A DNA stretch of 64,000 nucleotides, taken from assembly GCF_900109545.1 (NCBI RefSeq), contig NZ_FOAP01000013.1, forward strand, positions 1 through 64,000, given 5' to 3'. Position numbers and translations under genes: made by a program. Below the pieces are notes generated by a model, which made no database searches, was not told the origin of the DNA, and worked only from the letters and a program-made list of their open reading frames with translations. Source of the DNA: Stigmatella aurantiaca (GTDB lineage: Bacteria > Myxococcota > Myxococcia > Myxococcales > Myxococcaceae). Shown in pieces: positions 1-64,000 of this stretch (positions are counted from its first letter, which is position 1; each line of letters opens with the position of its first letter).

Positions 1-36
1 GGGAAACCGCGTGGGAGAGTAGGTCGCTGCCGGATT
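1..36 (+). rRNA. rrf: 5S ribosomal RNA, 3' end only
   Basis: The first bases carry the conserved 3' half signature of 5S rRNA (GTGGGAGAGTAGGTCGCTGCC), after which the sequence runs into a T-rich stretch and a terminator. The gene begins outside the window. It implies that a ribosomal RNA operon on the plus strand ends here. The exact mature 3' end, around 34-37, is inferred. Confidence 0.85.
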
Positions 37-51
37 CTTTTTTGTTACTTG

Positions 52-97
52 CGCCCCTGGCGCCCTTCACTGGGCCCCAGGGGCGTTTTGTTTTTTT
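52..97 (+). terminator. Rho-independent terminator of the rRNA operon
   Basis: The inverted repeat CGCCCCTGG (52-60) / CCAGGGGCG (77-85) is perfect over nine base pairs and is followed by TTTTGTTTTTTT (86-97), a textbook intrinsic terminator placed just after the 5S rRNA end. Confidence 0.9.
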
Positions 98-220
98 GGG
101 TTGTTTGTTTCTGTCGATAGTTTTGCCAACATTTGCATGAATTGCCTGCAAGTGTTTGTGGCAACTCGCTTCAGGGCCTGCTTGAGTGGCAGTTTCCTCG
201 CATCCCTTGGAGCCTCTTGC

Positions 221-661
221 ATGAAACTCCTGCACTCCTGCCTTGGCGGTGCCTTCGCGCTGGGTGTCTTGGTTGCGCCTTCCGTCTCAGAGGCCGCCAA
301 TACGCGGCTGGGGCTGGGCGCGGATTATTGGATTAACCATGGTGCATCTTTCCAGGCCACGCTTGGCTTTGATACCCGGCTCGTCGGCCCCCTGGATTTG
401 GGCGCCCGCTTCGGTCTGGCCTTCGTTCCGGATGAGGATACGCTTGGGATTCCAATCGATCTGACCCTGCGCGCCAACCTCAACCGGCGGTTCTACGTGG
501 AAGGTCTCGTCGGTCCCTGGATTCTCTTCGAGGGGGACACGTTCCGCACCCACGCCGCCCTGGGTTTTGGTGTGAAGAGCGGCGCGCTCAGCTTCGGAGC
601 GGAAGTCGGTTACCTCAATCCGGATCCGACGGTCGGTCTCCGGTTGAGCTACCGCTTCTAG
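221..661 (+). CDS. Predicted small outer-membrane beta-barrel protein
   Basis: A 146-residue exported protein. The ATG at 221 gives a clean signal peptide (MKLLHSCLGG, hydrophobic core, cleavage near SEA-A); the open frame extends upstream to 101 but that extension enters the region next to the rRNA terminator and looks non-coding. The mature part alternates Gly/aromatic and polar residues in short strands (LGLGADYWI, LGFDTRL, LSFGAEVGYL) and ends with LRLSYRF, a terminal aromatic typical of outer-membrane barrels. Family not recognised; function unknown. It is followed, tail to tail, by slyX. Confidence 0.7.
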   Translation: MKLLHSCLGGAFALGVLVAPSVSEAANTRLGLGADYWINHGASFQATLGFDTRLVGPLDLGARFGLAFVPDEDTLGIPIDLTLRANLNRRFYVEGLVGPWILFEGDTFRTHAALGFGVKSGALSFGAEVGYLNPDPTVGLRLSYRF

Positions 662-667
662 CCGCGG

Positions 668-868
668 TCAGTAGTGCGGAGGCTTCTCGTGCTGCCGCGC
701 ATCCACCAGGCCAGGCTCGCCTTCCAGTTTGCGCTTCAGCAGCTCCACCTCCGCCGTCAGCACCTGCAGCGCTCGCTGCTGCGTGTACAGAACGTCGTTG
801 AGCTGCTGCAGCAGTTCTTGTTGCTGCATGTATCGAAGCTCCAGCTCGATGAGGCGCGACTCGTCCAT
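668..868 (-). CDS. slyX: SlyX family protein
   Basis: A 66-residue acidic coiled-coil protein matching the length and layout of SlyX: MDESRLIELELRYMQQQELL, then LNDVLYTQQRALQVLTAEVELL, and a short C-terminal tail ending KPPHY, the typical SlyX ending. SlyX has no firmly established biochemical role. It is divergent from the small TPR-like gene at 931, sharing a 62-base intergenic region, and converges with the barrel gene ending at 661. Confidence 0.85.
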   Translation of the reverse strand: MDESRLIELELRYMQQQELLQQLNDVLYTQQRALQVLTAEVELLKRKLEGEPGLVDARQHEKPPHY

Positions 869-930
869 GCGGGAAAGGGATACCTCATTCTCCTTTCCCG
901 CGCGCGTCCTGCTTTCCGGGGTTCTCCGCC

Positions 931-1227
931 ATGAATGCCCTCGAACACATTCAGCGCGCCCGGGAGCTGCTCTCCCGAGGGCAGGAGGAGCTCGCCGAGT
1001 CCGCCCTGAGCGACGCGATTGATGCCGCCGTCGCCGCTGAGAGCCTGGTGCTCCTCACCCGGAGCCGGATGGCGCTGGGCGAGCTGCTCTTCGAGCAGGG
1101 GCGTCATGAGGAGGCGCTGCCCTTTCTCCAGGCGGTGGTCCGTACGGAGCTCGCCGACGGCTCGGTCGATGCCGAGGTGAAGCGCGCTGCCCAGCTCCTT
1201 CGCCGGCTCCGAGGCGTCGAGCCGTAA
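931..1227 (+). CDS. Small TPR-like helical protein
   Basis: A 98-residue protein made of amphipathic helices with the spacing of about two tetratricopeptide motifs (ARELLSRGQEELAESALSDAI; ALGELLFEQGRHEEALPFLQ). No signal peptide or membrane segment, so probably cytoplasmic. It may serve as a protein-interaction module, but no partner is evident: the next gene is on the opposite strand and converges with it. The specific family is not recognised. Confidence 0.6.
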   Translation: MNALEHIQRARELLSRGQEELAESALSDAIDAAVAAESLVLLTRSRMALGELLFEQGRHEEALPFLQAVVRTELADGSVDAEVKRAAQLLRRLRGVEP

Positions 1228-1233
1228 GTCCGC

Positions 1234-2208
1234 TCAGCGGTCCATCCGGCAGGCGCTCCGGATGAGCTCCTGCCGGTCCTGGAAGCGCCGCTCGAGGTCC
1301 ATCTTCGTGATGCGAGCCGCCTCGTACCGGGCTGCCTGGATTTGAAGCGCACACAGGGCCGCGAGGGCGTCGGGATTGGACACGTCCAGCCGGTCCGCGG
1401 TTCTGAGTTCCTCTTCCGCTGCGTCCACATCCCCAAGCTGGAAGTGCGACATGCCCAGGTGGTAGTGCGCCACGGGGGACCCAGGCGCTTCTCCCACGGC
1501 TTGGGCGAAGAAGGCCCGCGCTTCCTGGTTTCTTCCAGCACGGGTTTTCAGAATCCCCATCTGAAGGAGCAGCTCCCTGTTGGAGAGCTGGGGCTCCAGC
1601 TGGCGCATCACGGCTTCCGCTTCTTCATGGCGGGCTGTCACGCTCAGCAGCCGCGCGTAGCGCAGGCCCACGGCCGTGTCCTGGGGCTGCTTGCTTCTCG
1701 CCCGGGCGAGCGCCTCCAGGGCTCCCGTGAGATCTCCGGCCCTTTCGCTCATCTCCGCCCGGAGCAGGTCCGGCCGTGCATCCTGGGGCGCCATGTGCAC
1801 CGCCCGCTCCAGGGTCTCCTGAACGCACCGGTCCATCCGTTCCAACTGGCAGATGCGCGCCTGGAGGAGCTGGCTCTCGACCGCGCCCGGCTCCCGCTTC
1901 TTCGCCTCTTCCAGCAGAATGCGTGCCTCCGCGGGGGCTTTCTCCATGATGAGTTCCGCGGCTTCCCGGAGCTCGGCTCCCGTCGCTTTCGCGTTCTCTC
2001 TCAGGGGCAGCAGTACGGCCACCCGCTGCTGGGCGTCCGGAGTCGCGCGGGCAATCGCCAGCTCCTGCTCGGGCATGTTCCTGGGCAGGAACAGGGGGAT
2101 GAGGTGGATCAAAAACGCCACCCCCACCACCGCCAGCGTCCGCTGCATCCCCTGACTCAGCCGCCATCGCCCGGGCGGGGGAGGGCGGGGATTGACCGTT
2201 TCTTCCAC
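1234..2208 (-). CDS. Membrane-anchored TPR protein
   Basis: A 324-residue protein starting with GTG at 2208, preceded by a good AGGAGG ribosome-binding site. Residues about 20-42 (MQRTLAVVGVAFLIHLIPLF) form one membrane segment; the remainder is alpha-helical with several tetratricopeptide repeats (ARSKQPQDTAVGLRYARLLS, EARAFFAQAVGEAPGSPVAH, HLGMSHFQLGDVDAAEEEL). Topology is probably a short cytoplasmic N-terminus and a periplasmic TPR domain, suggesting a scaffold role. It heads a minus-strand group with small genes at 2231 and 2676. No specific family recognised. Confidence 0.7.
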   Translation of the reverse strand: MEETVNPRPPPPGRWRLSQGMQRTLAVVGVAFLIHLIPLFLPRNMPEQELAIARATPDAQQRVAVLLPLRENAKATGAELREAAELIMEKAPAEARILLEEAKKREPGAVESQLLQARICQLERMDRCVQETLERAVHMAPQDARPDLLRAEMSERAGDLTGALEALARARSKQPQDTAVGLRYARLLSVTARHEEAEAVMRQLEPQLSNRELLLQMGILKTRAGRNQEARAFFAQAVGEAPGSPVAHYHLGMSHFQLGDVDAAEEELRTADRLDVSNPDALAALCALQIQAARYEAARITKMDLERRFQDRQELIRSACRMDR

Positions 2209-2230
2209 GCGCGTGTCCTCCTGGCGGACT

Positions 2231-2578
2231 TCAAGGCACGGCCCGGAGCCGCGGTTTCAAGGTGGAGGGAAGGTCCACGCCACAGCTCCAGCACCACTCG
2301 AAGTTCCCCGGGTTGGCTTCCGCGCAGCGCGGGCACCGGACTTCTCTCGATGCCGCTTCCTGGTTGGCTTCCAGCTCCGCGAGCAGCTCCTTCGCGGCGG
2401 CCTCTTCATGCTGGGGGACCCATACTTCGACCCACGTTTCCGTGCTCGGGATTTCGCCCCCCAGGGGGGCCAGGGACTCGCCTCGGACTTCCGCGGAAAT
2501 GCCCGCCGCTTCCAGCGCTCCCGCCAACAGTCTCGCGGAGCCTACCGTCCGATGGACTTCCAGCCGAACCCGCTTCAT
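2231..2578 (-). CDS. DUF2007-like protein with C-terminal zinc ribbon
   Basis: A 115-residue protein. The first ~70 residues (VRLEVHRTVGSARLLAGALE, then WVEVWVPQHEEAAAKELLAE) match the ferredoxin-fold pattern of the DUF2007/putative signal-transducing protein family. The C-terminal part contains two CxxC knuckles (VRCPRCAEANPGNFEWCWSC), typical of a zinc ribbon. A regulatory or protein-binding role is likely but unproven. It lies 22 bases upstream of the TPR gene on the same strand and may be cotranscribed with it. Confidence 0.65.
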   Translation of the reverse strand: MKRVRLEVHRTVGSARLLAGALEAAGISAEVRGESLAPLGGEIPSTETWVEVWVPQHEEAAAKELLAELEANQEAASREVRCPRCAEANPGNFEWCWSCGVDLPSTLKPRLRAVP

Positions 2579-2675
2579 CCCTCTTCTCTGTCACGCCTCC
2601 TGGGGGCCCGCAACAGCCCTGCCCCCCGCCCCGGGCGAGTTTGCTCTCTGGGGGAGGGGCCACCCGGGCTTGGGG

Positions 2676-3098
2676 CTACTCTTCCACGCGCAGCATGTGC
2701 GGCAACACCGCATGCGCGTGCCGGGGCATCCGCGTGTGCAGCTCCGCCGTGAGCAGGGTGTCCAGCTCCCGGAGCAGATCGTCGTAGGGGAAGCCCGCCC
2801 CCTTCGCCGGGAACCGCTCCACCCCCAGCCGGACCCGGGGCATGCTCTCGTCCTCGAAGGCCAGGCTGACCGCCATTTCCTCCGGCCCGCCTCCGTTCGG
2901 CTCCACCACCGCTGGTGAGGGCCGCCGCGCCGCTTCCTCCATCAGGGGCTTCAGGCGCGACACCTCGTCCTGGGTGAGCTCCCGCTCCGAAATCTCTTCG
3001 CCTTGCTCCAAGATGCGCAGGTGGTGCAGCCCCTCTACCCGGAGCGCCTGGGCTCCCGTGTTGGTCCGTCCGCTTCGCTCGTAGGTCACCGTTCGCAT
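2676..3098 (-). CDS. Hypothetical cytosolic protein
   Basis: A 140-residue protein. I place the start at the ATG at 3098 because a strong AGGAGGAGG site lies 8-15 bases upstream; the open frame continues upstream to 3263 but without coding character. The sequence (MRTVTYERSGR; HHLRILEQGEEISERELTQD; AVSLAFEDESMPRVRLG) is acidic, soluble and without transmembrane segments or recognised motifs. It sits between the TonB operon and the DUF2007-like gene, all on the minus strand. Confidence 0.55.
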   Translation of the reverse strand: MRTVTYERSGRTNTGAQALRVEGLHHLRILEQGEEISERELTQDEVSRLKPLMEEAARRPSPAVVEPNGGGPEEMAVSLAFEDESMPRVRLGVERFPAKGAGFPYDDLLRELDTLLTAELHTRMPRHAHAVLPHMLRVEE

Positions 3099-3190
3099 CC
3101 TCTTGCCTCCTCCTCCTGGAGCTATGCACTCCGAAGCAGCTTGGCTGCAGGTTGCTTGGTTTCCTGGGTGCCCCACTGTTGACCGGCAAC

Positions 3191-3222
3191 TGCTGAGCAC
3201 TCGCTCTTTCGAGTACTCAGCA
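3191..3222 (-). terminator. Long hairpin downstream of the TonB-lipoprotein operon
   Basis: TGCTGAGCACTCG (3191-3203) pairs with CGAGTACTCAGCA (3210-3222) at 12 of 13 positions around a six-base loop. It lies 20 bases after the stop codon of the last gene of the minus-strand operon and before the start of the next gene at 3098. There is no clear T-tract on the minus strand, so it could be a processing or stabilising hairpin instead of an intrinsic terminator. Confidence 0.5.
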
Positions 3223-3241
3223 GCCGTGCAGGCTTGGGTGG

Positions 3242-4072
3242 CTAGTGGGCCCTGGGCGCGCACTCGCCCTCGCCCTGGTAGTGGCCCAGCGTCCGCACCA
3301 GTGCGTTCACGAAGTCCCGCAGGTTCCGGACGTTCCCCGCCCCCCCCGTGCCGTACGTCCCCGGCGGCAGGGACGTCAGGTCCACCTGCGCCAGCTCCTC
3401 CATCGTGATTTCGCCGTTCGGGCCGTTCAGGCCCCCTTCCACGTCCGCCGCCGCCAGCGCGTCGAACCGCATCTTCGCGTCCGGCGACTGCAGGTCGTCG
3501 AAGAAGAGGTGGTCGCCGTGGACGGTGAGCTGCACCGTCTCCTCTCCGCCATCCGGCACCGTCAGCCCCTCGCCCTTGTCCGTGCTCTCGCAGTGCTCGT
3601 ACAGCGTGTTCTGCGTGAAGCCCCAGGCGAAGTGTTTCCGGTCGCCTCCCTTCTCCGCCGTGCCGTCCACGTAGACCGCGTAGCCGCCCGCCTTCAGCAG
3701 CGCCAGGTCCTCCGCCGTGGCGTTGCCCGCCGCCGCGTCCGTGGACGGGGCAATCGCATAGCTCACCTCCGTCCAGTCCTGCGCCGACAGGCCCGTGAAG
3801 CGCTCCACCTCCACCGGCCCCGGCCGGTGCACGTCGTACACCCGCGCCTTCGACGACGAGGCCGCCACCTCGCTCTTCCCGTCGCCCACCTTCAGCTCGC
3901 CCAGCGTCACCAGGAACTTCGAGAACTTCACCGTCCAGCCGTCCTCGAACGCCGACGCGGGGATCTCCTTCTCGATGTAGTCCTCACCGTAGGCCGTGAA
4001 CACCACGTCCCCCGAGCCGTCGCCGCACGCCGTCAGGCCCAGCACCACTGCTCCCAGCATCCACTTCTTCAT
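3242..4072 (-). CDS. Lipoprotein of TonB-receptor operon, second copy
   Basis: A 276-residue predicted lipoprotein: MKKWMLGAVVLGLTAC with the lipobox Cys at residue 16. The start at 4072 overlaps the stop of the upstream gene by four bases (ATGA), implying translational coupling. The mature protein has a beta-rich N-terminal region (DVVFTAYGEDYIEKEIPAS, EDGWTVKFSKFLVTLG) and a C-terminal motif FVNALVRTLGHY. It is distantly similar to its neighbour 4069..4842 (EHGWTV, MNALVRGV), suggesting an old tandem duplication. Probably an outer-membrane or periplasmic partner of the TonB-dependent receptor, perhaps a substrate-binding protein. Family not recognised. Confidence 0.65.
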   Translation of the reverse strand: MKKWMLGAVVLGLTACGDGSGDVVFTAYGEDYIEKEIPASAFEDGWTVKFSKFLVTLGELKVGDGKSEVAASSSKARVYDVHRPGPVEVERFTGLSAQDWTEVSYAIAPSTDAAAGNATAEDLALLKAGGYAVYVDGTAEKGGDRKHFAWGFTQNTLYEHCESTDKGEGLTVPDGGEETVQLTVHGDHLFFDDLQSPDAKMRFDALAAADVEGGLNGPNGEITMEELAQVDLTSLPPGTYGTGGAGNVRNLRDFVNALVRTLGHYQGEGECAPRAH

Positions 4073-4842
4073 TGCGCTCCTCCGTCCACCCACGCCACCG
4101 CGTAGGCGCTCGTGTCTTCCACGCCGCGCACCAGGGCGTTCATCGCCTGGCTCGAAGCGGGGAAGGGTTGCTCTGCTCCCGTGTCCGGCACGCCCACCGT
4201 GCCGAAGTCGATCCGTCCCAGCCACTTCGCCAGGTCCACCGTGATGCGCGCCCGGCCCTGCTCCGTGCCCAGCTCCCGCTCGAAGCGGATGCCCTCGATG
4301 GGCTTGGGCAGGTTCGCCTGCGCGTCGAAGCGCACCTTCCGCCCGTCCGTGTGCACCGCCTCGCCGCGCACGCGCACCGTGTGGCCGTTCAGCGCTCCCT
4401 GGGCGTCGCTTGCTCCCGTGGCCACCGGCAGCGTCAGCTCCAGCGAGCCGTAGTCCCCCGTCACCGCGTTGGCCTCGCCCAGCACCGTGGGCGATGTGGC
4501 CAGCAGGTCCACCGTGGCCGTGCTCAGCACCTCCGCCAGTGCGTCCCCCGGGACGTAGTGGCCCGGGTGCGCCGAGGCCGTGCCCCCCACCAGCGTGTAC
4601 CAGTCGAAGTCCCGCCAGCGCCGGGAGAGCAGGACCCGGCCCTCGAAGAAGCGCACCGGCCCCACCGAGGCATGCACGGCCGTCAGCGTCACCGTCCAGC
4701 CGTGCTCGTTCGCGCCCGTCATCGGCCGCGCCGTGACTTCCACGGGGAACGTGCGCCGCTCCTGGCCCGTGCCGCAGCCGGCCAGCACCGTCAGTGCCAG
4801 CGCCGCCCGTAGAACCGTGTGCCGCGTCAGGGTGTGTCTCAT
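4069..4842 (-). CDS. Lipoprotein of TonB-receptor operon, first copy
   Basis: A 257-residue predicted lipoprotein (MRHTLTRHTVLRAALALTVLAGC, lipobox Cys at residue 23). Its ATG at 4842 overlaps the receptor stop codon by four bases and its own stop overlaps the next start the same way. The body contains EHGWTVTLTAVHASVGPVRF near the N-terminus and QAMNALVRGVEDTSAYAVAW near the C-terminus, both echoed in the downstream lipoprotein. A surface or periplasmic binding role in uptake of the receptor's ligand is an inference from the strict operon arrangement. Confidence 0.65.
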   Translation of the reverse strand: MRHTLTRHTVLRAALALTVLAGCGTGQERRTFPVEVTARPMTGANEHGWTVTLTAVHASVGPVRFFEGRVLLSRRWRDFDWYTLVGGTASAHPGHYVPGDALAEVLSTATVDLLATSPTVLGEANAVTGDYGSLELTLPVATGASDAQGALNGHTVRVRGEAVHTDGRKVRFDAQANLPKPIEGIRFERELGTEQGRARITVDLAKWLGRIDFGTVGVPDTGAEQPFPASSQAMNALVRGVEDTSAYAVAWVDGGAQ

Positions 4843-7028
4843 AGGTGTACCTCCAGCGTGAGCGAGGCCGTTCGTGGCGTCCCCGCGGTGAAATGTCTGC
4901 TTGGAACGAGGCTCGCCGGCGCCGATGGGTCCATGCGCGAGCCGTAGACGAACTCCCCGTCGCGCCAGCGCGCGTCCAGGAGGTTCTTGGCCTCCAGCCG
5001 CAGGCCCAGCACGCCCCGGCGCACCCCCACCTGCACGTCCGCCAGGAACACCGTGCGGCTGTATTCGTCGAAGGGCAGGGGCCTCGGGCCCATCAACGTG
5101 AGGCCCGTTCCCGCGAACACCTCGCCCGCCGCGCCCCACAACGGAAGCGCCCGCTCCCAGCCCACGTCCGCCCGGGCCACCAGCGGCGCGAAGTAGGGCA
5201 GCAGCGTGTCCGTCGCCGTCACCCGCGCGTGCGCGCCCGTCGCGCTCAGGGCCGCCGTTACGCCCTCCCAGGGCCGCGCTTGCAGCGCCACCGTGGCCCC
5301 CGCGCGCAGCGTTTCGCCCGTGAAGACCGTGGTCCCCACCGTGTGGTCGAAGAAGAAGTCGTCCTCCACTTGCGAGCCGAAGAGGCTCACCTGCAACGCC
5401 AGGCGCTCGCCCTCCCGCCGCGCGCCCAGCTCCGCGCCCCGCACCGAGACGAACGGTGTGCGCTCGCCCTCCGCCAGGCTCCGCGCCTGGGGCGAGCGGA
5501 AGCCGTCCCCGTAGCTCGCGAACAGCCGCCAGCGCTCCGTCAGCGACAGCTCCACGCCCGCCTTGGCCCCCGTGTGCACCCCGAAGGCGCTGCGCGAGTA
5601 GCCTCGCCCGTCGTAGTAGCGCGGATCCCGGAACGCCAGCGCGTCGAAGACGTTCACCCCCAGCGCATCCGCCCGGCCTCCCAGGAGCAGCCGCCACCGG
5701 CCCAGCGGCACCTGCGCCTCCGCGTATCCCCACACGTCCGTCTGCACGAAGCTCGCGTCCACCTCTTCCGCGAAGAACGTGCCGTCCGATTCCCGGTACC
5801 GGCGCTGCGTCTGCTCCGCCCCATCCCTGCGCGCGCCCAGTCCGAACTCGCCCGCCACCTCCCGTCCCCACACGGAGAACCGCCGCCGGTGCTCCAGCCG
5901 CACCCCCAGCGTCCGCGCATCGTGCGTCTGCTCCAGCCCGTCCCCGCGCGCGTCCACGCGGAAGCCCGTGAAGTTGTTGCGCAGCCGCAGGTCCGTGACG
6001 ACGCCGAACACCTCCAGCACCGTGCGGTGGCCCTCGTTCCTCGGCAGCTCCATGCCCAGCAGGAGCTGGTGCCGCACCGCCGAGCCGCCCTGCCGCCCCA
6101 GCGGGGCCGCGTAGAAGTCCTGCCGCCCCGCCAGCACGTCGTCCTCCCGCACCACGCCGGGGGTGTCGAAGCGCGTCGTGTAGCTGCCCGCGAGGGCGCG
6201 CACGCGGACGGCCCCCGCGTCCGTCTCCAGCTCCGTGGCCGCCTGGGCCAGCAGCGAGGCCTTTCCGAAGCCCCGGCGCGGGCCGAAGCCCCGGCCCTCG
6301 CCCAGCTCCACCGCCGCGAAGGTCTCCTCGTTCTCTCCGGGCCGCACCGCCACCACCACCCGCCGCTGCCCGTACTGCCCCACCGTTCCCGCCAGCAGCA
6401 CGCCAGGCTCCTCCAGCCCCAGCTCCACCCGCACCGTCCCCGCCACCGCGAAGTCGCCCTGAGAGGCCCGGTACGAACCCTCCGTCACCCGCAGCTCCCG
6501 CACCACCTCGGGGATGAGGAAGTTGAGGTCCGCGTAGCCCAGCGCGTGGACGTGGCTCACCTCATTCACCGGCAGCCCGCCCACGTTCAGCTCCACGTCC
6601 TGCCCGTGCAGCGCGTCGAACCCCCGCAGGAACAGTTGGTGCGCCTTGCCCTCGCCCCCGTGCTGCGAGACGACCAGGCCCGGCACCAGCCTCAGCAAGT
6701 CCACCGCGCCCGTCCGGGGCGCCGACTTGAGGACCTCCCGGTCCAGCGTCACCTCCGAGGCGCTCCGCGCGGGCCGCGCCGCTCGCACGGTCGTGCCTGC
6801 CACGGGCGGCTCCGGCGCCTGTTCCGGTTCCGCCGGCTCCGGCGCCTGGCTCACCGGGCGCGCCTCCGGCTCCGGGGGCACGGTGGCTTCCGGGGCCGGG
6901 ACTGGCGCCGGTCCCTCGGCCACCGGCGCCATCCCCGGGGCGGGCACAACAGGGGCTTCTTCTCCGGTGCCGTTCTCCCCAAGAGGGGAGGACGCCAGGA
7001 GGGCACACCACAACAAGAGTGCGGACAT
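4839..7028 (-). CDS. TonB-dependent outer-membrane receptor
   Basis: A 729-residue receptor. I use the ATG at 7028, which gives a signal peptide (MSALLLWCALLASS); a Pro/Glu-rich linker follows to about residue 85. The plug domain is recognisable: VTLDREVLKSAPRTGAVDLL, GLVVSQHGGEGKAHQLFLRG, ELNVGGLPVNEVSHVHALGY. The rest forms a 22-strand-type barrel with aromatic girdles (FASYGDGFRSPQARSLAEGE) and a C-terminal strand ending TASLTLEVHL. Such receptors import scarce ligands with TonB-ExbBD energy. The substrate is not determined; the upstream His-rich protein points to a metal or metal chelate. It probably shares a transcript with the flanking genes. Confidence 0.88.
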   Translation of the reverse strand: MSALLLWCALLASSPLGENGTGEEAPVVPAPGMAPVAEGPAPVPAPEATVPPEPEARPVSQAPEPAEPEQAPEPPVAGTTVRAARPARSASEVTLDREVLKSAPRTGAVDLLRLVPGLVVSQHGGEGKAHQLFLRGFDALHGQDVELNVGGLPVNEVSHVHALGYADLNFLIPEVVRELRVTEGSYRASQGDFAVAGTVRVELGLEEPGVLLAGTVGQYGQRRVVVAVRPGENEETFAAVELGEGRGFGPRRGFGKASLLAQAATELETDAGAVRVRALAGSYTTRFDTPGVVREDDVLAGRQDFYAAPLGRQGGSAVRHQLLLGMELPRNEGHRTVLEVFGVVTDLRLRNNFTGFRVDARGDGLEQTHDARTLGVRLEHRRRFSVWGREVAGEFGLGARRDGAEQTQRRYRESDGTFFAEEVDASFVQTDVWGYAEAQVPLGRWRLLLGGRADALGVNVFDALAFRDPRYYDGRGYSRSAFGVHTGAKAGVELSLTERWRLFASYGDGFRSPQARSLAEGERTPFVSVRGAELGARREGERLALQVSLFGSQVEDDFFFDHTVGTTVFTGETLRAGATVALQARPWEGVTAALSATGAHARVTATDTLLPYFAPLVARADVGWERALPLWGAAGEVFAGTGLTLMGPRPLPFDEYSRTVFLADVQVGVRRGVLGLRLEAKNLLDARWRDGEFVYGSRMDPSAPASLVPSRHFTAGTPRTASLTLEVHL

Positions 7029-7178
7029 GGATCGCCGTGGGCGCGGACGGTCCTCTCCCGGCGTGCATGGGCGCAGGTTTCCCTGGCACACGTCACCCGA
7101 GGACGGACCCCCGCTTCGTGGGAAACGTCTCGTGCTCCGCGGTTCGCGGGCACACGGTCGCTGTCTGGCTCCCGGCCG

Positions 7179-7589
7179 CTAGGGGCCCTGGGGCATCGCC
7201 GTCAGACGGGGCGGGGCTCCGGGCAGACGCCTCGGGCCCAGGAACACCGCCGGCGTCAGCGTGACCCACCACACCACGGGCGCCAGCACCGCCGCGTGGG
7301 CCACCGCCACCGCTTGAAGGTGCTCCACCGCGCCGGGGGCGTGCTGGTGGGGAGGGCCCGCGTCCTCGTCCGGGTGCGCGTGGCCGTGCTCCCCCGCGTC
7401 CTCGTGTGCGTGGCCCAGCGCTTCCAGGCTCCCCGGCTGGTGCGTGTGATGCGCCGCCGTGGCGTGCCCACCTCCCAGGCCGCCCGCGTGGTCCACCACC
7501 GCGTGCAGCACCGGGGCCCCCGCGAGCCCGTACACCAGGACCATCAGGCCCAGACACGCCAGGTCCCGGCGATCTCGGGGGTCCAACAC
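7179..7589 (-). CDS. Histidine-rich membrane protein, first gene of TonB operon
   Basis: A 136-residue protein starting with GTG at 7589 (AAAGGGAG site upstream). It has a hydrophobic N-terminal segment (LACLGLMVLVYGLAGAPVL), a central His/Asp/Glu-rich stretch (residues ~40-85, with HATAAHHTHQ, HAHEDAGEHGHAHPDEDAG, HQH) and a second hydrophobic segment (AHAAVLAPVVWWVTLTPAVF). Such histidine clusters usually bind Zn, Cu, Co or Ni. Position in front of a TonB-dependent receptor suggests a metal sensor, buffer or inner-membrane partner. The 150-base gap to the receptor leaves room for a separate promoter. Confidence 0.6.
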   Translation of the reverse strand: MLDPRDRRDLACLGLMVLVYGLAGAPVLHAVVDHAGGLGGGHATAAHHTHQPGSLEALGHAHEDAGEHGHAHPDEDAGPPHQHAPGAVEHLQAVAVAHAAVLAPVVWWVTLTPAVFLGPRRLPGAPPRLTAMPQGP

Positions 7590-7891
7590 GGGGGGAAACT
7601 CCCTTTCCAGAGGGGGGAAAGCCCCGCCTCCCTATCCGGGTTCACGGCAGCGGGCAAGGCGCATGCTGCGCGGCTCCCAGGCCAGGCGCTGTTCCCCTGG
7701 CGGGACGGGGCGGTAGCGCTCCGCAGCAGCGGAATTGTGCGCCGCTGTATGCACGGCTGTTGGACGGGCAGGCTCCCGCTCTCCGCGATTAATCTGTTCC
7801 CAGACCGTGTTCGTTCCCGTCCGCCTGCTCCCGGTGCCTGGCACGCTGGGGTGGGTGGCCCTTCCACGCAGAGCGACAAAGTGAGTAACGG
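7590..7891. other. Intergenic region between divergent TonB operon and protease gene
   Basis: A 302-base region without a convincing gene, expected to hold the promoters of the two divergent units. It contains short dyads: GCCAGG (7681-7686) / CCTGGC (7696-7701) and GCGCATGCTGCGC near 7660. I looked for a cobalamin riboswitch, because TonB receptors often have one, but the core motif and B12 box are not present. No clear Fur or Zur box was seen. Confidence 0.5.
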
Positions 7892-9673
7892 ATGAAGCGT
7901 TCGATCTTTCTGGGCCTCGCCACCCTGACGGTGGCGGCGTGTGGAAGCGAGGATGCGCCTCCCGTCGAGACGCAGGACTGCCCCGACGCGGTGGAGAGCG
8001 TGCTGCCCTCGCCCATCTCCCAGTCCCAGGCTGTTGCCGAGGAGGTGCCGCCGAAGTTCATCGTCCGCTTCCGCCGCACCGTGTCCGCCTCCGCCGCCAC
8101 GCGGGCCGCCGGGGATGCCGTGGTGCGCTTCGGCGGCCAGGTCCACGAGCGGTGGCCCAAGCTGGGCGCCGTCGCCGCGGAGCTGACGCCCGAGGCGCGC
8201 CAGCAGCTCGAGCAGGACCCCGAGGTGCTCTCCATCACCCCGAACCGTCCGGTCTACGCCTTCGCCACCTCGCGCCTGCCGCCGCTCACCACCGGCAGCC
8301 CCACCGAGTACACCGACGGCATCAAGATGGTGCAGGCCGACAAGGTCTGGGATGCCGACGGGGATGGGGTGCTGGATGCCAACGCGCCCACCGGCTCGAA
8401 CATCCGGGTGTGTGTCATCGACAGCGGCTGGGATGACCGGCACCCAGAGCTGAAGGCGGCCTATGTGGGCGGCAGGGACTTCGTCGAGAGGGATGATGAC
8501 CCGCGCGACTTCGACACGAAGACGAAGACGTGGGGCGGAGGCCATGGCACGCACACGGCGGCCACCATCGTCGCGCAGATGGGCTCCACGGGCTCGGTGA
8601 ATCCCGCCGAGGACACCTCGGGCGTGGTGGGCGTGGCGCCTGGGGTGGAGCTGCTCGTGGCGCGCGTGCTCAACACCAAGGGCACCGGAGATCTGGTGAG
8701 CATCATCGCCGCGCTGGATTGGTGCCAGACGGAAGGGGCCAAACTGGCGTCCCTGTCGCTGGGCTCCCGGACGTCCGATCCCACGGAGAAGGCCGCGTTC
8801 CAGTCCGCGCTGGAGGCGGGCATGCTCGTCATCGCCGCCTCGGGCAACGGGGGCACGGGCGATCCGGCCACCGAGCCGGGCCTGGCCTTCCCAGCGGGCT
8901 ACGGCTACCCGAGCGTCCTCGCCGTGGGCGCCGTGACGTTCGACGGCGAGCACCCCACGTTCTCGCAGATGGGACCCGAGCTGTCCCTGGTGGCCCCGGG
9001 CGTCGACGTGCTGTCGGCCACCGTGCCCGAGACCAACACCTACTCCGTTCTGGAAGTCGGGGGCGTGCCATACCTGTCCAAGGCGCTCGAGTACGCCCCG
9101 GTGGGCAACTACCTGGGGCCGCTGGTGACGTGTGGCCAGGGGGGCTCGGGGGCGGACTGCGGTGAGAGCGCCACGTGCGATGGGTTCGTGGCCTACGTGG
9201 ATCGCGGCGGCACGGACGCGGAGGGCAACGGGCTGACCTTCGCCAAGAAGGCCGACGCCATGCGGCGCGCCGGCGCCCGGGCGGTCATCATCGGCAACAA
9301 TGATCCCACCGATGGAATGGGCCAGTTCACCCTGGGCGAGCCGTCCCCCCTGTGGCTGCCCACCGCCTCCGTCTCCTTCCAGGACGGTGCGGCCCTCCGG
9401 GGGCTCGCGGGCGAGCAGGCCCGGGTGGGCCTCGTCGGCGTGGACTACACCCGCCTGACGGGCACCTCCATGGCCACGCCCCACGTCACCGGGGTGGCCG
9501 CGCTGGTGTGGAGCGCGAGGCCCTCGCTGACGGCCCTCCAGGTGCGTGAGCTCCTGGAGAAGTCGGCCAAGAACCTGGGCCCTGACGGCAAGGACAACAC
9601 CTTCGGGTACGGGCTCGTCCAGGCCAAGGCCGCGCTGGAGCTGCTGGAGAAGACCTACCCTCCCACGCCTTAG
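7892..9673 (+). CDS. Subtilisin-like (S8) serine protease lipoprotein with PA insert
   Basis: A 593-residue secreted protease. Signal MKRSIFLGLATLTVAAC with lipobox Cys at 17 suggests a lipoprotein. Residues ~50-125 resemble an inhibitor I9 propeptide (KFIVRFRRTV ... EVLSITPNRPVYAF). The catalytic triad is complete: Asp in CVIDSGWDD (~176), His in GGHGTHTAA (~221), Ser in LTGTSMATPHVTG (~525). Between His and Ser, residues ~375-515 hold a protease-associated (PA)-like insert (CDGFVAYVDRGG ... ARAVIIGNND). It would degrade proteins at the cell surface or outside, in keeping with predation. It ends four bases into the convergent anti-sigma gene. Confidence 0.9.
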   Translation: MKRSIFLGLATLTVAACGSEDAPPVETQDCPDAVESVLPSPISQSQAVAEEVPPKFIVRFRRTVSASAATRAAGDAVVRFGGQVHERWPKLGAVAAELTPEARQQLEQDPEVLSITPNRPVYAFATSRLPPLTTGSPTEYTDGIKMVQADKVWDADGDGVLDANAPTGSNIRVCVIDSGWDDRHPELKAAYVGGRDFVERDDDPRDFDTKTKTWGGGHGTHTAATIVAQMGSTGSVNPAEDTSGVVGVAPGVELLVARVLNTKGTGDLVSIIAALDWCQTEGAKLASLSLGSRTSDPTEKAAFQSALEAGMLVIAASGNGGTGDPATEPGLAFPAGYGYPSVLAVGAVTFDGEHPTFSQMGPELSLVAPGVDVLSATVPETNTYSVLEVGGVPYLSKALEYAPVGNYLGPLVTCGQGGSGADCGESATCDGFVAYVDRGGTDAEGNGLTFAKKADAMRRAGARAVIIGNNDPTDGMGQFTLGEPSPLWLPTASVSFQDGAALRGLAGEQARVGLVGVDYTRLTGTSMATPHVTGVAALVWSARPSLTALQVRELLEKSAKNLGPDGKDNTFGYGLVQAKAALELLEKTYPPTP

Positions 9674-10170
9674 TGCGAGGTCAGCACGGGGGAGGCGATG
9701 AGGCAGGCCCCGAAGCGGGCCTCCATCGCCGCCACCTCCTGGCTGCTCGTGTCCTCACAGGCCAGCAGCCCCGAGGCGAGCGCGTCCTGGGTCCAGGACT
9801 CCTCGATGGAGGCCGCCGGGGGCATCTGGGTCATGTTGATGACCAGGAACGCCACGGCCGCCGCGGCGCCCAGGGCCATCTTCCCGGTGGCGGCCCAGAA
9901 CCCCACCCACTGGGGAGACGTCCGAGGCGCCGGAGGCCGCGCGGGGGCGGCCTCCAGCCGCGCCTGAAGCGCCTCGAAGTTCAGCGCGGGCCGCGCGGGC
10001 ATGCGGCGGGCCCGCTGGGCCATCCAGCCGCGCTCCAGCTTCAGCCACGCGAGCGCCTGCGTACACGCGGCACAGGCCTCGGCGTGGGCGCGCACCCGCC
10101 CGGCCTCCGCGGGGGACAGCTCCCCGGCCAGCAACGCGTCCAGGTCCTGCTCAGGGCAGCGGGGGCTCAT
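9670..10170 (-). CDS. Anti-sigma factor, zinc-finger (ZAS) type
   Basis: A 166-residue single-pass membrane protein. The N-terminus carries the zinc-binding anti-sigma motif (AHAEACAACTQ, HxxxCxxC at about residue 28-35, preceded by LLAGELSPAEAGRV). A transmembrane segment (MALGAAAAVAFLVINM) lies near residue 110 and a short periplasmic tail follows. The ATG at 10170 overlaps the sigma-factor stop by four bases, the usual sigma/anti-sigma arrangement, so it presumably holds the neighbouring ECF sigma factor inactive until an envelope signal arrives. The start at 10170 was chosen over upstream in-frame codons because of this overlap. Confidence 0.85.
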   Translation of the reverse strand: MSPRCPEQDLDALLAGELSPAEAGRVRAHAEACAACTQALAWLKLERGWMAQRARRMPARPALNFEALQARLEAAPARPPAPRTSPQWVGFWAATGKMALGAAAAVAFLVINMTQMPPAASIEESWTQDALASGLLACEDTSSQEVAAMEARFGACLIASPVLTSH

Positions 10171-10787
10171 GAACGTCCTCCTCCGAGGTGGGGGGCCAGG
10201 TGCTCGCGCAGCTGGAGCCGCGCGCGGTGAATCTCGTTCTTCACCTTCGGAATCGTCCACCCCATCACCGATGCGATCTCCTCGTACGGCAGGCCATGGT
10301 CAATGCGCAGCAGCAGGGCGGAGCGCCGCTCCTCGCGCAGGTGTCCCAGCGCTTCGGCCAGGAGGACTTCCGTCTCGTGGTCCAGCAGCAGGTCCTCCGG
10401 CGTGGGGCTGGGCAGCTCCGCCTCCAGCAGCCCCTCGGTGTCCTCGCTGGCCAGGTCCACGCGGATGCCGCGCACCCGGCGCGTCTCCAGGAACACCCGG
10501 CGCGCGATGCCCAGCAGCCAGGAGCCCAGCCGGTCCTCGTCCCGCAGGGCCATGAGCCGGGTGTGGGCCCGCACGAAGGTCTCCTGCGTGGCCTCGTCCG
10601 CGGCGGCCTCGTCCCGGAAGGAGTCCTTCAGGAAGCGCCACACGGTGGGCGCATGGCGCTCGAAGAGGGCCCGGAAGGCGGTGGCATCCCCGGCCCGCGC
10701 CCGGCGGACCAGTGCCTGTTGCCCTTCCCGGGTGTCAGGGGGAGCCTCTTCCACGGGGAGCAGTCGCAGGGCGAGCAAAGGGGCCAC
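10167..10787 (-). CDS. RNA polymerase ECF sigma factor
   Basis: A 206-residue sigma-70 family factor with region 2 (residues ~30-95: ATAFRALFERHAPTVWRFL, ADEATQETFVRAHTRL) and region 4 (~140-200: REERRSALLLRIDHGLPYEE, IASVMGWTIPKVKNEIHRAR, a helix-turn-helix). It would direct RNA polymerase to a dedicated promoter set under control of the coupled anti-sigma factor. The regulon is unknown. Its 5' side faces the exported coiled-coil gene at 11003, a plausible target because ECF factors often control a divergent neighbour. Confidence 0.9.
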   Translation of the reverse strand: MAPLLALRLLPVEEAPPDTREGQQALVRRARAGDATAFRALFERHAPTVWRFLKDSFRDEAAADEATQETFVRAHTRLMALRDEDRLGSWLLGIARRVFLETRRVRGIRVDLASEDTEGLLEAELPSPTPEDLLLDHETEVLLAEALGHLREERRSALLLRIDHGLPYEEIASVMGWTIPKVKNEIHRARLQLREHLAPHLGGGRS

Positions 10788-11002
10788 GGTGCTTTCGTGT
10801 CACGAGCCCGCCCGGAGTTTCACGGCAGGCTGCTTTTTGGGACGGAATGCCGGACCGCCCCAGCGTGCCCCAAGTCCGGCCGGGGTGGAAACCCACTTGC
10901 TCCTACCCCCGGGGTCCGGGAGGGCAGGGGGCGGGGGCCGTGCGTTGCCCAGGCGGGCCTTCCCCCCAACCTTTCCACAGAGGACACACGGGAGGTTGGC
11001 AC

Positions 11003-11623
11003 ATGCAACGAGCGGCCTGGATGACGGTAGGCATGGTGTGCGCGGGAATGCTCCTGTGTGGCGCGGAGGCGCCGCGCCTCGCGCAAGCCCAGAACCCCAC
11101 GACGCGCAGCACGGCTTCGGGCACGGCGGAGGCGACGGACACGGCGGCCCTGCGGCAGACCGTGCGGCAGCTCCAGTCGGAGGTGGCGGGAATGCAGCGG
11201 GAGCTGGCCCAGCTCCGCTCGGAGCTGGCGAGCATGAACCCGGAGGTGGGCGTGGGGGGCTCGGGACAGCAGAGCGGCGTCACGGCCCCGGCCTCGCATC
11301 CGCCCACGGCCCAGACCCAGGACACGGCCTCCGCCCCCAGCTCGCCGGGGACCGGGAAGGCACGGGTGGACGCCTTCTACACGGGGACGGTGCGCTCGGT
11401 GTCCGGGGACCGGCTGGTGCTCGTGGACGGTGAGGGCCAGGCCTTCCCGGTCGCGCTGGGCAAGAACACGGCGATGCGCGAGGCGAACGGCCGGCGCATC
11501 ACCTCGAAGCAGCTGGAGCCCGGGACGCCGGTGCGGGCCACGGTGGATCTGCTCTCCCAGAGTGGGAATGAGGCGTCCGACATCACCGTCCTGCCCGCCG
11601 GCGCCCTGCAGCAGGAGCGCTGA
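11003..11623 (+). CDS. Exported coiled-coil protein with C-terminal beta domain
   Basis: A 206-residue protein. ATG at 11003 follows a GGGAGGT ribosome-binding site. An N-terminal signal segment (MTVGMVCAGMLLCGAEAPRL) is followed by a coiled coil (LRQTVRQLQSEVAGMQRELA, ~45-75), a low-complexity linker, and a ~75-residue beta-rich domain (FYTGTVRSVSGDRLVLVDGE ... GTPVRATVDLL) like the small barrels of DUF5666-type proteins. Periplasmic location is likely. Function unknown. It is divergent from the ECF sigma gene across 215 bases and converges with the phosphatidyltransferase gene. Confidence 0.65.
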   Translation: MQRAAWMTVGMVCAGMLLCGAEAPRLAQAQNPTTRSTASGTAEATDTAALRQTVRQLQSEVAGMQRELAQLRSELASMNPEVGVGGSGQQSGVTAPASHPPTAQTQDTASAPSSPGTGKARVDAFYTGTVRSVSGDRLVLVDGEGQAFPVALGKNTAMREANGRRITSKQLEPGTPVRATVDLLSQSGNEASDITVLPAGALQQER

Positions 11624-11628
11624 GCGGC

Positions 11629-12246
11629 TCAGGCGGGGAGCTGGCCGCGCGCCCGGAGCACGGCCCGGGAGTAGTCCACCACGGAGGCCAGGGCCGTCAC
11701 GCCCACGACGGCGACGAGCGCGGGGACGGCGGCGGGCACCAGCAGGGCCGCGATCAAGGTCATTGCCTGGAGCGTGGTGACAGCCTTGCCGAGCATGCGC
11801 GCCCGCAGCTCCACCGGACGGAGCGTGGGCACGAGGCGCGAGACGATGAAGCCCAGGGCCGTGGCCGCATCGCGCAGCAGCAGCAGCGTCACCTGGAGGG
11901 GCGTGAGCAGCCCCTCCAGCAGCAAGGCGAGGATGGCGGTGACGGCGAAGCCCCGGTCGGCCACCGGATCAATGAGCGCCCCGAGCCGGCTGGTGAGGCG
12001 GGCATGGCGGGCAATCCACCCATCCAGCACGTCCGTGAAGCCCGACAGGGCGATGAGCCCCGCGCGCACCCAGGTGTCCGAGTTCATCAGGAACAGCACC
12101 GCCAAGCCCAGCCGGGAGAGCGACAGCAGGTGCAGCAGCGCCAGCTGTGTCCGGCGTGACAGCCCCCCCGTCTTGCGAGGCGCGGGAGCCGGGCCGCGCC
12201 CGGCCGGAAGCTCATGGGGACTGAGAAGGGGTTGATCCATGGCCAT
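11629..12246 (-). CDS. CDP-alcohol phosphatidyltransferase family protein
   Basis: A 205-residue integral membrane enzyme. It contains the complete family signature DG(X2)AR(X8)G(X3)D(X3)D in DVLDGWIARHARLTSRLG followed by ALIDPVAD (residues ~70-95), whose Asp residues bind the metal ions that activate the CDP-alcohol. Several hydrophobic helices follow. The family transfers a phosphatidyl group from CDP-diacylglycerol to an alcohol (for example PgsA or CLS types) or the reverse; the acceptor here cannot be told from sequence alone. The sequence is close in size to phosphatidylglycerophosphate synthase. Confidence 0.85.
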   Translation of the reverse strand: MAMDQPLLSPHELPAGRGPAPAPRKTGGLSRRTQLALLHLLSLSRLGLAVLFLMNSDTWVRAGLIALSGFTDVLDGWIARHARLTSRLGALIDPVADRGFAVTAILALLLEGLLTPLQVTLLLLRDAATALGFIVSRLVPTLRPVELRARMLGKAVTTLQAMTLIAALLVPAAVPALVAVVGVTALASVVDYSRAVLRARGQLPA

Positions 12247-12337
12247 GGCTTGGCGCTCCTTCCTTCAACATAAGGAGGACATTCCAAGCCGCATCCAAGG
12301 CCGCCGCCTCGATGGGAGGGAGGGAGACAAGGCCCTT

Positions 12338-12375
12338 GCCCGCCTGTCCGCCCAGGTTTCCGAGGACAGGCGGGC
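12338..12375 (-). terminator. Hairpin terminator after PRC-barrel-like gene
   Basis: GCCCGCCTGTCC (12338-12349) and GGACAGGCGGGC (12364-12375) form a perfect 12-bp stem, eight bases beyond the minus-strand stop at 12383. There is no T-tract, so termination may be factor-assisted. Confidence 0.6.
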
Positions 12376-12382
12376 GCGAGGG

Positions 12383-12883
12383 CTAGTAGCGCGTCAGGGG
12401 ATCGTGTTCCGGCCCCATGAGGGGCGCGGGCTTCTGCTCCGCGGGCTCCTCGTCCGCGCTCATCGGATCCCAGCCTGGACCCGCGGCCCGGCGCTCGGAC
12501 AGGGCGGGCTCCGGGGCTGCGTAGGGGAAGACGCCAGGGGCCCGGCCCGTGGCAGCCCGCGGACGGGCCACCGCCGCGGGGGTCATCGTCTCGGCATCGT
12601 CCAGCGCGTCCTGCAGAGGGGGCGTGTCGTCCCTGCGCGCCGCGGACGGCTCCGGGGGCATCAGGCTCCGTCCGTGCGCGCCGCGCAGCGAGGCCTTGTC
12701 GAGCGAGAGGACGATTTCATCGCCCTGGAACTGGGCGACGTCATGGAAAGGCACCACGAAGTCCCGGTGGAAAATCAGCCCCTTCTCGATGACGATGCCG
12801 TCCTCCGTGACGTCCACGATGCGCCCCACGTGGACGCCATCCCGGCTCAAGACGGCCATGCCACTTCGCATGCGTTCGAACAT
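12383..12883 (-). CDS. PRC-barrel-like cytosolic protein
   Basis: A 166-residue protein starting at the ATG at 12883 (MFERMRSGM). The first ~75 residues form a small beta barrel pattern, with GMAVLSRDGVHVGRIVDVTE, DGIVIEKGLIFHRDFVVPFH and GDEIVLSLDKASL; this resembles PRC-barrel/DUF2171-type domains that bind protein or RNA partners. The C-terminal half is disordered, Pro/Glu-rich and ends HDPLTRY. A stress or structural role is possible; no specific function can be given. Open frame upstream of 12883 lacks coding character. Confidence 0.65.
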   Translation of the reverse strand: MFERMRSGMAVLSRDGVHVGRIVDVTEDGIVIEKGLIFHRDFVVPFHDVAQFQGDEIVLSLDKASLRGAHGRSLMPPEPSAARRDDTPPLQDALDDAETMTPAAVARPRAATGRAPGVFPYAAPEPALSERRAAGPGWDPMSADEEPAEQKPAPLMGPEHDPLTRY

Positions 12884-13253
12884 TGTCCGCTTCTCCGCTC
12901 GACGTGAGAAAAGGCCAAGGCCCCATGCCCTGACCGATGGGTGCATCCAAAAACATGGCAATGGCCCGGAGGCCTGACACCTCGGGCCGTGTGGATGGCC
13001 GCTCCGGCAGCGGGCGGGTGTCCTCGCCTGCCGCCGTCTGCCTTCAGAACCGGTGCCGTTTCGATCCAGAATGCCGCCGCCCGGGTGGGGGAGGACGAAG
13101 ACCGAGGCCCGTTCCAGGTGAGCGCGAAAGTGCCGTTGTGGCTGACAGGCAGGATGGGCGCTTCTGCCCCGGAGGGCGGTGCTTGGGCTCCGCGCCACGG
13201 AAGTGCGATGATTCAGTTTGCCCCCGTTTCAGAGAGAGAACCGGACTGCATCA
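12884..13253. other. Intergenic region upstream of the chemosensory operon
   Basis: A 370-base stretch between divergent genes without a supported coding sequence. It must carry the promoter of the chemosensory operon. A hairpin is formed by GGCCCGGAGG (12963-12972) and CCTCGGGCC (12980-12988) with one bulged base. I saw no convincing sigma-54 or ECF-type promoter elements. Confidence 0.5.
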
Positions 13254-13733
13254 ATGTCAGAAGTCATGATGTTTGGCGGTGCCGAAGAGGGACGCTTCCT
13301 GATCGTGCGTGCGCGGGGCTGGATTTGCGCGCTGCCCATTGCGGAGGTCGTCGAGACGATGCGGCCGTTGCCGGTGACGCCGGTGGCGGAGGCGCCGCCG
13401 TTCGTGCGGGGGGTGGCCATCGTGCGGGGCCGGCCCTCTCCCGTGGTGCACCTGGCGACGTTGCTGGGCGGCACCCGCGCGGGCACCTCGCAGCGCTTCG
13501 TCTCGCTGCGCGTGGGCGAGCGGCAGCTCGTGCTGGAGGTGGAGGAGGTGCTGGGGCTGCGGCGGCTGGGCGCGCGCGAGCTGGGCTCGCTGCCGCCGCT
13601 GCTGGCGGTCGCCGTGGGGGGCAACCTGGAGGTGCTGGGCACGCTGGATGGGCAGCTCCTGGCGGCGCTGAACACCTCGCGGCTGCTCACCGAGGCGGTC
13701 TGGGGCCGGCTCGTGACGGGAGGCGAGGCGTGA
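13254..13733 (+). CDS. cheW: CheW-like coupling protein (WspB-like position)
   Basis: A 159-residue CheW-domain protein. The ATG at 13254 gives MSEVMMFGG; the fold signature is seen in FLIVRARGWICALPIAEVVE, VRGVAIVRGRPSPVVHLATL and ERQLVLEVEEVLGLR. CheW proteins couple chemoreceptors to the CheA kinase at the inner membrane. As first gene of a seven-gene operon with one-base stop/start overlap to cheR, it corresponds to WspB in Wsp systems. A second CheW follows after cheR, so the two probably link different parts of the receptor array. Confidence 0.9.
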   Translation: MSEVMMFGGAEEGRFLIVRARGWICALPIAEVVETMRPLPVTPVAEAPPFVRGVAIVRGRPSPVVHLATLLGGTRAGTSQRFVSLRVGERQLVLEVEEVLGLRRLGARELGSLPPLLAVAVGGNLEVLGTLDGQLLAALNTSRLLTEAVWGRLVTGGEA

Positions 13734-15160
13734 TGGAGTGGCCCAGGGCCGTGAGCCGGTTCGCCACCTTCGTGGAGCGGCGCCTGGGGCTCGCGCCCGT
13801 TCCCAACGGAGGCCGGGAGCTGGAGGCGCTGCTGGCGGAGAAGTCCGCGCGCACCAGCCTGGAGGCCTACCTGGACCGGCTGGAGAGCGCCGGGCCCCAG
13901 GACGCGGAACTGCGCGTGCTGGCCGAGCGGCTCACGGTGGGCGAGACGTACTTCTTCCGCCACCAGGCGCAGTTGCAGGCGCTGGTGGGGGAGGTGCTGC
14001 CCCAGGTGCAGCGCGGGGGCAAGCCGGCGCGCGTGCTGAGCGCGGGGTGCTCCTCCGGCGAAGAGGCGTACTCGGTGGCCATCCTCAGCCGGGAGAACCC
14101 GCTGGTGGAGCCCGAGCGCCTCTTCATCACGGGCGTGGACGTGAACCCCCGCGCCATCGAGCGGGCCCGCCGCGCGCGCTACGCCGCCTGGTCCCTGCGC
14201 TCCTGTCCCGAGGCGCTGCGCGAGCGCTGGTTCCACACCCTGCCCAGCGGGGACTTCGAGCCCCGGCCCAGCGCGCGGGAGCGCGTGGTGTTCGAGGAGC
14301 GCAACCTGCTGGAGGAGGATCCGGTCTTCTGGGCGCCGGGCTCCTTCGACGTCATCCTCTGCCGCAACGTCACCCTGCACTTCACCGCGGAGGTGACCCG
14401 CGCCGTCATCGCCCGCCTGGAGCGGGCGCTCACGCCGGGAGGCGTCCTGCTGCTGGGGCCCTCCGAGACGCCCCGGGGCTTCTCCGAGTCCTTCGAGGTG
14501 CTGCAGGCCGGCGAGGCCTTCTACCACCGCCGCCGCACGGCCCCCGCGCCCTCCGGGCCTCCGGAGCCCCCGCCCCTGGCCGTGCGCGCCCCCCGCGCGG
14601 CGGAGGCGAGCGCTTCGGTGCCTTCGGCCTGGAGCCCGAAGCCCTCGTCCCACGAGCCGCCCGGCATGGATGGGGCGTGGCGGCTGCTGGAGGAGGAGCG
14701 GTACGCCGAGGCCCAGGCGTGGCTGGAGCAGCTCCCCGAGGCGGACCGGGAGCAGTCCAGCGCGCGGCTGCTGCGGGCGGTGCTGCACTTCCAGAGCGGC
14801 CACTTCCCGGAGGCGGAGCGGGTGGCCGAGTCGCTCGTGGCCACCGGCCGGGCGGAGGCCGCCGTGTACTACCTGCTGGGGCTGTGCCGCGAGCAGGCCG
14901 GGGATGACGGGGGCGCGCGCCACCGCTACGCGCGGGCCGTGCACCTGGAGCCCACGTTCGCGCTGGGGCACCTGCGCCTGGGCATCCTGGCCCGGCGTGC
15001 GCGGGAGGCCATGCCCGCCCGCGTGGCGCTGCGGCTGGCGCTCACGCTGCTCGCGCACGAGCAACCCCTTCACCTGACGTTGTTTGGCGGAGGCTTTGGC
15101 CGCCACGGCTTGATGCAGGTCTGCCAGCAAGAGCTGCGCGCCTGCGCGGAGGTTCCATGA
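13733..15160 (+). CDS. cheR: CheR methyltransferase with C-terminal TPR domain (WspC-like)
   Basis: A 475-residue protein. Residues ~20-80 include the CheR N-terminal helices and GETYFFRHQ. The SAM-binding methyltransferase domain carries LSAGCSSGEEAYSVAIL (~102-118), TGVDVNPRAIERAR and ILCRNVTLHF (~206). The C-terminal ~165 residues (from about 310) are tetratricopeptide repeats (ARLLRAVLHFQSGHFPEAER, LLGLCREQAGDDGGARHRYA). It would methylate glutamates of the operon MCP at 15697. The TPR tail is the hallmark of WspC-type CheR proteins and probably tethers the enzyme. The start overlaps the cheW stop by one base (TGATG). Confidence 0.92.
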   Translation: MEWPRAVSRFATFVERRLGLAPVPNGGRELEALLAEKSARTSLEAYLDRLESAGPQDAELRVLAERLTVGETYFFRHQAQLQALVGEVLPQVQRGGKPARVLSAGCSSGEEAYSVAILSRENPLVEPERLFITGVDVNPRAIERARRARYAAWSLRSCPEALRERWFHTLPSGDFEPRPSARERVVFEERNLLEEDPVFWAPGSFDVILCRNVTLHFTAEVTRAVIARLERALTPGGVLLLGPSETPRGFSESFEVLQAGEAFYHRRRTAPAPSGPPEPPPLAVRAPRAAEASASVPSAWSPKPSSHEPPGMDGAWRLLEEERYAEAQAWLEQLPEADREQSSARLLRAVLHFQSGHFPEAERVAESLVATGRAEAAVYYLLGLCREQAGDDGGARHRYARAVHLEPTFALGHLRLGILARRAREAMPARVALRLALTLLAHEQPLHLTLFGGGFGRHGLMQVCQQELRACAEVP

Positions 15161-15693
15161 CCAGCCGGAGTGAGAGCACGTCCCGGCGCCTGGCCGAGCT
15201 GCGCGAGGAGTTCGATTTATCCTTCTCGCGCCCACCCGCGCGGGTGGACACGCGCTGGGAGGTGCTGCTGCGGCTGCGCGTGGCGGGCTCGGCGCTGGCG
15301 GTGCCGCTGGAGCGGCTGTCGGGCCTGCACATCCTCACCCGGGTGGTGGCCCTGCCGGGCAGCCCCGCGGGGCTGCTGGGCCTGATGGGCCTGCGCGGCC
15401 AGCTGGTGGCGGTGCATGACCTGGCCTACCGGCTGGGGCTGCCCTCGGACGAGAAGCCGCACTGGATGGTGCTGTGCGGGGGCGAGCGGCGCATGGGGTT
15501 GGCCGTGGGGGGCTTCGAGGGCCAGCTGCGCGTCACCCCCGAGCAGATACAGCCGAACGCGGGGGAAGCCCCCCGGCCCTACCTGCGGGCCAGCGTGGCG
15601 CGCCCGGACGCGCCGCCCCTGCCGGTGCTGGATGTGGATGCGTTGGTAAAAGATCTCCTGGACGGGGCCGCGGCTCCGCGGAACACGAGGTAG
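15157..15693 (+). CDS. cheW: Second CheW-like coupling protein (WspD-like position)
   Basis: A 178-residue CheW protein overlapping the cheR stop by four bases (ATGA). An extra N-terminal helical segment (SRRLAELREEFDLSFSRPPA) precedes the CheW fold: LLRLRVAGSALAVPLERLSG, GLLGLMGLRGQLVAVHDLAY, GERRMGLAVGGFEGQLRVTP. Likely bridges the MCP and the CheA-REC hybrid, as WspD does. The N-terminal extension distinguishes it from the CheW at 13254, which suggests the two are not redundant. Confidence 0.9.
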   Translation: MTSRSESTSRRLAELREEFDLSFSRPPARVDTRWEVLLRLRVAGSALAVPLERLSGLHILTRVVALPGSPAGLLGLMGLRGQLVAVHDLAYRLGLPSDEKPHWMVLCGGERRMGLAVGGFEGQLRVTPEQIQPNAGEAPRPYLRASVARPDAPPLPVLDVDALVKDLLDGAAAPRNTR

Positions 15694-15696
15694 TGA

Positions 15697-17175
15697 ATGC
15701 GTAGGAAGTGGACGGTGGGACAACAGATCGCCGGCGGGTACGCGGCGGTGCTGGTGAGCATCGGCATCCTGGCCATCCTGACGATGCGCGGCAATCAGCG
15801 CTTCCTGGAGACCAGCCGGACGATGGGGCACACCTATAAGGTCATGGCCCACCTGGAGACCGTCGTCTCCGAGCTCAACCATGTGGAGTCCGCCAAGCGC
15901 GGCTACGTCATCACCGGCCAGGATGCGTTCCTGGCCACCGTGCGCACCGCCGAGGCGCGCATCGCCGGGGAGCTGGAGACGCTGCGCGCGCTCACCGTGA
16001 ACCTGCCCGAGCAGCAGCGCCACCTGGCCAGCGTCCAGCAGCGCGTCACGGTCCGGCTGCAGGAGATGCAGGAAGTCATCGACGCGCGCCGCGCCAAGGG
16101 CTTCGAGGCCGCCCTGGCGCTCATCGCCGCGGACGAGAACCGGCGCGCCTCGGACACGCTGCGCTCCAGCGTGGACGAGATGCGCGCCACCGAGGAGCGG
16201 CTCCTGCAGGACCAGGAGCGCGGGGCGGAGGAGGACGCGCGCTTCCTCACGTGGCTGGCCGAGGGCGGCGTGGCCGCGGTGCTCATCTTCATCGTGGTGA
16301 CGGGGGTGGCCATCAGCCGCGGGCTGCGCAAGCAGATCGGCCAGGCGGTGGAGCACGTGCAGAGCTCCTCCGCGGAGCTGCAGGCCGCCGCCACCCAGCA
16401 GGTGTCCGGCGCGCGCGAGCAGGCCTCGGCCACGACGGAGGTCTCCACCACCGTCAAGGAGCTGCTCTCCACGTTCCGCCAAATCGCCGGCAACGCGCAG
16501 CAGGTGTCGCGCGTGGCGAGCGAGACCGCGGGCACCACGCGCCTGGGCGCGCAGACGGTGGACCGGGCCCAGGAGGCCATCGAGACGGTGCGCCGCCAGG
16601 TGGACGTCATCGTCAACCACATGCTGGAGCTGGGCAAGCGCTCGCAGGAGATCGGCGGCATCCTGGACATCATCAACGAGCTGGCCGAGCAGACGAACAT
16701 TCTCGCCATCAACGCCACCATCGAGAGCGCGGGCGCGGGCGAGCACGGCCGGCGCTTCGCGGTGGTGGCCGAGGAGATCCGCAAGCTGGCCGACCGCGTG
16801 GGGGCCTCCACGAAGGATGTGCGCTCGCTCATCGACGAGGTGCGCGCCGCGGCGAACACCACGCTCATGGCCACCGAGGATGGCTCCAAGGCGGTGCAGA
16901 ACAGCGCGCGGCAGTTCTCGGACGTGGCGGGCACCTTCAAGCGCATCGCCGAGCTGACGGGCAACAACCTGGACGTGGCGCGTGAAATCGAGCTGTCCAC
17001 CCAGCAGCAGACGACGGCGGTGGAGCAGGTGAGCACCGCCATCCAGCAGGTGGCGATGACGGCCCGGCAGACGGAGGTGAGCTCCGCGCAGACGTTGCAG
17101 ACCTCCACGCAGCTGACCCGGCTCTCCAAGCAGCTCGCCTCGCTGGTGGACAGCCGCACCACGGCCCCGGCATGA
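15697..17175 (+). CDS. mcp: Methyl-accepting chemotaxis protein with CHASE3-like sensor
   Basis: A 492-residue receptor: transmembrane 1 (residues ~8-30, [16 protein letters not shown]), a periplasmic four-helix CHASE3-like domain (~35-180, with [17 protein letters not shown] and [15 protein letters not shown]), transmembrane 2 (~187-209, [18 protein letters not shown]), then a cytoplasmic coiled coil. The signalling tip is [19 protein letters not shown] followed by [14 protein letters not shown]. No HAMP domain is evident between membrane and signalling helix, which is unusual. Presumably senses a periplasmic or contact-related cue and drives the CheA-REC encoded next, with which it overlaps by four bases. 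Confidence 0.93.
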
Positions 17176-19253
17176 ACGACGAGATTCTGCGCTACTTCAA
17201 GGTCGAGGCCCGCGAGCTGCTCCAGCAGCTTGGCCAGGGCTTCGTGGCCTTGGAGGAGGGCGCGGACGACGCCGAGATGGTGCCCCAGCTCTTCCGCTGG
17301 GCGCACACGCTCAAGGGCGCCGCGCGGGTGGTCAGCCACGCGCGCATCGCGGAGATTGCCCACGCGGTGGAGGACGCGCTCCAGCCCTTCCGGGACGAGG
17401 GCGTGCCGCTGCCGCGCTCCAGCGTGAGCGAGTTCATCCGCCTGGTGGCGCAGATGGGCGACGCGCTGGCGGAGATGGACGCGCCGCCCCCGGCCGCCCC
17501 CGGCGAGGAGCCGCAGCCGGTGCCCGACGGGAGCGCGCCCGAGACGCTGCGCGTGGAGCTCTCCGCGCTGGAGGAGCTGCTGGATGGGCTCGCCGAGGCG
17601 GTGGTGCGCCTGGGCGGCCTGCGCGAGGCGGTGGAGGCGGTGGGACAGGCGCGCAACGCGGCGGAAGGGCTGCTCGAGCACCTCACCGCGCCGGCGGCCG
17701 CGAGCGGCTCGCCCGCCGAGCGCGCCCGGTGGCTCTCGCGCACCCTGACCGTGGCCGAGGGGCTCAACGGGGCCCTCACGCGCGCGGGCCGGCGGCTGGA
17801 CGGGGGGCTCGGCAAGGTGGAGGGTGAGCTGTCCCGGCTCCGGGACGCGAGCCACGCGCTGCGGCTGGTGCCCGCCTCCACGCTGTTCGGCTCGCTGGAG
17901 CTGGCGGCGCACGAGGCGGCGGCCCTGACGGGCAAGCGCGTCTCGCTCCAGGCCGAGGGCGGGGAGGTGCGGCTGGATGGGCACGTGCTGGCCGCGGTGC
18001 GCCAGGCGCTGTTGCACGCGGTGCGCAACGCGGTGGACCACGGGCTGGAGATGCCCGAGGAGCGGCTCGCGCTGGGCAAGCCGGAGGCGGGCCGGGTGCT
18101 CGTGCGCGTGGAGCGGCGCGGGGCCCGGGTGCGCTTTCTGTGCGAGGACGACGGGCGCGGCGTGGACCTGGGCGGCGTGCGCGACGCGGCGGTGGCGCGC
18201 GGGCTGGTGCTGGAGCAGGACGCGGCCTCGCTGGACGAGGCGGCGCTGCTGGACCTGCTCTTCCAGGCGGGCTTCAGCACCGCGCGCTCCGTGACGGACC
18301 TGTCCGGCCGCGGCGTGGGGCTGGACGTGGTGCGCGAGATTGCGCGCGCGCTGAAGGGCGAGGCCACCGCGGCCACCTGGCCGAGCCTGGGCACGAGCAT
18401 CATCCTGGATGTGCCCGTGTCCCTCACCTCGCTGGAGGTGCTGGAGGCGGAGGTGGGCAACCGGCGCGTGCTCCTGCCGCTGGATGCGCTGAGCGCCACG
18501 GTGCGCCTGGGGCCGGAGACGCTCACGTGGGTGGGCGCCCGGGCCTCCTTCCTCCACGAGGACCAGACGGTGACGTTCCTGCCGCTGGCCACGGTGCTGG
18601 GCAACCCCGAGCCGCCCCAGCCCCGCCCCTGGTCCGCGGTGGTGATTGGCCGCGGCGAGGCGCGCGTGGCGGTGGGCGTGGACCGGCTGCGCGGCATTCA
18701 CCGCGTGGTGGTGCGGCCCCTGCCCTCCTCGGTGCCCCCGCTGCCCCTCGTCGCCGGGGCCAGCTTCGATGCCCAGGGCGAGCCGCTGTTGGTGATGGAC
18801 ATGGTGGGCCTGGCCCACTGGGTGCGGCAGGGCCAGGTGCCCACCGTGCAGGCGCAGGCCACGCGCAAGCGCCGGGTGCTCGTCATCGACGACTCGGTCA
18901 CCACGCGCATGCTGGAGCAGGGCATCCTGGAGTCGGCCGGCTACCAGGTGGAACTGGCCGCCTCGGGCGAGGAGGGGCTGGAGAAGGTGTCTCGCGGCGG
19001 CCACTCGCTCGTCATCGTCGACGTGGAGATGCCGGGGATGAGTGGCCTGGATTTCACCCGCAAGGTGCGCGCCACGCCCGCGCTGGCCTCGCTGCCTGTT
19101 ATCATGGTGTCCTCCCTGGGCGCGGAGGAGGACCAACGGCGCGGGCGTGAGGCGGGCGTGTCGGCATATATCGTCAAGGGTGAGTTCGATCAGCACGGCT
19201 TCCTGGACACGGTGCGGCGGCTGTCCGGGGGACCCACGGAGCGGAGCCCATGA
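17172..19253 (+). CDS. cheA: CheA-REC hybrid histidine kinase (WspE-like)
   Basis: A 693-residue hybrid kinase. Domains in order: HPt (~1-105, phospho-His in [13 protein letters not shown], ~45); short proline-rich linker with no separate P2 domain; dimerisation helices (~130-245); ATPase (~250-430; N box [17 protein letters not shown] boxes DDGRGVD and [10 protein letters not shown]); CheW-like domain (~430-560); C-terminal REC (~570-690; [12 protein letters not shown], phospho-acceptor Asp in [11 protein letters not shown], Lys in YIVKGEF). It phosphorylates the CheB and REC-REC proteins encoded downstream; the fused REC may act as phosphate sink or output. The composition matches WspE. Confidence 0.93.
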
Positions 19254-20299
19254 GCACGCGCGCCCTGCGCATCCTCATCGCCGAGGATTCACCGACGGTG
19301 CGGCGCCGGCTGGTGGATGCCTTCTCGGCGGATGCGGGGTGCATGGTGGCCGCGGAGACCGCTGACGGGGACCGGGCCTTCGAGCTATGTCAGCGGCTGC
19401 GCCCGGACGTGGTGGCGTTGGACCTGGCGCTGCCCAAGGTGAACGGCGTGGAGCTGACCCGGCGCATCATGGCCCACTGTCCCACCCCCATCGTCGTCTT
19501 CTCCTCGCCGGAGAACCGCGCCCGGGGCCTGCACCTGCTGGATGCGCTGAGCGCCGGCGCGGTGGACGGCATGGAGCGGCCCTTGCGCACCACCACCGAG
19601 GACTGGATGGTGGAGCTGCTCGCCCGGGTGAAGCTCGCCGCGCGCGTGCCCTCCATCACCCACCCCCTGGGGCGCCTGAAGCTGGAGCCGGAGCCGCCCC
19701 GGGACTTGCCCGCGCGCGCCGTGGTGATGGGCGCCTCGACGGGCGGCCCCGCCGCGGTGAAGGACATCCTCCAGCGGCTGCCCCGGGACTTTTCCCTGCC
19801 CATCCTGCTGGTGATGCACCTGTCCGAGCAGTTCGAGCTGTCCATGGTGGAGTGGCTGGGCAAGTACTCGCCCCTGCCGGTGCGCCAGGCGGTGGACGGC
19901 GAGGTGCTGCCGTCCATGTGCCGGCCGGCGCTGGTGCTGGCCCGGGCCAACCGCCACCTGATACTCAGCGAGGGGCTCCTGCGGCTGACGGATGGGCCGG
20001 AGCGCCACTCGTGCCGGCCCTCGGTGGACGTGCTCTTCGAGTCCGCGGCGCGCGAGCTGGGAGGCAGGGCCATCGGCTGCCTGCTCACGGGCATGGGGCG
20101 GGATGGGGCCGAGGGGATGGATGCGCTGCGGCGCTCCGGGGCGGTGACGCTGGCCCAGGACGAGGCCAGCTCAGTGGTGTTCGGCATGCCGCGCGAGGCC
20201 ATCCGCCTGGGCGCGGCCAGACACGTGGTTGGATTACAGGACATTCCCGGGTGGCTCGCCGCGCTCGCGCGCCGGCGCCCGGAGCGAGGACAGGCATGA
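19250..20299 (+). CDS. cheB: CheB protein-glutamate methylesterase (WspF-like)
   Basis: A 349-residue CheB: REC domain (~1-125; ILIAEDSPTVRRRL, Asp in VALDLALPKVNG) and methylesterase domain (~155-345) with the catalytic Ser in MGASTGGPAAV, His in LVMHLSEQF and Asp in LTGMGRDGAEG. It would demethylate the operon MCP and so set adaptation. One oddity: the conserved REC lysine, normally in a KP motif, is replaced (AVDGMERP), so phosphorylation-driven activation may differ. ATGA overlaps at both ends tie it to cheA and the REC-REC gene. Confidence 0.92.
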   Translation: MSTRALRILIAEDSPTVRRRLVDAFSADAGCMVAAETADGDRAFELCQRLRPDVVALDLALPKVNGVELTRRIMAHCPTPIVVFSSPENRARGLHLLDALSAGAVDGMERPLRTTTEDWMVELLARVKLAARVPSITHPLGRLKLEPEPPRDLPARAVVMGASTGGPAAVKDILQRLPRDFSLPILLVMHLSEQFELSMVEWLGKYSPLPVRQAVDGEVLPSMCRPALVLARANRHLILSEGLLRLTDGPERHSCRPSVDVLFESAARELGGRAIGCLLTGMGRDGAEGMDALRRSGAVTLAQDEASSVVFGMPREAIRLGAARHVVGLQDIPGWLAALARRRPERGQA

Positions 20300-21393
20300 A
20301 GCCCAGGGTACTCATCGTGGACGACAGCGCGACCGTGCGGGCGGACCTGCGCGTGGTGCTCGGCGCCGCGGGGTTCTCCACCCTCTTGTGCGGCGGCATT
20401 GGCGGGGCGCGCAAGGCCCTGTCCGAGGAGCGCTTCGACCTGGTCATCCTCGATGTCCTCCTGCAGGACGGCGACGGGGTGGACCTGCTCATGGAGATGC
20501 GCGCGCACGAGCGCACCTCCCAGGTGCCCGTGCTGCTGCTCTCCTCCGAGTCCGCCGTGGGCGCGCGCCTGCGCGGCCTGAGCGAGGGCGCCAGCGACTA
20601 CGTGGGCAAGCCGTACGACTCCGCCTTCGTGGTGAAGCGCGCGCGCGAGCTCATCCAGTCGCGCCCCCCGCCGCCGCCCAAGGCCCCCGAGGCCGAGCCG
20701 CCGCTGGTGGCCGCCGCGCGCCGCCGCCGCCTGCTGGTGGTGGACGACAGCCCCACGTTCCTCCAGGCGGTGGTGGAGGAGCTGCGCCAGGACGGGCATG
20801 ACCTCATCCCCGCGCGCTCCGCGGAGGAGGCGCTGCCGCTGCTGGAGGCGCAGCCCGTGGACTGCGTGCTGATGGACCTGATGCTGCCGGGCATGGACGG
20901 CATCTCCGCCACGCGCCTCATCCGCTCGCGGCCGGGGCTCGCCTCGGTGCCGGTGCTGATGTTCACCTCGCGCTTCGAGAGCCAGAAGATGGCCGAGGCG
21001 CTCAACGCCGGCGTGGACGCGTTCTGCCCTAAGGCCAGTGACTTGGGGCTCCTGCGCGCGCAGGTGCGCAACATGCTCCGCCGCCAGTCCCCGGAAGGGG
21101 AGGCCTCCGCGCCCGCCAAGCCGGCCGCGGCCGCCAAGCCCCCCGAGGCCGGCGCGCTGCTGGAGCGCGTGGTGGCCCGCAGCGGCCTGTCGCCCGTGAT
21201 TGCCTCCTCCACCATCGCCCGCGCCTGCCGCCGGGCCAGCGTGGAGCCGCAGCAGCTCAGCCCCGTCTCCCTCACCCAGGCGCTGCCCTTCATCCGCGAC
21301 GCGCTCCGCGTGTTCCTCACCGAGAACGAGACGCGGCAGCGCATGGCGGACATCGAGGAGCTGACGCGCGACGCGCACCTCGCGGTGGTGTAG
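20296..21393 (+). CDS. Tandem response regulator (REC-REC) with novel C-terminal helical domain
   Basis: A 365-residue protein with two complete receiver domains. REC1 (~1-120): RVLIVDDSATVRADL, Asp in VILDVLLQDGDG, Lys in YVGKPYD. REC2 (~148-270): RLLVVDDSPTFLQAV, Asp in LMDLMLPGMDG, Lys in FCPKASD. After an Ala/Pro linker, the last ~80 residues (GLSPVIASSTIARACRRASV, LTQALPFIRDALRVFLTENE, TRQRMADIEELTRDAHL) form helices that match no output domain I recognise: not GGDEF, not DNA-binding. It takes the place that the diguanylate cyclase WspR has in Wsp operons and is probably the system output. ATG overlaps the cheB stop. Confidence 0.85.
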   Translation: MKPRVLIVDDSATVRADLRVVLGAAGFSTLLCGGIGGARKALSEERFDLVILDVLLQDGDGVDLLMEMRAHERTSQVPVLLLSSESAVGARLRGLSEGASDYVGKPYDSAFVVKRARELIQSRPPPPPKAPEAEPPLVAAARRRRLLVVDDSPTFLQAVVEELRQDGHDLIPARSAEEALPLLEAQPVDCVLMDLMLPGMDGISATRLIRSRPGLASVPVLMFTSRFESQKMAEALNAGVDAFCPKASDLGLLRAQVRNMLRRQSPEGEASAPAKPAAAAKPPEAGALLERVVARSGLSPVIASSTIARACRRASVEPQQLSPVSLTQALPFIRDALRVFLTENETRQRMADIEELTRDAHLAVV

Positions 21394-21769
21394 CCGGACT
21401 CCCCCGAAAAAGAGGATTTCTCCAGGCAGCGTAATATTGCTGTGGGGTGAAAAACGCCGGGGGGCTGATACGGCGGTGTTTTGCCGGCTGAAACAACCCT
21501 CCAGGTCACCTGGCCGCAGCCCCCCGAAAGTCAACCTGGAAGGTTCTGGGATGGGCCCCGGCGCGTGTTCCACGTCCAGGCCTCAGAGTGTGGAATTCAC
21601 TCGGAGCCATGGGGCCATTTTTACCCAGCATTCCGTTTTTCCGCGTTGTCCTACAGGGGGACCGTTTGCGAACCGACGCTCGCCGTTCCGGGGAGGCTGT
21701 TCATGTCTTCTCAAAGGCTCATACGATGAGACTTGTAACAACCGAACACCCTGACAGGAGAGACAAGCC
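21394..21769. other. 376-base non-coding region after the chemosensory operon
   Basis: The region is poorer in GC than its surroundings and holds no supported gene. CGCCG (21455-21459) and CGGCG (21471-21475) followed by GTGTTTT could end the chemosensory transcript. A perfect dyad CCAGGT-C-ACCTGG lies at 21501-21513 and another, CTCAT-ACG-ATGAG, at 21718-21730, about 40 bases before the start codon at 21770, where an operator for that gene could sit. A small RNA cannot be excluded. Confidence 0.45.
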
Positions 21770-22285
21770 ATGCCGTACGTCGCTTTGGAGTGGGACCACC
21801 GGATTGGCAAGCCGATGGTCAAATACGTGGTGGTGCAGTGTGCTGGATTGTCGGTGAAGTGTGGGGGCCCCCAGGCATTGGCCCCCCGGCGGGACGTGGC
21901 ATACTTCGTCAACGAAGAGACGGCCGAGCGGGATGCGCAGGCCTTCGCCGCCTACAAGAACGCGCAGGCGGCCGGCGAGGAAGCGTTCCCGGTACCCGGG
22001 AAGGATGTGTCCCAGGAGCCCCGCCGCCACCTGGCATTTGGGTGGGACCACCTGCTCTTCAGCCCCCTGATTCAGTGGGCGGTGCTGGAGTGGGGCGGGG
22101 AGGGCGGCACGCCCATGCCCCGCACGGATGTGGCGTACTTCCTGGACCCGGTGACGGCCGAGAAGGACGCGAAGACGTTCAGTTGGATGCGAGACGATTG
22201 GAAGGACGCTCAGGAGGCAGGCCCTCATGTGAGCTGGGAGCGAACCGCGTATAATTCAGAAATGCCCTCCCCGGCCGCTAGCTGA
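21770..22285 (+). CDS. Unrecognised protein with two internal repeats
   Basis: A 171-residue soluble protein with a strong start (CAGGAGAG nine bases upstream). It consists of two copies of one motif: WDH at residues 8-10 and 92-94, DVAYF at 42-46 and 120-124, and TAE-(R/K)-DA at 51-56 and 129-134, each repeat ending A(A/E)AG. No signal peptide, membrane segment or known catalytic motif. I do not recognise the family. It lies 55 bases upstream of a hybrid histidine kinase on the same strand and may be cotranscribed, suggesting a ligand-binding or accessory role in that pathway; this is inference. Confidence 0.6.
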   Translation: MPYVALEWDHRIGKPMVKYVVVQCAGLSVKCGGPQALAPRRDVAYFVNEETAERDAQAFAAYKNAQAAGEEAFPVPGKDVSQEPRRHLAFGWDHLLFSPLIQWAVLEWGGEGGTPMPRTDVAYFLDPVTAEKDAKTFSWMRDDWKDAQEAGPHVSWERTAYNSEMPSPAAS

Positions 22286-22340
22286 TGGGTGGCCTGGGCT
22301 CCTGGCAGCAAGCGGCCCAGGGACTGAAGAGAGACAGCAC

Positions 22341-24731
22341 ATGCATGCAACGCTACTGAGCGTCCCACCTACGGTCCGTGAGGAGATGGAGGGGGCATTC
22401 CAGGCGTCAGGGCTCTCATGGGAGGGCCGGGTGACGAGCGTTGAGCGGTTGGAGGAGTTGCCCGCGGCGGTGTCCGCAGGGTTGGTGGTACTGGGGGATG
22501 AGAGTGGGGGCGTGGAGGAGGCCGTGGCCAGGTGCCGCGAGCTGCACTCGCGACGCTTCATCCCCCGCACACACTTGGTGGTTCTCACGGCACGGCCCGA
22601 GGCGGAGCAGGAAGCGCTCATCCGGGCGGGGGCCGACGAATGCATTCCGGTTCAAGGTGGCGGGTGGCGCAGGCGCGTGGCGGCCTTCCACCGGCGTCTG
22701 GCGGCCACGGAGGGCGGCGGTGCGCCCCTGGCAGGGGCCGTCTCGCAGCGCATCGCTCCCGAGATCGCGCTCCGGGCCCTGCTGGCCAGCACCACGTCGG
22801 ACCTGGGGCATGACTTCTTTCGCACGCTGGTGATGCACCTGGCCAACTCGTTCGGCGTCACCAGCGCGCTGGTAGGCGAGCTGCAGCCGGAGCGCGACTC
22901 GCTGCGCACCCTGGCCTTCTGGCTCAACGGCCGCTTCGAGGAGAACGTCACCTACAGGCTTCAGGGCACGCCCTGCCACAACGCGGTGCTCAGCTCGCTG
23001 TGCCACTACCGGGACGGGGTGGCCACGCGCTTTCCCGAGGACGCGATGCTGATGGACCTGGGCATGCGCGGCTACCTGGGCGCGGCGCTCAAGAACTCGC
23101 GCGGGGATGCCATCGGCGTGCTGGCCATTCTCCATGGCGAGCCCCTGGACCTGGGGACGCTGGACCGGGCCCTGCTGGAGGCGCTGGCGGCGCGCGCGGG
23201 CGCGGAGCTGGAGCGCATCCGCACTCAGGAGGCGCTGGAGCGCGCGCGGGACTTCTTGCGCAACACGCTGGACGCGGTGCCGGATCCGCTCTTCGTGGCG
23301 GACCGGGCGCACCGCTTCGTGGCGGTCAACCGCGCCTTCTGCGGCTTCATGCGCCGCAGCGCCGAGCAACTGCTGGGCAGCAGCTACCATGACTTCCTGC
23401 CCGCGCGCGAGGCGGACGACGGCTGGCGGCTGGATGAGCTGGCCTTCACCTCCGGCCAGCCCATGGAGCGCGAGGAGACGCTGAGCTCGATTTCGGGCAC
23501 CACGCGCACCCTGGTCACCAAGCGCGCCGTCTTCGCCGAGGCGCCGGGCCAGCCCTTCCTGGTGGTCACCATCCGGGACATCACCGACCACCGGCGCCTG
23601 GAGACGCAGCTGCGGCTGGCTGACCGCATGGTCTCGGTGGGGACCATGGCGGCCGGCGTGGCGCACGAAATCAACAACCCGCTGGCCTACGTCTGCTCGA
23701 ACCTCTCCTACCTGGGCAACGTGCTGGCCCAGGGGGTGCCGCCGGCCGAGTCCTTGCCGGAGCTGCGCGAGGTGGTGGCCGAGACGGAAGAGGGCATTGG
23801 CCGGGTGCGCGCCATCGTGCAGGACCTGAAGGCCTTCGCGCGCTCGGACGAGGACCGCGTGGGCCCGGTGGACGTGCACCAGGTGATGGAGGGCGCGCTG
23901 CGGCTGGTGCGCAACGAGCTGTCCTACCGGGTCCGGGTGGTGCGCGCGCTGGACGCGGTGCCCGCGGTGCGCGGCAACGAGGGCCGGCTGGGGCAGGTGC
24001 TGGTGAACCTGCTGGTGAATGCCGTGCAGGCCTTCCCCAAGGCGGACCTGGACCAGAACCGCATCCGCCTGGCCACCCGGTGCGAGGGGGCCAACTGGGT
24101 GGTGGTGGAGGTGGAGGACAACGGGCCGGGGATGGAGCAGGAGGTGCTCGAGCGCATCTTTGATCCGTTCTTCACCACCAAGCCGGTGGGCGTGGGCACG
24201 GGGCTGGGGCTGGCCATCTGCCACTCCATCGTCCACTCCATGGGCGGGCAGATCGACGTGCGGAGCCGGCGCGGGCACGGCAGCGTGTTCCGCGTGCTGC
24301 TGCCCATCTTCCAGGGCGAGGACGTGGTGCTGCCGGCGCTGCCGGTGCGCCAGGAGCACGAGGCGCCCCGGCGGAGGCTCCTGCTCATCGACGACGAGCC
24401 GGCGGTGGGCACCTCGGTGCGGCGGCTCCTGCAGGGGGTGCACGAGGTGCACGCGGTGCAGGACGCGCGCGAGGCGCTGAGCCTGCTGTCGCGCGGCGAG
24501 CAGTACGACGCCATCCTCTGCGACGTGGTGATGCCGGGCATGAGCGGGGTGGACTTCCTGCGCGAGCTGGAGCAGCGCGAGCCGCTGATGGCGCGGCGCA
24601 CGGGGCTGATGTCCGGCGGGACGTTCTCCACGCAGGCGCGCGAGTTCGTCGCCGCGCGCGCCAGTGACTTGCTGGAGAAGCCCTTCGAGCCGGAGCGGCT
24701 GCGCACCTTCGTGGCGCGGCTGCTGGCCTGA
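22341..24731 (+). CDS. Hybrid sensor histidine kinase (pseudo-REC/GAF/PAS/HisKA/HATPase/REC)
   Basis: A 796-residue cytoplasmic kinase. Domains: degenerate receiver-like N-terminus (~1-115; VVLGDESGG where a phospho-Asp would be, HLVVLTARPEAEQEALIRAG); GAF (~135-295); PAS (~300-415; RNTLDAVPDPLFVADRAHRF); HisKA with phospho-acceptor His in GVAHEINNPLAYV (~440); HATPase (~540-660; LVNLLVNAVQAFPKAD, DNGPGM, GTGLGLAICHSIV); C-terminal REC (~675-790; LLLIDDEPAVGTS, Asp in ILCDVVMPGMSG, Lys in LLEKPFEP). The NtrB-like H-box suggests phosphorelay to its own REC and then to a separate partner. No membrane segment, so it reads an internal signal. Confidence 0.9.
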   Translation: MHATLLSVPPTVREEMEGAFQASGLSWEGRVTSVERLEELPAAVSAGLVVLGDESGGVEEAVARCRELHSRRFIPRTHLVVLTARPEAEQEALIRAGADECIPVQGGGWRRRVAAFHRRLAATEGGGAPLAGAVSQRIAPEIALRALLASTTSDLGHDFFRTLVMHLANSFGVTSALVGELQPERDSLRTLAFWLNGRFEENVTYRLQGTPCHNAVLSSLCHYRDGVATRFPEDAMLMDLGMRGYLGAALKNSRGDAIGVLAILHGEPLDLGTLDRALLEALAARAGAELERIRTQEALERARDFLRNTLDAVPDPLFVADRAHRFVAVNRAFCGFMRRSAEQLLGSSYHDFLPAREADDGWRLDELAFTSGQPMEREETLSSISGTTRTLVTKRAVFAEAPGQPFLVVTIRDITDHRRLETQLRLADRMVSVGTMAAGVAHEINNPLAYVCSNLSYLGNVLAQGVPPAESLPELREVVAETEEGIGRVRAIVQDLKAFARSDEDRVGPVDVHQVMEGALRLVRNELSYRVRVVRALDAVPAVRGNEGRLGQVLVNLLVNAVQAFPKADLDQNRIRLATRCEGANWVVVEVEDNGPGMEQEVLERIFDPFFTTKPVGVGTGLGLAICHSIVHSMGGQIDVRSRRGHGSVFRVLLPIFQGEDVVLPALPVRQEHEAPRRRLLLIDDEPAVGTSVRRLLQGVHEVHAVQDAREALSLLSRGEQYDAILCDVVMPGMSGVDFLRELEQREPLMARRTGLMSGGTFSTQAREFVAARASDLLEKPFEPERLRTFVARLLA

Positions 24732-24734
24732 GCC

Positions 24735-25472
24735 TCAGGCCGGGCTGTCGCCCGCGCGGCGCAGCCGGTCCGCGCTCTCCTTCATGCCCATGGCCACCTG
24801 GGCGATGATGGTGAAGAAGCGCCCGCTGCGCTCCACGAGATCCTCGGGCCGCTCGTTGCGCTCCATGAGGATGGCGGCCCCATCGAACAGGGCGCGCAGC
24901 AGGGACTTGAGCGTGGCGACGAAGTCGAAGGTGCGCAGCACCTCGGCGGGCGTCACCTCGCGCGCGCCCACGAGGATGTCCCGCGCGGCGAGCCGGCCCC
25001 CATCGGTCTCCCAGGGCGTCACCGCCTCCACGGTGACGAGGCGCCCATCGGTGAGCAGGAACAGCTCGCGCTTGAGCACGCCGCCCACCTTGTCCGGCGC
25101 GGACCAGCGCGGCACGAGCGGGCGGGTGGTGGAGTCCAGCCGCAGGCCGGTCTGCTTGAGCCAGGCCGCGTCGCGCTCGCGCACGGCCACCCCGGTGAAG
25201 CGCTGCTCGAGCGCCTCGGCCTCCTTGAGGTCCTCGTCCGGGGGACGGATGGGCTGGGCCACCACCTTCAGCTCCGGCAGCAGCAGGTCCACCAGCTCCT
25301 CGATGATGCCGGCCTTGGCGTCGATTTCTTCCTGGCCGTAGTCGAGCACGGACATGAGGTAGTCCCGGGCCTGATCAGCCGTGGGCTGCTCATGGCCCGC
25401 GGCGGGCAGCGGCGGGAAGGCGGCCTCGGACACGGGGCTCTTCCCGGAGGGCGGTTTCGATGGGTCGCTCAT
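24735..25472 (-). CDS. Hypothetical cytosolic protein
   Basis: A 245-residue protein with a disordered N-terminus followed by a mixed alpha/beta body (QARDYLMSVLDYGQEEIDAK, RELFLLTDGRLVTVEAVTPW) and amphipathic C-terminal helices (VLRTFDFVATLKSLLRALFD, GRFFTIIAQVAMGMKESADR). No signal peptide, transmembrane helix or recognised motif. It converges with the hybrid kinase gene, with only three bases between the stops, and is divergent from the lipoprotein gene at 25727. Its family is not recognised. Confidence 0.6.
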   Translation of the reverse strand: MSDPSKPPSGKSPVSEAAFPPLPAAGHEQPTADQARDYLMSVLDYGQEEIDAKAGIIEELVDLLLPELKVVAQPIRPPDEDLKEAEALEQRFTGVAVRERDAAWLKQTGLRLDSTTRPLVPRWSAPDKVGGVLKRELFLLTDGRLVTVEAVTPWETDGGRLAARDILVGAREVTPAEVLRTFDFVATLKSLLRALFDGAAILMERNERPEDLVERSGRFFTIIAQVAMGMKESADRLRRAGDSPA

Positions 25473-25726
25473 GGGATTGGGACGTTACCTCGGGGGCGCA
25501 CGGGAGGGGCGGCCGGACAGCGGCGTCAGATTCGACCCACGGTCTTTTTCCACTCAAAATATATCCAGCCAGGCCTGGGATGGCGAGGAGAAGACCGGGA
25601 CACTGTTCACAGGTTCGAGGAGGGAAACGCGATTTCAGATGCGTTGTCCGCAATCCCTGACACTTCACGGGAACCCTTTTTCTTTGGCTTGCACGGGCGC
25701 CCACCGCCGCTGGCAGGATGCCCGCC

Positions 25727-26230
25727 ATGATTCAAGCCAAGCCGGTCATCATGGGATGTCTCGCCGCGCTCGCGTTGAGCGCTTGTGCCTCGAAGGGGGC
25801 GGCCACCCGCGAGGGTGCGCCCGCCCAGGCCCCGGAGGCCTCCACCCCGGCGGCGCCGCCCCCCCCGGCGGAGGCGGAGGCCCCCGCGGCGCCCCCGCCC
25901 GCGCCCCACTTCCAGGTGACGGGCGAGGTGCTCTACCGCGAGCGCATCGCGCTCACGCCCGCGGCGGTGGTGAAGGTCGAAGTGGTGGAGTCGGGCTCGA
26001 ACAAGGAGGGTGGGGTGATCGCCGAGCAGTCCTTCGCCAACCCGGGCCAGGTGCCCATCCCCTTCTCGGTGGACGTGGCCCCGGAGCGGGTCCGGCCGGA
26101 GTCGAGCTACTTCCTGCGGGCGCGCATCCTGGACGGGGGGCGGGTCTACTCCTCCACCGAGCCCATTCCGGTGCTCACCCAGGGCAACAAGAGCAACGGC
26201 GTACAGGTGCGCGTGCGCCAGGGGGGCTGA
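25727..26230 (+). CDS. YbaY/YscW-type lipoprotein
   Basis: A 167-residue predicted lipoprotein (MIQAKPVIMGCLAALALSAC, lipobox Cys at 20). An Ala/Pro-rich linker (~25-60) is followed by a ~100-residue beta domain (FQVTGEVLYRERIALTPAAV, VVKVEVVESGS, PIPFSVDVAPERV, SYFLRARIL) that fits the YbaY/type III secretion pilotin-like (YscW) family, which in Enterobacteria are outer-membrane lipoproteins of uncertain role. An ATG nine bases upstream (25718) is an equally possible start. Confidence 0.72.
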   Translation: MIQAKPVIMGCLAALALSACASKGAATREGAPAQAPEASTPAAPPPPAEAEAPAAPPPAPHFQVTGEVLYRERIALTPAAVVKVEVVESGSNKEGGVIAEQSFANPGQVPIPFSVDVAPERVRPESSYFLRARILDGGRVYSSTEPIPVLTQGNKSNGVQVRVRQGG

Positions 26231-26244
26231 CGCCAGGCGCGCCT

Positions 26245-26269
26245 CCGCCCTGGGGCCTCCTCAGGGCGG
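26245..26269. terminator. Bidirectional hairpin between convergent genes
   Basis: CCGCCCTG (26245-26252) pairs with CAGGGCGG (26262-26269), lying between and slightly into the convergent genes ending at 26230 and 26261. No T-tract; inferred to stop transcription from both sides. Confidence 0.5.
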
Positions 26270-26995
26270 GGTGCTGGCGGGGTCCCACCCGTAGAAGCGC
26301 TTCAGCTCCTCGTAGAGGTCCGGCGTCTTCTCGCGCATCTGGCGCGGCTTCTCGAAGAAGGACTCGGTGGCCACGGCGAAGAACTCCGCCTCGTTGACGC
26401 TGCCGTAGTCATCCATCACCTGGCGCTCGGCGCGCTGGCCCTGGCGCAGCTTCTGGAAGTGCCCGTCCATCACCGAGGCCCAGGCGCTGTAGTGCGAGTA
26501 GCGCCGCAGGTGGGGCGTGCCGTCGAAGGCACCGTCCTCCCGGTCCAGCACGTGGGCGAACTCGTGCGTGGCGGTGGCGTGGCCATCGTTCGGGTCTGCC
26601 AGGCCAGTAATCACCGACTGCCAGGAGAGGATGACGGTGCCCCAGTGCTTCGCCTCGCCGAGCACGGTGCCCGTGCGGTCGGGGATGCGGAAGGCATCGG
26701 GGTAGACGATGACCTCGCGCAGCCGGTCGTAATAGGAGAGATCCAGGTACAGCACCAGGCGGGCGGCGGTGGCGGAGACCACGGCGCGCACCTCGTCGGT
26801 GACGGTGAAGCCGCCCGCGCCGATGAACTCCTTCTCCCAGGCGAACACCTTGAGCAGGCCGAGCAGCCGCTCGCGGGGCTCGGGCGCCAGCTTCCGGAAG
26901 AAGGGGGCGCGCCGCTCCAGGTAGCCGAGCCACTCGGGGGGGAAGGGGCGGCGCAGCAGGCGGCGGCGCCGGAAGGAGCGGAACAGTCCGGACAT
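26261..26995 (-). CDS. MtfA-like zinc peptidase
   Basis: A 244-residue protein of the MtfA/M90 peptidase family. The zinc site HEFAH (within TATHEFAHVLDREDG, residues ~140-155) is followed at the proper distance by Glu-rich VNEAEFFAVATESFFEKP, which supplies the third ligand. MtfA in E. coli is a cytosolic peptidase linked to Mlc and glucose-transport control; here the physiological substrate is unknown. The N-terminus is basic (FRSFRRRRLLRRPFPPEW) with no signal peptide. Upstream lies the sensor kinase gene on the same strand, 57 bases away. Confidence 0.85.
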   Translation of the reverse strand: MSGLFRSFRRRRLLRRPFPPEWLGYLERRAPFFRKLAPEPRERLLGLLKVFAWEKEFIGAGGFTVTDEVRAVVSATAARLVLYLDLSYYDRLREVIVYPDAFRIPDRTGTVLGEAKHWGTVILSWQSVITGLADPNDGHATATHEFAHVLDREDGAFDGTPHLRRYSHYSAWASVMDGHFQKLRQGQRAERQVMDDYGSVNEAEFFAVATESFFEKPRQMREKTPDLYEELKRFYGWDPASTPP

Positions 26996-27052
26996 GGGGC
27001 TCGCGGGAAGGAGGCGTGTCGGACCGGATGATAGAGGAAGCCCGCGGCCTGG

Positions 27053-29512
27053 CTAGAGCGGGAAGTCCGGGGGCGCCGGGAGGGCGTGCCGGGGCAGGCG
27101 CACGGTGAAGAGGGTCCCCTGTCCCTCCCGGGAGGCCACCGAGACGGTGCCCCCGTGGGCCTGGGCGATTTGCTGGACGATGAAGAGGCCCAGCCCCAGG
27201 CCCGAGGTCGGGTGGGCATCCCCCGCCACGGCCCTTCGGAAGGGCTCGAAGATGTTGGGCAGCAGGGCCGCGGGGATGGGGGGCCCGTCGTTGTGGATGT
27301 CGAGCTGGAGCGTGTCCCCCTGGTCGGTGAGGGTGAGCGCCACCGGGGCGTGGGCGGGGCTGTAGTCGAGCGCGTTCTTGCCCAGGTTGTCCAGCAGCTG
27401 CGTGAGCCGGTCCGGGTCCCACGTCCCCTGGAAGTCCCCGTCCGCCCGCAGCCGCAGCTCCCGGCCCGGGTGGCTGATCTCCAGCTCCTCGATGACCTGG
27501 CGGCACAGGTGGCGCAGGTGGCTGGCCCGCGGGTGGACGGGAATGCCGCCGCCCAGCCTGCCGCGGGTGAAGTCGAGCAGCTCGCCAATCATGCGCACCA
27601 TGCGCTCGCCGCTGGTCACGATGCGCCGGGCCACCTTGGTGTGGTTGGCATGCACGCCGTCGGCGCGCAGCAGCGCATTGGCGGACAGGAGGATGGCGTT
27701 GAGCGGGTTGCGCAAGTCGTGGGAGACGACGCCCATGAAGCGCTCGCGGAACTCCGCCGTCTTGCGCAGCTGCTCCTCCTGCTGCTTGCGCTCGGTGATG
27801 TTGATGACGACGCAGCCGATGCCGAGTATCTCCCCGGCCCCGGTGCGCACCGGGAAGTAGTCCACCACCCAGTGGTGCAGGGGGCCCAAGGGGGTGCCCG
27901 CATCCGGGCCGCTGAACTCGTAGCCGCGCAGCGCCTCGCCCGTCTCCAGCACCCGCCGCAGCAGGGGCTCGAAGCGGGGCGCGTACCCGGGGATGACCTC
28001 GGCCACGGTCTTGCCCAGGTGCTCCTCCACGGAATGGCCATTGGAGCGGGCCAGGGACGCGTTGACCCGCACGTAGCGCAGCTCCCGGTCCAGGAACGCC
28101 ATGCCCATGGGGGCCGCCGCGAGCATCAGGTCCAGGAGCGCCAGCGTCTCGGTGCGCTCGCGCTCCCGGTGCAGCCGCTCCGTCTCGTCGCGGGCGGTGA
28201 GCACCGCGCCGGCCAGCGCGCCGTCCGGCCGGCGCAAGGGGGACGCGGTGCCGCTGAAGGTGCGAATCACCCCATCCTTCCGCCGCGCCTTCCACCGGGC
28301 ATCGGTGACGGCCTCGCCCTCGAGGGCGCGGCGGATGAAGAACTCGCCCTGCTTCAGGGGCTGCTCGTCCTCCGTGAGCTGGCCGCCCACCTCCTGCCAC
28401 GCGGAGGGGCCCACCTGCTTCAGCCCGCAGCACTCCTGGCGCTTGGCCTCGGCGTTGACGATGCGCACCACGCCCTGCGCATCCGCCATGATGATGGCCT
28501 CGCCGCTCTGCTCGATGATGAGGTTGAGCAGCTGCTTCTGCGCCTCGGCCTCGGCCCGGGCCTCCTGCTCTCTGTCGGCGAGCCACGCCTGGACGAGCAG
28601 GCCCGTGGCGCGGCTCACCATGGCGCGGAAGAGCAGCTTGTCCTCGTTGGAGAACTCGAAGGCGGTGCGGCTGCCCATGTGGGCCACGCCGATGACCTCG
28701 CCGCCGTACATCAGCGGCACCCCGTAGAGCGCGCGCGTGCCCAGGGTGCGCAGGGCCCCGCTCTTCACCAGCGGATCCGTGGCTGCCGAGCGCACCTCCA
28801 GGGGCCGCTGCTGGGCGGCGATGCGGCCGGCGAAGCCCTCGCCCACCTTCATGCTGAAACCCTGGGCCAGCGCTTCGCCCAGGCCCACCGAGGCGCGGAC
28901 GCGCAGGGTGTCATCCTCCCGCAGGAGCAGGGTGACGCTGTCCACCGCCTCGGTGGTCTCCAGCATGACGCGCAGCAGCTTGGGCAGGAAGGTGTCCAGG
29001 TTCTCGGTGCCGAGCGCGGCCTCGGAGATGCGGTCGAGCGCCACCAGCGTCCGCTCGCGCGCCTGGGCATACCGGGAGACGGCGGCGGCCACGGCCTCGT
29101 CGAACGTCCGGTTGAAGGACACCATCTCGCGCATCGCCAGCGCCATGGACTCCGCGCCGCCCGACTTCACGTAGTCGCTGTAGAAGTGGAGGATGCAGGC
29201 CCGGAGCTGGGCGTACTCCTCGGCGACCTCGTCCAGGTCGTAGCCCGAGTCCAGCCGCTCCAGCGCGTGGAGCTCCGGCATGTCGTCGAGCGAGGCGTTG
29301 CCGCCCGTGTGCACGGTCTCCACGACGTTGGCGATCCGCTCCAGCAGCTCCGGCAGGTGGTCCAGCAGCCGGGGCCGCGACAGCCCCTGGGCGTGGGGAA
29401 GCTGGCGGACCGACTGCTCCCAGTCCTTGAGGATGTGAGAGCGCTGGGTCCGGATGAACGCTCCCAGGGGCAACTGCGCGGGGGGCGCGTGGGAAGTCTC
29501 GTTTTTATCCAT
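27053..29512 (-). CDS. Multi-sensor histidine kinase (RsbRD-N/GAF/PAS/PAS/HisKA/HATPase)
   Basis: An 819-residue cytoplasmic kinase. From the N-terminus: an all-helical RsbRD-N/RsbU-N-like sensory domain (~15-150; FIRTQRSHILKDWEQSV, DEVAEEYAQLRACILHFY); GAF (~165-315); PAS (~330-450; LLNLIIEQSGEAIIMADAQG); PAS (~455-580; MLAAAPMGMAFLDRELRYVR); HisKA with phospho-acceptor His in GVVSHDLRNPLNA (~590); HATPase (~690-810; LLDNLGKNALDYS, SGLGLGLFIVQQI). There is no receiver, so it must signal to a separate regulator that is not adjacent. Start set at the ATG at 29512; frames upstream overlap the promoter region of the divergent gene. Confidence 0.88.
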   Translation of the reverse strand: MDKNETSHAPPAQLPLGAFIRTQRSHILKDWEQSVRQLPHAQGLSRPRLLDHLPELLERIANVVETVHTGGNASLDDMPELHALERLDSGYDLDEVAEEYAQLRACILHFYSDYVKSGGAESMALAMREMVSFNRTFDEAVAAAVSRYAQARERTLVALDRISEAALGTENLDTFLPKLLRVMLETTEAVDSVTLLLREDDTLRVRASVGLGEALAQGFSMKVGEGFAGRIAAQQRPLEVRSAATDPLVKSGALRTLGTRALYGVPLMYGGEVIGVAHMGSRTAFEFSNEDKLLFRAMVSRATGLLVQAWLADREQEARAEAEAQKQLLNLIIEQSGEAIIMADAQGVVRIVNAEAKRQECCGLKQVGPSAWQEVGGQLTEDEQPLKQGEFFIRRALEGEAVTDARWKARRKDGVIRTFSGTASPLRRPDGALAGAVLTARDETERLHRERERTETLALLDLMLAAAPMGMAFLDRELRYVRVNASLARSNGHSVEEHLGKTVAEVIPGYAPRFEPLLRRVLETGEALRGYEFSGPDAGTPLGPLHHWVVDYFPVRTGAGEILGIGCVVINITERKQQEEQLRKTAEFRERFMGVVSHDLRNPLNAILLSANALLRADGVHANHTKVARRIVTSGERMVRMIGELLDFTRGRLGGGIPVHPRASHLRHLCRQVIEELEISHPGRELRLRADGDFQGTWDPDRLTQLLDNLGKNALDYSPAHAPVALTLTDQGDTLQLDIHNDGPPIPAALLPNIFEPFRRAVAGDAHPTSGLGLGLFIVQQIAQAHGGTVSVASREGQGTLFTVRLPRHALPAPPDFPL

Positions 29513-29651
29513 GGACAGGCGTGTGAACACGCACCCCAGGCCCATTTGGCAACCGCTTGGGGCTCCGGGCTTCAAAAGGGCCCCGTCTGGCTGGAGGGCC
29601 TCCAGGGGAGGGGGGCTTGACTCGGCAGACTGCTTCACGGAAGGGAACAGG

Positions 29652-31253
29652 ATGCGCTCCTTGCTCATCCCGACCGTTCTTCTCGGAGGCGCGCTTGCCG
29701 CGCGCCCCGCCCTCGCCGAGCTGCCGGACTACACCTTGCAGATTCAGGCGCGGATCAACCTGGCAGGCAATCCGTCCGGGGCCTACAACCTGGAGCCGGG
29801 CAACCTGCTGCCCGGCAGCTACCACGTTCCGCTCACGCTGGACCGTCAACTGGCATTCCGGCTGTCCATCACCCCCGAGGGGCGCCGCGCCCTGTGGTGG
29901 GGCCAGAACGGCGTGGGCTCCCGCATCTACCTGCTGCCGGAGCTGGGCGAGGACACGCTGTCGAGCGACCCGGGCCTCAACGCGAAGGGCGACCTTGCCT
30001 TCGCGGTGACCTACTCCTCCAGCAACGGCATCTACCTGCTCAACGCGTCGGATCCAAGCCGGGTGACCCTCGTCCGGGATCCGATCGGGGCGAACAGCTG
30101 GGACGCGTTGGATCTCAACGAGGCGGGGCAACTGGGCTTCCGCGTCAGCTTCTCGGGGGTGGGCCGCGCCTACGTGCGCTTGAACCCCGTGGTGGGGGGA
30201 GGCTTCACCACGGAGTACCTCGCCAAGGAGCAGGGCGTGGATCCGGCGAGCCCCTTCTTCTACCTCTACTCTCCCGGCTTCAATGACCAGGGACAGGTGG
30301 CGGGGGTGGCGGACCGGCTGTCCGCGGGCTCCGGGGTCCAGGAGCTTCGGGTGTGGACCTCCGAGGCGAACTCCCAGCGCATCGCCGCGTCGGTGGCCGT
30401 GGATCCGGCCTCGCCCGTCTACCGCTTCGCCTCGGTGCAGCCGGCCCTGTCCAACACGGGCAAGGTGGCCTTCCTGGGCACATACCGGGACCCCGAGGGG
30501 CGCAACTTCACCACGCTGTGGCTGTGGGATGGCACCGCCCTGAAGGTGCTGGCCCAGAACGGGAAGGATGGCATCAAGGAGGTGGAGTTCTTCCCTCCCG
30601 ACATCAATGACCAGGGGCTGGTGGTCTTCCGGGCCTTCGACAGCGCGGGGATGCGCGCGGTGTGGGTGAGCGACGGCGAGGCGAAGAAGCGCGTGGTGTC
30701 CGAGCACGACATCATCCCCTCGGACCTCGGGGAGGCCCGCGTGGACCAGGAGACGGCCACCTCGCCGGTGTTCGGCGGCTCGCCCAAGCTCAACGCCCGG
30801 GGGGATGTCACGTTTGTCGCGGGACTGGCCCCGCCGGACAACAACCAGGAGGAGTGGGGCTCTGGCATCTATGTCGCGCAGTCCTCGCTGCCTCCGCCGG
30901 GCTCGCCGGACGGTGGCACGGACGGCGGCACGGACGCGGATGGCGGCCCGGCCCCGGATGGCGGCCCGGACGCGGATGGCGGCCCCGGCCCGGACGGCGG
31001 CACGGACCTGGATGGCGGAGAGGAGGGCGATGATGGGGGGCCCTCCGAGCCGCCGGATGCGGGCACGGATGGGGGCTCGGTTCCCACGCCGGACGCAGGC
31101 AACGGCGAAGGGGATCTGCCGGAGTCCGAACTGGCGACGGGCGGCTGTGGGTGCCAATCCGGCTCGGCGGCGTCGCTCGGGCTTTGGATGGTATTGGGAA
31201 TGACGCACCTGCTCGGAGTGCGCCGCCGCCGCTCACGGCCCGTGCGTCCCTAG
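29652..31253 (+). CDS. Surface protein with MYXO-CTERM anchor
   Basis: A 533-residue exported protein. Signal peptide MRSLLIPTVLLGGALAARPALA; the ATG at 29652 follows GGAACAGG. Residues ~25-410 form a repetitive beta structure of the type found in choice-of-anchor/DUF7453-like secreted proteins (ITPEGRRALWWGQNG, LNEAGQLGFRVSF, LNARGDVTFVAGL). A Gly/Asp/Pro-rich linker of DGG repeats (~420-500) leads to the MYXO-CTERM tail: GGCGCQSG, a hydrophobic helix and RRRRSRP. In myxobacteria this tail is cut at the Cys region and leads to cell-surface anchoring. Ligand unknown. Confidence 0.82.
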   Translation: MRSLLIPTVLLGGALAARPALAELPDYTLQIQARINLAGNPSGAYNLEPGNLLPGSYHVPLTLDRQLAFRLSITPEGRRALWWGQNGVGSRIYLLPELGEDTLSSDPGLNAKGDLAFAVTYSSSNGIYLLNASDPSRVTLVRDPIGANSWDALDLNEAGQLGFRVSFSGVGRAYVRLNPVVGGGFTTEYLAKEQGVDPASPFFYLYSPGFNDQGQVAGVADRLSAGSGVQELRVWTSEANSQRIAASVAVDPASPVYRFASVQPALSNTGKVAFLGTYRDPEGRNFTTLWLWDGTALKVLAQNGKDGIKEVEFFPPDINDQGLVVFRAFDSAGMRAVWVSDGEAKKRVVSEHDIIPSDLGEARVDQETATSPVFGGSPKLNARGDVTFVAGLAPPDNNQEEWGSGIYVAQSSLPPPGSPDGGTDGGTDADGGPAPDGGPDADGGPGPDGGTDLDGGEEGDDGGPSEPPDAGTDGGSVPTPDAGNGEGDLPESELATGGCGCQSGSAASLGLWMVLGMTHLLGVRRRRSRPVRP

Positions 31254-31317
31254 ACAGTGTGAAGCCAGACATGGGATGGAGGGAGGCGACACCTTCCTCC
31301 ATGGAGCGTCGAGACGG

Positions 31318-33009
31318 ATGGCCCGTACCCATTTGATGAGCCTGGTCCTGAATGCATTGCGTACTGCCCGGAGGGCGAACGCCGCCGGGGTGCCGGTGGC
31401 CGAGTACGCTGCGATGCAGCATGAGCGCTCCCGATTCAACCGCCGCTCTTTCCTGCACCTCTCCGCGGGGGCGGCCGGGGCCGCCACGCTCGCGGCCTGT
31501 GGCGAGGATGGCAATCCCTCTCCGCAAGACGTGGTCATCGTCGGCGGCGGGACGGCGGGCCTGCACTGCGCGTACCGGCTGAAGCGGCTGGGCGTCGAGG
31601 CCCAGGTGTACGAGGCCTCGAAGCGCGTGGGCGGCCGCATGTTCACCGCGCGCGATGTGTTCCCGGAGGGGCAGACCTGCGAGCTGGGCGGCGAGCTCAT
31701 CGACACGGGCCACGTCACGCTGCACGACCTGTCCGAGGAGCTGGACATCGAGCTGGTGGACTTCGCGCAGGAGGACCCGGCGCTGTCCCGGCTGGTGGCC
31801 CAGTTCGATGGGAACCAGCTCACCGACGCGCAGATCCTCGAGGGGTTCGCGCCCATCGCGGAGCGCATCGACGCGGCCCTGACGGTGCTGGAGGATCCGG
31901 AGGAGTACATCACCTACCGGACGCCCAACGGGGCGCAGGGGCTGGACCAGCTCTCGCTGCGGGCATGGATGGATGCGGAGGGCATTCCCGCGTCGGATCC
32001 GGTGCGCAAGCTCATCGAGCTGGCCTACGTGGGCGAGTTCGGCATGGAGACGGATGTCTGCAACAGCCTGAACCTGCTGACGTTCATCTCCACGGACACC
32101 ACGCGCTTCGAGCTGTTCGGAGAGTCGGACGAGCGCTACCGCGCGAAGGAGGGCAATGATCTCTTCCCGCGGCGGCTGGCGGAGCGGCTGGCGCCGGGGC
32201 AGATCCACCTGGAGCACCGGCTGCGTGCGCTGAAGACGCTCTCGGATGGGCGCTACCAGCTGACGTTCGACGGCGCGGGGGGCACGCGGGAGGTGAAGGC
32301 GGACCACGTGGTGCTGGCCCTGCCCTTCACGGTGCTGCGGGACGTGGACCTGCAGGTGGCGATGCCGGCGGTGAAGCGCAAGGCCATCCAGGAGCTGGGC
32401 TATGGCACCAACGCGAAGCTGATGGTGGGCTTCTCCGCGCGGCCGTGGCGGGACACGTACCAGTCCGATGGCAGCACGTACACGGACGTGGGCTACATGC
32501 AGACGTGGGAGACGAGCCGGCAGCAGCCGGGGAGCTCGGGCATCATCACCAACTTCACGGGAGGCCAGAAAGGAATCGACGTGGGGGCGGGGACGCCGCA
32601 GGAGCAGGCTGCGGCCTTCCTGGCGGGGTTCAATGAGGTGTTCCCGGGCGTGAGGGAGTCGGCCAACGGGGCGGTGGCGCGGATGCACTGGCCGAGCTAC
32701 GAGTTCATGCGGGGCAGTTACTCGGCTTACAAGGTCGGCCAGTTCACGACGATCTCAGGCGCGGAGATCGAACGGGTGGGCAACCTGCACTTCTGCGGCG
32801 AGCACACCAGCCTGGATGCGCAGGGCTTCATGGAGGGGGCGGCCCTCACCGGCGCGATGGCGGCGGCGGAAGTGGCGGGGGACCTGGGGCTCCACGTGGA
32901 GGAGGCGATGGGGCCGGGGGCCCGCATCATGTCGCGGGCGCAGGCGGCGCGGGTACACGGGCGCTGGCTGGACGCGGCCCGCCGCGCCGCGAAGCGCCGC
33001 GCGGGCTGA
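31318..33009 (+). CDS. Tat-exported FAD-dependent amine oxidase
   Basis: A 563-residue flavoprotein. The N-terminus carries a twin-arginine signal (NRRSFLHLSAGAAGAATLAAC) that ends in a lipobox-like Cys. The FAD-binding motif VVIVGGGTAGLHCAYRLKRL and the second dinucleotide motif KRVGGRMFTARD are followed by the flavin-containing amine oxidase fold, closing with LHFCGEHTSLDAQGFMEGA, the classic C-terminal FAD contact. It probably oxidises an amine or amino acid in the periplasm, releasing H2O2. Substrate unknown. The ATG at 31336 is an alternative start; both leave the Tat motif intact. Confidence 0.85.
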   Translation: MARTHLMSLVLNALRTARRANAAGVPVAEYAAMQHERSRFNRRSFLHLSAGAAGAATLAACGEDGNPSPQDVVIVGGGTAGLHCAYRLKRLGVEAQVYEASKRVGGRMFTARDVFPEGQTCELGGELIDTGHVTLHDLSEELDIELVDFAQEDPALSRLVAQFDGNQLTDAQILEGFAPIAERIDAALTVLEDPEEYITYRTPNGAQGLDQLSLRAWMDAEGIPASDPVRKLIELAYVGEFGMETDVCNSLNLLTFISTDTTRFELFGESDERYRAKEGNDLFPRRLAERLAPGQIHLEHRLRALKTLSDGRYQLTFDGAGGTREVKADHVVLALPFTVLRDVDLQVAMPAVKRKAIQELGYGTNAKLMVGFSARPWRDTYQSDGSTYTDVGYMQTWETSRQQPGSSGIITNFTGGQKGIDVGAGTPQEQAAAFLAGFNEVFPGVRESANGAVARMHWPSYEFMRGSYSAYKVGQFTTISGAEIERVGNLHFCGEHTSLDAQGFMEGAALTGAMAAAEVAGDLGLHVEEAMGPGARIMSRAQAARVHGRWLDAARRAAKRRAG

Positions 33010-33029
33010 GCCTTCCTTATAAGGATCCG

Positions 33030-33056
33030 GAGGGCCGTGCGGTCCGCGCGGCCCTC
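33030..33056. terminator. Hairpin between convergent amine oxidase and immunity-like gene
   Basis: GAGGGCCG (33030-33037) pairs with CGGCCCTC (33049-33056), extended by GCG/CGC after a mismatch. Placed 21 bases after the oxidase stop. No T-tract. Confidence 0.55.
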
Positions 33057-33131
33057 TGGTGCTTCATAGAGAAATGGGTACCGTGGGCTTGCCCCGATTG
33101 GGTGGGGCAGGCTCAGGGCGTGCAGCATCAC

Positions 33132-33890
33132 TCAGGCAGGAGTCACACGCCCGCCAATCTCCGGGAAACGTTCATACGCGCGCACGAGCGCCTCTAGGTG
33201 CGCGGGGATGTCGAGATCGAGCGGCGTCTCTGTGAGCCGAACGACCCACCCGCCTGTCGCAGTGCGCCGCGCCTGAGAGAGCAAGTCCGCATCGCGGGCA
33301 GGGTCTGGGAACCCGATGCCTTGTGCGGCGGCGGCCGACCAGTAGTTCAGCCACCCCAGGCAATGCGGAATCGCAGGCGAGCGGAACTTATCTGGGAAAC
33401 CGAGCGCTGGTAGCCCCCGTGGTGGAACCCCCGGCTTACGCACCGGATCTCTCGTCTGCCTCGCAATCTCTACGGCCGCGCTGTGCGGCGTCGCATGCCC
33501 CCAGAGCGCGCGTGCGCCTTCCGCCACGCCTTCCAGCACATCCGCCGCCGCCGCGATGCTGGCCACATCCAGCGGCAGCTCTGCGTGGACTTCAAATTGG
33601 GGCTGGCCGCCTGCGCTTTGGCGCGCAGGTCTTCCCCACCCTGTCACCGTCACGGGGTAACTCTCGTCGCCGTTGCACAGCAGCGGGAGCTTCCCGCGCG
33701 CGCTCGCCTCCGCGAGCCACCTATCGCGTTGTGGCAACGCGATGGGCCGCCCTGCCTGTGATAGCTCCCACTCCAAGCGCACCCTGGGGAGCGCCCGTTC
33801 GATTCCGTGGACGACAGCGAGCGGGCGGCTGTCATCACCCATGAACGCTGGCGCGTAGACGATGAGGATGAGGGAATTGTGAGTGGTCAT
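33132..33890 (-). CDS. DUF5953 protein, putative immunity to the adjacent lipoprotein toxin
   Basis: A 252-residue cytosolic protein of the DUF5953 family, which I know mainly from myxobacteria. Key stretches: LILIVYAPAFMGDDSRPLAV, LLCNGDESYPVTV, CLGWLNYWSAAAAQGIGFPD and GGWVVRLTETPLDLD. It has no signal peptide. The ATG at 33890 overlaps the stop of the toxin-like lipoprotein by four bases, and the order toxin then partner is that of sitA-sitI and other polymorphic toxin/immunity pairs. An immunity role is inferred from this arrangement. The DNA is less GC-rich than its neighbours. Confidence 0.75.
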   Translation of the reverse strand: MTTHNSLILIVYAPAFMGDDSRPLAVVHGIERALPRVRLEWELSQAGRPIALPQRDRWLAEASARGKLPLLCNGDESYPVTVTGWGRPARQSAGGQPQFEVHAELPLDVASIAAAADVLEGVAEGARALWGHATPHSAAVEIARQTRDPVRKPGVPPRGLPALGFPDKFRSPAIPHCLGWLNYWSAAAAQGIGFPDPARDADLLSQARRTATGGWVVRLTETPLDLDIPAHLEALVRAYERFPEIGGRVTPA

Positions 33891-34606
33891 CGTTTGCATC
33901 CCGTGACGACGATATTGAGGAGGCGATCCTCCACCTCCAGCGCGGCTTTGTGCTCTTCGGTGCTCACCCCAACGACGAAGCCATAGCCACATGCTTCCGC
34001 CTTGTCTCGCTCTTCCTGCAACAACGGCACTTGCTCCAGGATCGTCTGCCGCCGGATGAAGGCGTTGTACGTGTCAAATCGATGGGTCTTGATCTCCCAC
34101 AGCACACGCACGCCGACTTGCAGCGCATCAAAGCGCTTGCCGTCAACGAGTACGTCATTGCCGGGGTAGCGGTTCGGCGGGAACTTATCGGCGCACTCGT
34201 TATGCGAGGGATCTTCGCCCGCATGTGGCACCGGGATGGGCTCGCACTCTGGGCGGCGGCGCTCCGTCGTCACCGGGGCGGGCGGAGCCCTCCTGTTCGC
34301 GCTGGACCGCTCTGGCGTGGGATCCGCCTCCGGTTCCTGCTCGGCCCGAGGAGCGTCTCCGGCCCAAAGGCCCGGCTCCCGGGTGGGCGGCAACACGCGC
34401 TTGTGCGGGCTGCGCGGCAGGGGCTGGGGGCGAACCTGCCCTGGCTGCCCGCGGGAGGGGAGGCCCGTGCCGGGCACAGTGGGTGGGCGCACAGGCGCCC
34501 AAGCGTAGGTCTCAGGCGCCTCTTGAGAGGTGGCGCACCCAGCGACGACTACGGCAAAGGCAACGGCAACGGCTTGGCGGAGTGCGCTGCAAGTTTGGAA
34601 GTTCAT
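33887..34606 (-). CDS. Lipoprotein with C-terminal PD-(D/E)XK-like domain (DUF6310), putative SitA-like toxin
   Basis: A 239-residue lipoprotein: MNFQTCSALR then a hydrophobic core and lipobox VAGC (Cys 24). Residues ~28-115 are a Pro/Arg-rich linker. The C-terminal domain (~118-239, DUF6310) contains the pattern of a PD-(D/E)XK nuclease core: YPGNDVLVDGKRFDAL followed by VLWEIKTHRFD, placing Asp155/Asp160 and Glu171-x-Lys173 in register. Lipoprotein leader, variable linker and nuclease-like tail followed by a coupled small gene are the features of SitA toxins that myxobacteria exchange through TraA/B outer-membrane fusion. Start chosen for its AAAGGACG site; toxicity is untested. Confidence 0.72.
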   Translation of the reverse strand: MNFQTCSALRQAVAVAFAVVVAGCATSQEAPETYAWAPVRPPTVPGTGLPSRGQPGQVRPQPLPRSPHKRVLPPTREPGLWAGDAPRAEQEPEADPTPERSSANRRAPPAPVTTERRRPECEPIPVPHAGEDPSHNECADKFPPNRYPGNDVLVDGKRFDALQVGVRVLWEIKTHRFDTYNAFIRRQTILEQVPLLQEERDKAEACGYGFVVGVSTEEHKAALEVEDRLLNIVVTGCKR

Positions 34607-34915
34607 TCCACGTCCTTTCAGCAAGGAGGGGGGGCGGGGAGGGTCAAGGCTGGGCCAGTTCCCTTCGGGAGTCTGCCAGCATGCTCGGACAGCTTGAGCC
34701 GGGGGCGCGTCCGATAGCGCCCGCTCGGGCCGGGGCGGGGCGCCACCTCGAAGCGCGCCAGGGCTGCAGCCATCGGCGATAGCGGAGTTCCGTCGGCGGC
34801 ACCTGAGGGAGTTGTCGGGGCTGTTCGTGCAGGTGCTGGCGCTGTGTCAAAAGGCGGGGCTGGTGAAGCTGGGGCATGTGGCGCTGGTCGGTCAGAATTT
34901 TGGGTAAGACCGAAT
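34607..34915. other. Gene-poor gap in the island, partly transposase remnant
   Basis: A 309-base gap between the lipoprotein toxin gene and the broken HipA-like gene. Its right part is the transposase remnant at 34779..34907; the left part (34607-34770) contains no feature I can support beyond the presumed promoter of the toxin operon. Confidence 0.5.
34779..34907 (+). pseudogene. IS1182-like transposase remnant
   Basis: A 42-codon open stretch reads IAEFRRRHLRELSGLFVQVL then CQKAGLVKLGHVALVG and stops at 34905. This corresponds to an internal piece of IS1182-family (IS5-group) transposases, which run DFRRRHL...LF.QVL.LC..AGLVKLG.VALDGTK. The match ends where the catalytic DGTK motif should begin. 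No start codon, no flanking inverted repeats seen, so only a relic remains. It marks past transposition next to the broken HipA-like gene. Confidence 0.6.
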
Positions 34916-36077
34916 TCACACAGGAGACTCGTGGAGGAGGTGGGCGACGGCATCGCCCGCCTGAGCGCACCGTTTCCGGAACGCGCTGCTCAGCTCGGAG
35001 GAGGACGCGAGCGTGCCCCAATACTCCCGTGCACAGCGTGCGGCGCGTCCCCAGACGTCGAGCGTGCTGGCCGACGGAGGGGCAGGAACGAACGGACGCT
35101 CGACGAGGGCTGTCCCATGGGGCGCGAAGACCATGGGCAGCATGTCGTAGACAGGCGCGAGCCGGAACTTCAGGTGTCCCTCCACGAAGAAGGAGAGATT
35201 GCCGAAGTGCCGGTCGGTGTTGCCGATGAGCTGCCCGAAGGTGTCCAGCCATCGCATCATTCGTGCATCCTCGGCAGGGAGGTGCTGGCCCGCCAGAAGC
35301 CTCAGCGCCGCCTGCGTCCAGGAGTCCTGGTAGCCGAAGTACTTGTTGTCGATGGCCCGTAAAGACAGCAAGGCCTTGCGCCCACGCAGGCCCACGCGGT
35401 CGAAGCGGGTGACTTCCAGGAAGCGGTAGGTCCCGGCATCGACGGTCTGTGCCTGGGCGGCTGGGAATCCTGCGGCACGAACCGCGTCCAGCGCGTAGCG
35501 CTCACAGACAAGCAAGTCCTTCCATCGTTGGGTGGCTGCACTGTCGTCGCCCCCGGCGAACTTCACGATGACGTGCCGTCCCTCCGCGTAGGTCGCGAAC
35601 TTGGGGTGTTCTCCTCCCGCTGAAGAGCCGGGCTGCCCCGAGAGGGCGGCTTGTGCGATCTGGGGATAGTCACTTCGGGATGCCGGAAGCGCCTTGTGCG
35701 CGAGAAACCGGTCGAGGGACGCGTTGCCAATAATGAGGTCGCCGGTGCAGTCCTCTCCTCTTTGGGCCAACGCCAGGAGCATGTGGCCGCTGGTCCAGTC
35801 CGTGATGCGGTGGGGAAGCTCCAACTCCGGGTGGCGCGCCGTGAAGCCCCGGCCGATGTACCCCTGGGGAGACATGTCCTCGTTCCCAGATGCGCGAGAG
35901 CCCGGGTGCGGGCGTACCGGCTTTGACGGCCTGTCCCCATCCGGCAGACACGGTCGCCTGCTGCGGTGATGCGCCTCGACACGGTGGGCTGCGAGAAACG
36001 CCGAGCAGCTGGCTGAGCTCACGGGCCCTTGCGGTCTGGATGCGGCCGAGCGCCTTGAGGAGTTCCCCAACATCCAT
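34916..36077 (-). pseudogene. HipA-family kinase gene (YjjJ type), frameshifted and partly deleted
   Basis: The reading starts at the ATG at 36077 with a winged-helix domain (MDVGELLKALGRIQTARARE, LSQLLGVS), then changes frame near 35997, where TCTCG replaces an expected TCG, and continues as QPTVSRRITAAGDRV to RYARTRALAHLG. Near 35890 it changes frame again, skipping about 55 residues relative to YjjJ (443 residues in E. coli), and then runs intact as MSPQGYIGRGFTARH to the end. The kinase part keeps SSAGGEHPKF, NTDRHFGNLS (catalytic Asp/Asn) and YDMLPM. As the N-terminus is broken twice, a normal product is unlikely, though a truncated kinase could start at 35875. Confidence 0.78.
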
Positions 36078-36127
36078 GGCTCTACGTGAATAGATGCCTG
36101 AATAGAAAAACGCATGGGAAATCAGCG

Positions 36128-37387
36128 CTAAGTGCTTGAAGAGAGGGAACTTTGGGCCGAAATGTGGCGGCCAGGTGAATAGATACCTGGGCGAACCGGA
36201 CTGGCCAACCACGACACGAGGCGTTCAGCGGCGGCTTCCAACGCCGCCCCCACTGTGGTGGCGCGGCCCCCCAGGGGAACCTTCACCACGCGCACCTGGC
36301 TCGGCCGGCCGAAGGTCGACAGGGTCAGGGTGGTCTCTTCCGGGACCGCCCCGAGGGCGGGCAGGACCAGAGAGCCCTGGTGGGTTCCCACACATGCCAG
36401 ATAGGTGACGAGTTGCTGGAAGTCCTCCGCGGGCGGCAGCCCCTCCGCGGGCAGCTTGTACTTGGCATCGATGACCAGACGCGCGTCCCCCCGCTCGATG
36501 ACGACGTCCGGGATGAGGGTGAGCCGTCCCTCCGCGTCCAACGTGAGGGCACGCTGCACATGGCACGTCACCCCGCGCGTCGCCGCCACCTGCACCAGGG
36601 CCCGGGTGACCGCTGCCTCGAACAGGGGCGCCAAGCGGACCACGAACGACGCGAGGGGATGCGGCCCCTGCATGGCCTGTACGCCGGTGCTCTCGATCAG
36701 GATGTGGGCGAGCCCCACGGCGGGTCCGTACGCGGCGAAGCGGCGATCCGACGCAATGACCTTCTGCGCGGCCCGGACCTCCGCCTGGGCGTGCACCCCG
36801 TCCAGCGTGGCCGCCAGGGCGCTGGCGCGAGCCGACACCGCCGGGCCGAAGAGGCTGGCCCGCTCCAGCACCCGCAGCGCCGCGAGCAGCACGCGGTTGG
36901 GCGCCACGTCCCGGGTGAAGTCATCGAACCGGCACGTGAGCCGGTGACGGTGCGTGGGCGGCCGGGCGATGTCCCGGTCCACCCGCCAGCGCCCCCGGAG
37001 GACGGGCTGCTCCGCCTCCTCCTCTTGGTAGCCGTGCACCCACCCGCCGCGCGCCAGCCGCTCCACGCGGCGCACGTAGAGCGAGCCCAGCAGCGGCAGC
37101 AGCTCCTGCGTCCCGGCCATTCCCACGAGGTCCTCGCCCCAGGTCAGGCCCTTTGCCGCATAGTCCGCCAGCGCGAGCAGGTGCAGCGAGGGCACCTGGG
37201 ACCGCAGGTGCAGCGCCCCGCCCGGAAGCGCCACCATCCCCGCCACCCCGTGCGCCCGCAGGCGGAAGCCTCCCGCGGAGGGCTCGGCCGAGAGCGCGGA
37301 GCCCAGGTGCGACTGCGCGGCGAGGACATCCTCGGCGGAGAGCGGCAGCTCGGCCCACTCCCACTCGGTGAGCACCCACGGCGTCAT
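36128..37387 (-). CDS. mcrC: McrC, nuclease subunit of McrBC restriction system
   Basis: A 419-residue McrC protein. The N-terminal part (FRLRAHGVAGMVALPGGALH) matches McrC, and the C-terminal PD-(D/E)XK nuclease core is visible: LTLIPDVVIERGDARLVIDAKYK, giving Asp...Asp-x-Lys, near residues 290-315. McrC cuts DNA after being driven by the McrB NTPase at two modified sites. Its ATG overlaps the mcrB stop by four bases. The gene is of normal length and looks functional. It is preceded by McrB and followed by the broken HipA-like gene, placing it in the defence island. Confidence 0.9.
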   Translation of the reverse strand: MTPWVLTEWEWAELPLSAEDVLAAQSHLGSALSAEPSAGGFRLRAHGVAGMVALPGGALHLRSQVPSLHLLALADYAAKGLTWGEDLVGMAGTQELLPLLGSLYVRRVERLARGGWVHGYQEEEAEQPVLRGRWRVDRDIARPPTHRHRLTCRFDDFTRDVAPNRVLLAALRVLERASLFGPAVSARASALAATLDGVHAQAEVRAAQKVIASDRRFAAYGPAVGLAHILIESTGVQAMQGPHPLASFVVRLAPLFEAAVTRALVQVAATRGVTCHVQRALTLDAEGRLTLIPDVVIERGDARLVIDAKYKLPAEGLPPAEDFQQLVTYLACVGTHQGSLVLPALGAVPEETTLTLSTFGRPSQVRVVKVPLGGRATTVGAALEAAAERLVSWLASPVRPGIYSPGRHISAQSSLSSST

Positions 37388-40116
37388 TCCGACATGTCCA
37401 CGGGGCCGGGGCGCGCCGCGTCGAACAGCGCCCGCAGCTCCGGCACCACCTGCGGGGAGTCGTAGAAGCAGTCCTCCAGCATCGGGGCGATGTCATGGCG
37501 CCAGATGCGTTCGACACGCCCAGGGTCCAGGTCCTTGTCCATGAAGAACGAGTGGCCAATGCAGAACTCGCGGCCCGGCGAGCGTGCGATGCGGGCGTTC
37601 ACCGCCTCCAGCCCCTGCACGGCCCAATCACAGACATCCGGCGCCACGTCCCACTTGAGCAGGTTGCGCCGCAGCACCTCCGTGTCCGGATCCATCCGCA
37701 CGAAGTGGAACCGGCGGCGCAGCGCCACGTCGATCTGCGCGATGGAGCGGTCCGCGCTGTTCATCGTGCCGATGAGGTACAGGTTGGAGGGCAGCTCGAA
37801 GAAGTCCCCGGAGCCCGACAGCCGCACGCGCTCCTCCCGGTACTCCAACAGGTAGAGCAGCTCGCCGAAGACCCGGGGGAGCGCCGCGCGATTGATTTCA
37901 TCGATGAGCAGCACGAAGCGCTCGGTGGGCGAGGCCTGGGCCCGCGCCGCCAGGGACTTGAGGATGCCGGGGCGGTACTCGTAGCGCAGCCCGCCCGGCG
38001 CCTGGGAGTCCACCTGGGGCCGCAAGCCCTCCACGAAGTCCTCGTAGGAATAAGCCGGGTGGAACTGGACGCGCTCGCAGCGGCCCTCGGCGCCCGCCTG
38101 GTACCGGGCCAGCTCGCGGGCGATGAACGTCTTCCCCGTGCCCGGAGGGCCATAGAGGATGAGCTGGCGCCGGTGCTCCAAGAGCGCGCACAGCTCCTCC
38201 AGCCGCTCCCGCCGCAGCGAGGTGGTGTGCAGGAATCGCTCCGCCGGATCCAACGCCTTGGGCGGCGGCTGTTGATCCCACCGCGCCTTGAGCCAGTAGA
38301 GAAAACGCCGCATGGCCTGGGGCGCGGGCAGGTCCGCCGTCCCCGTGACGTGCTGTGCCAGCGCCTCGCGCAGCGCATCGTTGGCGCGCACGGCCCGGGT
38401 GCCCGCCGGGAGTGAACCCGGCAGCGGCGGCAGCCCGAGCAGCGCCATCATCCGCGCCTTCCCGGTGTCGCCCTCGTAGCAGTGAATGCCCAGGAAGCGC
38501 CCGGGCTGCACCACGGCCAGGCACTTCATGAGCGCCGCCTCGCTCAGGCCCTTCACGGCGGTGGGCGAGTCCTTGTCGAGCGCGCGGTCGAGCCGCTGCT
38601 CCAGCCGGCCCTCGCCGTGCAGCACCTCGCGCAGCGTGGCCCGGAAGTGGCCCAGCTGCTCCTCGCTGGCCTCCAGGAAGAAGCGGTTGAGCGCGGGCAG
38701 GGGCCCGGTCGAGCCCAGCACGCCCAGCTGGTACACGGGCCGGAAGTCCTCCGGGGCGAGCGTGCCGAGCTCCTCCGGGGAGAGCATCCGCGCCCAGGCC
38801 TCGCGCTGGGAGGCCTCCCGGAGGTCCGCCTCGTCCGGAAAGCCGGAGGTGCGGCGCCACTCCTCCACCCAGGCCGCCAAGTCTAACACGCGCGGGGCGC
38901 GGGACTCGGGGAGCAGGGACTCGGCGGGGAGGTACGGGGCGAGCACCTCCTGGACCTCGGGGTTGCGGTCGCGGATGAGCCGGGCCAGGTGGGGCAGCTC
39001 GTCGGCGCGGATGGGCAGCACCATGCCGCTGCGGGGCGAGGCCATCATCATCCCGGACAGCGTCGAGTGCGCCTGGATGGCGGCCAGCGGAATGGGCTGC
39101 GGCAGCACGTCCGTGAGGAACTCCACCTCGAAGCGCGTCTCCTCGCCCACCGGGACGGGCTCGGAGGCCAGCTTCCCCAACCCCAGCACCTCCCGCACGG
39201 GGCTGGCCTGGTAGAGGAAGACGAGGTCCCCCGGCTCGGCATCCCGGAGCCACTCGCGCGAGCCGCGCTGGAGCGCGCTCCACGTGCTGCGCCGGCCCCG
39301 GCGGATCTCCGCGCGGAAGTTGCGCTTGGAGAGCATGTTGCGGACGACCCAGGCGCCCACCTCCTCGTCGGGCTCGCCGCCCGCCTCATCGCCCGGGGCC
39401 TCCTCCAGCTCCTCCACCTTGCGGCGGGCGAGGTAGCCGCCCAGCTTCCGGTCGCACAGCCAGTGGCAGAAGGCATCGAAGTGGTGGGCGTCCTGGATGC
39501 CCAGAGGCTTGAGGCGCTCCTGCACGAAGCGCAGCGTGGCGGTGGCCTCCAGGTAGTGCTCCAGGCCCACGCTCACCTCGCGGGACTCGCCCCACAGCGC
39601 CAGGCAGAAGTGGGCCGTGCGCCGGCTCCGCGCGTTGACGGGCAGGTACAGGTCCGGCCGCAGCGCGTGCAGCGCGGGGCTGAGGAACCCCGAGCGGAAG
39701 CCCCGCGACAGGGGCGAGGCGGCGAAGGCCTCCAGGGCCGCGGCCTGAGGGCCTCGCTCCAGGGTGCGCAGCAGGCGCAGCAGGTGGCTGGCGATGTCCC
39801 GCCACGAGGCCGCGTCCGGCACCCAGCCCACGCTCTGGAACCAGGGCTGAATCTCCCGGTTGATGAGGGCCCAGAGCGTCGTCCAGGCGCCGCGCTGGCG
39901 GTTGTAGGGGGTGTCGCGGTGGGGCAGGAGCTTCATCAGCACCCGCTCCGTCACGTCCTCCCCGGCATCCGCGCGCCGGCAGATGTCCTCGAAGGCCGCC
40001 CGGAGGAAGGCCGCCTCCGTGGCGTAGCGGGCCAGGTGGTCCTGCCCGGCGGGCTGGTGGATGAAGCGCTGGAGGAACTGGGCGATCAGCTCGGGCAGGG
40101 GCGGCAGGACGTTCAC
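37384..40116 (-). CDS. mcrB: McrB-like AAA+ GTPase with internal EVE-like domain
   Basis: A 910-residue restriction motor. Start chosen at GTG 40116 with GGAGG ten bases upstream. Residues ~1-250 are an uncharacterised helical region (YLPVNARSRRTAHFCLALWG; cysteine-poor, DUF-like). Residues ~252-385 resemble an EVE/YTH-type modified-base reader (VVRNMLSKRNFRAEIRRG, GDLVFLYQASPVREVLGLG). Residues ~650-880 form the AAA+ GTPase: Walker A LYGPPGTGKTF, Walker B VLLIDEINRA, and MNSADRS, the McrB variant of the guanine-recognition motif. McrB binds methylated or hydroxymethylated DNA and activates McrC. E. coli McrB is 459 residues, so this protein has a much larger sensor portion. Confidence 0.88.
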   Translation of the reverse strand: MNVLPPLPELIAQFLQRFIHQPAGQDHLARYATEAAFLRAAFEDICRRADAGEDVTERVLMKLLPHRDTPYNRQRGAWTTLWALINREIQPWFQSVGWVPDAASWRDIASHLLRLLRTLERGPQAAALEAFAASPLSRGFRSGFLSPALHALRPDLYLPVNARSRRTAHFCLALWGESREVSVGLEHYLEATATLRFVQERLKPLGIQDAHHFDAFCHWLCDRKLGGYLARRKVEELEEAPGDEAGGEPDEEVGAWVVRNMLSKRNFRAEIRRGRRSTWSALQRGSREWLRDAEPGDLVFLYQASPVREVLGLGKLASEPVPVGEETRFEVEFLTDVLPQPIPLAAIQAHSTLSGMMMASPRSGMVLPIRADELPHLARLIRDRNPEVQEVLAPYLPAESLLPESRAPRVLDLAAWVEEWRRTSGFPDEADLREASQREAWARMLSPEELGTLAPEDFRPVYQLGVLGSTGPLPALNRFFLEASEEQLGHFRATLREVLHGEGRLEQRLDRALDKDSPTAVKGLSEAALMKCLAVVQPGRFLGIHCYEGDTGKARMMALLGLPPLPGSLPAGTRAVRANDALREALAQHVTGTADLPAPQAMRRFLYWLKARWDQQPPPKALDPAERFLHTTSLRRERLEELCALLEHRRQLILYGPPGTGKTFIARELARYQAGAEGRCERVQFHPAYSYEDFVEGLRPQVDSQAPGGLRYEYRPGILKSLAARAQASPTERFVLLIDEINRAALPRVFGELLYLLEYREERVRLSGSGDFFELPSNLYLIGTMNSADRSIAQIDVALRRRFHFVRMDPDTEVLRRNLLKWDVAPDVCDWAVQGLEAVNARIARSPGREFCIGHSFFMDKDLDPGRVERIWRHDIAPMLEDCFYDSPQVVPELRALFDAARPGPVDMSE

Positions 40117-40269
40117 GCGGCGGGAACCTCCACGGCGGTCCGCCTGGCGCCCGGGCACGGGGCTCGCTCGTTCGAGGGGCAGGCAGGACGGAGGGGGTAG
40201 GACACACGGAACACTACCCATCAGGGCAGCCCGCGGCCATGGTTTTTACGCCGTCCCCTGGGTGGGCGC

Positions 40270-41781
40270 TCAGGCCTGCTGGCGCAGCAAGTCCCGCGCG
40301 TACCACGCCAGCAGCGGCTGGGCGCTGGAGGCCGCGTGCCACAGCGCCATGCGGGCCGGGGGCGAGAGCTGGGGAAAGGCGCTCAGGGAGTTGACCGCCG
40401 CCAGGTGGAACTCCGTGTCGAGGGCGGTGTCATGGAGGATGCCCGCCAGCGTCTCCATGGCCGCCTCCTGGAAGGCCCTCACGGGCGAGCGGTAGAGCCG
40501 CGCCGCCGCCGCCACGCGCAGCTCCGGGAGCGCCGTGTCCAGCAGGCGCACGAACAGGGCCTGGGCCTCGGGCCGCTGGTCGTCCAGGTCCCAGATGAGC
40601 CCCATGATGGCGCCGTGGATGGTGTGGCCGTCCTCGGCCAGCCGGGGCAGCAGGACATCGAGGAGATGCTCCGCGACGGACTGGAGCAGCCCGGGGGTCT
40701 TGTGGCACAGGCCAATGCCCGCAGCGGCCCGCAGCAACACGGCCAGGGGCTCGCCCTGCGTGGGCGGGCGCATCGCCTGGGCCAGCAGCCCCACCTGCTC
40801 CGGCGCCGCGGCGCAGATCCGCGCGATGGCCACCGCGGCATACTCCCGCTCGGAGGGGCTGCTGCCGGGCGCGAGGATGAACGCGAGCAGGGGCGCCATG
40901 GCCTCCTGCGCGTCCCCGTCATAGCCCCCCACCTCCCGCAGCGCCCGCGCCCGGGCCTCGGCGTCCGGGTGGCGCAGCTGCTCCACCAGCTCGCGCACCC
41001 GGGCGCGCCGGGCTTCAGGGTTGTCGGGGAACTCGGGCCGCGTCAGGTCCAGGTGCTGGAAGTCGGTGACGAGGCACACGGGCCGGCCGTCCTCGGCCAG
41101 CCCCCACCACGAGGACTGGGCCCGGGGGTAGCGCGGGGGCAGGGTGCACCGGCCCGGCGAGAAGACGATGACGTTGGCCCCGGAGGCCTCGTCCACCGTC
41201 AGCGAGGTGCTGGACCAGGAGGGGGCGGAAGGGGACGCCGGGTTGAAGAAGGCGGGCGCGGTCTGCGAGGCCCGCTCCACCGTGTCCGCATCGAGGAAGG
41301 CCAGCACGTCGGGCTCGGCCGTGTGGCCCTGAGGCGGCGCAGGGGGCAGCACCTGGGCCGCTTGCTCCCCCCGGGAGGCCAGCTCCCACCGCACGGGGCG
41401 GGTGTCCTCGAAGCGCACCATGGCCATGGCGATGGACTCGCTGGCCTCCGCCGAGCCCGCGCGGCCGGTGTGCAGCACGCTGAGGAGCACGGGGTAGCGG
41501 CCGGGCGCCACGGTGCGGGTGAAGGGCTCGCGGTGGTTCAGCGCGAGCAGCACCATCAGGTGCGCCTTGGGCACGGGGTGCGGCGGCAGGCACAGGGGGT
41601 GGCAGGCCACCACCCGGCCGCTGGTCAGAACCAGGGTCCCCGCGTGGTGCGTGGAAACCCGGACAGGTCTGCCATGATCCAGCAAGACTTGCCTGCCGTC
41701 GAACGCTGCCAGCAAATCATTCCGGCGGGGATTGACGCTCGGCGAGGGCGCTGCAACCGCTGGTGAAAGGCGGTGTCTCAT
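40270..41781 (-). CDS. DUF4241 protein with HEAT-like repeats
   Basis: A 503-residue cytosolic protein. The first ~265 residues match the DUF4241 pattern: APGRYPVLLSVLHTG, MVRFEDTRPVRWELA, then GANVIVFSPGRCTLPPRYPR, SSWWGLAEDGRPVCLVTDF. The remaining ~235 residues are alpha-helical repeats of HEAT type (EQLRHPDAEARARALREVGG, AAVAIARICAAAPEQVGLLA). DUF4241 is often seen as a putative immunity or toxin-associated domain, but its function is unproven. Location 153 bases upstream of mcrB on the same strand may be meaningful. Start at ATG 41781 has an AAGAGGC site. Confidence 0.7.
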   Translation of the reverse strand: MRHRLSPAVAAPSPSVNPRRNDLLAAFDGRQVLLDHGRPVRVSTHHAGTLVLTSGRVVACHPLCLPPHPVPKAHLMVLLALNHREPFTRTVAPGRYPVLLSVLHTGRAGSAEASESIAMAMVRFEDTRPVRWELASRGEQAAQVLPPAPPQGHTAEPDVLAFLDADTVERASQTAPAFFNPASPSAPSWSSTSLTVDEASGANVIVFSPGRCTLPPRYPRAQSSWWGLAEDGRPVCLVTDFQHLDLTRPEFPDNPEARRARVRELVEQLRHPDAEARARALREVGGYDGDAQEAMAPLLAFILAPGSSPSEREYAAVAIARICAAAPEQVGLLAQAMRPPTQGEPLAVLLRAAAGIGLCHKTPGLLQSVAEHLLDVLLPRLAEDGHTIHGAIMGLIWDLDDQRPEAQALFVRLLDTALPELRVAAAARLYRSPVRAFQEAAMETLAGILHDTALDTEFHLAAVNSLSAFPQLSPPARMALWHAASSAQPLLAWYARDLLRQQA

Positions 41782-42036
41782 GGTGCCTCTTCCCGCATCC
41801 AAGATGGGACAAGCCGAAGACCGCTGCGCCCGCGAAGCGTACGGAATCACAGCGGGGAAGTCACGGGCCCCCCCGCCCTGGGGAGGCCATTCATGGAGGC
41901 CGAAACATTGTTTCATCCGGGTCCCCATCCCGGAAAGAGAGGGGGCGGAGGGCCCGGAGGGGGCCCTTCCCCGGCCGCCAGGGCTCGACTAGGGTGCGCC
42001 GCCCTTTCATCCGTCCCTCTCGCCAAGGACTCGCAC

Positions 42037-42516
42037 ATGCCACGGATTAGCAACGCCCAGATTCAGGAGCGCAGCGCCTTCCTGTTGGACCTCCTCCGCA
42101 GCCAGCCGGACCTCAGCCGTGACGAGGCGCGCGAGCGCTTCGAGGAGAAGTTCGACGCCACGCTCAACCCCAAGCTGTACCAGGAGCTGCGTGAGCAGGT
42201 GCTGGAGGAGCGCATGGGCGGCACGCCCGCCGAGGAGCCCGCGCACGAGGAGCCGGAGGAGTCCTCCGAGGAGGAGCCGGCCTCGCTGAAGGCGCCCGTG
42301 GGCGGCGCGTTCGAGGGCAACGGCGCCGCGGGCCAGCCCGCCAAGGCCAAGGCCGCCAAGGCCAAGGGCCAGAAGAACCTCTTCGTGGACGCCCCCAAGG
42401 AGCAGCTCGTGTTCCTGGAGCGCATCGTGCAGCAGCTCCAGGAGGCCGGTGCCTCCAACGTGCGCATCGACCACTCCACGGACCGCTGGATGGTCCTGGT
42501 CGTGGACGCGAAGTAA
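42037..42516 (+). CDS. Hypothetical acidic protein
   Basis: A 159-residue soluble protein. N-terminal ~55 residues are helical (MPRISNAQIQERSAFLLDLL, LSRDEARERFEEKFDATLNP), then a Glu-rich segment and an Ala/Lys-rich linker (AKAKAAKAKGQKN), and a compact C-terminal helix-strand unit (QLVFLERIVQQLQEAGASNV, DRWMVLVVDAK). No recognised family. The short gap of 19 bases to the MFS exporter gene suggests cotranscription. Confidence 0.6.
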   Translation: MPRISNAQIQERSAFLLDLLRSQPDLSRDEARERFEEKFDATLNPKLYQELREQVLEERMGGTPAEEPAHEEPEESSEEEPASLKAPVGGAFEGNGAAGQPAKAKAAKAKGQKNLFVDAPKEQLVFLERIVQQLQEAGASNVRIDHSTDRWMVLVVDAK

Positions 42517-42535
42517 GCCGTCTCAAAGCCCTCCC

Positions 42536-44005
42536 ATGCGAACCACCCACCGACCCCTGACCACGCTGGCGCTCGTCCTGAGCATCTTCATGGCGGCCCT
42601 GGAGATGACCGTCGTCTCCACCGCCATGCCCACGGTGGTCAGTGAGCTGGGGGGGCTGCAGAGCTACGCCTGGGTGTTCACCGGGTACATGCTCGCCTCC
42701 ACCATCACCGTGCCCATCTTCGGGAAGCTGGCGGACCTGTACGGGCGCAAGCCCGTCCTGCTGGTGGGCATCGGCCTGTTCCTCCTGGGCTCCATCGCCA
42801 GTGGCCTGGCCACGTCGATGGGCATGCTCATCGCCTTCCGGGTCCTCCAGGGCCTGGGGGCGGGCGCGATGCAGCCCGTGTCGCTCACCATCGTGGGGGA
42901 CATCTACACCCTGGAGCAGCGGGCCAAGGTGCAGGGGGCGTTCAGCGCCGTGTGGGGCATGGCGGGGCTGCTGGGGCCGCTCACCGGCGGCCTCATCGTG
43001 AAGTACCTGAGCTGGCACTGGATCTTCTTCATCAACGTCCCGGTGGGGCTGGGCGCGATGGCGCTCTTGGTGGTCTTCTTCCACGAGCAGGTGCAGCGCA
43101 AGCCGCAGCGGCTGGACTTCGTGGGCGCGGCGCTGCTCGGCGCGGGCGTGGTGGCGCTGCTGTTCGGCGTGCAGGGCGTGGGGCGCAACCTGCTGGCGCT
43201 TCCCCTGGGGCTGCTCCTGCTGGTGGCCTTCGTGTGGGTGGAGCGCCGGGTGCCCGCTCCGGTCATCCCGATGAGCCTGTTCTCGATTCCCGTCATCGCC
43301 ATCTCCTCGGTGGCGGGCGCGCTCTTCTCGGCGGCGATGTTCGGGGCGACCACCTACGTGCCGCTGTACGTGCAAGGGGTGCTGGGCGGCTCGCCCACGG
43401 AGGCCGGCGGGATGATTACCCCCATGATTGTCGGCTGGCCGCTGGCGAGCCTCGTGGCGGGAAGGTTGCTGCTGCGCACCGGGCCCCGTCCGCTCATCGT
43501 CGTGGGGCTGGGGCTGAGCGTGGTGGGCACGGGGCTGATGGCGCTCTTGCTCAGGCCGGGCGCGCCCCTGGTGATTCCCGGGCTGGCGATGATGCTGTTC
43601 GGCATTGGCCTGGGGTTCACCACCACGTCGATGCTCATCGCGGTGCAGACCAGCGTGGGGTGGGAGCTGCGCGGGGTGGCCACCGCCAGCAACATGTTCT
43701 TCCGCACCATCGGCGGCTCGCTGGGCGTCGGGCTGATGGGCGGGGTGATGGTGGCGCAGCTCATGAAGGACGCGAGCGTGCCGGTCTCCGCCGCCAACGC
43801 GCTGCTCGGCCCCGAGCATGGCCAGGGGCTGTCCCCGGAGCTGCTGAAGACCTTGAGCGGCGCGCTCGGCACGGGGCTGACCATCAACTTCTGGATCATC
43901 AGCGCCTGTACCCTCGCGGCCTTCCTCGTGGGGCTCTTCTTCCCCAAGGGCGGCAAGGGGCCGGGCACGGCGCCCCCCGCGGCCGGCGTGCCCATGGCGC
44001 ACTGA
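42536..44005 (+). CDS. MFS multidrug exporter, DHA2 (EmrB/QacA) type
   Basis: A 489-residue inner-membrane transporter with the fourteen-helix layout of the DHA2 group. Signatures: MAALEMTVVSTAMPTVVSEL in helix 1 (motif D1), GKLADLYGRKPVLL between helices 2 and 3 (motif A), IAFRVLQGLGAGAMQPVS (motif B) and LSWHWIFFINVPVGLG at helix 6. Uses the proton gradient to expel drugs or secondary metabolites. It is in a locus without biosynthetic genes, so the substrate cannot be told. Start at ATG 42536. Confidence 0.9.
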   Translation: MRTTHRPLTTLALVLSIFMAALEMTVVSTAMPTVVSELGGLQSYAWVFTGYMLASTITVPIFGKLADLYGRKPVLLVGIGLFLLGSIASGLATSMGMLIAFRVLQGLGAGAMQPVSLTIVGDIYTLEQRAKVQGAFSAVWGMAGLLGPLTGGLIVKYLSWHWIFFINVPVGLGAMALLVVFFHEQVQRKPQRLDFVGAALLGAGVVALLFGVQGVGRNLLALPLGLLLLVAFVWVERRVPAPVIPMSLFSIPVIAISSVAGALFSAAMFGATTYVPLYVQGVLGGSPTEAGGMITPMIVGWPLASLVAGRLLLRTGPRPLIVVGLGLSVVGTGLMALLLRPGAPLVIPGLAMMLFGIGLGFTTTSMLIAVQTSVGWELRGVATASNMFFRTIGGSLGVGLMGGVMVAQLMKDASVPVSAANALLGPEHGQGLSPELLKTLSGALGTGLTINFWIISACTLAAFLVGLFFPKGGKGPGTAPPAAGVPMAH

Positions 44006-44014
44006 GCGGGGGCG

Positions 44015-45661
44015 TCAGGCCTTGCGGTCCTTCAGCCGGGTGTACGTGTACGAGATGAGCAGCAGAATCACCCCGAGCAGGATGAAGGTGATGACGCGCT
44101 GATCCGTGGGCAGCCGGGACAGGTCCACGAGCAGCAGCCGCCCCAGCGTGAGGGCGAGCCCCGCGAGCCCCACGAACCGGTAGCGGCGCTCGCGGAAGGC
44201 AAAGCCCACGGCGAACAGGCCCAGCGCGGTGACGGCCCAGCCGAGCGTGACGAGCCCCGCGGGCATCTCCTGCCCGGTGAGCCACAGCAGGCTGAGCCCC
44301 GCGCCGGCCGCGCACACGGCCTGGAGCAGCCCGTGGCCCCGGAAGGCCACCGGCGGTGAGAGCCAGGCGGGGCGGAGCACCCCCAGCCGCTCGGCCAGGA
44401 GGAAGCACGCGAAGGCGGCGGCCAGCACGCCCGAGGCGCTCACGGCGGTGAGCTGCGAGGCCCCCAGCCCCACCAGGAGGATGGCCACGCTGAGCCCGCG
44501 CAGGGCGGGGGAGGCGAGCGCGCGCGCCACGAGCCCCACACAGGTCCCCGTCACCAGCCACGAGACCACCAGGGCACGGCCACTGAAGTGGGCGGGCATC
44601 GCCAGGGCCAGGGTGATGGCGCCGAGGGCGAGGAAGGCGTGCGAGAGAAACGCGGGGGCCTGCCGCCACCGGGCCCCGAGGGCCCCCGCGCCCTGGGCCA
44701 GCGCCACGGCGAGGAGGAAGAGGAACAGGTTCGAGGGGCTCCGGGTCTCCACCTCGTAAGCGCCCAGGGCCAGCAGGCCCCCCCAGTTGAGGCCCGCGAA
44801 GGCCAGGCCCGCGCGGACGGAGAGCTCCCGGGGACGGGCGAGCAGCGCCACGGCGAACAGCAGGAAGTACAGCGCGAGGAAGGCCAGGCTCAGCAGGAGC
44901 CGCCCGTCGTCCGGTGCGCCCGGGACGAGGCTGGGGGCCCGTACCGCCCAGAGGGTGTGGGTGCTGTAGACGGAGACGAGGCTGGAGAGGGGGACGATGA
45001 CCCAGCGGTTCTTCACGAGGAAGAAGAGGGCGCCCATGGCCAGCAGCGTGGTGGACAGCAGGGTGAAGGCGGTGACGTCGCTGAGCATCCCCGTGTGCAG
45101 CCCGAGGAACAGCGCGATGCCGGCCACCGTCTCCGAGTGCATGCGCTGGGCGGTGACGACGATGCCGATGACGAACGCCGCCAGCAGCACCAGCGCGAGC
45201 ACCTGGCTGTCGATGACGCGCACGGAGGGGATGAAGTGCAGCGCGTACGTGACGAAGTAGGCGAGCGCCAGCCCTCCCCCGAACACGATGCGCCCGAAGA
45301 GCAGGTAGCGCCGGGACAGCCACAGCCCGAAGGCCCCAAGGCCCGCGCTCAGCGCGTAGCCCAGCACCACCCGGACGAGCAGCCCCAGCTCTCCGAAGCG
45401 GTAGGTGATGAGGTAGGCGATGCCGGTGATGAGGGCCACGATGCCCAGGCGGCTCAGCCAGTACGTGCCCAGGTGGGCTTCCAGGTCCGCGCGGGCCGGC
45501 GCCTCGGGCACGGGCGCGGAAGCCTCGGCGGGGGGGGGCGTGGGCAGGGCGCGGAGCCCCGGGGCCTCCAGCTGCTGGAGCCGGGCTTCCAGCGACGTGA
45601 CGAGTTGCTCCAGGCGCTGAACGCGCTCCCGCAGCGGCCCCTCTTCCTGCTCTGCGTTCAT
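44015..45661 (-). CDS. DUF2339 polytopic membrane protein
   Basis: A 548-residue membrane protein: an N-terminal coiled coil (LRERVQRLEQLVTSLEARLQ, ~8-32), a Pro/Ala linker, then about 14-16 transmembrane helices beginning HLGTYWLSRLGIVALITGIA. The pattern W-L-x-R-(I/L)-G and the size match DUF2339, a widespread family with unknown function sometimes linked to cell envelope. The gene converges with the exporter gene (nine bases between stops). Confidence 0.8.
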   Translation of the reverse strand: MNAEQEEGPLRERVQRLEQLVTSLEARLQQLEAPGLRALPTPPPAEASAPVPEAPARADLEAHLGTYWLSRLGIVALITGIAYLITYRFGELGLLVRVVLGYALSAGLGAFGLWLSRRYLLFGRIVFGGGLALAYFVTYALHFIPSVRVIDSQVLALVLLAAFVIGIVVTAQRMHSETVAGIALFLGLHTGMLSDVTAFTLLSTTLLAMGALFFLVKNRWVIVPLSSLVSVYSTHTLWAVRAPSLVPGAPDDGRLLLSLAFLALYFLLFAVALLARPRELSVRAGLAFAGLNWGGLLALGAYEVETRSPSNLFLFLLAVALAQGAGALGARWRQAPAFLSHAFLALGAITLALAMPAHFSGRALVVSWLVTGTCVGLVARALASPALRGLSVAILLVGLGASQLTAVSASGVLAAAFACFLLAERLGVLRPAWLSPPVAFRGHGLLQAVCAAGAGLSLLWLTGQEMPAGLVTLGWAVTALGLFAVGFAFRERRYRFVGLAGLALTLGRLLLVDLSRLPTDQRVITFILLGVILLLISYTYTRLKDRKA

Positions 45662-45838
45662 GCCCCCTCCCGGTGCGAACCCAAGGGGGCGGATTGGACC
45701 ATCCCCCTGTCCAACACACCACGGCGGCCTCGGCGAGTGTGCCCGTAAAGCTTGAGAATCATTGAAGAGTCAACGGCTGAGCATGTCAGACCGTCAGGTT
45801 ATTCGGACCCTCTTCGACCAAGCACGCGGGGTGGGTTC

Positions 45839-46936
45839 ATGCGCCGGGTTTCCAAGTCTTTCATTGCCCTGATGGTCTGCGCCGGGATGTTCTCGTGTGG
45901 CTCGGGACGCGAGCCGGACGGGCTCGCCGGGGCGCCGCTCCTGTCGGCTCCCCGGAAGCGGCTGCCCTTCGTCCAACTGGCGGATGGGCGGGTGCTGGCG
46001 GCCGGAGGCCACGACGGCCTGCGGACCCTCTCGTCGTGCGAGCTGTTTGATCCGGCCCTGGGGACGTGGAGCGCCACGGGCTCCCTGCGGACCGCGCGGC
46101 GCAACCACGCCGCGGCGGTGCTGGCGGATGGGCGGGTGCTGGTGGTGGGCGGCTCGCCCTCGCAGCCCGTCGGCGCGCTGGCGAGCACCGAAATCTATGA
46201 TCCGGCCACGGGCGTGTGGTCACCCGCCGCGCCGCTCTCGGTGCCCCGCGTGGATCCGACGGTGGTGACGCTGGCGGATGGGCGGGTGCTGGTGGTGGGT
46301 GGCTCGGACGTGGATCAACGCTCCCTGCGCTCGGCCGAGTGGTTCGACCCGGCCACGGGCACCTGGCATGCGGCGGAGACGCCGGGCTGGGGCCACGGCG
46401 GCGCGCAGGCGGCGGTGGTGCTGGCGGACGGACGGGTGCTCTTCGTGAGCGGCCTGCAGGCGGAGCTGTACGAGCCCGCCACGGGCCACTGGACGAAGGC
46501 GGGGCCCGCCGGGGGCGCCGCGGGCACCCACCGCATGGGCCACACGGTGACGCGGCTGGGGGATGGGCGGGTGCTGGTGGTGGGCGGCACCACCTCGCGC
46601 GCTGCGGAGACGGCGGAGCTGTTCGAGCCCGCCACGGGACAGTGGACGCTCGCGGCGGCCCCACGCACGCCCCGCGAGGGCCACGGGGCCCTGCTCACCG
46701 GAGACGGGGACGTGCTGGTGGTAGGCGGCTATCACTTCGCCTCGGGGACGCTCGCCTCGGCGGAGCGCTTCGAGCCCGTCTCGGGCACCTGGCACCCGGT
46801 GAACGCGCTCCAGGAGCCCCGCCAGGGCGCGGGACTGCTGCGGCTGCCGGGCAACGCGGTGCTGGTGGTGGGCGGCTTCAACGACGCGGTGGAGACACTC
46901 GCCAGCAGCGAGCGGTACGTGCCCGGCGGGGACTGA
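45839..46936 (+). CDS. Kelch-repeat lipoprotein
   Basis: A 365-residue lipoprotein (MRRVSKSFIALMVCAGMFSC, lipobox Cys at 20). It is built from about six Kelch-type blades, each with LADGRVLVVGG followed by a motif such as AEWFDPATGTWHAAETPG or AELFEPATGQWTLAAA. These fold into a beta-propeller that binds proteins or glycans at the cell surface. Such Kelch lipoproteins are numerous in myxobacteria. No catalytic signature. Confidence 0.85.
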   Translation: MRRVSKSFIALMVCAGMFSCGSGREPDGLAGAPLLSAPRKRLPFVQLADGRVLAAGGHDGLRTLSSCELFDPALGTWSATGSLRTARRNHAAAVLADGRVLVVGGSPSQPVGALASTEIYDPATGVWSPAAPLSVPRVDPTVVTLADGRVLVVGGSDVDQRSLRSAEWFDPATGTWHAAETPGWGHGGAQAAVVLADGRVLFVSGLQAELYEPATGHWTKAGPAGGAAGTHRMGHTVTRLGDGRVLVVGGTTSRAAETAELFEPATGQWTLAAAPRTPREGHGALLTGDGDVLVVGGYHFASGTLASAERFEPVSGTWHPVNALQEPRQGAGLLRLPGNAVLVVGGFNDAVETLASSERYVPGGD

Positions 46937-46982
46937 AAACCGCCCGCGCCGGAGGGGAGGGGCCGTGCCATGCTGCCCGGCC

Positions 46983-48368
46983 ATGCGCCTCCGGTCCCTC
47001 CCGTTGCTCCTTGCCGCATTGATGGTGTCCTCGGCCTGCGCCACCCCGGGCGCAAGGCCCGCTGCCGGGGAGGGCGCGCCTCCCGCGCGTCCCTTCGGCA
47101 CCCTTGAGGCGCAGGCGCGGCGTCAGCAGGCGTGGCTGCGCGAGCGGCTGGAGGTGGCGCTCCCGCAGCTCATGCGCCAGCACGGCATCGAGCTGTGGGT
47201 GGTGCCGATGCGCGAGTACAACGAGGACCCTGTCTTCAAGGCCCTGGTCTCCGCCACCACGTTCGCGGCTCGCCGCCGCACCATCTATGTCTTCCACGAC
47301 CGGGGGGCGCAGCTGGGCGTGTCCCGCATCGCGCTGGGCGGCAACGCCCAGGGCGGGCTGTACGAGCTGCGGCGTCCCACGCAGCAGGTGGAGGGCGGGG
47401 GCAGGGCGGTGGAGCCCTGGGGGCCGGACCAGTGGCAGATGCTCAAGCAGCTCCTGGAGGAGCGCCAGCCCCGCACCGTGGCCATCAACGTCTCGCGCGT
47501 CTTCGCCTTCGCGGACGGGCTGACCCACGGTGAGTACGAGGGCATGGTGGAGGCCCTGGGGCCCGAGTGGGCCTCGCGCCTCAAGCCCTCCGGGGGGCTG
47601 CCGGTGGACCTGCTGGCGTGGCGGAGCGAGGACGAGGCGCGCTTCTTCGCGGAGGAGAACCGGCTCGCGTGGGACATCATCCAGACGGCCTTCTCCAACG
47701 AAGTCATTACCCCGGGCACCACGCGCGTCCGGGAGGTGGAGTGGTGGATGGTCCAGCGGCTGAATGACCTGGGGCTGGCCACGTGGTTCCACCCCTCGGT
47801 GAGCGTGCAGCGGCAGGGGGCGGGGGAGGCGCAGCTCGGCGAGGATCCGGTCATCCAGCGGGGGGACGTGCTGCACTGTGACTTCGGCATCACCGCGCTG
47901 CGGCTCAACACGGACACCCAGCACATGGGCTACGTGCTGCGCGAGGGCGAGACGCAGGTGCCCGAGGGGCTGAAGGGGGCCCTGGCGCGCTCCAACCGGC
48001 TGCAGGACATCGTGGTGGAGGAGCTGCGGCCGGGCCGCACGGGCAACGAGGTGCTGGCCGCCTCGCTCGCCCGCATGCGGGCAGAGGGCATCGAGGGCAC
48101 CATCTACTCCCACCCGGTGGGGCTGCACGGCCATGGCGCGGGGGCCATGGTGGGGCTGTGGGACCGGCAGGAGGGGGTGCCCGGCAATGGCGACCACCGC
48201 ATCCTCCCGGCCATGTGGTACTCCATCGAGCTGCAGGCCACCTCGCCCGTGGCGGAGTGGGGCGGCCAGAAGGTGCGCTCGGCCCAGGAGGAGGACGTCA
48301 TCCTCGGCGCCGATGGCCAGGTGCGCTGGGCGTGGAAGCGCCAGACGGCCTTCCACGTGGTGCGCTAG
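46983..48368 (+). CDS. M24-type metallopeptidase-like lipoprotein (Xaa-Pro family)
   Basis: A 461-residue secreted protein (MRLRSLPLLLAALMVSSAC, lipobox Cys at 19). An N-terminal creatinase-like domain (~45-215, QLMRQHGIELWVVPMREYNE) precedes the pita-bread domain with candidate metal ligands of the M24 set: Asp in VLHCDFGITAL, Asp in NTDTQHMGY, His in YSHPVGLHGHG, Glu in YSIELQAT, Glu in AQEEDVIL. This fits an aminopeptidase P/prolidase-like enzyme located outside the cytoplasm, possibly trimming peptides from prey. Convergent with the response regulator gene, sharing four bases at the stops. Confidence 0.82.
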   Translation: MRLRSLPLLLAALMVSSACATPGARPAAGEGAPPARPFGTLEAQARRQQAWLRERLEVALPQLMRQHGIELWVVPMREYNEDPVFKALVSATTFAARRRTIYVFHDRGAQLGVSRIALGGNAQGGLYELRRPTQQVEGGGRAVEPWGPDQWQMLKQLLEERQPRTVAINVSRVFAFADGLTHGEYEGMVEALGPEWASRLKPSGGLPVDLLAWRSEDEARFFAEENRLAWDIIQTAFSNEVITPGTTRVREVEWWMVQRLNDLGLATWFHPSVSVQRQGAGEAQLGEDPVIQRGDVLHCDFGITALRLNTDTQHMGYVLREGETQVPEGLKGALARSNRLQDIVVEELRPGRTGNEVLAASLARMRAEGIEGTIYSHPVGLHGHGAGAMVGLWDRQEGVPGNGDHRILPAMWYSIELQATSPVAEWGGQKVRSAQEEDVILGADGQVRWAWKRQTAFHVVR

Positions 48369-48730
48369 TGCATCCGGGGCGGGCCTGCGAAGCGGTGGAC
48401 GAGCTCCAGCACCGCGGCGATGCCGAAGGGCTTCGGCAGGAAGGCCGCGCACGGCAGGTGCTTCCAGAGAGAGAAGGGGCTCGCGCTCATCATCACCACG
48501 GGGATGTCCCGCAGGTGGGGCGCGGCCTGCATCAGCGCCAGCAGCGCGGGGCCGTTCAGCACCGGCATCATGTGGTCGAGCAACACCAGCGCGGGGCGCT
48601 CGGTCTCCATGCGATCGAACGCCTGCCGCCCGTTGCTCGCGATGACCGTCCGGTACCCTTCATCCGCGAGCAAGTCCCGGAGGGCCTCGACGATGCCAAA
48701 CTCGTCATCGACGATGAGGATGGGACCCAT
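48365..48730 (-). CDS. Single-domain response regulator
   Basis: A 121-residue receiver domain: ILIVDDEFGIVEALRDLLAD, phospho-acceptor Asp in LVLLDHMMPVLNGPA, Thr/Ser switch in VVMMSASPF, Lys in AFLPKPFGIA. No output domain, so it works by protein contact, like CheY or Spo0F. It begins two bases after the stop of the KaiC-like gene on the same strand; the two proteins very likely act in the same pathway. Confidence 0.9.
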   Translation of the reverse strand: MGPILIVDDEFGIVEALRDLLADEGYRTVIASNGRQAFDRMETERPALVLLDHMMPVLNGPALLALMQAAPHLRDIPVVMMSASPFSLWKHLPCAAFLPKPFGIAAVLELVHRFAGPPRMH

Positions 48731-48732
48731 GC

Positions 48733-50229
48733 CTACGCGCCTCTGCGTCCACGGGGGCTCTTGCGGGAAGGCACTCCCGCGGGGGACCGGGCCATGCCCG
48801 TCATGAGCATCTGCGCGTCCTCGAAGGAGGAGCCCACCGTCAGCCCCTGGCCGTTGATGAGCAGCTCGCGCACGGTGCCGTCGTAGCCGCTGTTGCGCTC
48901 CTTGAGGATGGAAATGAAGCGGCGCAGCTCGGAGTGCAGCTCCACCGAGCGCAGGAAGAGAATGTTCTCCGCCATCATGGAGATGCCCCGCGTGGGGAAC
49001 TTCACTTCCGGGCCGAAAGCGGAGGCCGTCTCCACCGTGAACAGCAGGGTGACGCCTCTCACCCGGCACTCGTTGACCAGCGCCGCCAGGAAGCGCGCCA
49101 CCCGGGATTGGCGGACGGCGGCCTTGGTCAGGGCATCATAGCCATCCAGGAAGATGCGCCGGGCCCCCCGCGTGCGGATGGCCTCCAGCATCTGCGCGCC
49201 GAGCTTGTCGAGGAGAGTCTCGGTGGGAGCCCGGAAGCTCACCTCGAGGAGCCCCTGGTCGATGAGCGGCGCGAGCTCGAGGCCCACGCTGGCCGTCTGG
49301 GCCAGCATGCGCCGGGGCGCGTCGTAGAAGGCGAAGTAGTGGCCCCGGTCCCCCTTGCGGGCCCCCTCGGCCAGGAAGTGCATGCCGAGCAGTGTCTTTC
49401 CGCTGCCAGGGGGACCGAGCAGGATGGTCGTGGAGCCCATGGGCAGGCCGCCGGCCAGCATCGTGTCCAGTCCGGCGATCCCGAAGGCGCAGCGGGCCTC
49501 TCCCGTATGGGCAGAGGGCGCATTCACCTCCGCGACGGTCTCCAGCCGCGGAAAGACCTCGAGCCCCCGGGAGGTGATTTCGAAGCTGTGCCGCCCGAGC
49601 AGGTGGGGGCTGCCCCGGAACTTGCGGACGAGCAGCTCGCGAATCGTGCGCGCGCCCACGGTCCGCTGCTTCAGGATGAGCAAGCCATCCACCATGGTGT
49701 GCTCGGCCCGGAGGCCCTGCCCTCCGCCCGTGGTGAGCACCAGCGCCGTGCACCCTACGAGTTGGGTCACCACCTGGAGCCCGTGGATGAACTTCTTGAG
49801 CGCCTGAGGCGAAGGGGCCATCTCCTCCGCGGCCACCAGCCCGTCGAGCACGAGCAGCGAGATGCGCTGGCTGCGGATCTCCTTGCGCAGGAGCGTGCCC
49901 AGGCCCTCCAGCCCCTCCTGCTCCAACTCGTTGAAGGCGCTCAGGTACGAGATGGCGTCCGGGAGCCGCGAGGCGTCGAAGAACGAGAGCGAGTTGAGGT
50001 TGCTGACCAGCTCCGTGTGCGACTCGGCCAGCAGCGTGACGTAGAGTACCCGCCCTCCCTGGGTGGCATGGTGGAAGCACGCCTGGTTGGCGAGGATGGT
50101 CTTCCCCGCGCCCGGCAGGCCCATCACCATGTAGGTGCGCCCTGTGCGGAACCCGCCGCTGAGCACCGTATCGAGGCCGGGGATGCCCGTGGGAATCCGC
50201 TCTGCTGGGCGTGCACTGCTATCGGTCAT
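48733..50229 (-). CDS. Tandem KaiC-like RecA-type ATPase
   Basis: A 498-residue protein with two KaiC/RecA-fold domains. Domain 1: GIPGLDTVLSGGFRTGRTYM, Walker A GLPGAGKTIL (~38-47), Walker B LLVLDGLVA. Domain 2: AGLDTMLAGGLPMGSTTILL, Walker A GPPGSGKTLL (~275), Walker B RRIFLDGYDAL. The C-terminus (FISILKERNSGYDGTVREL) is of the KaiC-family type found outside cyanobacteria. No KaiA or KaiB is near, and paired KaiC-response regulator genes commonly belong to non-clock signalling. It probably controls the adjacent receiver or a kinase. Confidence 0.87.
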   Translation of the reverse strand: MTDSSARPAERIPTGIPGLDTVLSGGFRTGRTYMVMGLPGAGKTILANQACFHHATQGGRVLYVTLLAESHTELVSNLNSLSFFDASRLPDAISYLSAFNELEQEGLEGLGTLLRKEIRSQRISLLVLDGLVAAEEMAPSPQALKKFIHGLQVVTQLVGCTALVLTTGGGQGLRAEHTMVDGLLILKQRTVGARTIRELLVRKFRGSPHLLGRHSFEITSRGLEVFPRLETVAEVNAPSAHTGEARCAFGIAGLDTMLAGGLPMGSTTILLGPPGSGKTLLGMHFLAEGARKGDRGHYFAFYDAPRRMLAQTASVGLELAPLIDQGLLEVSFRAPTETLLDKLGAQMLEAIRTRGARRIFLDGYDALTKAAVRQSRVARFLAALVNECRVRGVTLLFTVETASAFGPEVKFPTRGISMMAENILFLRSVELHSELRRFISILKERNSGYDGTVRELLINGQGLTVGSSFEDAQMLMTGMARSPAGVPSRKSPRGRRGA

Positions 50230-50385
50230 CGCGCATTCCCCTGAGGGGGCTCCCGGGAGGGGGGGAGAGAGGCCCCACCTGGAAGTGCCTTAGCCCAGAA
50301 GTCCTACCGCGTGAAGCGGACTTGGGGCCAAGCGCGCCCGGGGTCCCGCCGCCAGCGTGGGCGGCGGGCCGGGTTCCGCCGTGGG

Positions 50386-51936
50386 CTAGCGGTAATCCCA
50401 CTTCTGGTTGGCGGCGCCGTTGCAATCCCAGAGGTGCAGCTTGGCGCCGCTGGCCGAGCTGACATCCTTGATGTCCACGCACTTGTTGGCCAGGTAGCTG
50501 ACCAGGTCACCCGCGCCGCTGAGCACGAAGTCCTGGGCGCGGTTGCCATTGCAGCTGACGAGCTGGATGGGCGTGCCGTTGGCCGTGGAGGCGTTGGCGA
50601 CGTCCACGCACTTGCCGCCGATCTGCAGCGTGCTGCCCACCCAGGTGAACTTCTGGGCGTTGGTGCCGTTGCAGTCCCACATCTGGAGCTGCACGCCGTC
50701 GGAGAAGTTGGAGTTGGGCACGTCGATGCACTTGCCGTTGAGGCGCGAGACGAACCCCTTGCCGCCGCCGCCACCGCCGTTCGTCGTGAGCGACAGGCCG
50801 TAGACGCTCAGGATGGGGTTGAGCGGCTGGAAGAACGTGGTGCCGCCCGAGGTGCAGTTGCCCGAGCCGCCCGACGTCACGCCCTGGGCCTGGTTGCCGG
50901 AGAGCCACGAGCCGCCCGAGTCACCGCCCTCGGCGCAGACGTTGGTCTGGGTGAGGCCGTAGACGGGGCCGTTGGAGTAGTTGACGGTGACGTTCTTGGC
51001 CTGGATGGCGCCGCAGCGCTTGCCGGTGGTGGAGCCGGAGCGGCAGATGGAGGCGCCGATGCCCGCCTCGCTGGAGCCGGAGACGACGTCATTGCCGCCC
51101 GCGTAGTTGTTGACCCACGGCTGCGAGGCCCAGGAGCCGTTGGTCTGCACCCAGCCGTAGTCGTTGCCGGGGAAGCTCGAGCCGCGGACGGTGCCCTGTG
51201 CCACGCGGTTGTGGCCGGAGGTGGTGGTGCCCACGCCGCCGCAGTGGCCCGCGGTGACGAAGCCGCCGTTGACGGCGAAGCCAATCGAACAGCGCGCGTT
51301 GCCGGGGTAGTAGGCATCTCCGCCGCGCGTGTCGTACAGCGGCCGGGGCGCTTCGGCGGAACGGACCACGCGGATGGTGCCGTCCTTCGCGCCGCTCGTG
51401 CGGGCGATGAAGTTCTCGGCCTGGAACTTGGACATGACCGAGTCCGCGGCGGTCACGACGACGCTGTTGGTGGGCAGGTCGACGTACCAGGTGTGGATGG
51501 AGGACGCGGAGGCGTTCGCGGCGTTGCGGTCCAGCTCATCCATCACGCGGTCGAGCTGCGCCTTGCTGCGGGCCACGCGGCGGGGCTCGGCTCCCGCGAG
51601 GCGCACCAGGGCGGCGCTGGCCTCGTCGGTGACGCCGACGATGAGCTGGGAGCCGTCCTCATTCAGCCAGGCGCCCCCGAAGGTGCTGCCCAGCTCCTGG
51701 CTCAGCCGGAGCTCGACGCGGGCGGCGGTCGCCTCGAACGCCAGCCGGCGGTGAATCTGCTCCTCGGAGAGGCCCAGGTCCCGCTGCATCGCGGAGAGCA
51801 TCGACGGGGACACGTCCTGCGCGGCCACGGTCTGGCCGGTAGGGGCCGCCTCGGCGGTGGCAGGCAGGCCATGGGCGGTGGCCAGGCCCGCGAACAGGGC
51901 CGTCACGGTGGAGAGCGTGTGAAGCTTTCGGGTCAT
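50386..51936 (-). CDS. Streptogrisin/alpha-lytic-like protease with ricin-type lectin domain
   Basis: A 516-residue secreted enzyme. ATG 51936 gives a Sec signal (MTRKLHTLSTVTALFAGLAT ... AEA). Residues ~40-170 resemble the alpha-lytic protease pro-region (LSEEQIHRRLAFEATAARVE, STFGGAWLNEDGSQLIVGVT), a folding chaperone. Chymotrypsin-fold triad: His in VTAGHCGG (~230), Asp in PGNDYGWVQ, Ser in GGDSGGSW (~339). After a Gly-rich linker, ~395-516 carry a ricin B-type beta-trefoil with three QLQMWDCNGTNAQKF-like repeats that bind sugars. Likely an extracellular bacteriolytic or proteolytic weapon. Confidence 0.9.
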   Translation of the reverse strand: MTRKLHTLSTVTALFAGLATAHGLPATAEAAPTGQTVAAQDVSPSMLSAMQRDLGLSEEQIHRRLAFEATAARVELRLSQELGSTFGGAWLNEDGSQLIVGVTDEASAALVRLAGAEPRRVARSKAQLDRVMDELDRNAANASASSIHTWYVDLPTNSVVVTAADSVMSKFQAENFIARTSGAKDGTIRVVRSAEAPRPLYDTRGGDAYYPGNARCSIGFAVNGGFVTAGHCGGVGTTTSGHNRVAQGTVRGSSFPGNDYGWVQTNGSWASQPWVNNYAGGNDVVSGSSEAGIGASICRSGSTTGKRCGAIQAKNVTVNYSNGPVYGLTQTNVCAEGGDSGGSWLSGNQAQGVTSGGSGNCTSGGTTFFQPLNPILSVYGLSLTTNGGGGGGKGFVSRLNGKCIDVPNSNFSDGVQLQMWDCNGTNAQKFTWVGSTLQIGGKCVDVANASTANGTPIQLVSCNGNRAQDFVLSGAGDLVSYLANKCVDIKDVSSASGAKLHLWDCNGAANQKWDYR

Positions 51937-52087
51937 GAATGTCTCGGGGATAGGGGTGAACCGCCCCGGGCTTTTGCATGGCGCTTGCCAAGGCACCACC
52001 CGTCCGGGGCTTTCAGGTCAAACAAGCAATTCCAGGAGCTTGCGTCCAGCCTGAACTGAACGTGAAAGCGGCTTGGCCTCCGGGGCT

Positions 52088-52123
52088 GGTGACTGCGGTC
52101 ACCACCTGGTGACGGGAGTCACC
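52088..52123. repeat. Tandem pair of perfect 16-bp palindromes
   Basis: GGTGAC-TGCG-GTCACC (52088-52103) and GGTGAC-GGGA-GTCACC (52108-52123) are two identical inverted repeats spaced with a 20-base period (about two helical turns), each followed by ACC. They lie between the PBP stop (52136) and the start of the protease gene (51936). The arrangement suggests paired dimer sites for a regulator of the protease gene; a structured 3' end of the PBP transcript is the alternative. Confidence 0.6.
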
Positions 52124-52135
52124 ACCGGGAGCGCG

Positions 52136-54004
52136 TCACAGGGCGGAGGCGAACCGCGCGGCGATGGGCACGGCGACGCGGCCTCCCACCCCGCCGCCCT
52201 CCACGAGGACGGAGAAGCCGATGCCGTGGTGAAAGCCGATGAACCACGCGTGCGTCGCGGGTGGGGTACCGGTGCCGAACTCGGCGGTGCCCGTCTTGCC
52301 GGCCATGCCCTCGATGCTGGCGGCGGCCTTGCCCGAGCCCTCGGTGACCACGGCGCGCATCAACGAGCGCAAGGGGGCGCGGGTGCCCGCGGCCAGCGTG
52401 GCGCTGGGGCCCTTTTCGCCGTCCGCCACGAGGAAGGGGGCGGACCAGCGGCCCGACTCGGCGGCGGCGGCGACGGAGGCCATGTGCAGCGGCGTGGCCA
52501 GCACGCGTCCCTGGCCAATGGCGGCGGCGGCCTGCTCCACCGCATCCCGGGGCGGGGGAAACGAGGCGCCCGGAGAGGGCAGCCCGGGCTGGTAGGGCAC
52601 GTCGAACCCGAAGCGGCGGGCCGCTGCCTCCAGCGCCCCAGGCTTGAGCGCGGCGGCGAGCATCACGAAGGTGGTGTTGCACGAGTGGGCGAACGCCACG
52701 CGCAGGCGGGTCTCTCCAAAGGACTCGCCCTCGAAGTTGCGGAACGGCCTGCCCCCGGCCACCACGGAGGGCGGGCACACCACGCGGCTCTCCACGCCCA
52801 CGCCCGTGGCGAGCACCGCTTCGGCCGTGACGGTCTTGAACGTGGAGCCGGGCGGGTAACGGCCGGCGAAGGCCCGGTTCAAGGGCTGTTCGAGCGGCCG
52901 GCTGGCCACGGCCAGGATGGCGCCCGTGCGGCTGTCCACGGCGACGAGGGCCGCGGGCTGGAGCACCCCTTCGAGCGCGGCCTCCGCGGCGGCCTGCACC
53001 TCGGGCAGGAGGGTGGTCTGAAGCGGGAGGCCCGGAGTCCCCTCGAAGCGGTGCAGGACGCGCGCCTGGCCGGAAGGAAGCTGCAGCCGCACCTCGCCCG
53101 AGGGGACTCCCGCGAGCTGCGGTTCATGCGCCAGCTCCAGCCCGGACAGGCCCACGAGGTCTCCCGGCTGATAGGTGGGGCCCAGCCGCGGGAGCAGCTC
53201 GGCCGTCACCTCGCCCACCCGGCCCAGGGTGTGGGCGGCGAAGCCCTCCGCGGGGGTGAGCCGGGCCGTCTTGCGGCGGAAGAAGATGCCCGGCACGGGG
53301 GCCAGCACGGGCCGCACTTGCTGATAGCGCTCGGGGCGCACGTCGATGAGGGGCAGAAAGCGCTCGGGCGCCACGCCGGGGGCGGTCAGCGCCTTCTGGA
53401 ACCGGGCGGGCTCGAGCCCCACCTGCTCCTGGAGCGCGAGGGCCACGGCGGCGCGGTTCTGGATGCGCCGGGGCTCGACGCCAAGGGTGATGACGTCGCC
53501 CACGTGGGTGAGGGGCTGGCCCCGGGCATCGAGGATGTCCGCGCGCTCCGGGCGTGTCCGGAGCCGGGAGAAGCGGCTGCCCTCGCGCGCCTCGGGGTGC
53601 AGCACGGCGGGGGACCAGCGCACCCACCAGCGCCCCTGGTGCCGCACGAAGCGCAGCGTGCTGGCCACCTCCCACTCCCCCAGCCCCTGCAAGAGGTGGA
53701 CGGCGCGGAAGGAGGCCACCGCGCCCTCGTCCTGGAGCTCGACGCGGCCCAACTGGAAGCGGGAGGAGAGGATGCGCAGCTCGCTCTGGAACCGCCGGTG
53801 CTGCTCCTCCAGGGTGGCGGGAGGCTGGGCCACCTGGCGCTTCAAGGCGGCGAAGTCCCCCGCGGCCCACGCTTGCAGATAGGCCTGGGCCTCTTCGCGC
53901 GGACCCTCGCCGGGTGTGCTCCGGACGGAGACACACCCGGCCAGGAACACGGCCGCCACAGCACAAGCCTCGACCCTCCACCCTCTCCGTGACACGCGCC
54001 CCAC
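52136..54004 (-). CDS. Lipoprotein class B penicillin-binding protein (transpeptidase)
   Basis: A 622-residue enzyme anchored by a lipobox (RVEACAVAAVFLAGC, Cys ~24) instead of the usual transmembrane helix. Residues ~30-130 form an NTF2-like domain as in MecA/PBP2a (AQAYLQAWAAGDFAALKRQV). A dimerisation domain follows (~140-300). Transpeptidase motifs: SxxK in PGSTFKTVTA (~385), SxN in FAHSCNTTF (~440), KTG in MAGKTGTAEF (~568). It cross-links peptidoglycan and may act in a special growth stage. Start is GTG at 54004, moderately certain. Resemblance to MecA in domain order does not itself imply beta-lactam resistance. Confidence 0.85.
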   Translation of the reverse strand: MGRVSRRGWRVEACAVAAVFLAGCVSVRSTPGEGPREEAQAYLQAWAAGDFAALKRQVAQPPATLEEQHRRFQSELRILSSRFQLGRVELQDEGAVASFRAVHLLQGLGEWEVASTLRFVRHQGRWWVRWSPAVLHPEAREGSRFSRLRTRPERADILDARGQPLTHVGDVITLGVEPRRIQNRAAVALALQEQVGLEPARFQKALTAPGVAPERFLPLIDVRPERYQQVRPVLAPVPGIFFRRKTARLTPAEGFAAHTLGRVGEVTAELLPRLGPTYQPGDLVGLSGLELAHEPQLAGVPSGEVRLQLPSGQARVLHRFEGTPGLPLQTTLLPEVQAAAEAALEGVLQPAALVAVDSRTGAILAVASRPLEQPLNRAFAGRYPPGSTFKTVTAEAVLATGVGVESRVVCPPSVVAGGRPFRNFEGESFGETRLRVAFAHSCNTTFVMLAAALKPGALEAAARRFGFDVPYQPGLPSPGASFPPPRDAVEQAAAAIGQGRVLATPLHMASVAAAAESGRWSAPFLVADGEKGPSATLAAGTRAPLRSLMRAVVTEGSGKAAASIEGMAGKTGTAEFGTGTPPATHAWFIGFHHGIGFSVLVEGGGVGGRVAVPIAARFASAL

Positions 54005-54026
54005 TGTGCGGGCTGGCTCCCGCGAG

Positions 54027-54341
54027 TCAATAAATGGGGTGGCCCTCCCGCGCTGCGGCCTGCTCGCGCGCGAGCGAGCGGTCCAGCACGAAGTTCCCGA
54101 ACGGGATCAGGGACGCACCGAAGGCGGCGAGCGACCGGCGAAGCGGCCAGCGGTGCTCGGTGGCCACGCGGAACAGCGCGGAGACGAAGGCGAGAAAGAG
54201 AATCCCATGGACACTGCCCGCGATACGGACCGCGACGGGCAGTGCCAGGAAGTACTTGAGCGGCATCGCGAGGAAGAGCAGGGCGAGGAACGACAGCCCT
54301 TCCAGCAGCCCGATGAGGCGCAAGGCGCGAAGCGCGTTCAT
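54027..54341 (-). CDS. DUF3817 small membrane protein
   Basis: A 104-residue protein with three hydrophobic segments. Motifs LRLIGLLEGLSFLALLFLAM, PLKYF and SVHGILFLAFVSALF are characteristic of the DUF3817 family (YdzA-like integral membrane proteins of unknown role). The ATG at 54341 overlaps the stop of the upstream membrane gene by four bases. Confidence 0.8.
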   Translation of the reverse strand: MNALRALRLIGLLEGLSFLALLFLAMPLKYFLALPVAVRIAGSVHGILFLAFVSALFRVATEHRWPLRRSLAAFGASLIPFGNFVLDRSLAREQAAAREGHPIY

Positions 54342-54706
54342 CGTCCCACCATGGACCACGTGGGCCGGAAGACCATCAGGCCCAGCACCAGGAGGAGAGG
54401 GCCAAAGGCCGCGGCGAACGCTCCCAGGGTCCTCCGTCCGCGCGAGACGCTGTGGACGAGGGCGAGCTGGGACACCAGGGACAGGAGGAGCCCTCCGAGG
54501 ATCCACAGCTCGGTCAGGGGGAGGATCAACTGCGTGGTCAGCAGGTAGCCCGCGAGCCACGTGAGGACGAGCCCGGGGGAGGCGATGGCGTGGACGGCGC
54601 GCTTGCGGTCGGCGGGTACCGTGGCCGCGAAGCCACCGATGAGGCCGCCTCCATAAAGGATGACGCCCACGAACTTGAGCACGAGCAGGAGCCGGTAGGT
54701 GACCAT
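54338..54706 (-). CDS. Small integral membrane protein
   Basis: A 122-residue protein with four predicted transmembrane helices (LLLVLKFVGVILYGGGLIGG, SPGLVLTWLAGYLLTTQLIL, LGGLLLSLVSQLALV, AAFGPLLLVLGLMVF). Translationally coupled to the DUF3817 gene, so the two may form one complex. It lacks a recognised domain. The DJ-1/PfpI gene lies 15 bases upstream on the same strand. Confidence 0.7.
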   Translation of the reverse strand: MVTYRLLLVLKFVGVILYGGGLIGGFAATVPADRKRAVHAIASPGLVLTWLAGYLLTTQLILPLTELWILGGLLLSLVSQLALVHSVSRGRRTLGAFAAAFGPLLLVLGLMVFRPTWSMVGR

Positions 54707-54721
54707 GGCGAGGGGGCGGGC

Positions 54722-55369
54722 TCAGATGGGAAGGGGCGAGGGGCCCTGGGCGCGCCACACCGTGCCGCGGCGCTCGTGCTCGAACAGGGCCTCGAGGGCG
54801 TGGGCGATGCGCGGGCCCAACTCGCGCTCGACGAGGTGCAGGCCGAGGTCGAGCCCCGACGTCACGCCGCCCGCCGTCACGAGGTTGCCGTCATCGACGA
54901 CCCGCGCCGGGATGGCGATGGCACCTGCCGCCGCGAGCGCCGGCATGGCCGCGGAATGGGTGACGGCGTGCCTGCCGGTCAGCAGGCCGGCCATGGCGAG
55001 CAGGAGCGAGCCGCCGCAGACCGTTGCCACCGTCAGGCCGGGCGTGTCGAGCGCGGCCCGGAACACGCCGGGCAGCCGGGTCTCCAGCGCGCGCTTCATG
55101 AGGGAGGTGGTCGTTCCGGGGCCATCGCCCTGCATGGGGCCGGCGACGCCGGGCACCACGAGCAGGCGGGCCCGCCGCGGATCCACCGTGGCGGTGGCGG
55201 AGACCTTCACTCCCCCCGGACCACTGGGAACCTCCCGGGGGCCTTCCAGGGTAGCGAACTCGACCTGGATGGCGCCGCCGGACGCGGCCCCTCCCGCCCA
55301 GAGCACCTCATAGGGGGCAATGGCATCCAGCATGTCGAAGCCGTCGAACAGAACGATCTGAGCCAGCAC
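54722..55369 (-). CDS. DJ-1/PfpI family protein (isonitrile hydratase-like)
   Basis: A 215-residue cytosolic protein. I set the start at GTG 55369 (AAAGGA site 8 bases upstream): VLAQIVLFDGFDMLDAIAPY. The nucleophile elbow TVCGGSLLLAMAGLLTGRHA holds the conserved Cys, in the pattern of isonitrile hydratase InhA and ThiJ-like proteins; VVPGVAGP and DDGNLVTAGGVTSGLDLGLH complete the fold. It may hydrate or detoxify a small molecule. It is divergent from a GlxA-type regulator that has the same fold as its sensor domain, which likely controls it. Confidence 0.82.
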   Translation of the reverse strand: MLAQIVLFDGFDMLDAIAPYEVLWAGGAASGGAIQVEFATLEGPREVPSGPGGVKVSATATVDPRRARLLVVPGVAGPMQGDGPGTTTSLMKRALETRLPGVFRAALDTPGLTVATVCGGSLLLAMAGLLTGRHAVTHSAAMPALAAAGAIAIPARVVDDGNLVTAGGVTSGLDLGLHLVERELGPRIAHALEALFEHERRGTVWRAQGPSPLPI

Positions 55370-55443
55370 GGGAGTTCCTTTCAAAGGAGGGGAGCACTGC
55401 GGAATGGACCGGCGTATCGCACGCGCCCAAACCCACCCGTGAG

Positions 55444-55478
55444 TGGCCAAAATGACAATGTTCGACGGCTTTTGGCCA
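55444..55478. promoter_or_regulatory. Inverted repeat in divergent DJ-1/GlxA promoter region
   Basis: TGGCCAAAA (55444-55452) and TTTTGGCCA (55470-55478) form a perfect 9-bp dyad with a 17-base spacer; a third TGGCCA lies at 55522-55527. The dyad is in the middle of the 211-base divergent intergenic region, in an AT-richer background, and is a good candidate operator for the AraC-type regulator at 55581. Confidence 0.55.
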
Positions 55479-55580
55479 ATCCAAGAAAATGGAATAAATC
55501 CAGCGGTTTAAATGCATGGAGTGGCCAGAAGGGGAGGAAATGCCCTTGGCGGAAAACGGGTGGGATGGCAGATTCCCGCC

Positions 55581-56525
55581 ATGCACGTGATGGCCGTCGT
55601 GGCCCTGGATGGGGTCGTCCCGTTTGATCTATCGACCCCGTGCGATGTGTTCGGCCGGGTCCGGTTGCCGGGGGGCCATCCCGGGTACCAAGTCCGGGTG
55701 TGCGGAGTCACTCCGGAGGTGAACGCCGGGGTGTTCCACCTGCGGACGCGCCACGGCCTGGACGAACTGGCGCGGGCGGACACGATCCTCCTGCCAGGCA
55801 TCTCGGACCTCGCTGCGCCGGTGCCCGGGGCGCTCGTGGAGGCCGTCCGTGCGGCCGCGGCGGGGGGCACCCGCGTGGCGTCCATCTGCACGGGGGCGTT
55901 CCTGCTGGCCGAGACGGGCCTTCTCGACGGGCACCGCGCCACGACGCACTGGCTCGCGGCGGAGGAGCTGGCCCGCCGCCATCCGGCGATCCAGGTGGAT
56001 CCCAACGTCCTCTATGTCGACAACGGCCAGTTCCTGACCTCGGCGGGCGCCGCGGCGGGGCTGGACCTGTGCCTCCACATGGTGCGGCGCGACTACGGCT
56101 CGGCGGTGGCGGCGGACGCGGCCCGGTGCTCGGTGATGCCCCTGGAGCGGGCCGGGGGCCAGTCCCAGTTCATCCAGCACGCGCCGCCCACCCCGGACGG
56201 CGCCTCGCTGGAGCCGGTGCTGCGGTGGATGGAGGAGCGCCTCCACGAGCCCCTCACGCTCGAGGACATCGCCCAGCACGCGGCGCTGAGTGTGCGCACC
56301 CTCAACCGCCGTTTCCGCGAGCAGACGGGAACGACGCCCCTCCAGTGGATGCTCCGGGCCCGGGTCCGCCGCGCCCAGCACCTGCTCGAAACCTCGGCGC
56401 ACCCGGTGGAGGCCATCGCCGGAAAGGTGGGCTTCGGCTCCGTGACTGCGTTTCGCGAGCACTTCCACCGGCTGGTGGCCACCAGCCCCCAGTCCTACCG
56501 GCGTGCCTTCCGCGCGCCGCAATAA
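55581..56525 (+). CDS. GlxA-type AraC family regulator with DJ-1/PfpI sensor domain
   Basis: A 314-residue transcription regulator. Residues ~1-180: DJ-1/PfpI-like domain (MAVVALDGVVPFDLSTPCDV, SICTGAFLLAETGLLDGH, LTSAGAAAGLDLCLHMVRRD). Residues ~210-312: two AraC helix-turn-helix units (LTLEDIAQHAALSVRTLNRR, VEAIAGKVGFGSVTAFREHF). It probably senses a metabolite and controls the divergent DJ-1 gene. ATG 55581 is used because the upstream open stretch contains the probable operator. Confidence 0.88.
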   Translation: MHVMAVVALDGVVPFDLSTPCDVFGRVRLPGGHPGYQVRVCGVTPEVNAGVFHLRTRHGLDELARADTILLPGISDLAAPVPGALVEAVRAAAAGGTRVASICTGAFLLAETGLLDGHRATTHWLAAEELARRHPAIQVDPNVLYVDNGQFLTSAGAAAGLDLCLHMVRRDYGSAVAADAARCSVMPLERAGGQSQFIQHAPPTPDGASLEPVLRWMEERLHEPLTLEDIAQHAALSVRTLNRRFREQTGTTPLQWMLRARVRRAQHLLETSAHPVEAIAGKVGFGSVTAFREHFHRLVATSPQSYRRAFRAPQ

Positions 56526-56635
56526 TATTCCAGGGTCACGGCAGGAATTAGGTAGTAAACTCGTATTTCTCGTTTTTGTATTTACAGGGCAGGAATGCCG
56601 AAGTATGGGGTTGGCAAACAGCCACAAGGGCATTC

Positions 56636-58492
56636 ATGCGTTCTGAAAACATCAAGAAATGGATGACGCGGTCACTCCTGGCGTTGGGTTTGACCATGGG
56701 GTGCTCGAACGCGGGAGAGCAGCTGCCTCGCTATGAGGGAGAGATTCAGCTCTTCGCGGTCGACCATGCCGACGGCACGCACCGCATGGGATATGGTTTG
56801 CGGACCGCGGATGGACAGAGCTTCGAGCTGTCTTTCGATGGCGAGCCCCAGGTCCAGGCGGGAGACCGCGTGGTGATTCACGGCTACCTGGCCCCCGAGC
56901 GCGCCGCCTCCGAGCAGCCCGGCCAGGTGGGCGAGGTGCTCCGCGCCGAGTCCATCGAGGTGCTGCCGGCCCCCGCCTCCAAGGACGGCCTGGCCACGTC
57001 GAGCGATGCGCTGGTGGGTGGAACGCCCCGGACGATCCGGGTCGCCGTCCTCCCCCTGGTGTTCCCGGGCTCGACCGCGGGAATTGACAACGCCACGGCC
57101 AAGCAACGCCTGGCGACGGTGCGCTCGTACTACCAGGAGATCTCCTATGGCACCTGGATTGTCGAAGGCGATGCCCTCGCGCCGCTGACCCTGGCGCGTC
57201 CCGCCAACTGCAACCTGGACACCATCAACAACGCGGCCCGCGCGGCGGCCAAGAGCCAGGGCATCAACCTGGATGTCTATGCCCACGTGGGATTTGTGAT
57301 TCCCAATAACTCGGGCCTCAGCAACTGCGCGTGTGGTCTGGCGTGGGTGGGCCGTCCCCCCGCGTCGAACTCGCCCTCCATCGGCAATGGCAGTCTTTAC
57401 ACGTGTACGGATGCGAATGCCTTCGCGCACGAGTTTGGCCATGGCTTTGGCCTGAATCATGCCTCCACGGCCCGCTGCGGCACCGGCGTGGCGTACAAGG
57501 CGAACCCCTACAGCAGCTGCACGCCGGATGAGTACGGCAACCGCTTCAACACCATGGGCGGCGGCCTGGGGCACATGAATGCCTTCCAGAAGTCCGCCAT
57601 GAAGTGGCTGGACAAGTGCAACACGCTCCGGGTGAGCAAGAGCGGCACGTTCGAGGTGACCGCCATCCACACGGCGTCCAACGCCACCCAGGCGCTGCAG
57701 ATCCCCAACGGGGACAACGTGGGCGGCCGGCCGCTCTACTACTGGGTGGAGTACCGCAACCCGGCGCTCGCCACGTTCAACTCGGGCGCCACCGGCGCCG
57801 GTGTGCACGTCGGCGTCGCGCAGGACTTCCGCTCCTCGGACGGGGACACCCGCCCGCTGCTGCTGGATCTCGCCCCCGGCTATCCGAACAACCACCAGGA
57901 TCCCCGGCTCACGGCGGGCCGGACGTTCCAGGACCCCAACGGCATCGCCATCTCGGTGCTGGAGCAGAACAACGAGCGGGCCGTCGTGCAGGTGACCCTG
58001 CCCGGTGGCGGCTCCGGAACCAACGTGTGCGCGGACAGCTCGGTGCCGGGCACCACCGCGCCGCAGGCGGGCGGAACCTACCAGCTGACCGCCGCGCACA
58101 GCGGCAAGTGCCTGGATGTGTCCAACTCGGGCACGGCGGACGGGAGCAACATCCAGCAGTGGGACTGCAACGGCACCAACGCCCAGGCATTCCGCCTGGA
58201 GACCTCGGGCGCCGGCTACCGGCTCGTCAACATCAACAGTGGCAAGTGCGTGGACGTCGCCTCGTCGAGCGCCGCGGATGGAGCCAACATCCAGCTCTAT
58301 GCGTGCAACGGCACGAACGCCCAGGCCTTCCGCCTGCAGCAGCGGACGGACGGGAAGGGCTACAACCTCGCCAACGTCAACAGCAGCAAGTGCGCCGAGG
58401 TGGCGGGCTCGAACACCGGCAGCGGCGCGAACGTCCAGCAGTGGAGCTGCAACAACGGCCTCAACCAGGCCTGGACGTTCTCCACCCGCTGA
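56636..58492 (+). CDS. Zinc metalloprotease (gametolysin/M11-like) lipoprotein with ricin-type lectin
   Basis: A 618-residue secreted protease. ATG 56636 with AAGGG nearby; lipobox TMGC (Cys 23). After a ~130-residue pro-region, the catalytic domain has the extended zincin motif HEFGHGFGLNH (~265-275) with preceding CACGLAWVGRP, and the Met-turn-like NTMGGGLGHMN as in M11/gametolysin-type peptidases. From ~480 to the end is a ricin B beta-trefoil with three QQWDCNGTNAQAF-type repeats, close in sequence to that of the serine protease at 50386. Lectin-guided degradation of prey or matrix protein is a reasonable inference. AT-rich DNA at 56550-56590 probably holds the promoter. Confidence 0.87.
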   Translation: MRSENIKKWMTRSLLALGLTMGCSNAGEQLPRYEGEIQLFAVDHADGTHRMGYGLRTADGQSFELSFDGEPQVQAGDRVVIHGYLAPERAASEQPGQVGEVLRAESIEVLPAPASKDGLATSSDALVGGTPRTIRVAVLPLVFPGSTAGIDNATAKQRLATVRSYYQEISYGTWIVEGDALAPLTLARPANCNLDTINNAARAAAKSQGINLDVYAHVGFVIPNNSGLSNCACGLAWVGRPPASNSPSIGNGSLYTCTDANAFAHEFGHGFGLNHASTARCGTGVAYKANPYSSCTPDEYGNRFNTMGGGLGHMNAFQKSAMKWLDKCNTLRVSKSGTFEVTAIHTASNATQALQIPNGDNVGGRPLYYWVEYRNPALATFNSGATGAGVHVGVAQDFRSSDGDTRPLLLDLAPGYPNNHQDPRLTAGRTFQDPNGIAISVLEQNNERAVVQVTLPGGGSGTNVCADSSVPGTTAPQAGGTYQLTAAHSGKCLDVSNSGTADGSNIQQWDCNGTNAQAFRLETSGAGYRLVNINSGKCVDVASSSAADGANIQLYACNGTNAQAFRLQQRTDGKGYNLANVNSSKCAEVAGSNTGSGANVQQWSCNNGLNQAWTFSTR

Positions 58493-58506
58493 GTCCGGGA
58501 CGCGGG

Positions 58507-58531
58507 GCGGGGGACGCTGGCAGTCCCCCGC
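58507..58531 (+). terminator. Hairpin after metalloprotease gene
   Basis: GCGGGGGAC (58507-58515) and GTCCCCCGC (58523-58531) form a perfect 9-bp stem with a seven-base loop, 15 bases after the stop. It lacks a strong T-tract. Confidence 0.6.
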
Positions 58532-58665
58532 TTCCGCACCCTCGGACGGCGCTCCAGGAGGTCCCTGGCTTGCACGGCGGGTGGAGGAGCATGGGCGCAC
58601 GGCTTGCCCGGGGCTCACAGGGGCCGGACATTGTCCCTGCAACCTCCACACAAGGAGCCAGGACC

Positions 58666-58896
58666 ATGGCCGACAACAAGGGCAATCCGGTGAAGGGAGA
58701 CGAGCGCACGGACACGGTGTCCGCGAAGGACCTCGAACGGGAGTCGCGGCACCAGCGGCCGGACGAGCCCCGCCGGGATGCCTCCGATGAGGACGTGGGC
58801 GAGGACCGCATCCATCAGAAGGGCATCGGGGGACGGGGCGCCCAGGAGGGCACGGTTCCGCGCAGCGCCCCGCCCGTGAGCGACCGGCGCGAGTAG
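58666..58896 (+). CDS. Small hydrophilic protein
   Basis: A 76-residue, highly charged, presumably disordered protein (MADNKGNPVKGDERTDTVSA, LERESRHQRPDEPRRDASDE, GVG-poor Gly/Arg tail ending PPVSDRRE). Good AAGGAG site upstream. It resembles small hydrophilic stress proteins in composition but no family can be assigned. It ends in front of the shared hairpin at 58913. Confidence 0.55.
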   Translation: MADNKGNPVKGDERTDTVSAKDLERESRHQRPDEPRRDASDEDVGEDRIHQKGIGGRGAQEGTVPRSAPPVSDRRE

Positions 58897-58912
58897 CCCG
58901 TTCCTCCGAGGG

Positions 58913-58932
58913 ACGCCGCCTACGTGCGGCGT
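58913..58932. terminator. Bidirectional terminator hairpin
   Basis: ACGCCGC (58913-58919) pairs with GCGGCGT (58926-58932) across a six-base loop, between the convergent genes ending at 58896 and 58934. TTCT follows on the plus strand. Confidence 0.55.
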
Positions 58933-58933
58933 T

Positions 58934-59368
58934 CTAGGCCTCCAGCCGGAGGCCGTACTTCTCCATCACCGAGCGGACCTTCGCGAAGTCGGGCGGCCCG
59001 CCCGCGTTGATGATCTCGCCGATCTCGCGAAAGTACTGCGGCCCGATGTTGGCGGGCGAGAACACGGTGAGGATCCGGGCGGGTGTGTCGTGCCGGTTGG
59101 CGAACGCGTGCACGTGGCCCCGGGGAGAGAAGCAGCGCTCCCCCGCGCGAAGCTCGTGCACGGTGTCCCCGACGCGGAAGGTGAACGTCCCTTCGAGCAC
59201 GTGCACGGTCTCATCGACATCCGGATGCGAGTGCGGCGGGGGCACGCGCGCGCCCGGCGGGACGAGCATCTCCGCCATCGAGAAATGGCCCTGGGTGTGT
59301 GTGCCGTCGACGAAGAAGCGCAGCTCCAGCTGGCCCACCTGGATCAACTGCTCACTCGGCTGATGCAT
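58934..59368 (-). CDS. Cupin-domain protein
   Basis: A 144-residue single-domain cupin. The two conserved motifs are present: PPPHSHPDVDETVHVLEGTF (His, His and Glu metal ligands, residues ~43-62) and SPRGHVHAFANR (third His, ~85). Such proteins bind Fe, Mn or Zn and act as dioxygenases, isomerases or binding proteins; the substrate cannot be deduced. No signal peptide. Confidence 0.85.
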   Translation of the reverse strand: MHQPSEQLIQVGQLELRFFVDGTHTQGHFSMAEMLVPPGARVPPPHSHPDVDETVHVLEGTFTFRVGDTVHELRAGERCFSPRGHVHAFANRHDTPARILTVFSPANIGPQYFREIGEIINAGGPPDFAKVRSVMEKYGLRLEA

Positions 59369-59553
59369 GAATCCTCCCGCGTGAAATCACTCTATGGCAC
59401 CGGGACGGGGGTGTCAGGCCACGCGGCGCTCCAGGGGGGGCTGTCTTATTCAGGAAATACTTGTTTTTGTGCTATTTTAACGTTGTCATTATATTCGGGT
59501 CTTGGTACAGGCGCGCCCACCTCACGATCCACCTCACGAAAGAGGAGGGCGCC

Positions 59554-61821
59554 ATGCATCACGTAGCCTCACATCCCGTTGCCGTTTCACCGCGCAGGAC
59601 CCGAATGCTGGGACTTGCCGCGGCCCTTCTGACGGCCAGCGCTGGTTGCACCAGCGCACCCGAGGCTGGGCAGCAGCCCACGCCCCCTCCGGAGACCCAG
59701 CAGTCCGCGCTCGCGGCGAGCCTGCTGACGGTCACCTTGCAGACCTGGTCGAGCCACTACCTCGTGGCGGACAAGGGGGGCGGGGCCGACCTGATGGCCT
59801 ACAGCACCCAGGCGAAGGAGTGGGAGACCTTCACGCTCACGGACGTCAACGGCGGCTCGCTCGCCAGCGGGGACGTGGTGACGCTGCAGAGCATCAGCGG
59901 CCAGTGGGGCTCGGCCATCAACGGCGGTGGCGGGGCCATCCGCTTCACGGCGACGGCGCCGCAGTCCTGGGAGCAGTTCACCATCGTGAAGCTCTCGGGC
60001 AGCGGCAACATCGTCAGCGGGGACAAGATTGCCCTGAAGACGGTGGTCACCGGCCAGTTCGTCTCGGCGGCCAACGCGGGCGGCAGCACGGTGACGGCCT
60101 CGGGCGCCTCGGCCCGGGAGTGGGAGACGCTCACGCTGGGAATCCAGGCGGGCGGCGGCGGCGACGGGTCCGGTCTGGACTTCGGCCCCAACGTCTTCAT
60201 CTTCGATCCGTCGATGTCCGCGTCGGCCATCCAGAGCCGGCTCAACAGCATCTTCGCGCAGCAGGAGAAGAACCACTTCGGCAACGAGCGGTACGCCTAC
60301 TTCTTCAAGCCGGGCCAGTACAACCTCGACGTCCAGATCGGCTTCTACATGAGCGCGATCGGGCTCGGGCAGTCACCCGATGACGTGACGATTACCGGCT
60401 CGGTGCGCACCAAGGCGGACTGGTTCCAGGGCAACGCCACGCAGAACTTCTGGCGCGGCATGGAGAACCTCTCCGTGGTGCCCACGCTGGACGGCAACAC
60501 GATGGTGTGGGCCGTCTCCCAGGCCACCACCATGCGCCGCGTGCACGTGAAGGGCTCCATCAACCTGTGGGACAACGCGTGGAACAACGCCTGGTCGAGC
60601 GGCGGGTTCATCGCGGACTCGCGCATCGACGCCACCATCAACTCCGGCACCCAGCAGCAGTTCCTCACCCGCAACACCCGCCTGAACAACTGGCAGGGCC
60701 AGAACTGGAACATGGTCTTCGTGGGCGATGAGCAGGCGCCCTCGGGCACCTGGCCGAACCAGGTCTACACCGTGGTCGACACCACGCCGGTCATCCGCGA
60801 GAAGCCGTACCTGTTCATCGACGGCACGGGCAAGTACGCCGTGAAGGTTCCCTCGCTGCGCACGAACAGCAAGGGGACGACGTGGGCCACCGGCACGACG
60901 CCGGGCGCGGTCCTGTCCATCGACACGTTCCACATCGCCGTCGCGGGCCGGGACACGGCCGCCACGCTCAACGCGGCGCTCAGCGCGGGCAAGAACCTGA
61001 TCATCACCCCCGGCATCTACCACCTCTCGGCCCCCTTGCAGGTGTCGAGGGCGGGCACGGTCATCCTGGGGCTCGGCCTGGCCACGCTCATCCCGGACAA
61101 TGGCACCAGCGCGATGAACATCGCGGACGTGGACGGCGTGTCCGTGGCGGGCGTGCTCTTCGATGCCGGCGTCACCAACTCCCCCGTGCTGCTCACCCTG
61201 GGCAGCGCGCCCAGCGCGGTGGGCCACGCGGCCAACCCCACGGCGCTCTTCGATGTCTCGTGCCGGGTGGGCGGCGCGGCGGTGGGCAACGCGACGGCCT
61301 GCCTCACGGTCAACAGCAACGACGTGCTGCTCGACAACATCTGGATGTGGCGCGCGGACCACGGCAGCGGTGTGGGCTGGGACGTCAACAAGAGCATCAA
61401 CGGCATCACCGTCAACGGTAACAACGTGTCTGCCTATGGCCTCTTCGTGGAGCACTTCGAGGGGTACCAGACCCTCTGGAATGGCAACGGGGGCCGCGTC
61501 TACTTCTACCAGTCCGAGATTCCCTACGACGTGCCGAACCAGAGCCGGTGGACGCATGACGGCGTGAAGGGCTACGCCTCGTACAAGGTCGCCAACTCGG
61601 TGACGAGCCACGACGCCCGCGGCCTCGGCATCTACTCGGTCTTCTGGAACCCGGTCATCCTGGAGAACGCCATCGAGTCGCCCAACCACCCCAATGTGAA
61701 GTTCCAGCACATGATTACCGTGTTCCTGGGAAGCACGTCGGGCGCGGCCATCAACCACATCATCAACGGCACCGGCGCCGCGGTCACCAACCAGAACATG
61801 GTGTCCAAGTCGTCCTACTAG
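59554..61821 (+). CDS. Beta-helix lipoprotein with fascin-like trefoil domain
   Basis: A 755-residue secreted lipoprotein. ATG 59554 with AGAGGAGG upstream; lipobox TASAGC (Cys 32). Residues ~60-195 are a beta-trefoil of fascin/actin-crosslinking type with repeats WETFTLTDVNG, WEQFTIVKLSG and WETLTLG. Residues ~205-755 belong to a family found in actinobacteria and myxobacteria, often labelled coagulation factor 5/8 protein or (wrongly) adenylyl cyclase: FKPGQYNLDVQIGFYMSAIG, GLGLATLIPDNG, MWRADHGSGVGWDVNKSING, FVEHFEGYQTLWNGNGG. The ladder of Asn/Gly turns fits a right-handed beta-helix as in GH55/pectate-lyase enzymes; a polysaccharide is the likely substrate. Enzyme activity is unproven. 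Confidence 0.75.
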   Translation: MHHVASHPVAVSPRRTRMLGLAAALLTASAGCTSAPEAGQQPTPPPETQQSALAASLLTVTLQTWSSHYLVADKGGGADLMAYSTQAKEWETFTLTDVNGGSLASGDVVTLQSISGQWGSAINGGGGAIRFTATAPQSWEQFTIVKLSGSGNIVSGDKIALKTVVTGQFVSAANAGGSTVTASGASAREWETLTLGIQAGGGGDGSGLDFGPNVFIFDPSMSASAIQSRLNSIFAQQEKNHFGNERYAYFFKPGQYNLDVQIGFYMSAIGLGQSPDDVTITGSVRTKADWFQGNATQNFWRGMENLSVVPTLDGNTMVWAVSQATTMRRVHVKGSINLWDNAWNNAWSSGGFIADSRIDATINSGTQQQFLTRNTRLNNWQGQNWNMVFVGDEQAPSGTWPNQVYTVVDTTPVIREKPYLFIDGTGKYAVKVPSLRTNSKGTTWATGTTPGAVLSIDTFHIAVAGRDTAATLNAALSAGKNLIITPGIYHLSAPLQVSRAGTVILGLGLATLIPDNGTSAMNIADVDGVSVAGVLFDAGVTNSPVLLTLGSAPSAVGHAANPTALFDVSCRVGGAAVGNATACLTVNSNDVLLDNIWMWRADHGSGVGWDVNKSINGITVNGNNVSAYGLFVEHFEGYQTLWNGNGGRVYFYQSEIPYDVPNQSRWTHDGVKGYASYKVANSVTSHDARGLGIYSVFWNPVILENAIESPNHPNVKFQHMITVFLGSTSGAAINHIINGTGAAVTNQNMVSKSSY

Positions 61822-61840
61822 CCATGGGCGCGTGAGGCCG

Positions 61841-61876
61841 TCCCCCCGCAGGCCTGGAGGGCCCGGGGGGATTTTT
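61841..61876 (+). terminator. Intrinsic terminator after beta-helix gene
   Basis: TCCCCCCG (61841-61848) and CGGGGGGA (61864-61871) form a perfect 8-bp stem followed directly by TTTTT, 20 bases after the stop at 61821. Confidence 0.8.
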
Positions 61877-61967
61877 CTGAGGGGGCGAGGAAACCCTGTC
61901 GCACACCCGCCGATAATAGGGGTGTTCGTATGACGGTGGTTGCCTCGCCACCGAAAGGGCCTCGACC

Positions 61968-62840
61968 ATGACTGGCGTTTCTCGTTCTTCTGATAGCGCG
62001 TCGCGTTCGGCGAGCAGCTCGCGCTCGGTTGGCAGCTCTCAGTCCTCGCAGTCGAGCCGTTCGGTTTCCAGTGCCACCAGCGTCGGCGCCACGGCGAAGA
62101 CGGCGGCGCGCACGGCCACGGGCCACAGCAGCCAGAGCAGCTTCACGGCGTCGAGCACCCAGCCGGGCAGGACGGCCGCGGGCTCGATGAAGAACGGCGC
62201 GCGCGGTGCGGATGTGGCCTCGCTCCAGGACAAGCTCCGCTCCGCGGGCTTCGACCCGGGCCGCAGCGACGGCGTGTTCGGCCCGCGCACGGAGCGCGCG
62301 GTGCGCGACTTCCAGCGCTCCCAGGGGCTGCAGTCCGATGGCATCGTGGGCCGCCGGACGTCCGGGGCGCTCAACGGCGCCGACCGCATGGAGGGGGGCC
62401 GCCCCGCCGCCGGTGGCGTCAACGGCACGGCGCGCCTCAACAACCAGCCTGACGGCCGTGGCATGACCACCGGCTCCATCACGGTGAACGGCAACACGTA
62501 CCAGTTCAACTCCGGCTCGGGCCGGCTCTTCTCGACGCCGGAGGGCACCTACCGGGTGACGGCGCACCGCAACAGCCGCTCCGAGAACGCCTTCGTGCGC
62601 GACGGGGTCGGCTTCAGCTTCCGCATGGAGGATGCGCGCCGTCCCAACTCCGACGCGATGTACGACCCGCGCGCGGGCCGTGACCGCACGGCGCTGCGCA
62701 TCCACCCGGACGGTGGCGCGCGGGGCACCGCGGGCTGCATCGGCGTGGTGGGCGATGCGGCGACGATGCGCCAGTTCCGCGATGACATGAACGCGGAGCT
62801 GCGCCGCAACGGCGGCTCGTACACGCTCCGCGTGCAGTAG
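61968..62840 (+). CDS. L,D-transpeptidase-like protein with peptidoglycan-binding domain
   Basis: A 290-residue protein with three parts. Residues 1-70 are Ser/Thr-rich and disordered (SRSSDSASRSASSSRSVGSS) with no Sec signal peptide or lipobox. Residues ~78-135: peptidoglycan-binding domain 1 (VASLQDKLRSAGFDPGRSDG, FGPRTERAVRDFQRSQGL). Residues ~165-290: a catalytic-looking domain with RIHPDGG and RGTAGCIGV, which give the His and Cys of YkuD/Tlde1-type L,D-transpeptidases. It could remodel its own wall or attack that of prey. The absence of a signal peptide suggests secretion by another route, such as a type VI or contractile system, but none is encoded nearby. Confidence 0.78.
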   Translation: MTGVSRSSDSASRSASSSRSVGSSQSSQSSRSVSSATSVGATAKTAARTATGHSSQSSFTASSTQPGRTAAGSMKNGARGADVASLQDKLRSAGFDPGRSDGVFGPRTERAVRDFQRSQGLQSDGIVGRRTSGALNGADRMEGGRPAAGGVNGTARLNNQPDGRGMTTGSITVNGNTYQFNSGSGRLFSTPEGTYRVTAHRNSRSENAFVRDGVGFSFRMEDARRPNSDAMYDPRAGRDRTALRIHPDGGARGTAGCIGVVGDAATMRQFRDDMNAELRRNGGSYTLRVQ

Positions 62841-62873
62841 CGCACCCGGCGGCCCACTCCGCTTCGTGTGGTC

Positions 62874-63485
62874 TCAGGGCTTCGGCGTGGGGGGCTGCTT
62901 GCGGAAGACCACGGTGAGGTTGTTGCTGGGCATGTCGACACTGCGCTCGTGAACGAGGCCCTGCTGGAGCGCCTCCTGCGTGACGGCACCCAGCTCGCGC
63001 ACGCCCCACGCAGGGTCCCGCTCGCGCAGCGAGGCATCGAAGGCGAGGTTGCTGGGCGCGGTGGCACGGCCCTCGACGAAGAAGGGGCCGTAGAAGACGA
63101 GCCGTCCGCCGGGGGGCAGGATGCGGGCGGCGCCCCGGAGGAGTCCCTGGCAGGAACTCCACGGGGAGATGTGGATCATATTGACGCAGAGGATGGCGTC
63201 CGCGAAGTCCACGGGCCAGGTGTCCGCGGTGGCATCGAGCCGCAGGGGCTCCCGGAGGTTGGGCAGGGCCGCCTCGCTGCGCCAGGCCGCGATGCTCTCC
63301 AGCGCTTCCGGATCCGCATCCGTGGGTTGCCAGGAGAGCCCCGGGAAGGCCTGAGCGAAGAAGACGGCATGCTGCCCGGTGCCGCTGGCCACCTCCAGCA
63401 AGGTGCCCTGCGGGGGGAGCACCTCGCGCAGCACGGCGAGGAGGGGCTCACGGTTGCGCTCGGTGGCGGGGGCGTGGCGTTTCAT
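62874..63485 (-). CDS. DUF938 family SAM-dependent methyltransferase
   Basis: A 203-residue cytosolic protein. ATG 63485 (MKRHAPATERNREPLLAVLR) begins a DUF938 pattern: LLEVASGTGQHAVFFAQAFP (SAM-binding loop), WQPTDADPEALESI, LCVNMIHISPWSSCQGLLRG and GGRLVFYGPFFVEG. The family are probable methyltransferases with unknown substrate. Seven bases separate it from the upstream membrane gene on the same strand. Confidence 0.85.
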   Translation of the reverse strand: MKRHAPATERNREPLLAVLREVLPPQGTLLEVASGTGQHAVFFAQAFPGLSWQPTDADPEALESIAAWRSEAALPNLREPLRLDATADTWPVDFADAILCVNMIHISPWSSCQGLLRGAARILPPGGRLVFYGPFFVEGRATAPSNLAFDASLRERDPAWGVRELGAVTQEALQQGLVHERSVDMPSNNLTVVFRKQPPTPKP

Positions 63486-63492
63486 GGCCCCC

Positions 63493-63924
63493 TTATCGCA
63501 CGCCGCCTGCAACAGGGCTTGCCTGGACTGCTGCCGAAGACCGGGCCCACAGCGTCAGCACCGCCGCGAGAATGGCCGGAAGCGTGACCGCGGGGAAATC
63601 ACGCGCGAGCGCCGAGGGCCCGCAGATGCCCACCGCCACTTCCCAGACGTGAAAGAGGGCATGGCCCCAGAGCCAGAGCGTGGCCGCGCCCCAGAGGAAG
63701 AGCCGCGCTTGCGGCCGCGCGGCGCCCACGAGGAACGCGGTGCCAATGAACAGGAAGACCAGCCCGATGTCGCGCACGAAGTGCTGGTTGAACGGGCCCG
63801 TCGAGATGACGCCCGGCACCGCCAGGTACCAGGTGCCGGGGGCCACGAGCATGAAGAGGCCGTTGGCCGCCATGGAGAGGCCAAGCAGCACCGCGGTGGC
63901 GATACAGATTTTCGTGAGGTTCAT
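63493..63924 (-). CDS. DUF4345-like small membrane protein
   Basis: A 143-residue protein with four hydrophobic segments (CIATAVLLGLSMAANGLFML, DIGLVFLFIGTAFLVGA, LFLWGAATLWLWGHALFHVW, AVTLPAILAAVLTLWA). NQHFVRDIG and HALFHVWE are typical of DUF4345-type membrane proteins. Function unknown. It is the middle gene of a tightly spaced minus-strand group. Confidence 0.75.
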   Translation of the reverse strand: MNLTKICIATAVLLGLSMAANGLFMLVAPGTWYLAVPGVISTGPFNQHFVRDIGLVFLFIGTAFLVGAARPQARLFLWGAATLWLWGHALFHVWEVAVGICGPSALARDFPAVTLPAILAAVLTLWARSSAAVQASPVAGGVR

Positions 63925-63933
63925 CGTGGCGCC

Positions 63934-64000
63934 TCAGGCCTGAAGGGTGGAACGGGTGAGCCACTCCTCGAAGCGGCTCGGCATGATGCGGGCGCCCGGG
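63934..64000 (-). CDS. C-terminal end of an unidentified protein, cut by the window edge
   Basis: The last 22 codons of a minus-strand gene, reading PGARIMPSRFEEWLTRSTLQ-A then TGA at 63934. The remaining part lies beyond the window. It ends nine bases before the start of the DUF4345-like gene, so it probably belongs to the same transcript. Too short to identify. Confidence 0.5.
   Translation of the reverse strand, partial: PGARIMPSRFEEWLTRSTLQA

Follow-up and report, generated by a model that had tools for sequence, protein, structure and literature searches.

The Wsp system combines two CheWs, a CheR-TPR, a CheA-REC, a CheB and one MCP with a terminal response regulator placed after CheB, and the wsp genes follow the order A-B-C-D-E-F-R. 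In Myxococcus xanthus, the che6 cluster (MXAN_6947-6952) is listed as CheW, CheR-TPR, CheW, CHASE3 MCP, CheA-REC and CheB (PMC3945109, Tables 1-3). CheR-TPR proteins and multidomain regulators are presented in PMC3447774 as marks of the ACF pathways generally. We have analyzed a stretch of 64,000 nucleotides of Stigmatella aurantiaca DNA (the window) that contains an operon made of the same parts, the last gene of which ends in an undescribed output domain of a type outside Pfam and NCBIfam.

A seven-gene chemosensory operon

Seven genes, all on the forward strand (+), make up one operon between positions 13254 and 21393. They code for CheW-1 (13254..13733, 159 aa; Pfam CheW 5.8e-20), a CheR-TPR methyltransferase (13730..15160, starting at GTG 13730 or ATG 13733; CheR 1.7e-41 and TPR_19 1.7e-6, with a query that started one codon early, at 13727), CheW-2 (15157..15693, 178 aa; CheW 2.7e-19), an MCP with a CHASE3 sensor (15697..17175; CHASE3 4.1e-34, MCPsignal 3.7e-36), a CheA-REC hybrid kinase (17172..19253, 693 aa; Hpt, HATPase_c, CheW and Response_reg), a CheB methylesterase with REC (19250..20299, 349 aa; CheB_methylest 8.7e-56, Response_reg 6.9e-17) and a terminal REC-REC response regulator (20296..21393, 365 aa; Response_reg 1.5e-43, in two stretches). 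The Pfam matches of all seven ORFs were each above the curated cut-off, bearing out the component list given in a preliminary description of this DNA, including a final gene with two receivers and no GGDEF. Five of the six junctions overlap, as had also been described: CheR/CheW-2, MCP/CheA, CheA/CheB and CheB/regulator by 4 bases, and CheW-1/CheR by 1 base (ATG 13733) or 4 (GTG 13730). Only CheW-2 and MCP are separated, by a 3-base gap.

The search for related loci provided 31, two of which (L028 and L029) were matched via the C-terminal domain of the regulator (CTD). The same type of tail terminates 15 operons of the taxonomic order, the window included, indicating that the architecture is more than chance. 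All seven genes were found in 10 of these 15. The MCP was not found in four of the operons and CheB was not found in one, so that there the pathway must borrow parts.

Kinship with Wsp and Che6

The name Wsp-like, given before to this system, is right for the parts but not for the ancestry. Both have CheR-TPR, two CheWs, CheA-REC, CheB and one MCP in a single operon. However, in the CheA tree the window protein grouped with 23 other myxobacterial CheAs in a clade of 24 rows (100/100), and five Wsp CheAs of the Pseudomonas family formed their own clade apart from it, the deep joins between clades being mostly open. The distant CheAs came from nine genomes (E <= 1e-110, 8 candidates scored per genome), and more such genomes may exist. 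The five Wsp loci were seen with MCP, CheA, CheB and a REC-GGEEF gene. In the window the MCP is the fourth gene, so that the proposed parallel with Wsp B, C, D, A, E, F is confirmed, which is not the wsp order A-B-C-D-E-F. Besides, the window has a CHASE3 MCP and a REC-REC-CTD regulator, whereas the terminal regulator of Wsp is REC-GGDEF. On the CheA tree and the gene order, an ortholog of Wsp was rejected.

An ortholog of che6 was at first favoured, since the order CheW, CheR-TPR, CheW, CHASE3-MCP, CheA-REC, CheB is identical in Che6 as tabulated in PMC3945109. It was discarded because the window genome has its own separate che6-like cluster on another contig (C16), and the che6-like CheAs (L150_0, from the window genome itself, L164 and L169) fall outside the window clade; the label che6-like derives from the che7-like cluster found beside L150_0 and not from the M. 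xanthus Che6 sequence. In addition, Mcp6 has a HAMP domain in PMC3945109, and none was matched by Pfam at E <= 1 in the window MCP. The tables of PMC3945109 give no CheY for Che6, and its authors say that CheY homologues were not thoroughly analysed.

Receivers, linker and C-terminal domain

The 365 residues of the terminal regulator are divided into two receivers, at about 1-121 (REC1, 20296..20658, +) and 144-263 (REC2, 20725..21084, +), and the CTD at about 286-358 (21151..21393, +, with the stop). The active-site residues of REC1 (D9, D10, D53, S83 and K105) are kept in all 15 operon regulators, and REC2 keeps D150, D194, T224 and K246 in 17 of 17 sequences. Position 151 of REC2 is D in seven of these sequences and G in the other ten, which lack one residue of the acidic pocket, and therefore double phosphorylation would not be general. 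Two genomes have an orphan protein in which a single REC carries the CTD, so that REC2 and the CTD make up a unit.

The helical C-terminus of about 80 residues had been called unfamiliar. It matched no Pfam or NCBIfam family, and specifically no enzyme, DNA-binding or second-messenger family of these collections; this was the search named beforehand as the test, and no known output domain came out of it. The AF2 model contains four helices with a mean pLDDT of 86.4, the block means being 90-97 across residues 11-80 of 90. Among 14 aligned sequences, 27 of 73 columns are invariant. The dN/dS of the CTD was between 0.06 and 0.38 in 8 of 11 pairs (0.00, 0.56 and 0.70 in the other three), the receivers were more constrained (0-0.31) and the linker between REC2 and the CTD evolves fast (0.25-1.19). 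Structural searches pointed to no relative: Foldseek gave 175 matches at E <= 10 and none at E <= 0.001, and among 473 VIA-align chains the best Z was 4.5 (81 residues, rmsd 5.2), which is under the baseline of the tool for helical models, with no Z >= 5. When the whole regulator was used, the matches listed by VIA-align were to the second receiver only. A sequence search of the PDB with the CTD gave just three chance matches (E 2.3-3.9), and a literature search for the tail domain retrieved, among the entries listed, no title or abstract that we recognised as describing it.

Stand-alone relatives of the domain

The tail had been proposed as a new type of output. This stands as far as the absence from Pfam and NCBIfam is concerned, but the tail is not unique, as the CTD is homologous to small stand-alone proteins found elsewhere in the phylum. 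An hhalign comparison of the CTD with these proteins, themselves collected with a profile that contained the CTD, gave a probability of 96.2 over 57 columns, while 20 column-shuffled control profiles did not exceed 1.14. A wider search of 145 genomes (profile A2, E <= 1) matched 92 of them, mostly by short matches that we take for chance. Among the relatives that were read, the match lies at the end of a small protein or frame, which fits the CTD as a binding module. In 14 of 22 distinct stand-alone loci (those with DNA at hand, fewer than all profile matches) the gene overlaps by 4 bases the gene for a polytopic membrane protein, always of one homologous family. With E <= 1e-5 and up to 25 candidates scored per genome, 42 of 96 genomes in the window's family gave a match to this membrane family, but none did among the 17 genomes of the three genera that have the fused CTD (g1, g3 and g7), the window genome included. 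In the window, the CTD is fused to the regulator and not translationally coupled to a membrane-protein gene.

Exchange of outputs and probable function

Seven sister operons (L112, L114, L115, L116 and L118 of f3, L113 of f6 and L119 of g24) belong to the same CheA clade as the window, and their REC1 is 50-57% identical to that of the window. Their terminal protein, however, is REC-REC-REC-(PAS)-HisKA-HATPase instead of REC-REC-CTD, with two further RECs after the HisKA-HATPase in L113. One output has thus been exchanged for another, and the terminal gene is the site of output. The order of events would be kinase first and CTD later.

The reading that we prefer, with a probability of about 0.55, is that CheA phosphorylates the receivers and the four-helix CTD acts by binding a partner encoded elsewhere. 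The operon would be a self-contained pathway of the ACF type, in which an inner-membrane CHASE3 receptor is coupled to CheA-REC via the two CheWs and its methylation is set by CheR-TPR and CheB. CheA would phosphorylate the terminal regulator, probably at REC1 in all copies and perhaps at REC2 too in the window's genus. This may change the pose or the exposure of the CTD behind its flexible linker, and the CTD as output would bind its partner protein with no catalysis of its own. As for a linked target gene, no neighbour is common to all genera. One convergent gene, with a zinc ribbon, a weak match to M50 proteases and a HELGH motif seen by eye, adjoins the regulator in 8 of 10 g3/g7 loci, but its best relatives in g1 genomes lie elsewhere (on contig C18 in the window genome) and it is also present in G103, which has no fused CTD, so we read it as shared synteny and rejected it as target.

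The partner might also be a kinase. The regulator would then control a histidine kinase or feed a phosphorelay, with the CTD docking on the kinase, much as PMC3441718 suggests for FrzZ on the model of DivK. Speaking for this are the sister operons, in which a histidine kinase is joined directly to these same receivers, and a possible partner, a GAF-PAS-HisKA-HATPase-REC hybrid kinase by Pfam (22341..24731, +), located about 950 bases downstream of the operon. However, a 171-aa gene lies between, and the kinase gene adjoins the operon in only 3 of the 14 other copies, all of the window's genus, and was not found in the fetched 2.8-3.7 kb (approximately) downstream of the other 11; we consider this explanation rather unlikely. 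That the regulator binds and activates a diguanylate cyclase encoded elsewhere, c-di-GMP being still the output, appears quite unlikely. In its favour, the components are parallel to Wsp, the genome has 15 GGDEF matches, and in the Pseudomonas family several CheA clades have GGDEF outputs (those of L201, L202 and L206 in addition to the five Wsp loci), but the window CheA is in none of these clades. The 15 GGDEF matches are all on other contigs and none on that of the window (C13), so that a directly encoded GGDEF partner of the same system, named beforehand as a refuting result, did not appear; nor is there a GG(D/E)EF motif in the window (six-frame readings of at least 100 aa) or in 16 related 15-kb loci.

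Other roles have been considered for the CTD itself. A four-helix domain could bind DNA or serve dimerisation, and a small domain that is all helical, includes a basic helix (RACRRA) and sits behind receivers, as in many regulators, would suit a transcriptional output. Against this are the absence of DNA-binding families among the Pfam and NCBIfam results, the negative Foldseek and VIA-align searches, which are weak evidence, and the many stand-alone relatives coupled to membrane proteins, making DNA binding improbable. This coupling by 4-base overlaps suggests in turn docking on the polytopic membrane protein, but the lack of the family in all 17 genomes with fused CTD argues against it as today's target; for the window genome it is very improbable, largely refuted, and we have set it aside. 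A passive remnant or solubility tail, to which a freely varying linker and a CTD that changes faster than the receivers might point, is hardly tenable given the invariant columns, dN/dS values mostly well below 1 and the CTD kept in the orphan REC-CTD proteins.

We regard as possible, and well short of probable, that the CTD belongs to a myxobacterial output module not described before. This would be a small adaptor that in other settings serves as the soluble partner in a membrane system of two genes; in one lineage a chemosensory regulator would have captured it, giving up a histidine kinase, and after loss of the membrane half it would now connect the chemoreceptors to targets of a new class. 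Outputs of chemosensory arrays are swapped although the arrays themselves are conserved, and here the swap is visible within one kind of operon. With a histidine kinase in the one clade and a small helical domain in its sister, the operons offer a clean comparison for the rewiring of arrays. Small relatives of the CTD are present in many myxobacterial genomes, including some that we guess to be Myxococcus-like, and the module is therefore open to study in a tractable host.

Comparison with multidomain regulators

The cluster has both a CheR-TPR and a multidomain response regulator, the features by which PMC3447774 describes ACF pathways. Judging from its genes, the operon is most likely an ACF-type chemosensory pathway, a known kind, with an undescribed output domain. 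It may already stand in the literature as an extra system, and the novelty that we claim is for the output domain and not for the operon. FrzZ (REC-REC, 290 aa) is similar in that a single output protein of a chemosensory system carries two receivers, a likeness of architecture only, but it is listed in PMC3945109 with receivers alone, and the window regulator adds a conserved CTD. RomR, as described in PMC3441718, resembles the window regulator in its receiver, disordered linker and small helical tail without characterised homologues; it differs in its single REC and Glu-rich tail, the window protein having two RECs.

The operon and its terminal regulator

The operon at 13254-21393 on the forward strand codes, by Pfam analysis of its seven ORFs, for a CheW, a CheR with TPR, a second CheW, a MCP, a CheA with a receiver (REC), a CheB with REC and a double-receiver regulator. 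The genes overlap by 1 or 4 bases at five of the six junctions, the exception being a 3-base gap between CheW2 and the MCP. Domain content and overlaps agree with the preliminary description, which proved good in everything but a proposed kinship with Wsp. The sensor domain of the MCP is CHASE3, and Pfam gave no HAMP match in this protein. By eye, the CheB receiver (19250-20299) reads ERP at the position where a Lys is usual, and the control of CheB by phosphorylation may differ. The operon is real and conserved, and is a novel version of a kind already known among chemosensory operons. Its putative output domain is absent from the family libraries searched (Pfam and NCBIfam).

This four-helix C-terminal domain (CTD, 21151..21393) closes the regulator (20296..21393). 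The C-terminus had been called unfamiliar, and searches with the last ~80 residues bear this out: Pfam was empty even at E <= 10, NCBIfam was empty too, and the PDB sequences gave only chance entries. AlphaFold2, with three sequences, modelled the CTD at a mean pLDDT of 86.4; for residues 11-80 the block means are 90-97, and helices are predicted at 9-20, 25-38, 48-63 and 68-89 of the model. Comparison of this model with the PDB found nothing at E <= 0.001 by Foldseek, and in VIA-align none of the 473 chains reached Z 5, which is not proof of a new fold. The model of the full regulator had a pLDDT of 74.7 and a pTM of 0.39, and therefore does not predict how the domains are placed relative to each other.

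Distribution and constraint

Using the C-terminal 95 residues as query (E <= 0.001), we found the CTD at 17 places in 16 of the 145 genomes of the order, confined to three genera (g1, that of the window, g3 and g7) of one family. Fifteen of the places, counting the window, are the final gene of such an operon. The other two are orphan proteins with a single REC and the CTD, at L062 (10995-11819) and L064 (10895-11626); both adjoin an opposite-strand gene that to the eye reads like a SIR2-type protein. One g1 genome, G081, had no CTD match whatever in this search. The complete seven-gene set is present in 10 of the 15 operons. In four, all from g7 (L065, L066, L068, L069), no MCP shows up between the CheW2 and CheA genes, and their array must take a receptor encoded elsewhere; in L063 (Hyalangium versicolor) a CheB match is missing between CheA and the regulator.

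We aligned the 15 operon regulators with the two orphans. In REC1 the residues D9, D10, D53, S83 and K105 are kept in 15/15, and in REC2 D150, D194, T224 and K246 in 17/17. Position 151 of REC2 is D in seven sequences (all g1) and G in ten (all g3 and g7). REC1 is therefore the receiver usable by every copy, and REC2 may, judging by its residues, be impaired outside g1. The alignment cut containing the linker ahead of the CTD measures 31-82 residues. Of 11 pairs, eight gave CTD dN/dS values (Nei-Gojobori) of 0.06-0.38; the remaining three gave 0.00, 0.56, which comes from very few changes, and 0.70, for the window against L063. Linker values were 0.25-1.19 and those of the receivers 0-0.31. 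Being low, although above the receivers, the CTD values indicate a domain under constraint, weaker than that on the receivers.

Flanking genes

Downstream of the operon lie a 171-aa ORF (21770-22285), empty in Pfam, and a hybrid kinase GAF-PAS-HisKA-HATPase-REC (22341-24731). By eye, the 171-aa ORF seemingly consists of two copies of a ~60-residue unit. Both genes are also downstream of the operon in three other g1 loci (L059, L060, L061), and neither was found at the other 11 operon loci in the ~2.8-3.7 kb of downstream DNA of each. A convergent gene follows the regulator in eight of the 10 g3/g7 loci (L065, L067-L069, L071-L074); its product is zinc-ribbon and M50-like, with every Pfam match under the cut-off. 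Relatives of it occur unlinked to the operon in six of seven g1 genomes (G000:C18:103226-104158 in that of the window), and also in G103, a genome provisionally labelled Myxococcus-like and without fused CTD. As neighbours of the operon, the first two genes were found in g1 only and the convergent one in g3/g7 only, so no neighbour is common to all genera.

Kinship of the pathway

For the CheA tree 70 cores were gathered, and removal of identical ones left 64 rows. The window CheA falls within a clade of 24 rows (support 100/100), made up of 16 rows from g1, g3, g7 and g20 and eight from families f2, f3, f6 and genus g24. It includes all 15 CTD operons plus L111 (g20). Among the nine distant loci of the clade, five (L112, L113, L115, L116, L118) have all seven genes, L114 lacks only a CheW2 match over 50 bits, and the remaining three (L111, L117, L119), on short contigs, show fewer genes. 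The closest rows outside, L161 (G103), L177 (G078) and L163 and L167 (G018), join at only 83/89, and none of the nine CheAs of G103 falls in the clade. At E <= 1e-110, a CheA of the window type was found in at least 24 of the order's 145 genomes.

The Wsp kinship did not hold. Five Pseudomonas-family Wsp CheAs (L199, L200, L203-L205, at loci that combine MCP, CheA and CheB with a short gene for REC-GGEEF) form their own clade. Those of L201 and L202, with a terminal REC-GGDEF frame of ~1200 residues, form a further one; L206, near which GGDEF frames also occur, is on its own, and the che6-like CheAs are in yet another clade. The tree rules out membership in Wsp, and is compatible with a distant shared origin of systems of the ACF class, because the forks between clades are mostly open.

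Exchange of the output

Pfam (L112, L113, L119) and, for the rest, reading of sequences and locus comparison indicated that the sister operons of the clade end differently. Their last gene is REC-REC-REC-PAS-HisKA-HATPase in L112, L114, L115, L116 and L118, REC-REC-REC-HisKA-HATPase in L119 and REC x3-PAS-HK-REC-REC in L113; in L111 and L117 it is broken off by the contig end. The window REC1 matches the first receiver of the sister regulators (50-57%). REC2 is closest to the third in L112, L113, L114, L116 and L119, to the third by a narrow margin in L115 (53.9 vs 51.2 bits) and to the second in L118. The CTD form is therefore one receiver short and has the CTD in place of the kinase; the missing receiver is probably the middle one. 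In L111 (genome G121), REC1-REC2 and a long linker up to the contig end are consistent with the CTD form, without proving it. To the eye, the third receiver of L112, L114, L115, L116 and L118 has no acidic pair at the first strand and looks like a pseudo-receiver.

Stand-alone relatives of the CTD

A profile of the CTD (A2) found three weak relatives in 195 genomes of the phylum (G137, 1.2e-7; G042, 2.5e-4; G180, 5.6e-4). With these added, the profile (A6) had matches at E <= 0.003 in 68 of the order's 145 genomes, among them the 16 that carry the CTD in fused or orphan form. Of the other matches, those inspected were small ORFs or longer frames ending in the match. A profile of 19 stand-alones, leaving out the three seeds, aligned to A2 with a probability of 96.2 over 57 columns (maximum of 1.14 for 20 column-shuffled profiles), a comparison not fully independent, as a CTD-containing profile had collected them.

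Fourteen of the 22 distinct stand-alone loci (L211, L220, L221, L223, L229-L235, L240-L242) overlap by 4 bases (ATGA or GTGA) with the ORF downstream, which codes for 182-298 aa and contains 3-7 hydrophobic segments; eight do not. These membrane proteins are mostly alike by BLAST, that of L211 weakly, and the three tested were empty in Pfam. Together, the small CTD-family gene and the polytopic membrane protein gene make up a myxobacterial two-gene unit that Pfam does not match. At E <= 1e-5 the membrane family was found in 42 of the 96 genomes that represent the family of the window, and in none of the 17 of g1, g3 and g7; we withhold a statistic for the latter, because the absence may be one event in one clade. 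In family f3, three genomes (G017, G018, G021) have the coupled pair together with the kinase-type operon.

Proposed role of the CTD

Judging by the known families, the parts are enough for CheA to autophosphorylate under control of the receptor, for adaptation through receptor methylation and for phosphotransfer from CheA to the terminal regulator. The CTD would act as output through binding of a partner. We put the probability of this role of the CTD at about 0.55, considering its place, its conservation, the lack of catalytic relatives and the separate small-protein form. That the membrane protein was not found in the 17 genomes of g1, g3 and g7 counts against it as the present-day target. 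A role in kinase control ranks next and seems rather unlikely, with the fused kinase of the sister operons and the hybrid kinase downstream in g1 speaking for it.

Comparison with published systems

Clusters with CheR-TPR are, as a class, endowed with diverse multidomain regulators, of which ~40% include a module of the histidine kinase type; S. aurantiaca is credited with 19 CheRs, eight of them CheR-TPR (PMC3447774). The M. xanthus survey lists eight chemosensory systems; FrzZ is the only REC-REC protein in its tables, and by its authors' account CheY homologues were not thoroughly analysed (PMC3945109). PMC6194562 refers to a survey from 2018 that covers the chemosensory systems of myxobacteria and has classes for the extra ones. 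In A. dehalogenans, four of seven clusters are described as syntenic with frz, dif, che6 and che8 (PMC2330069); from this account, the che6-syntenic one may belong to the CheA clade of the window, which the tree would set apart from che6. Among the systems described in these papers, the nearest functional parallel to the window regulator is RomR (PMC3441718).
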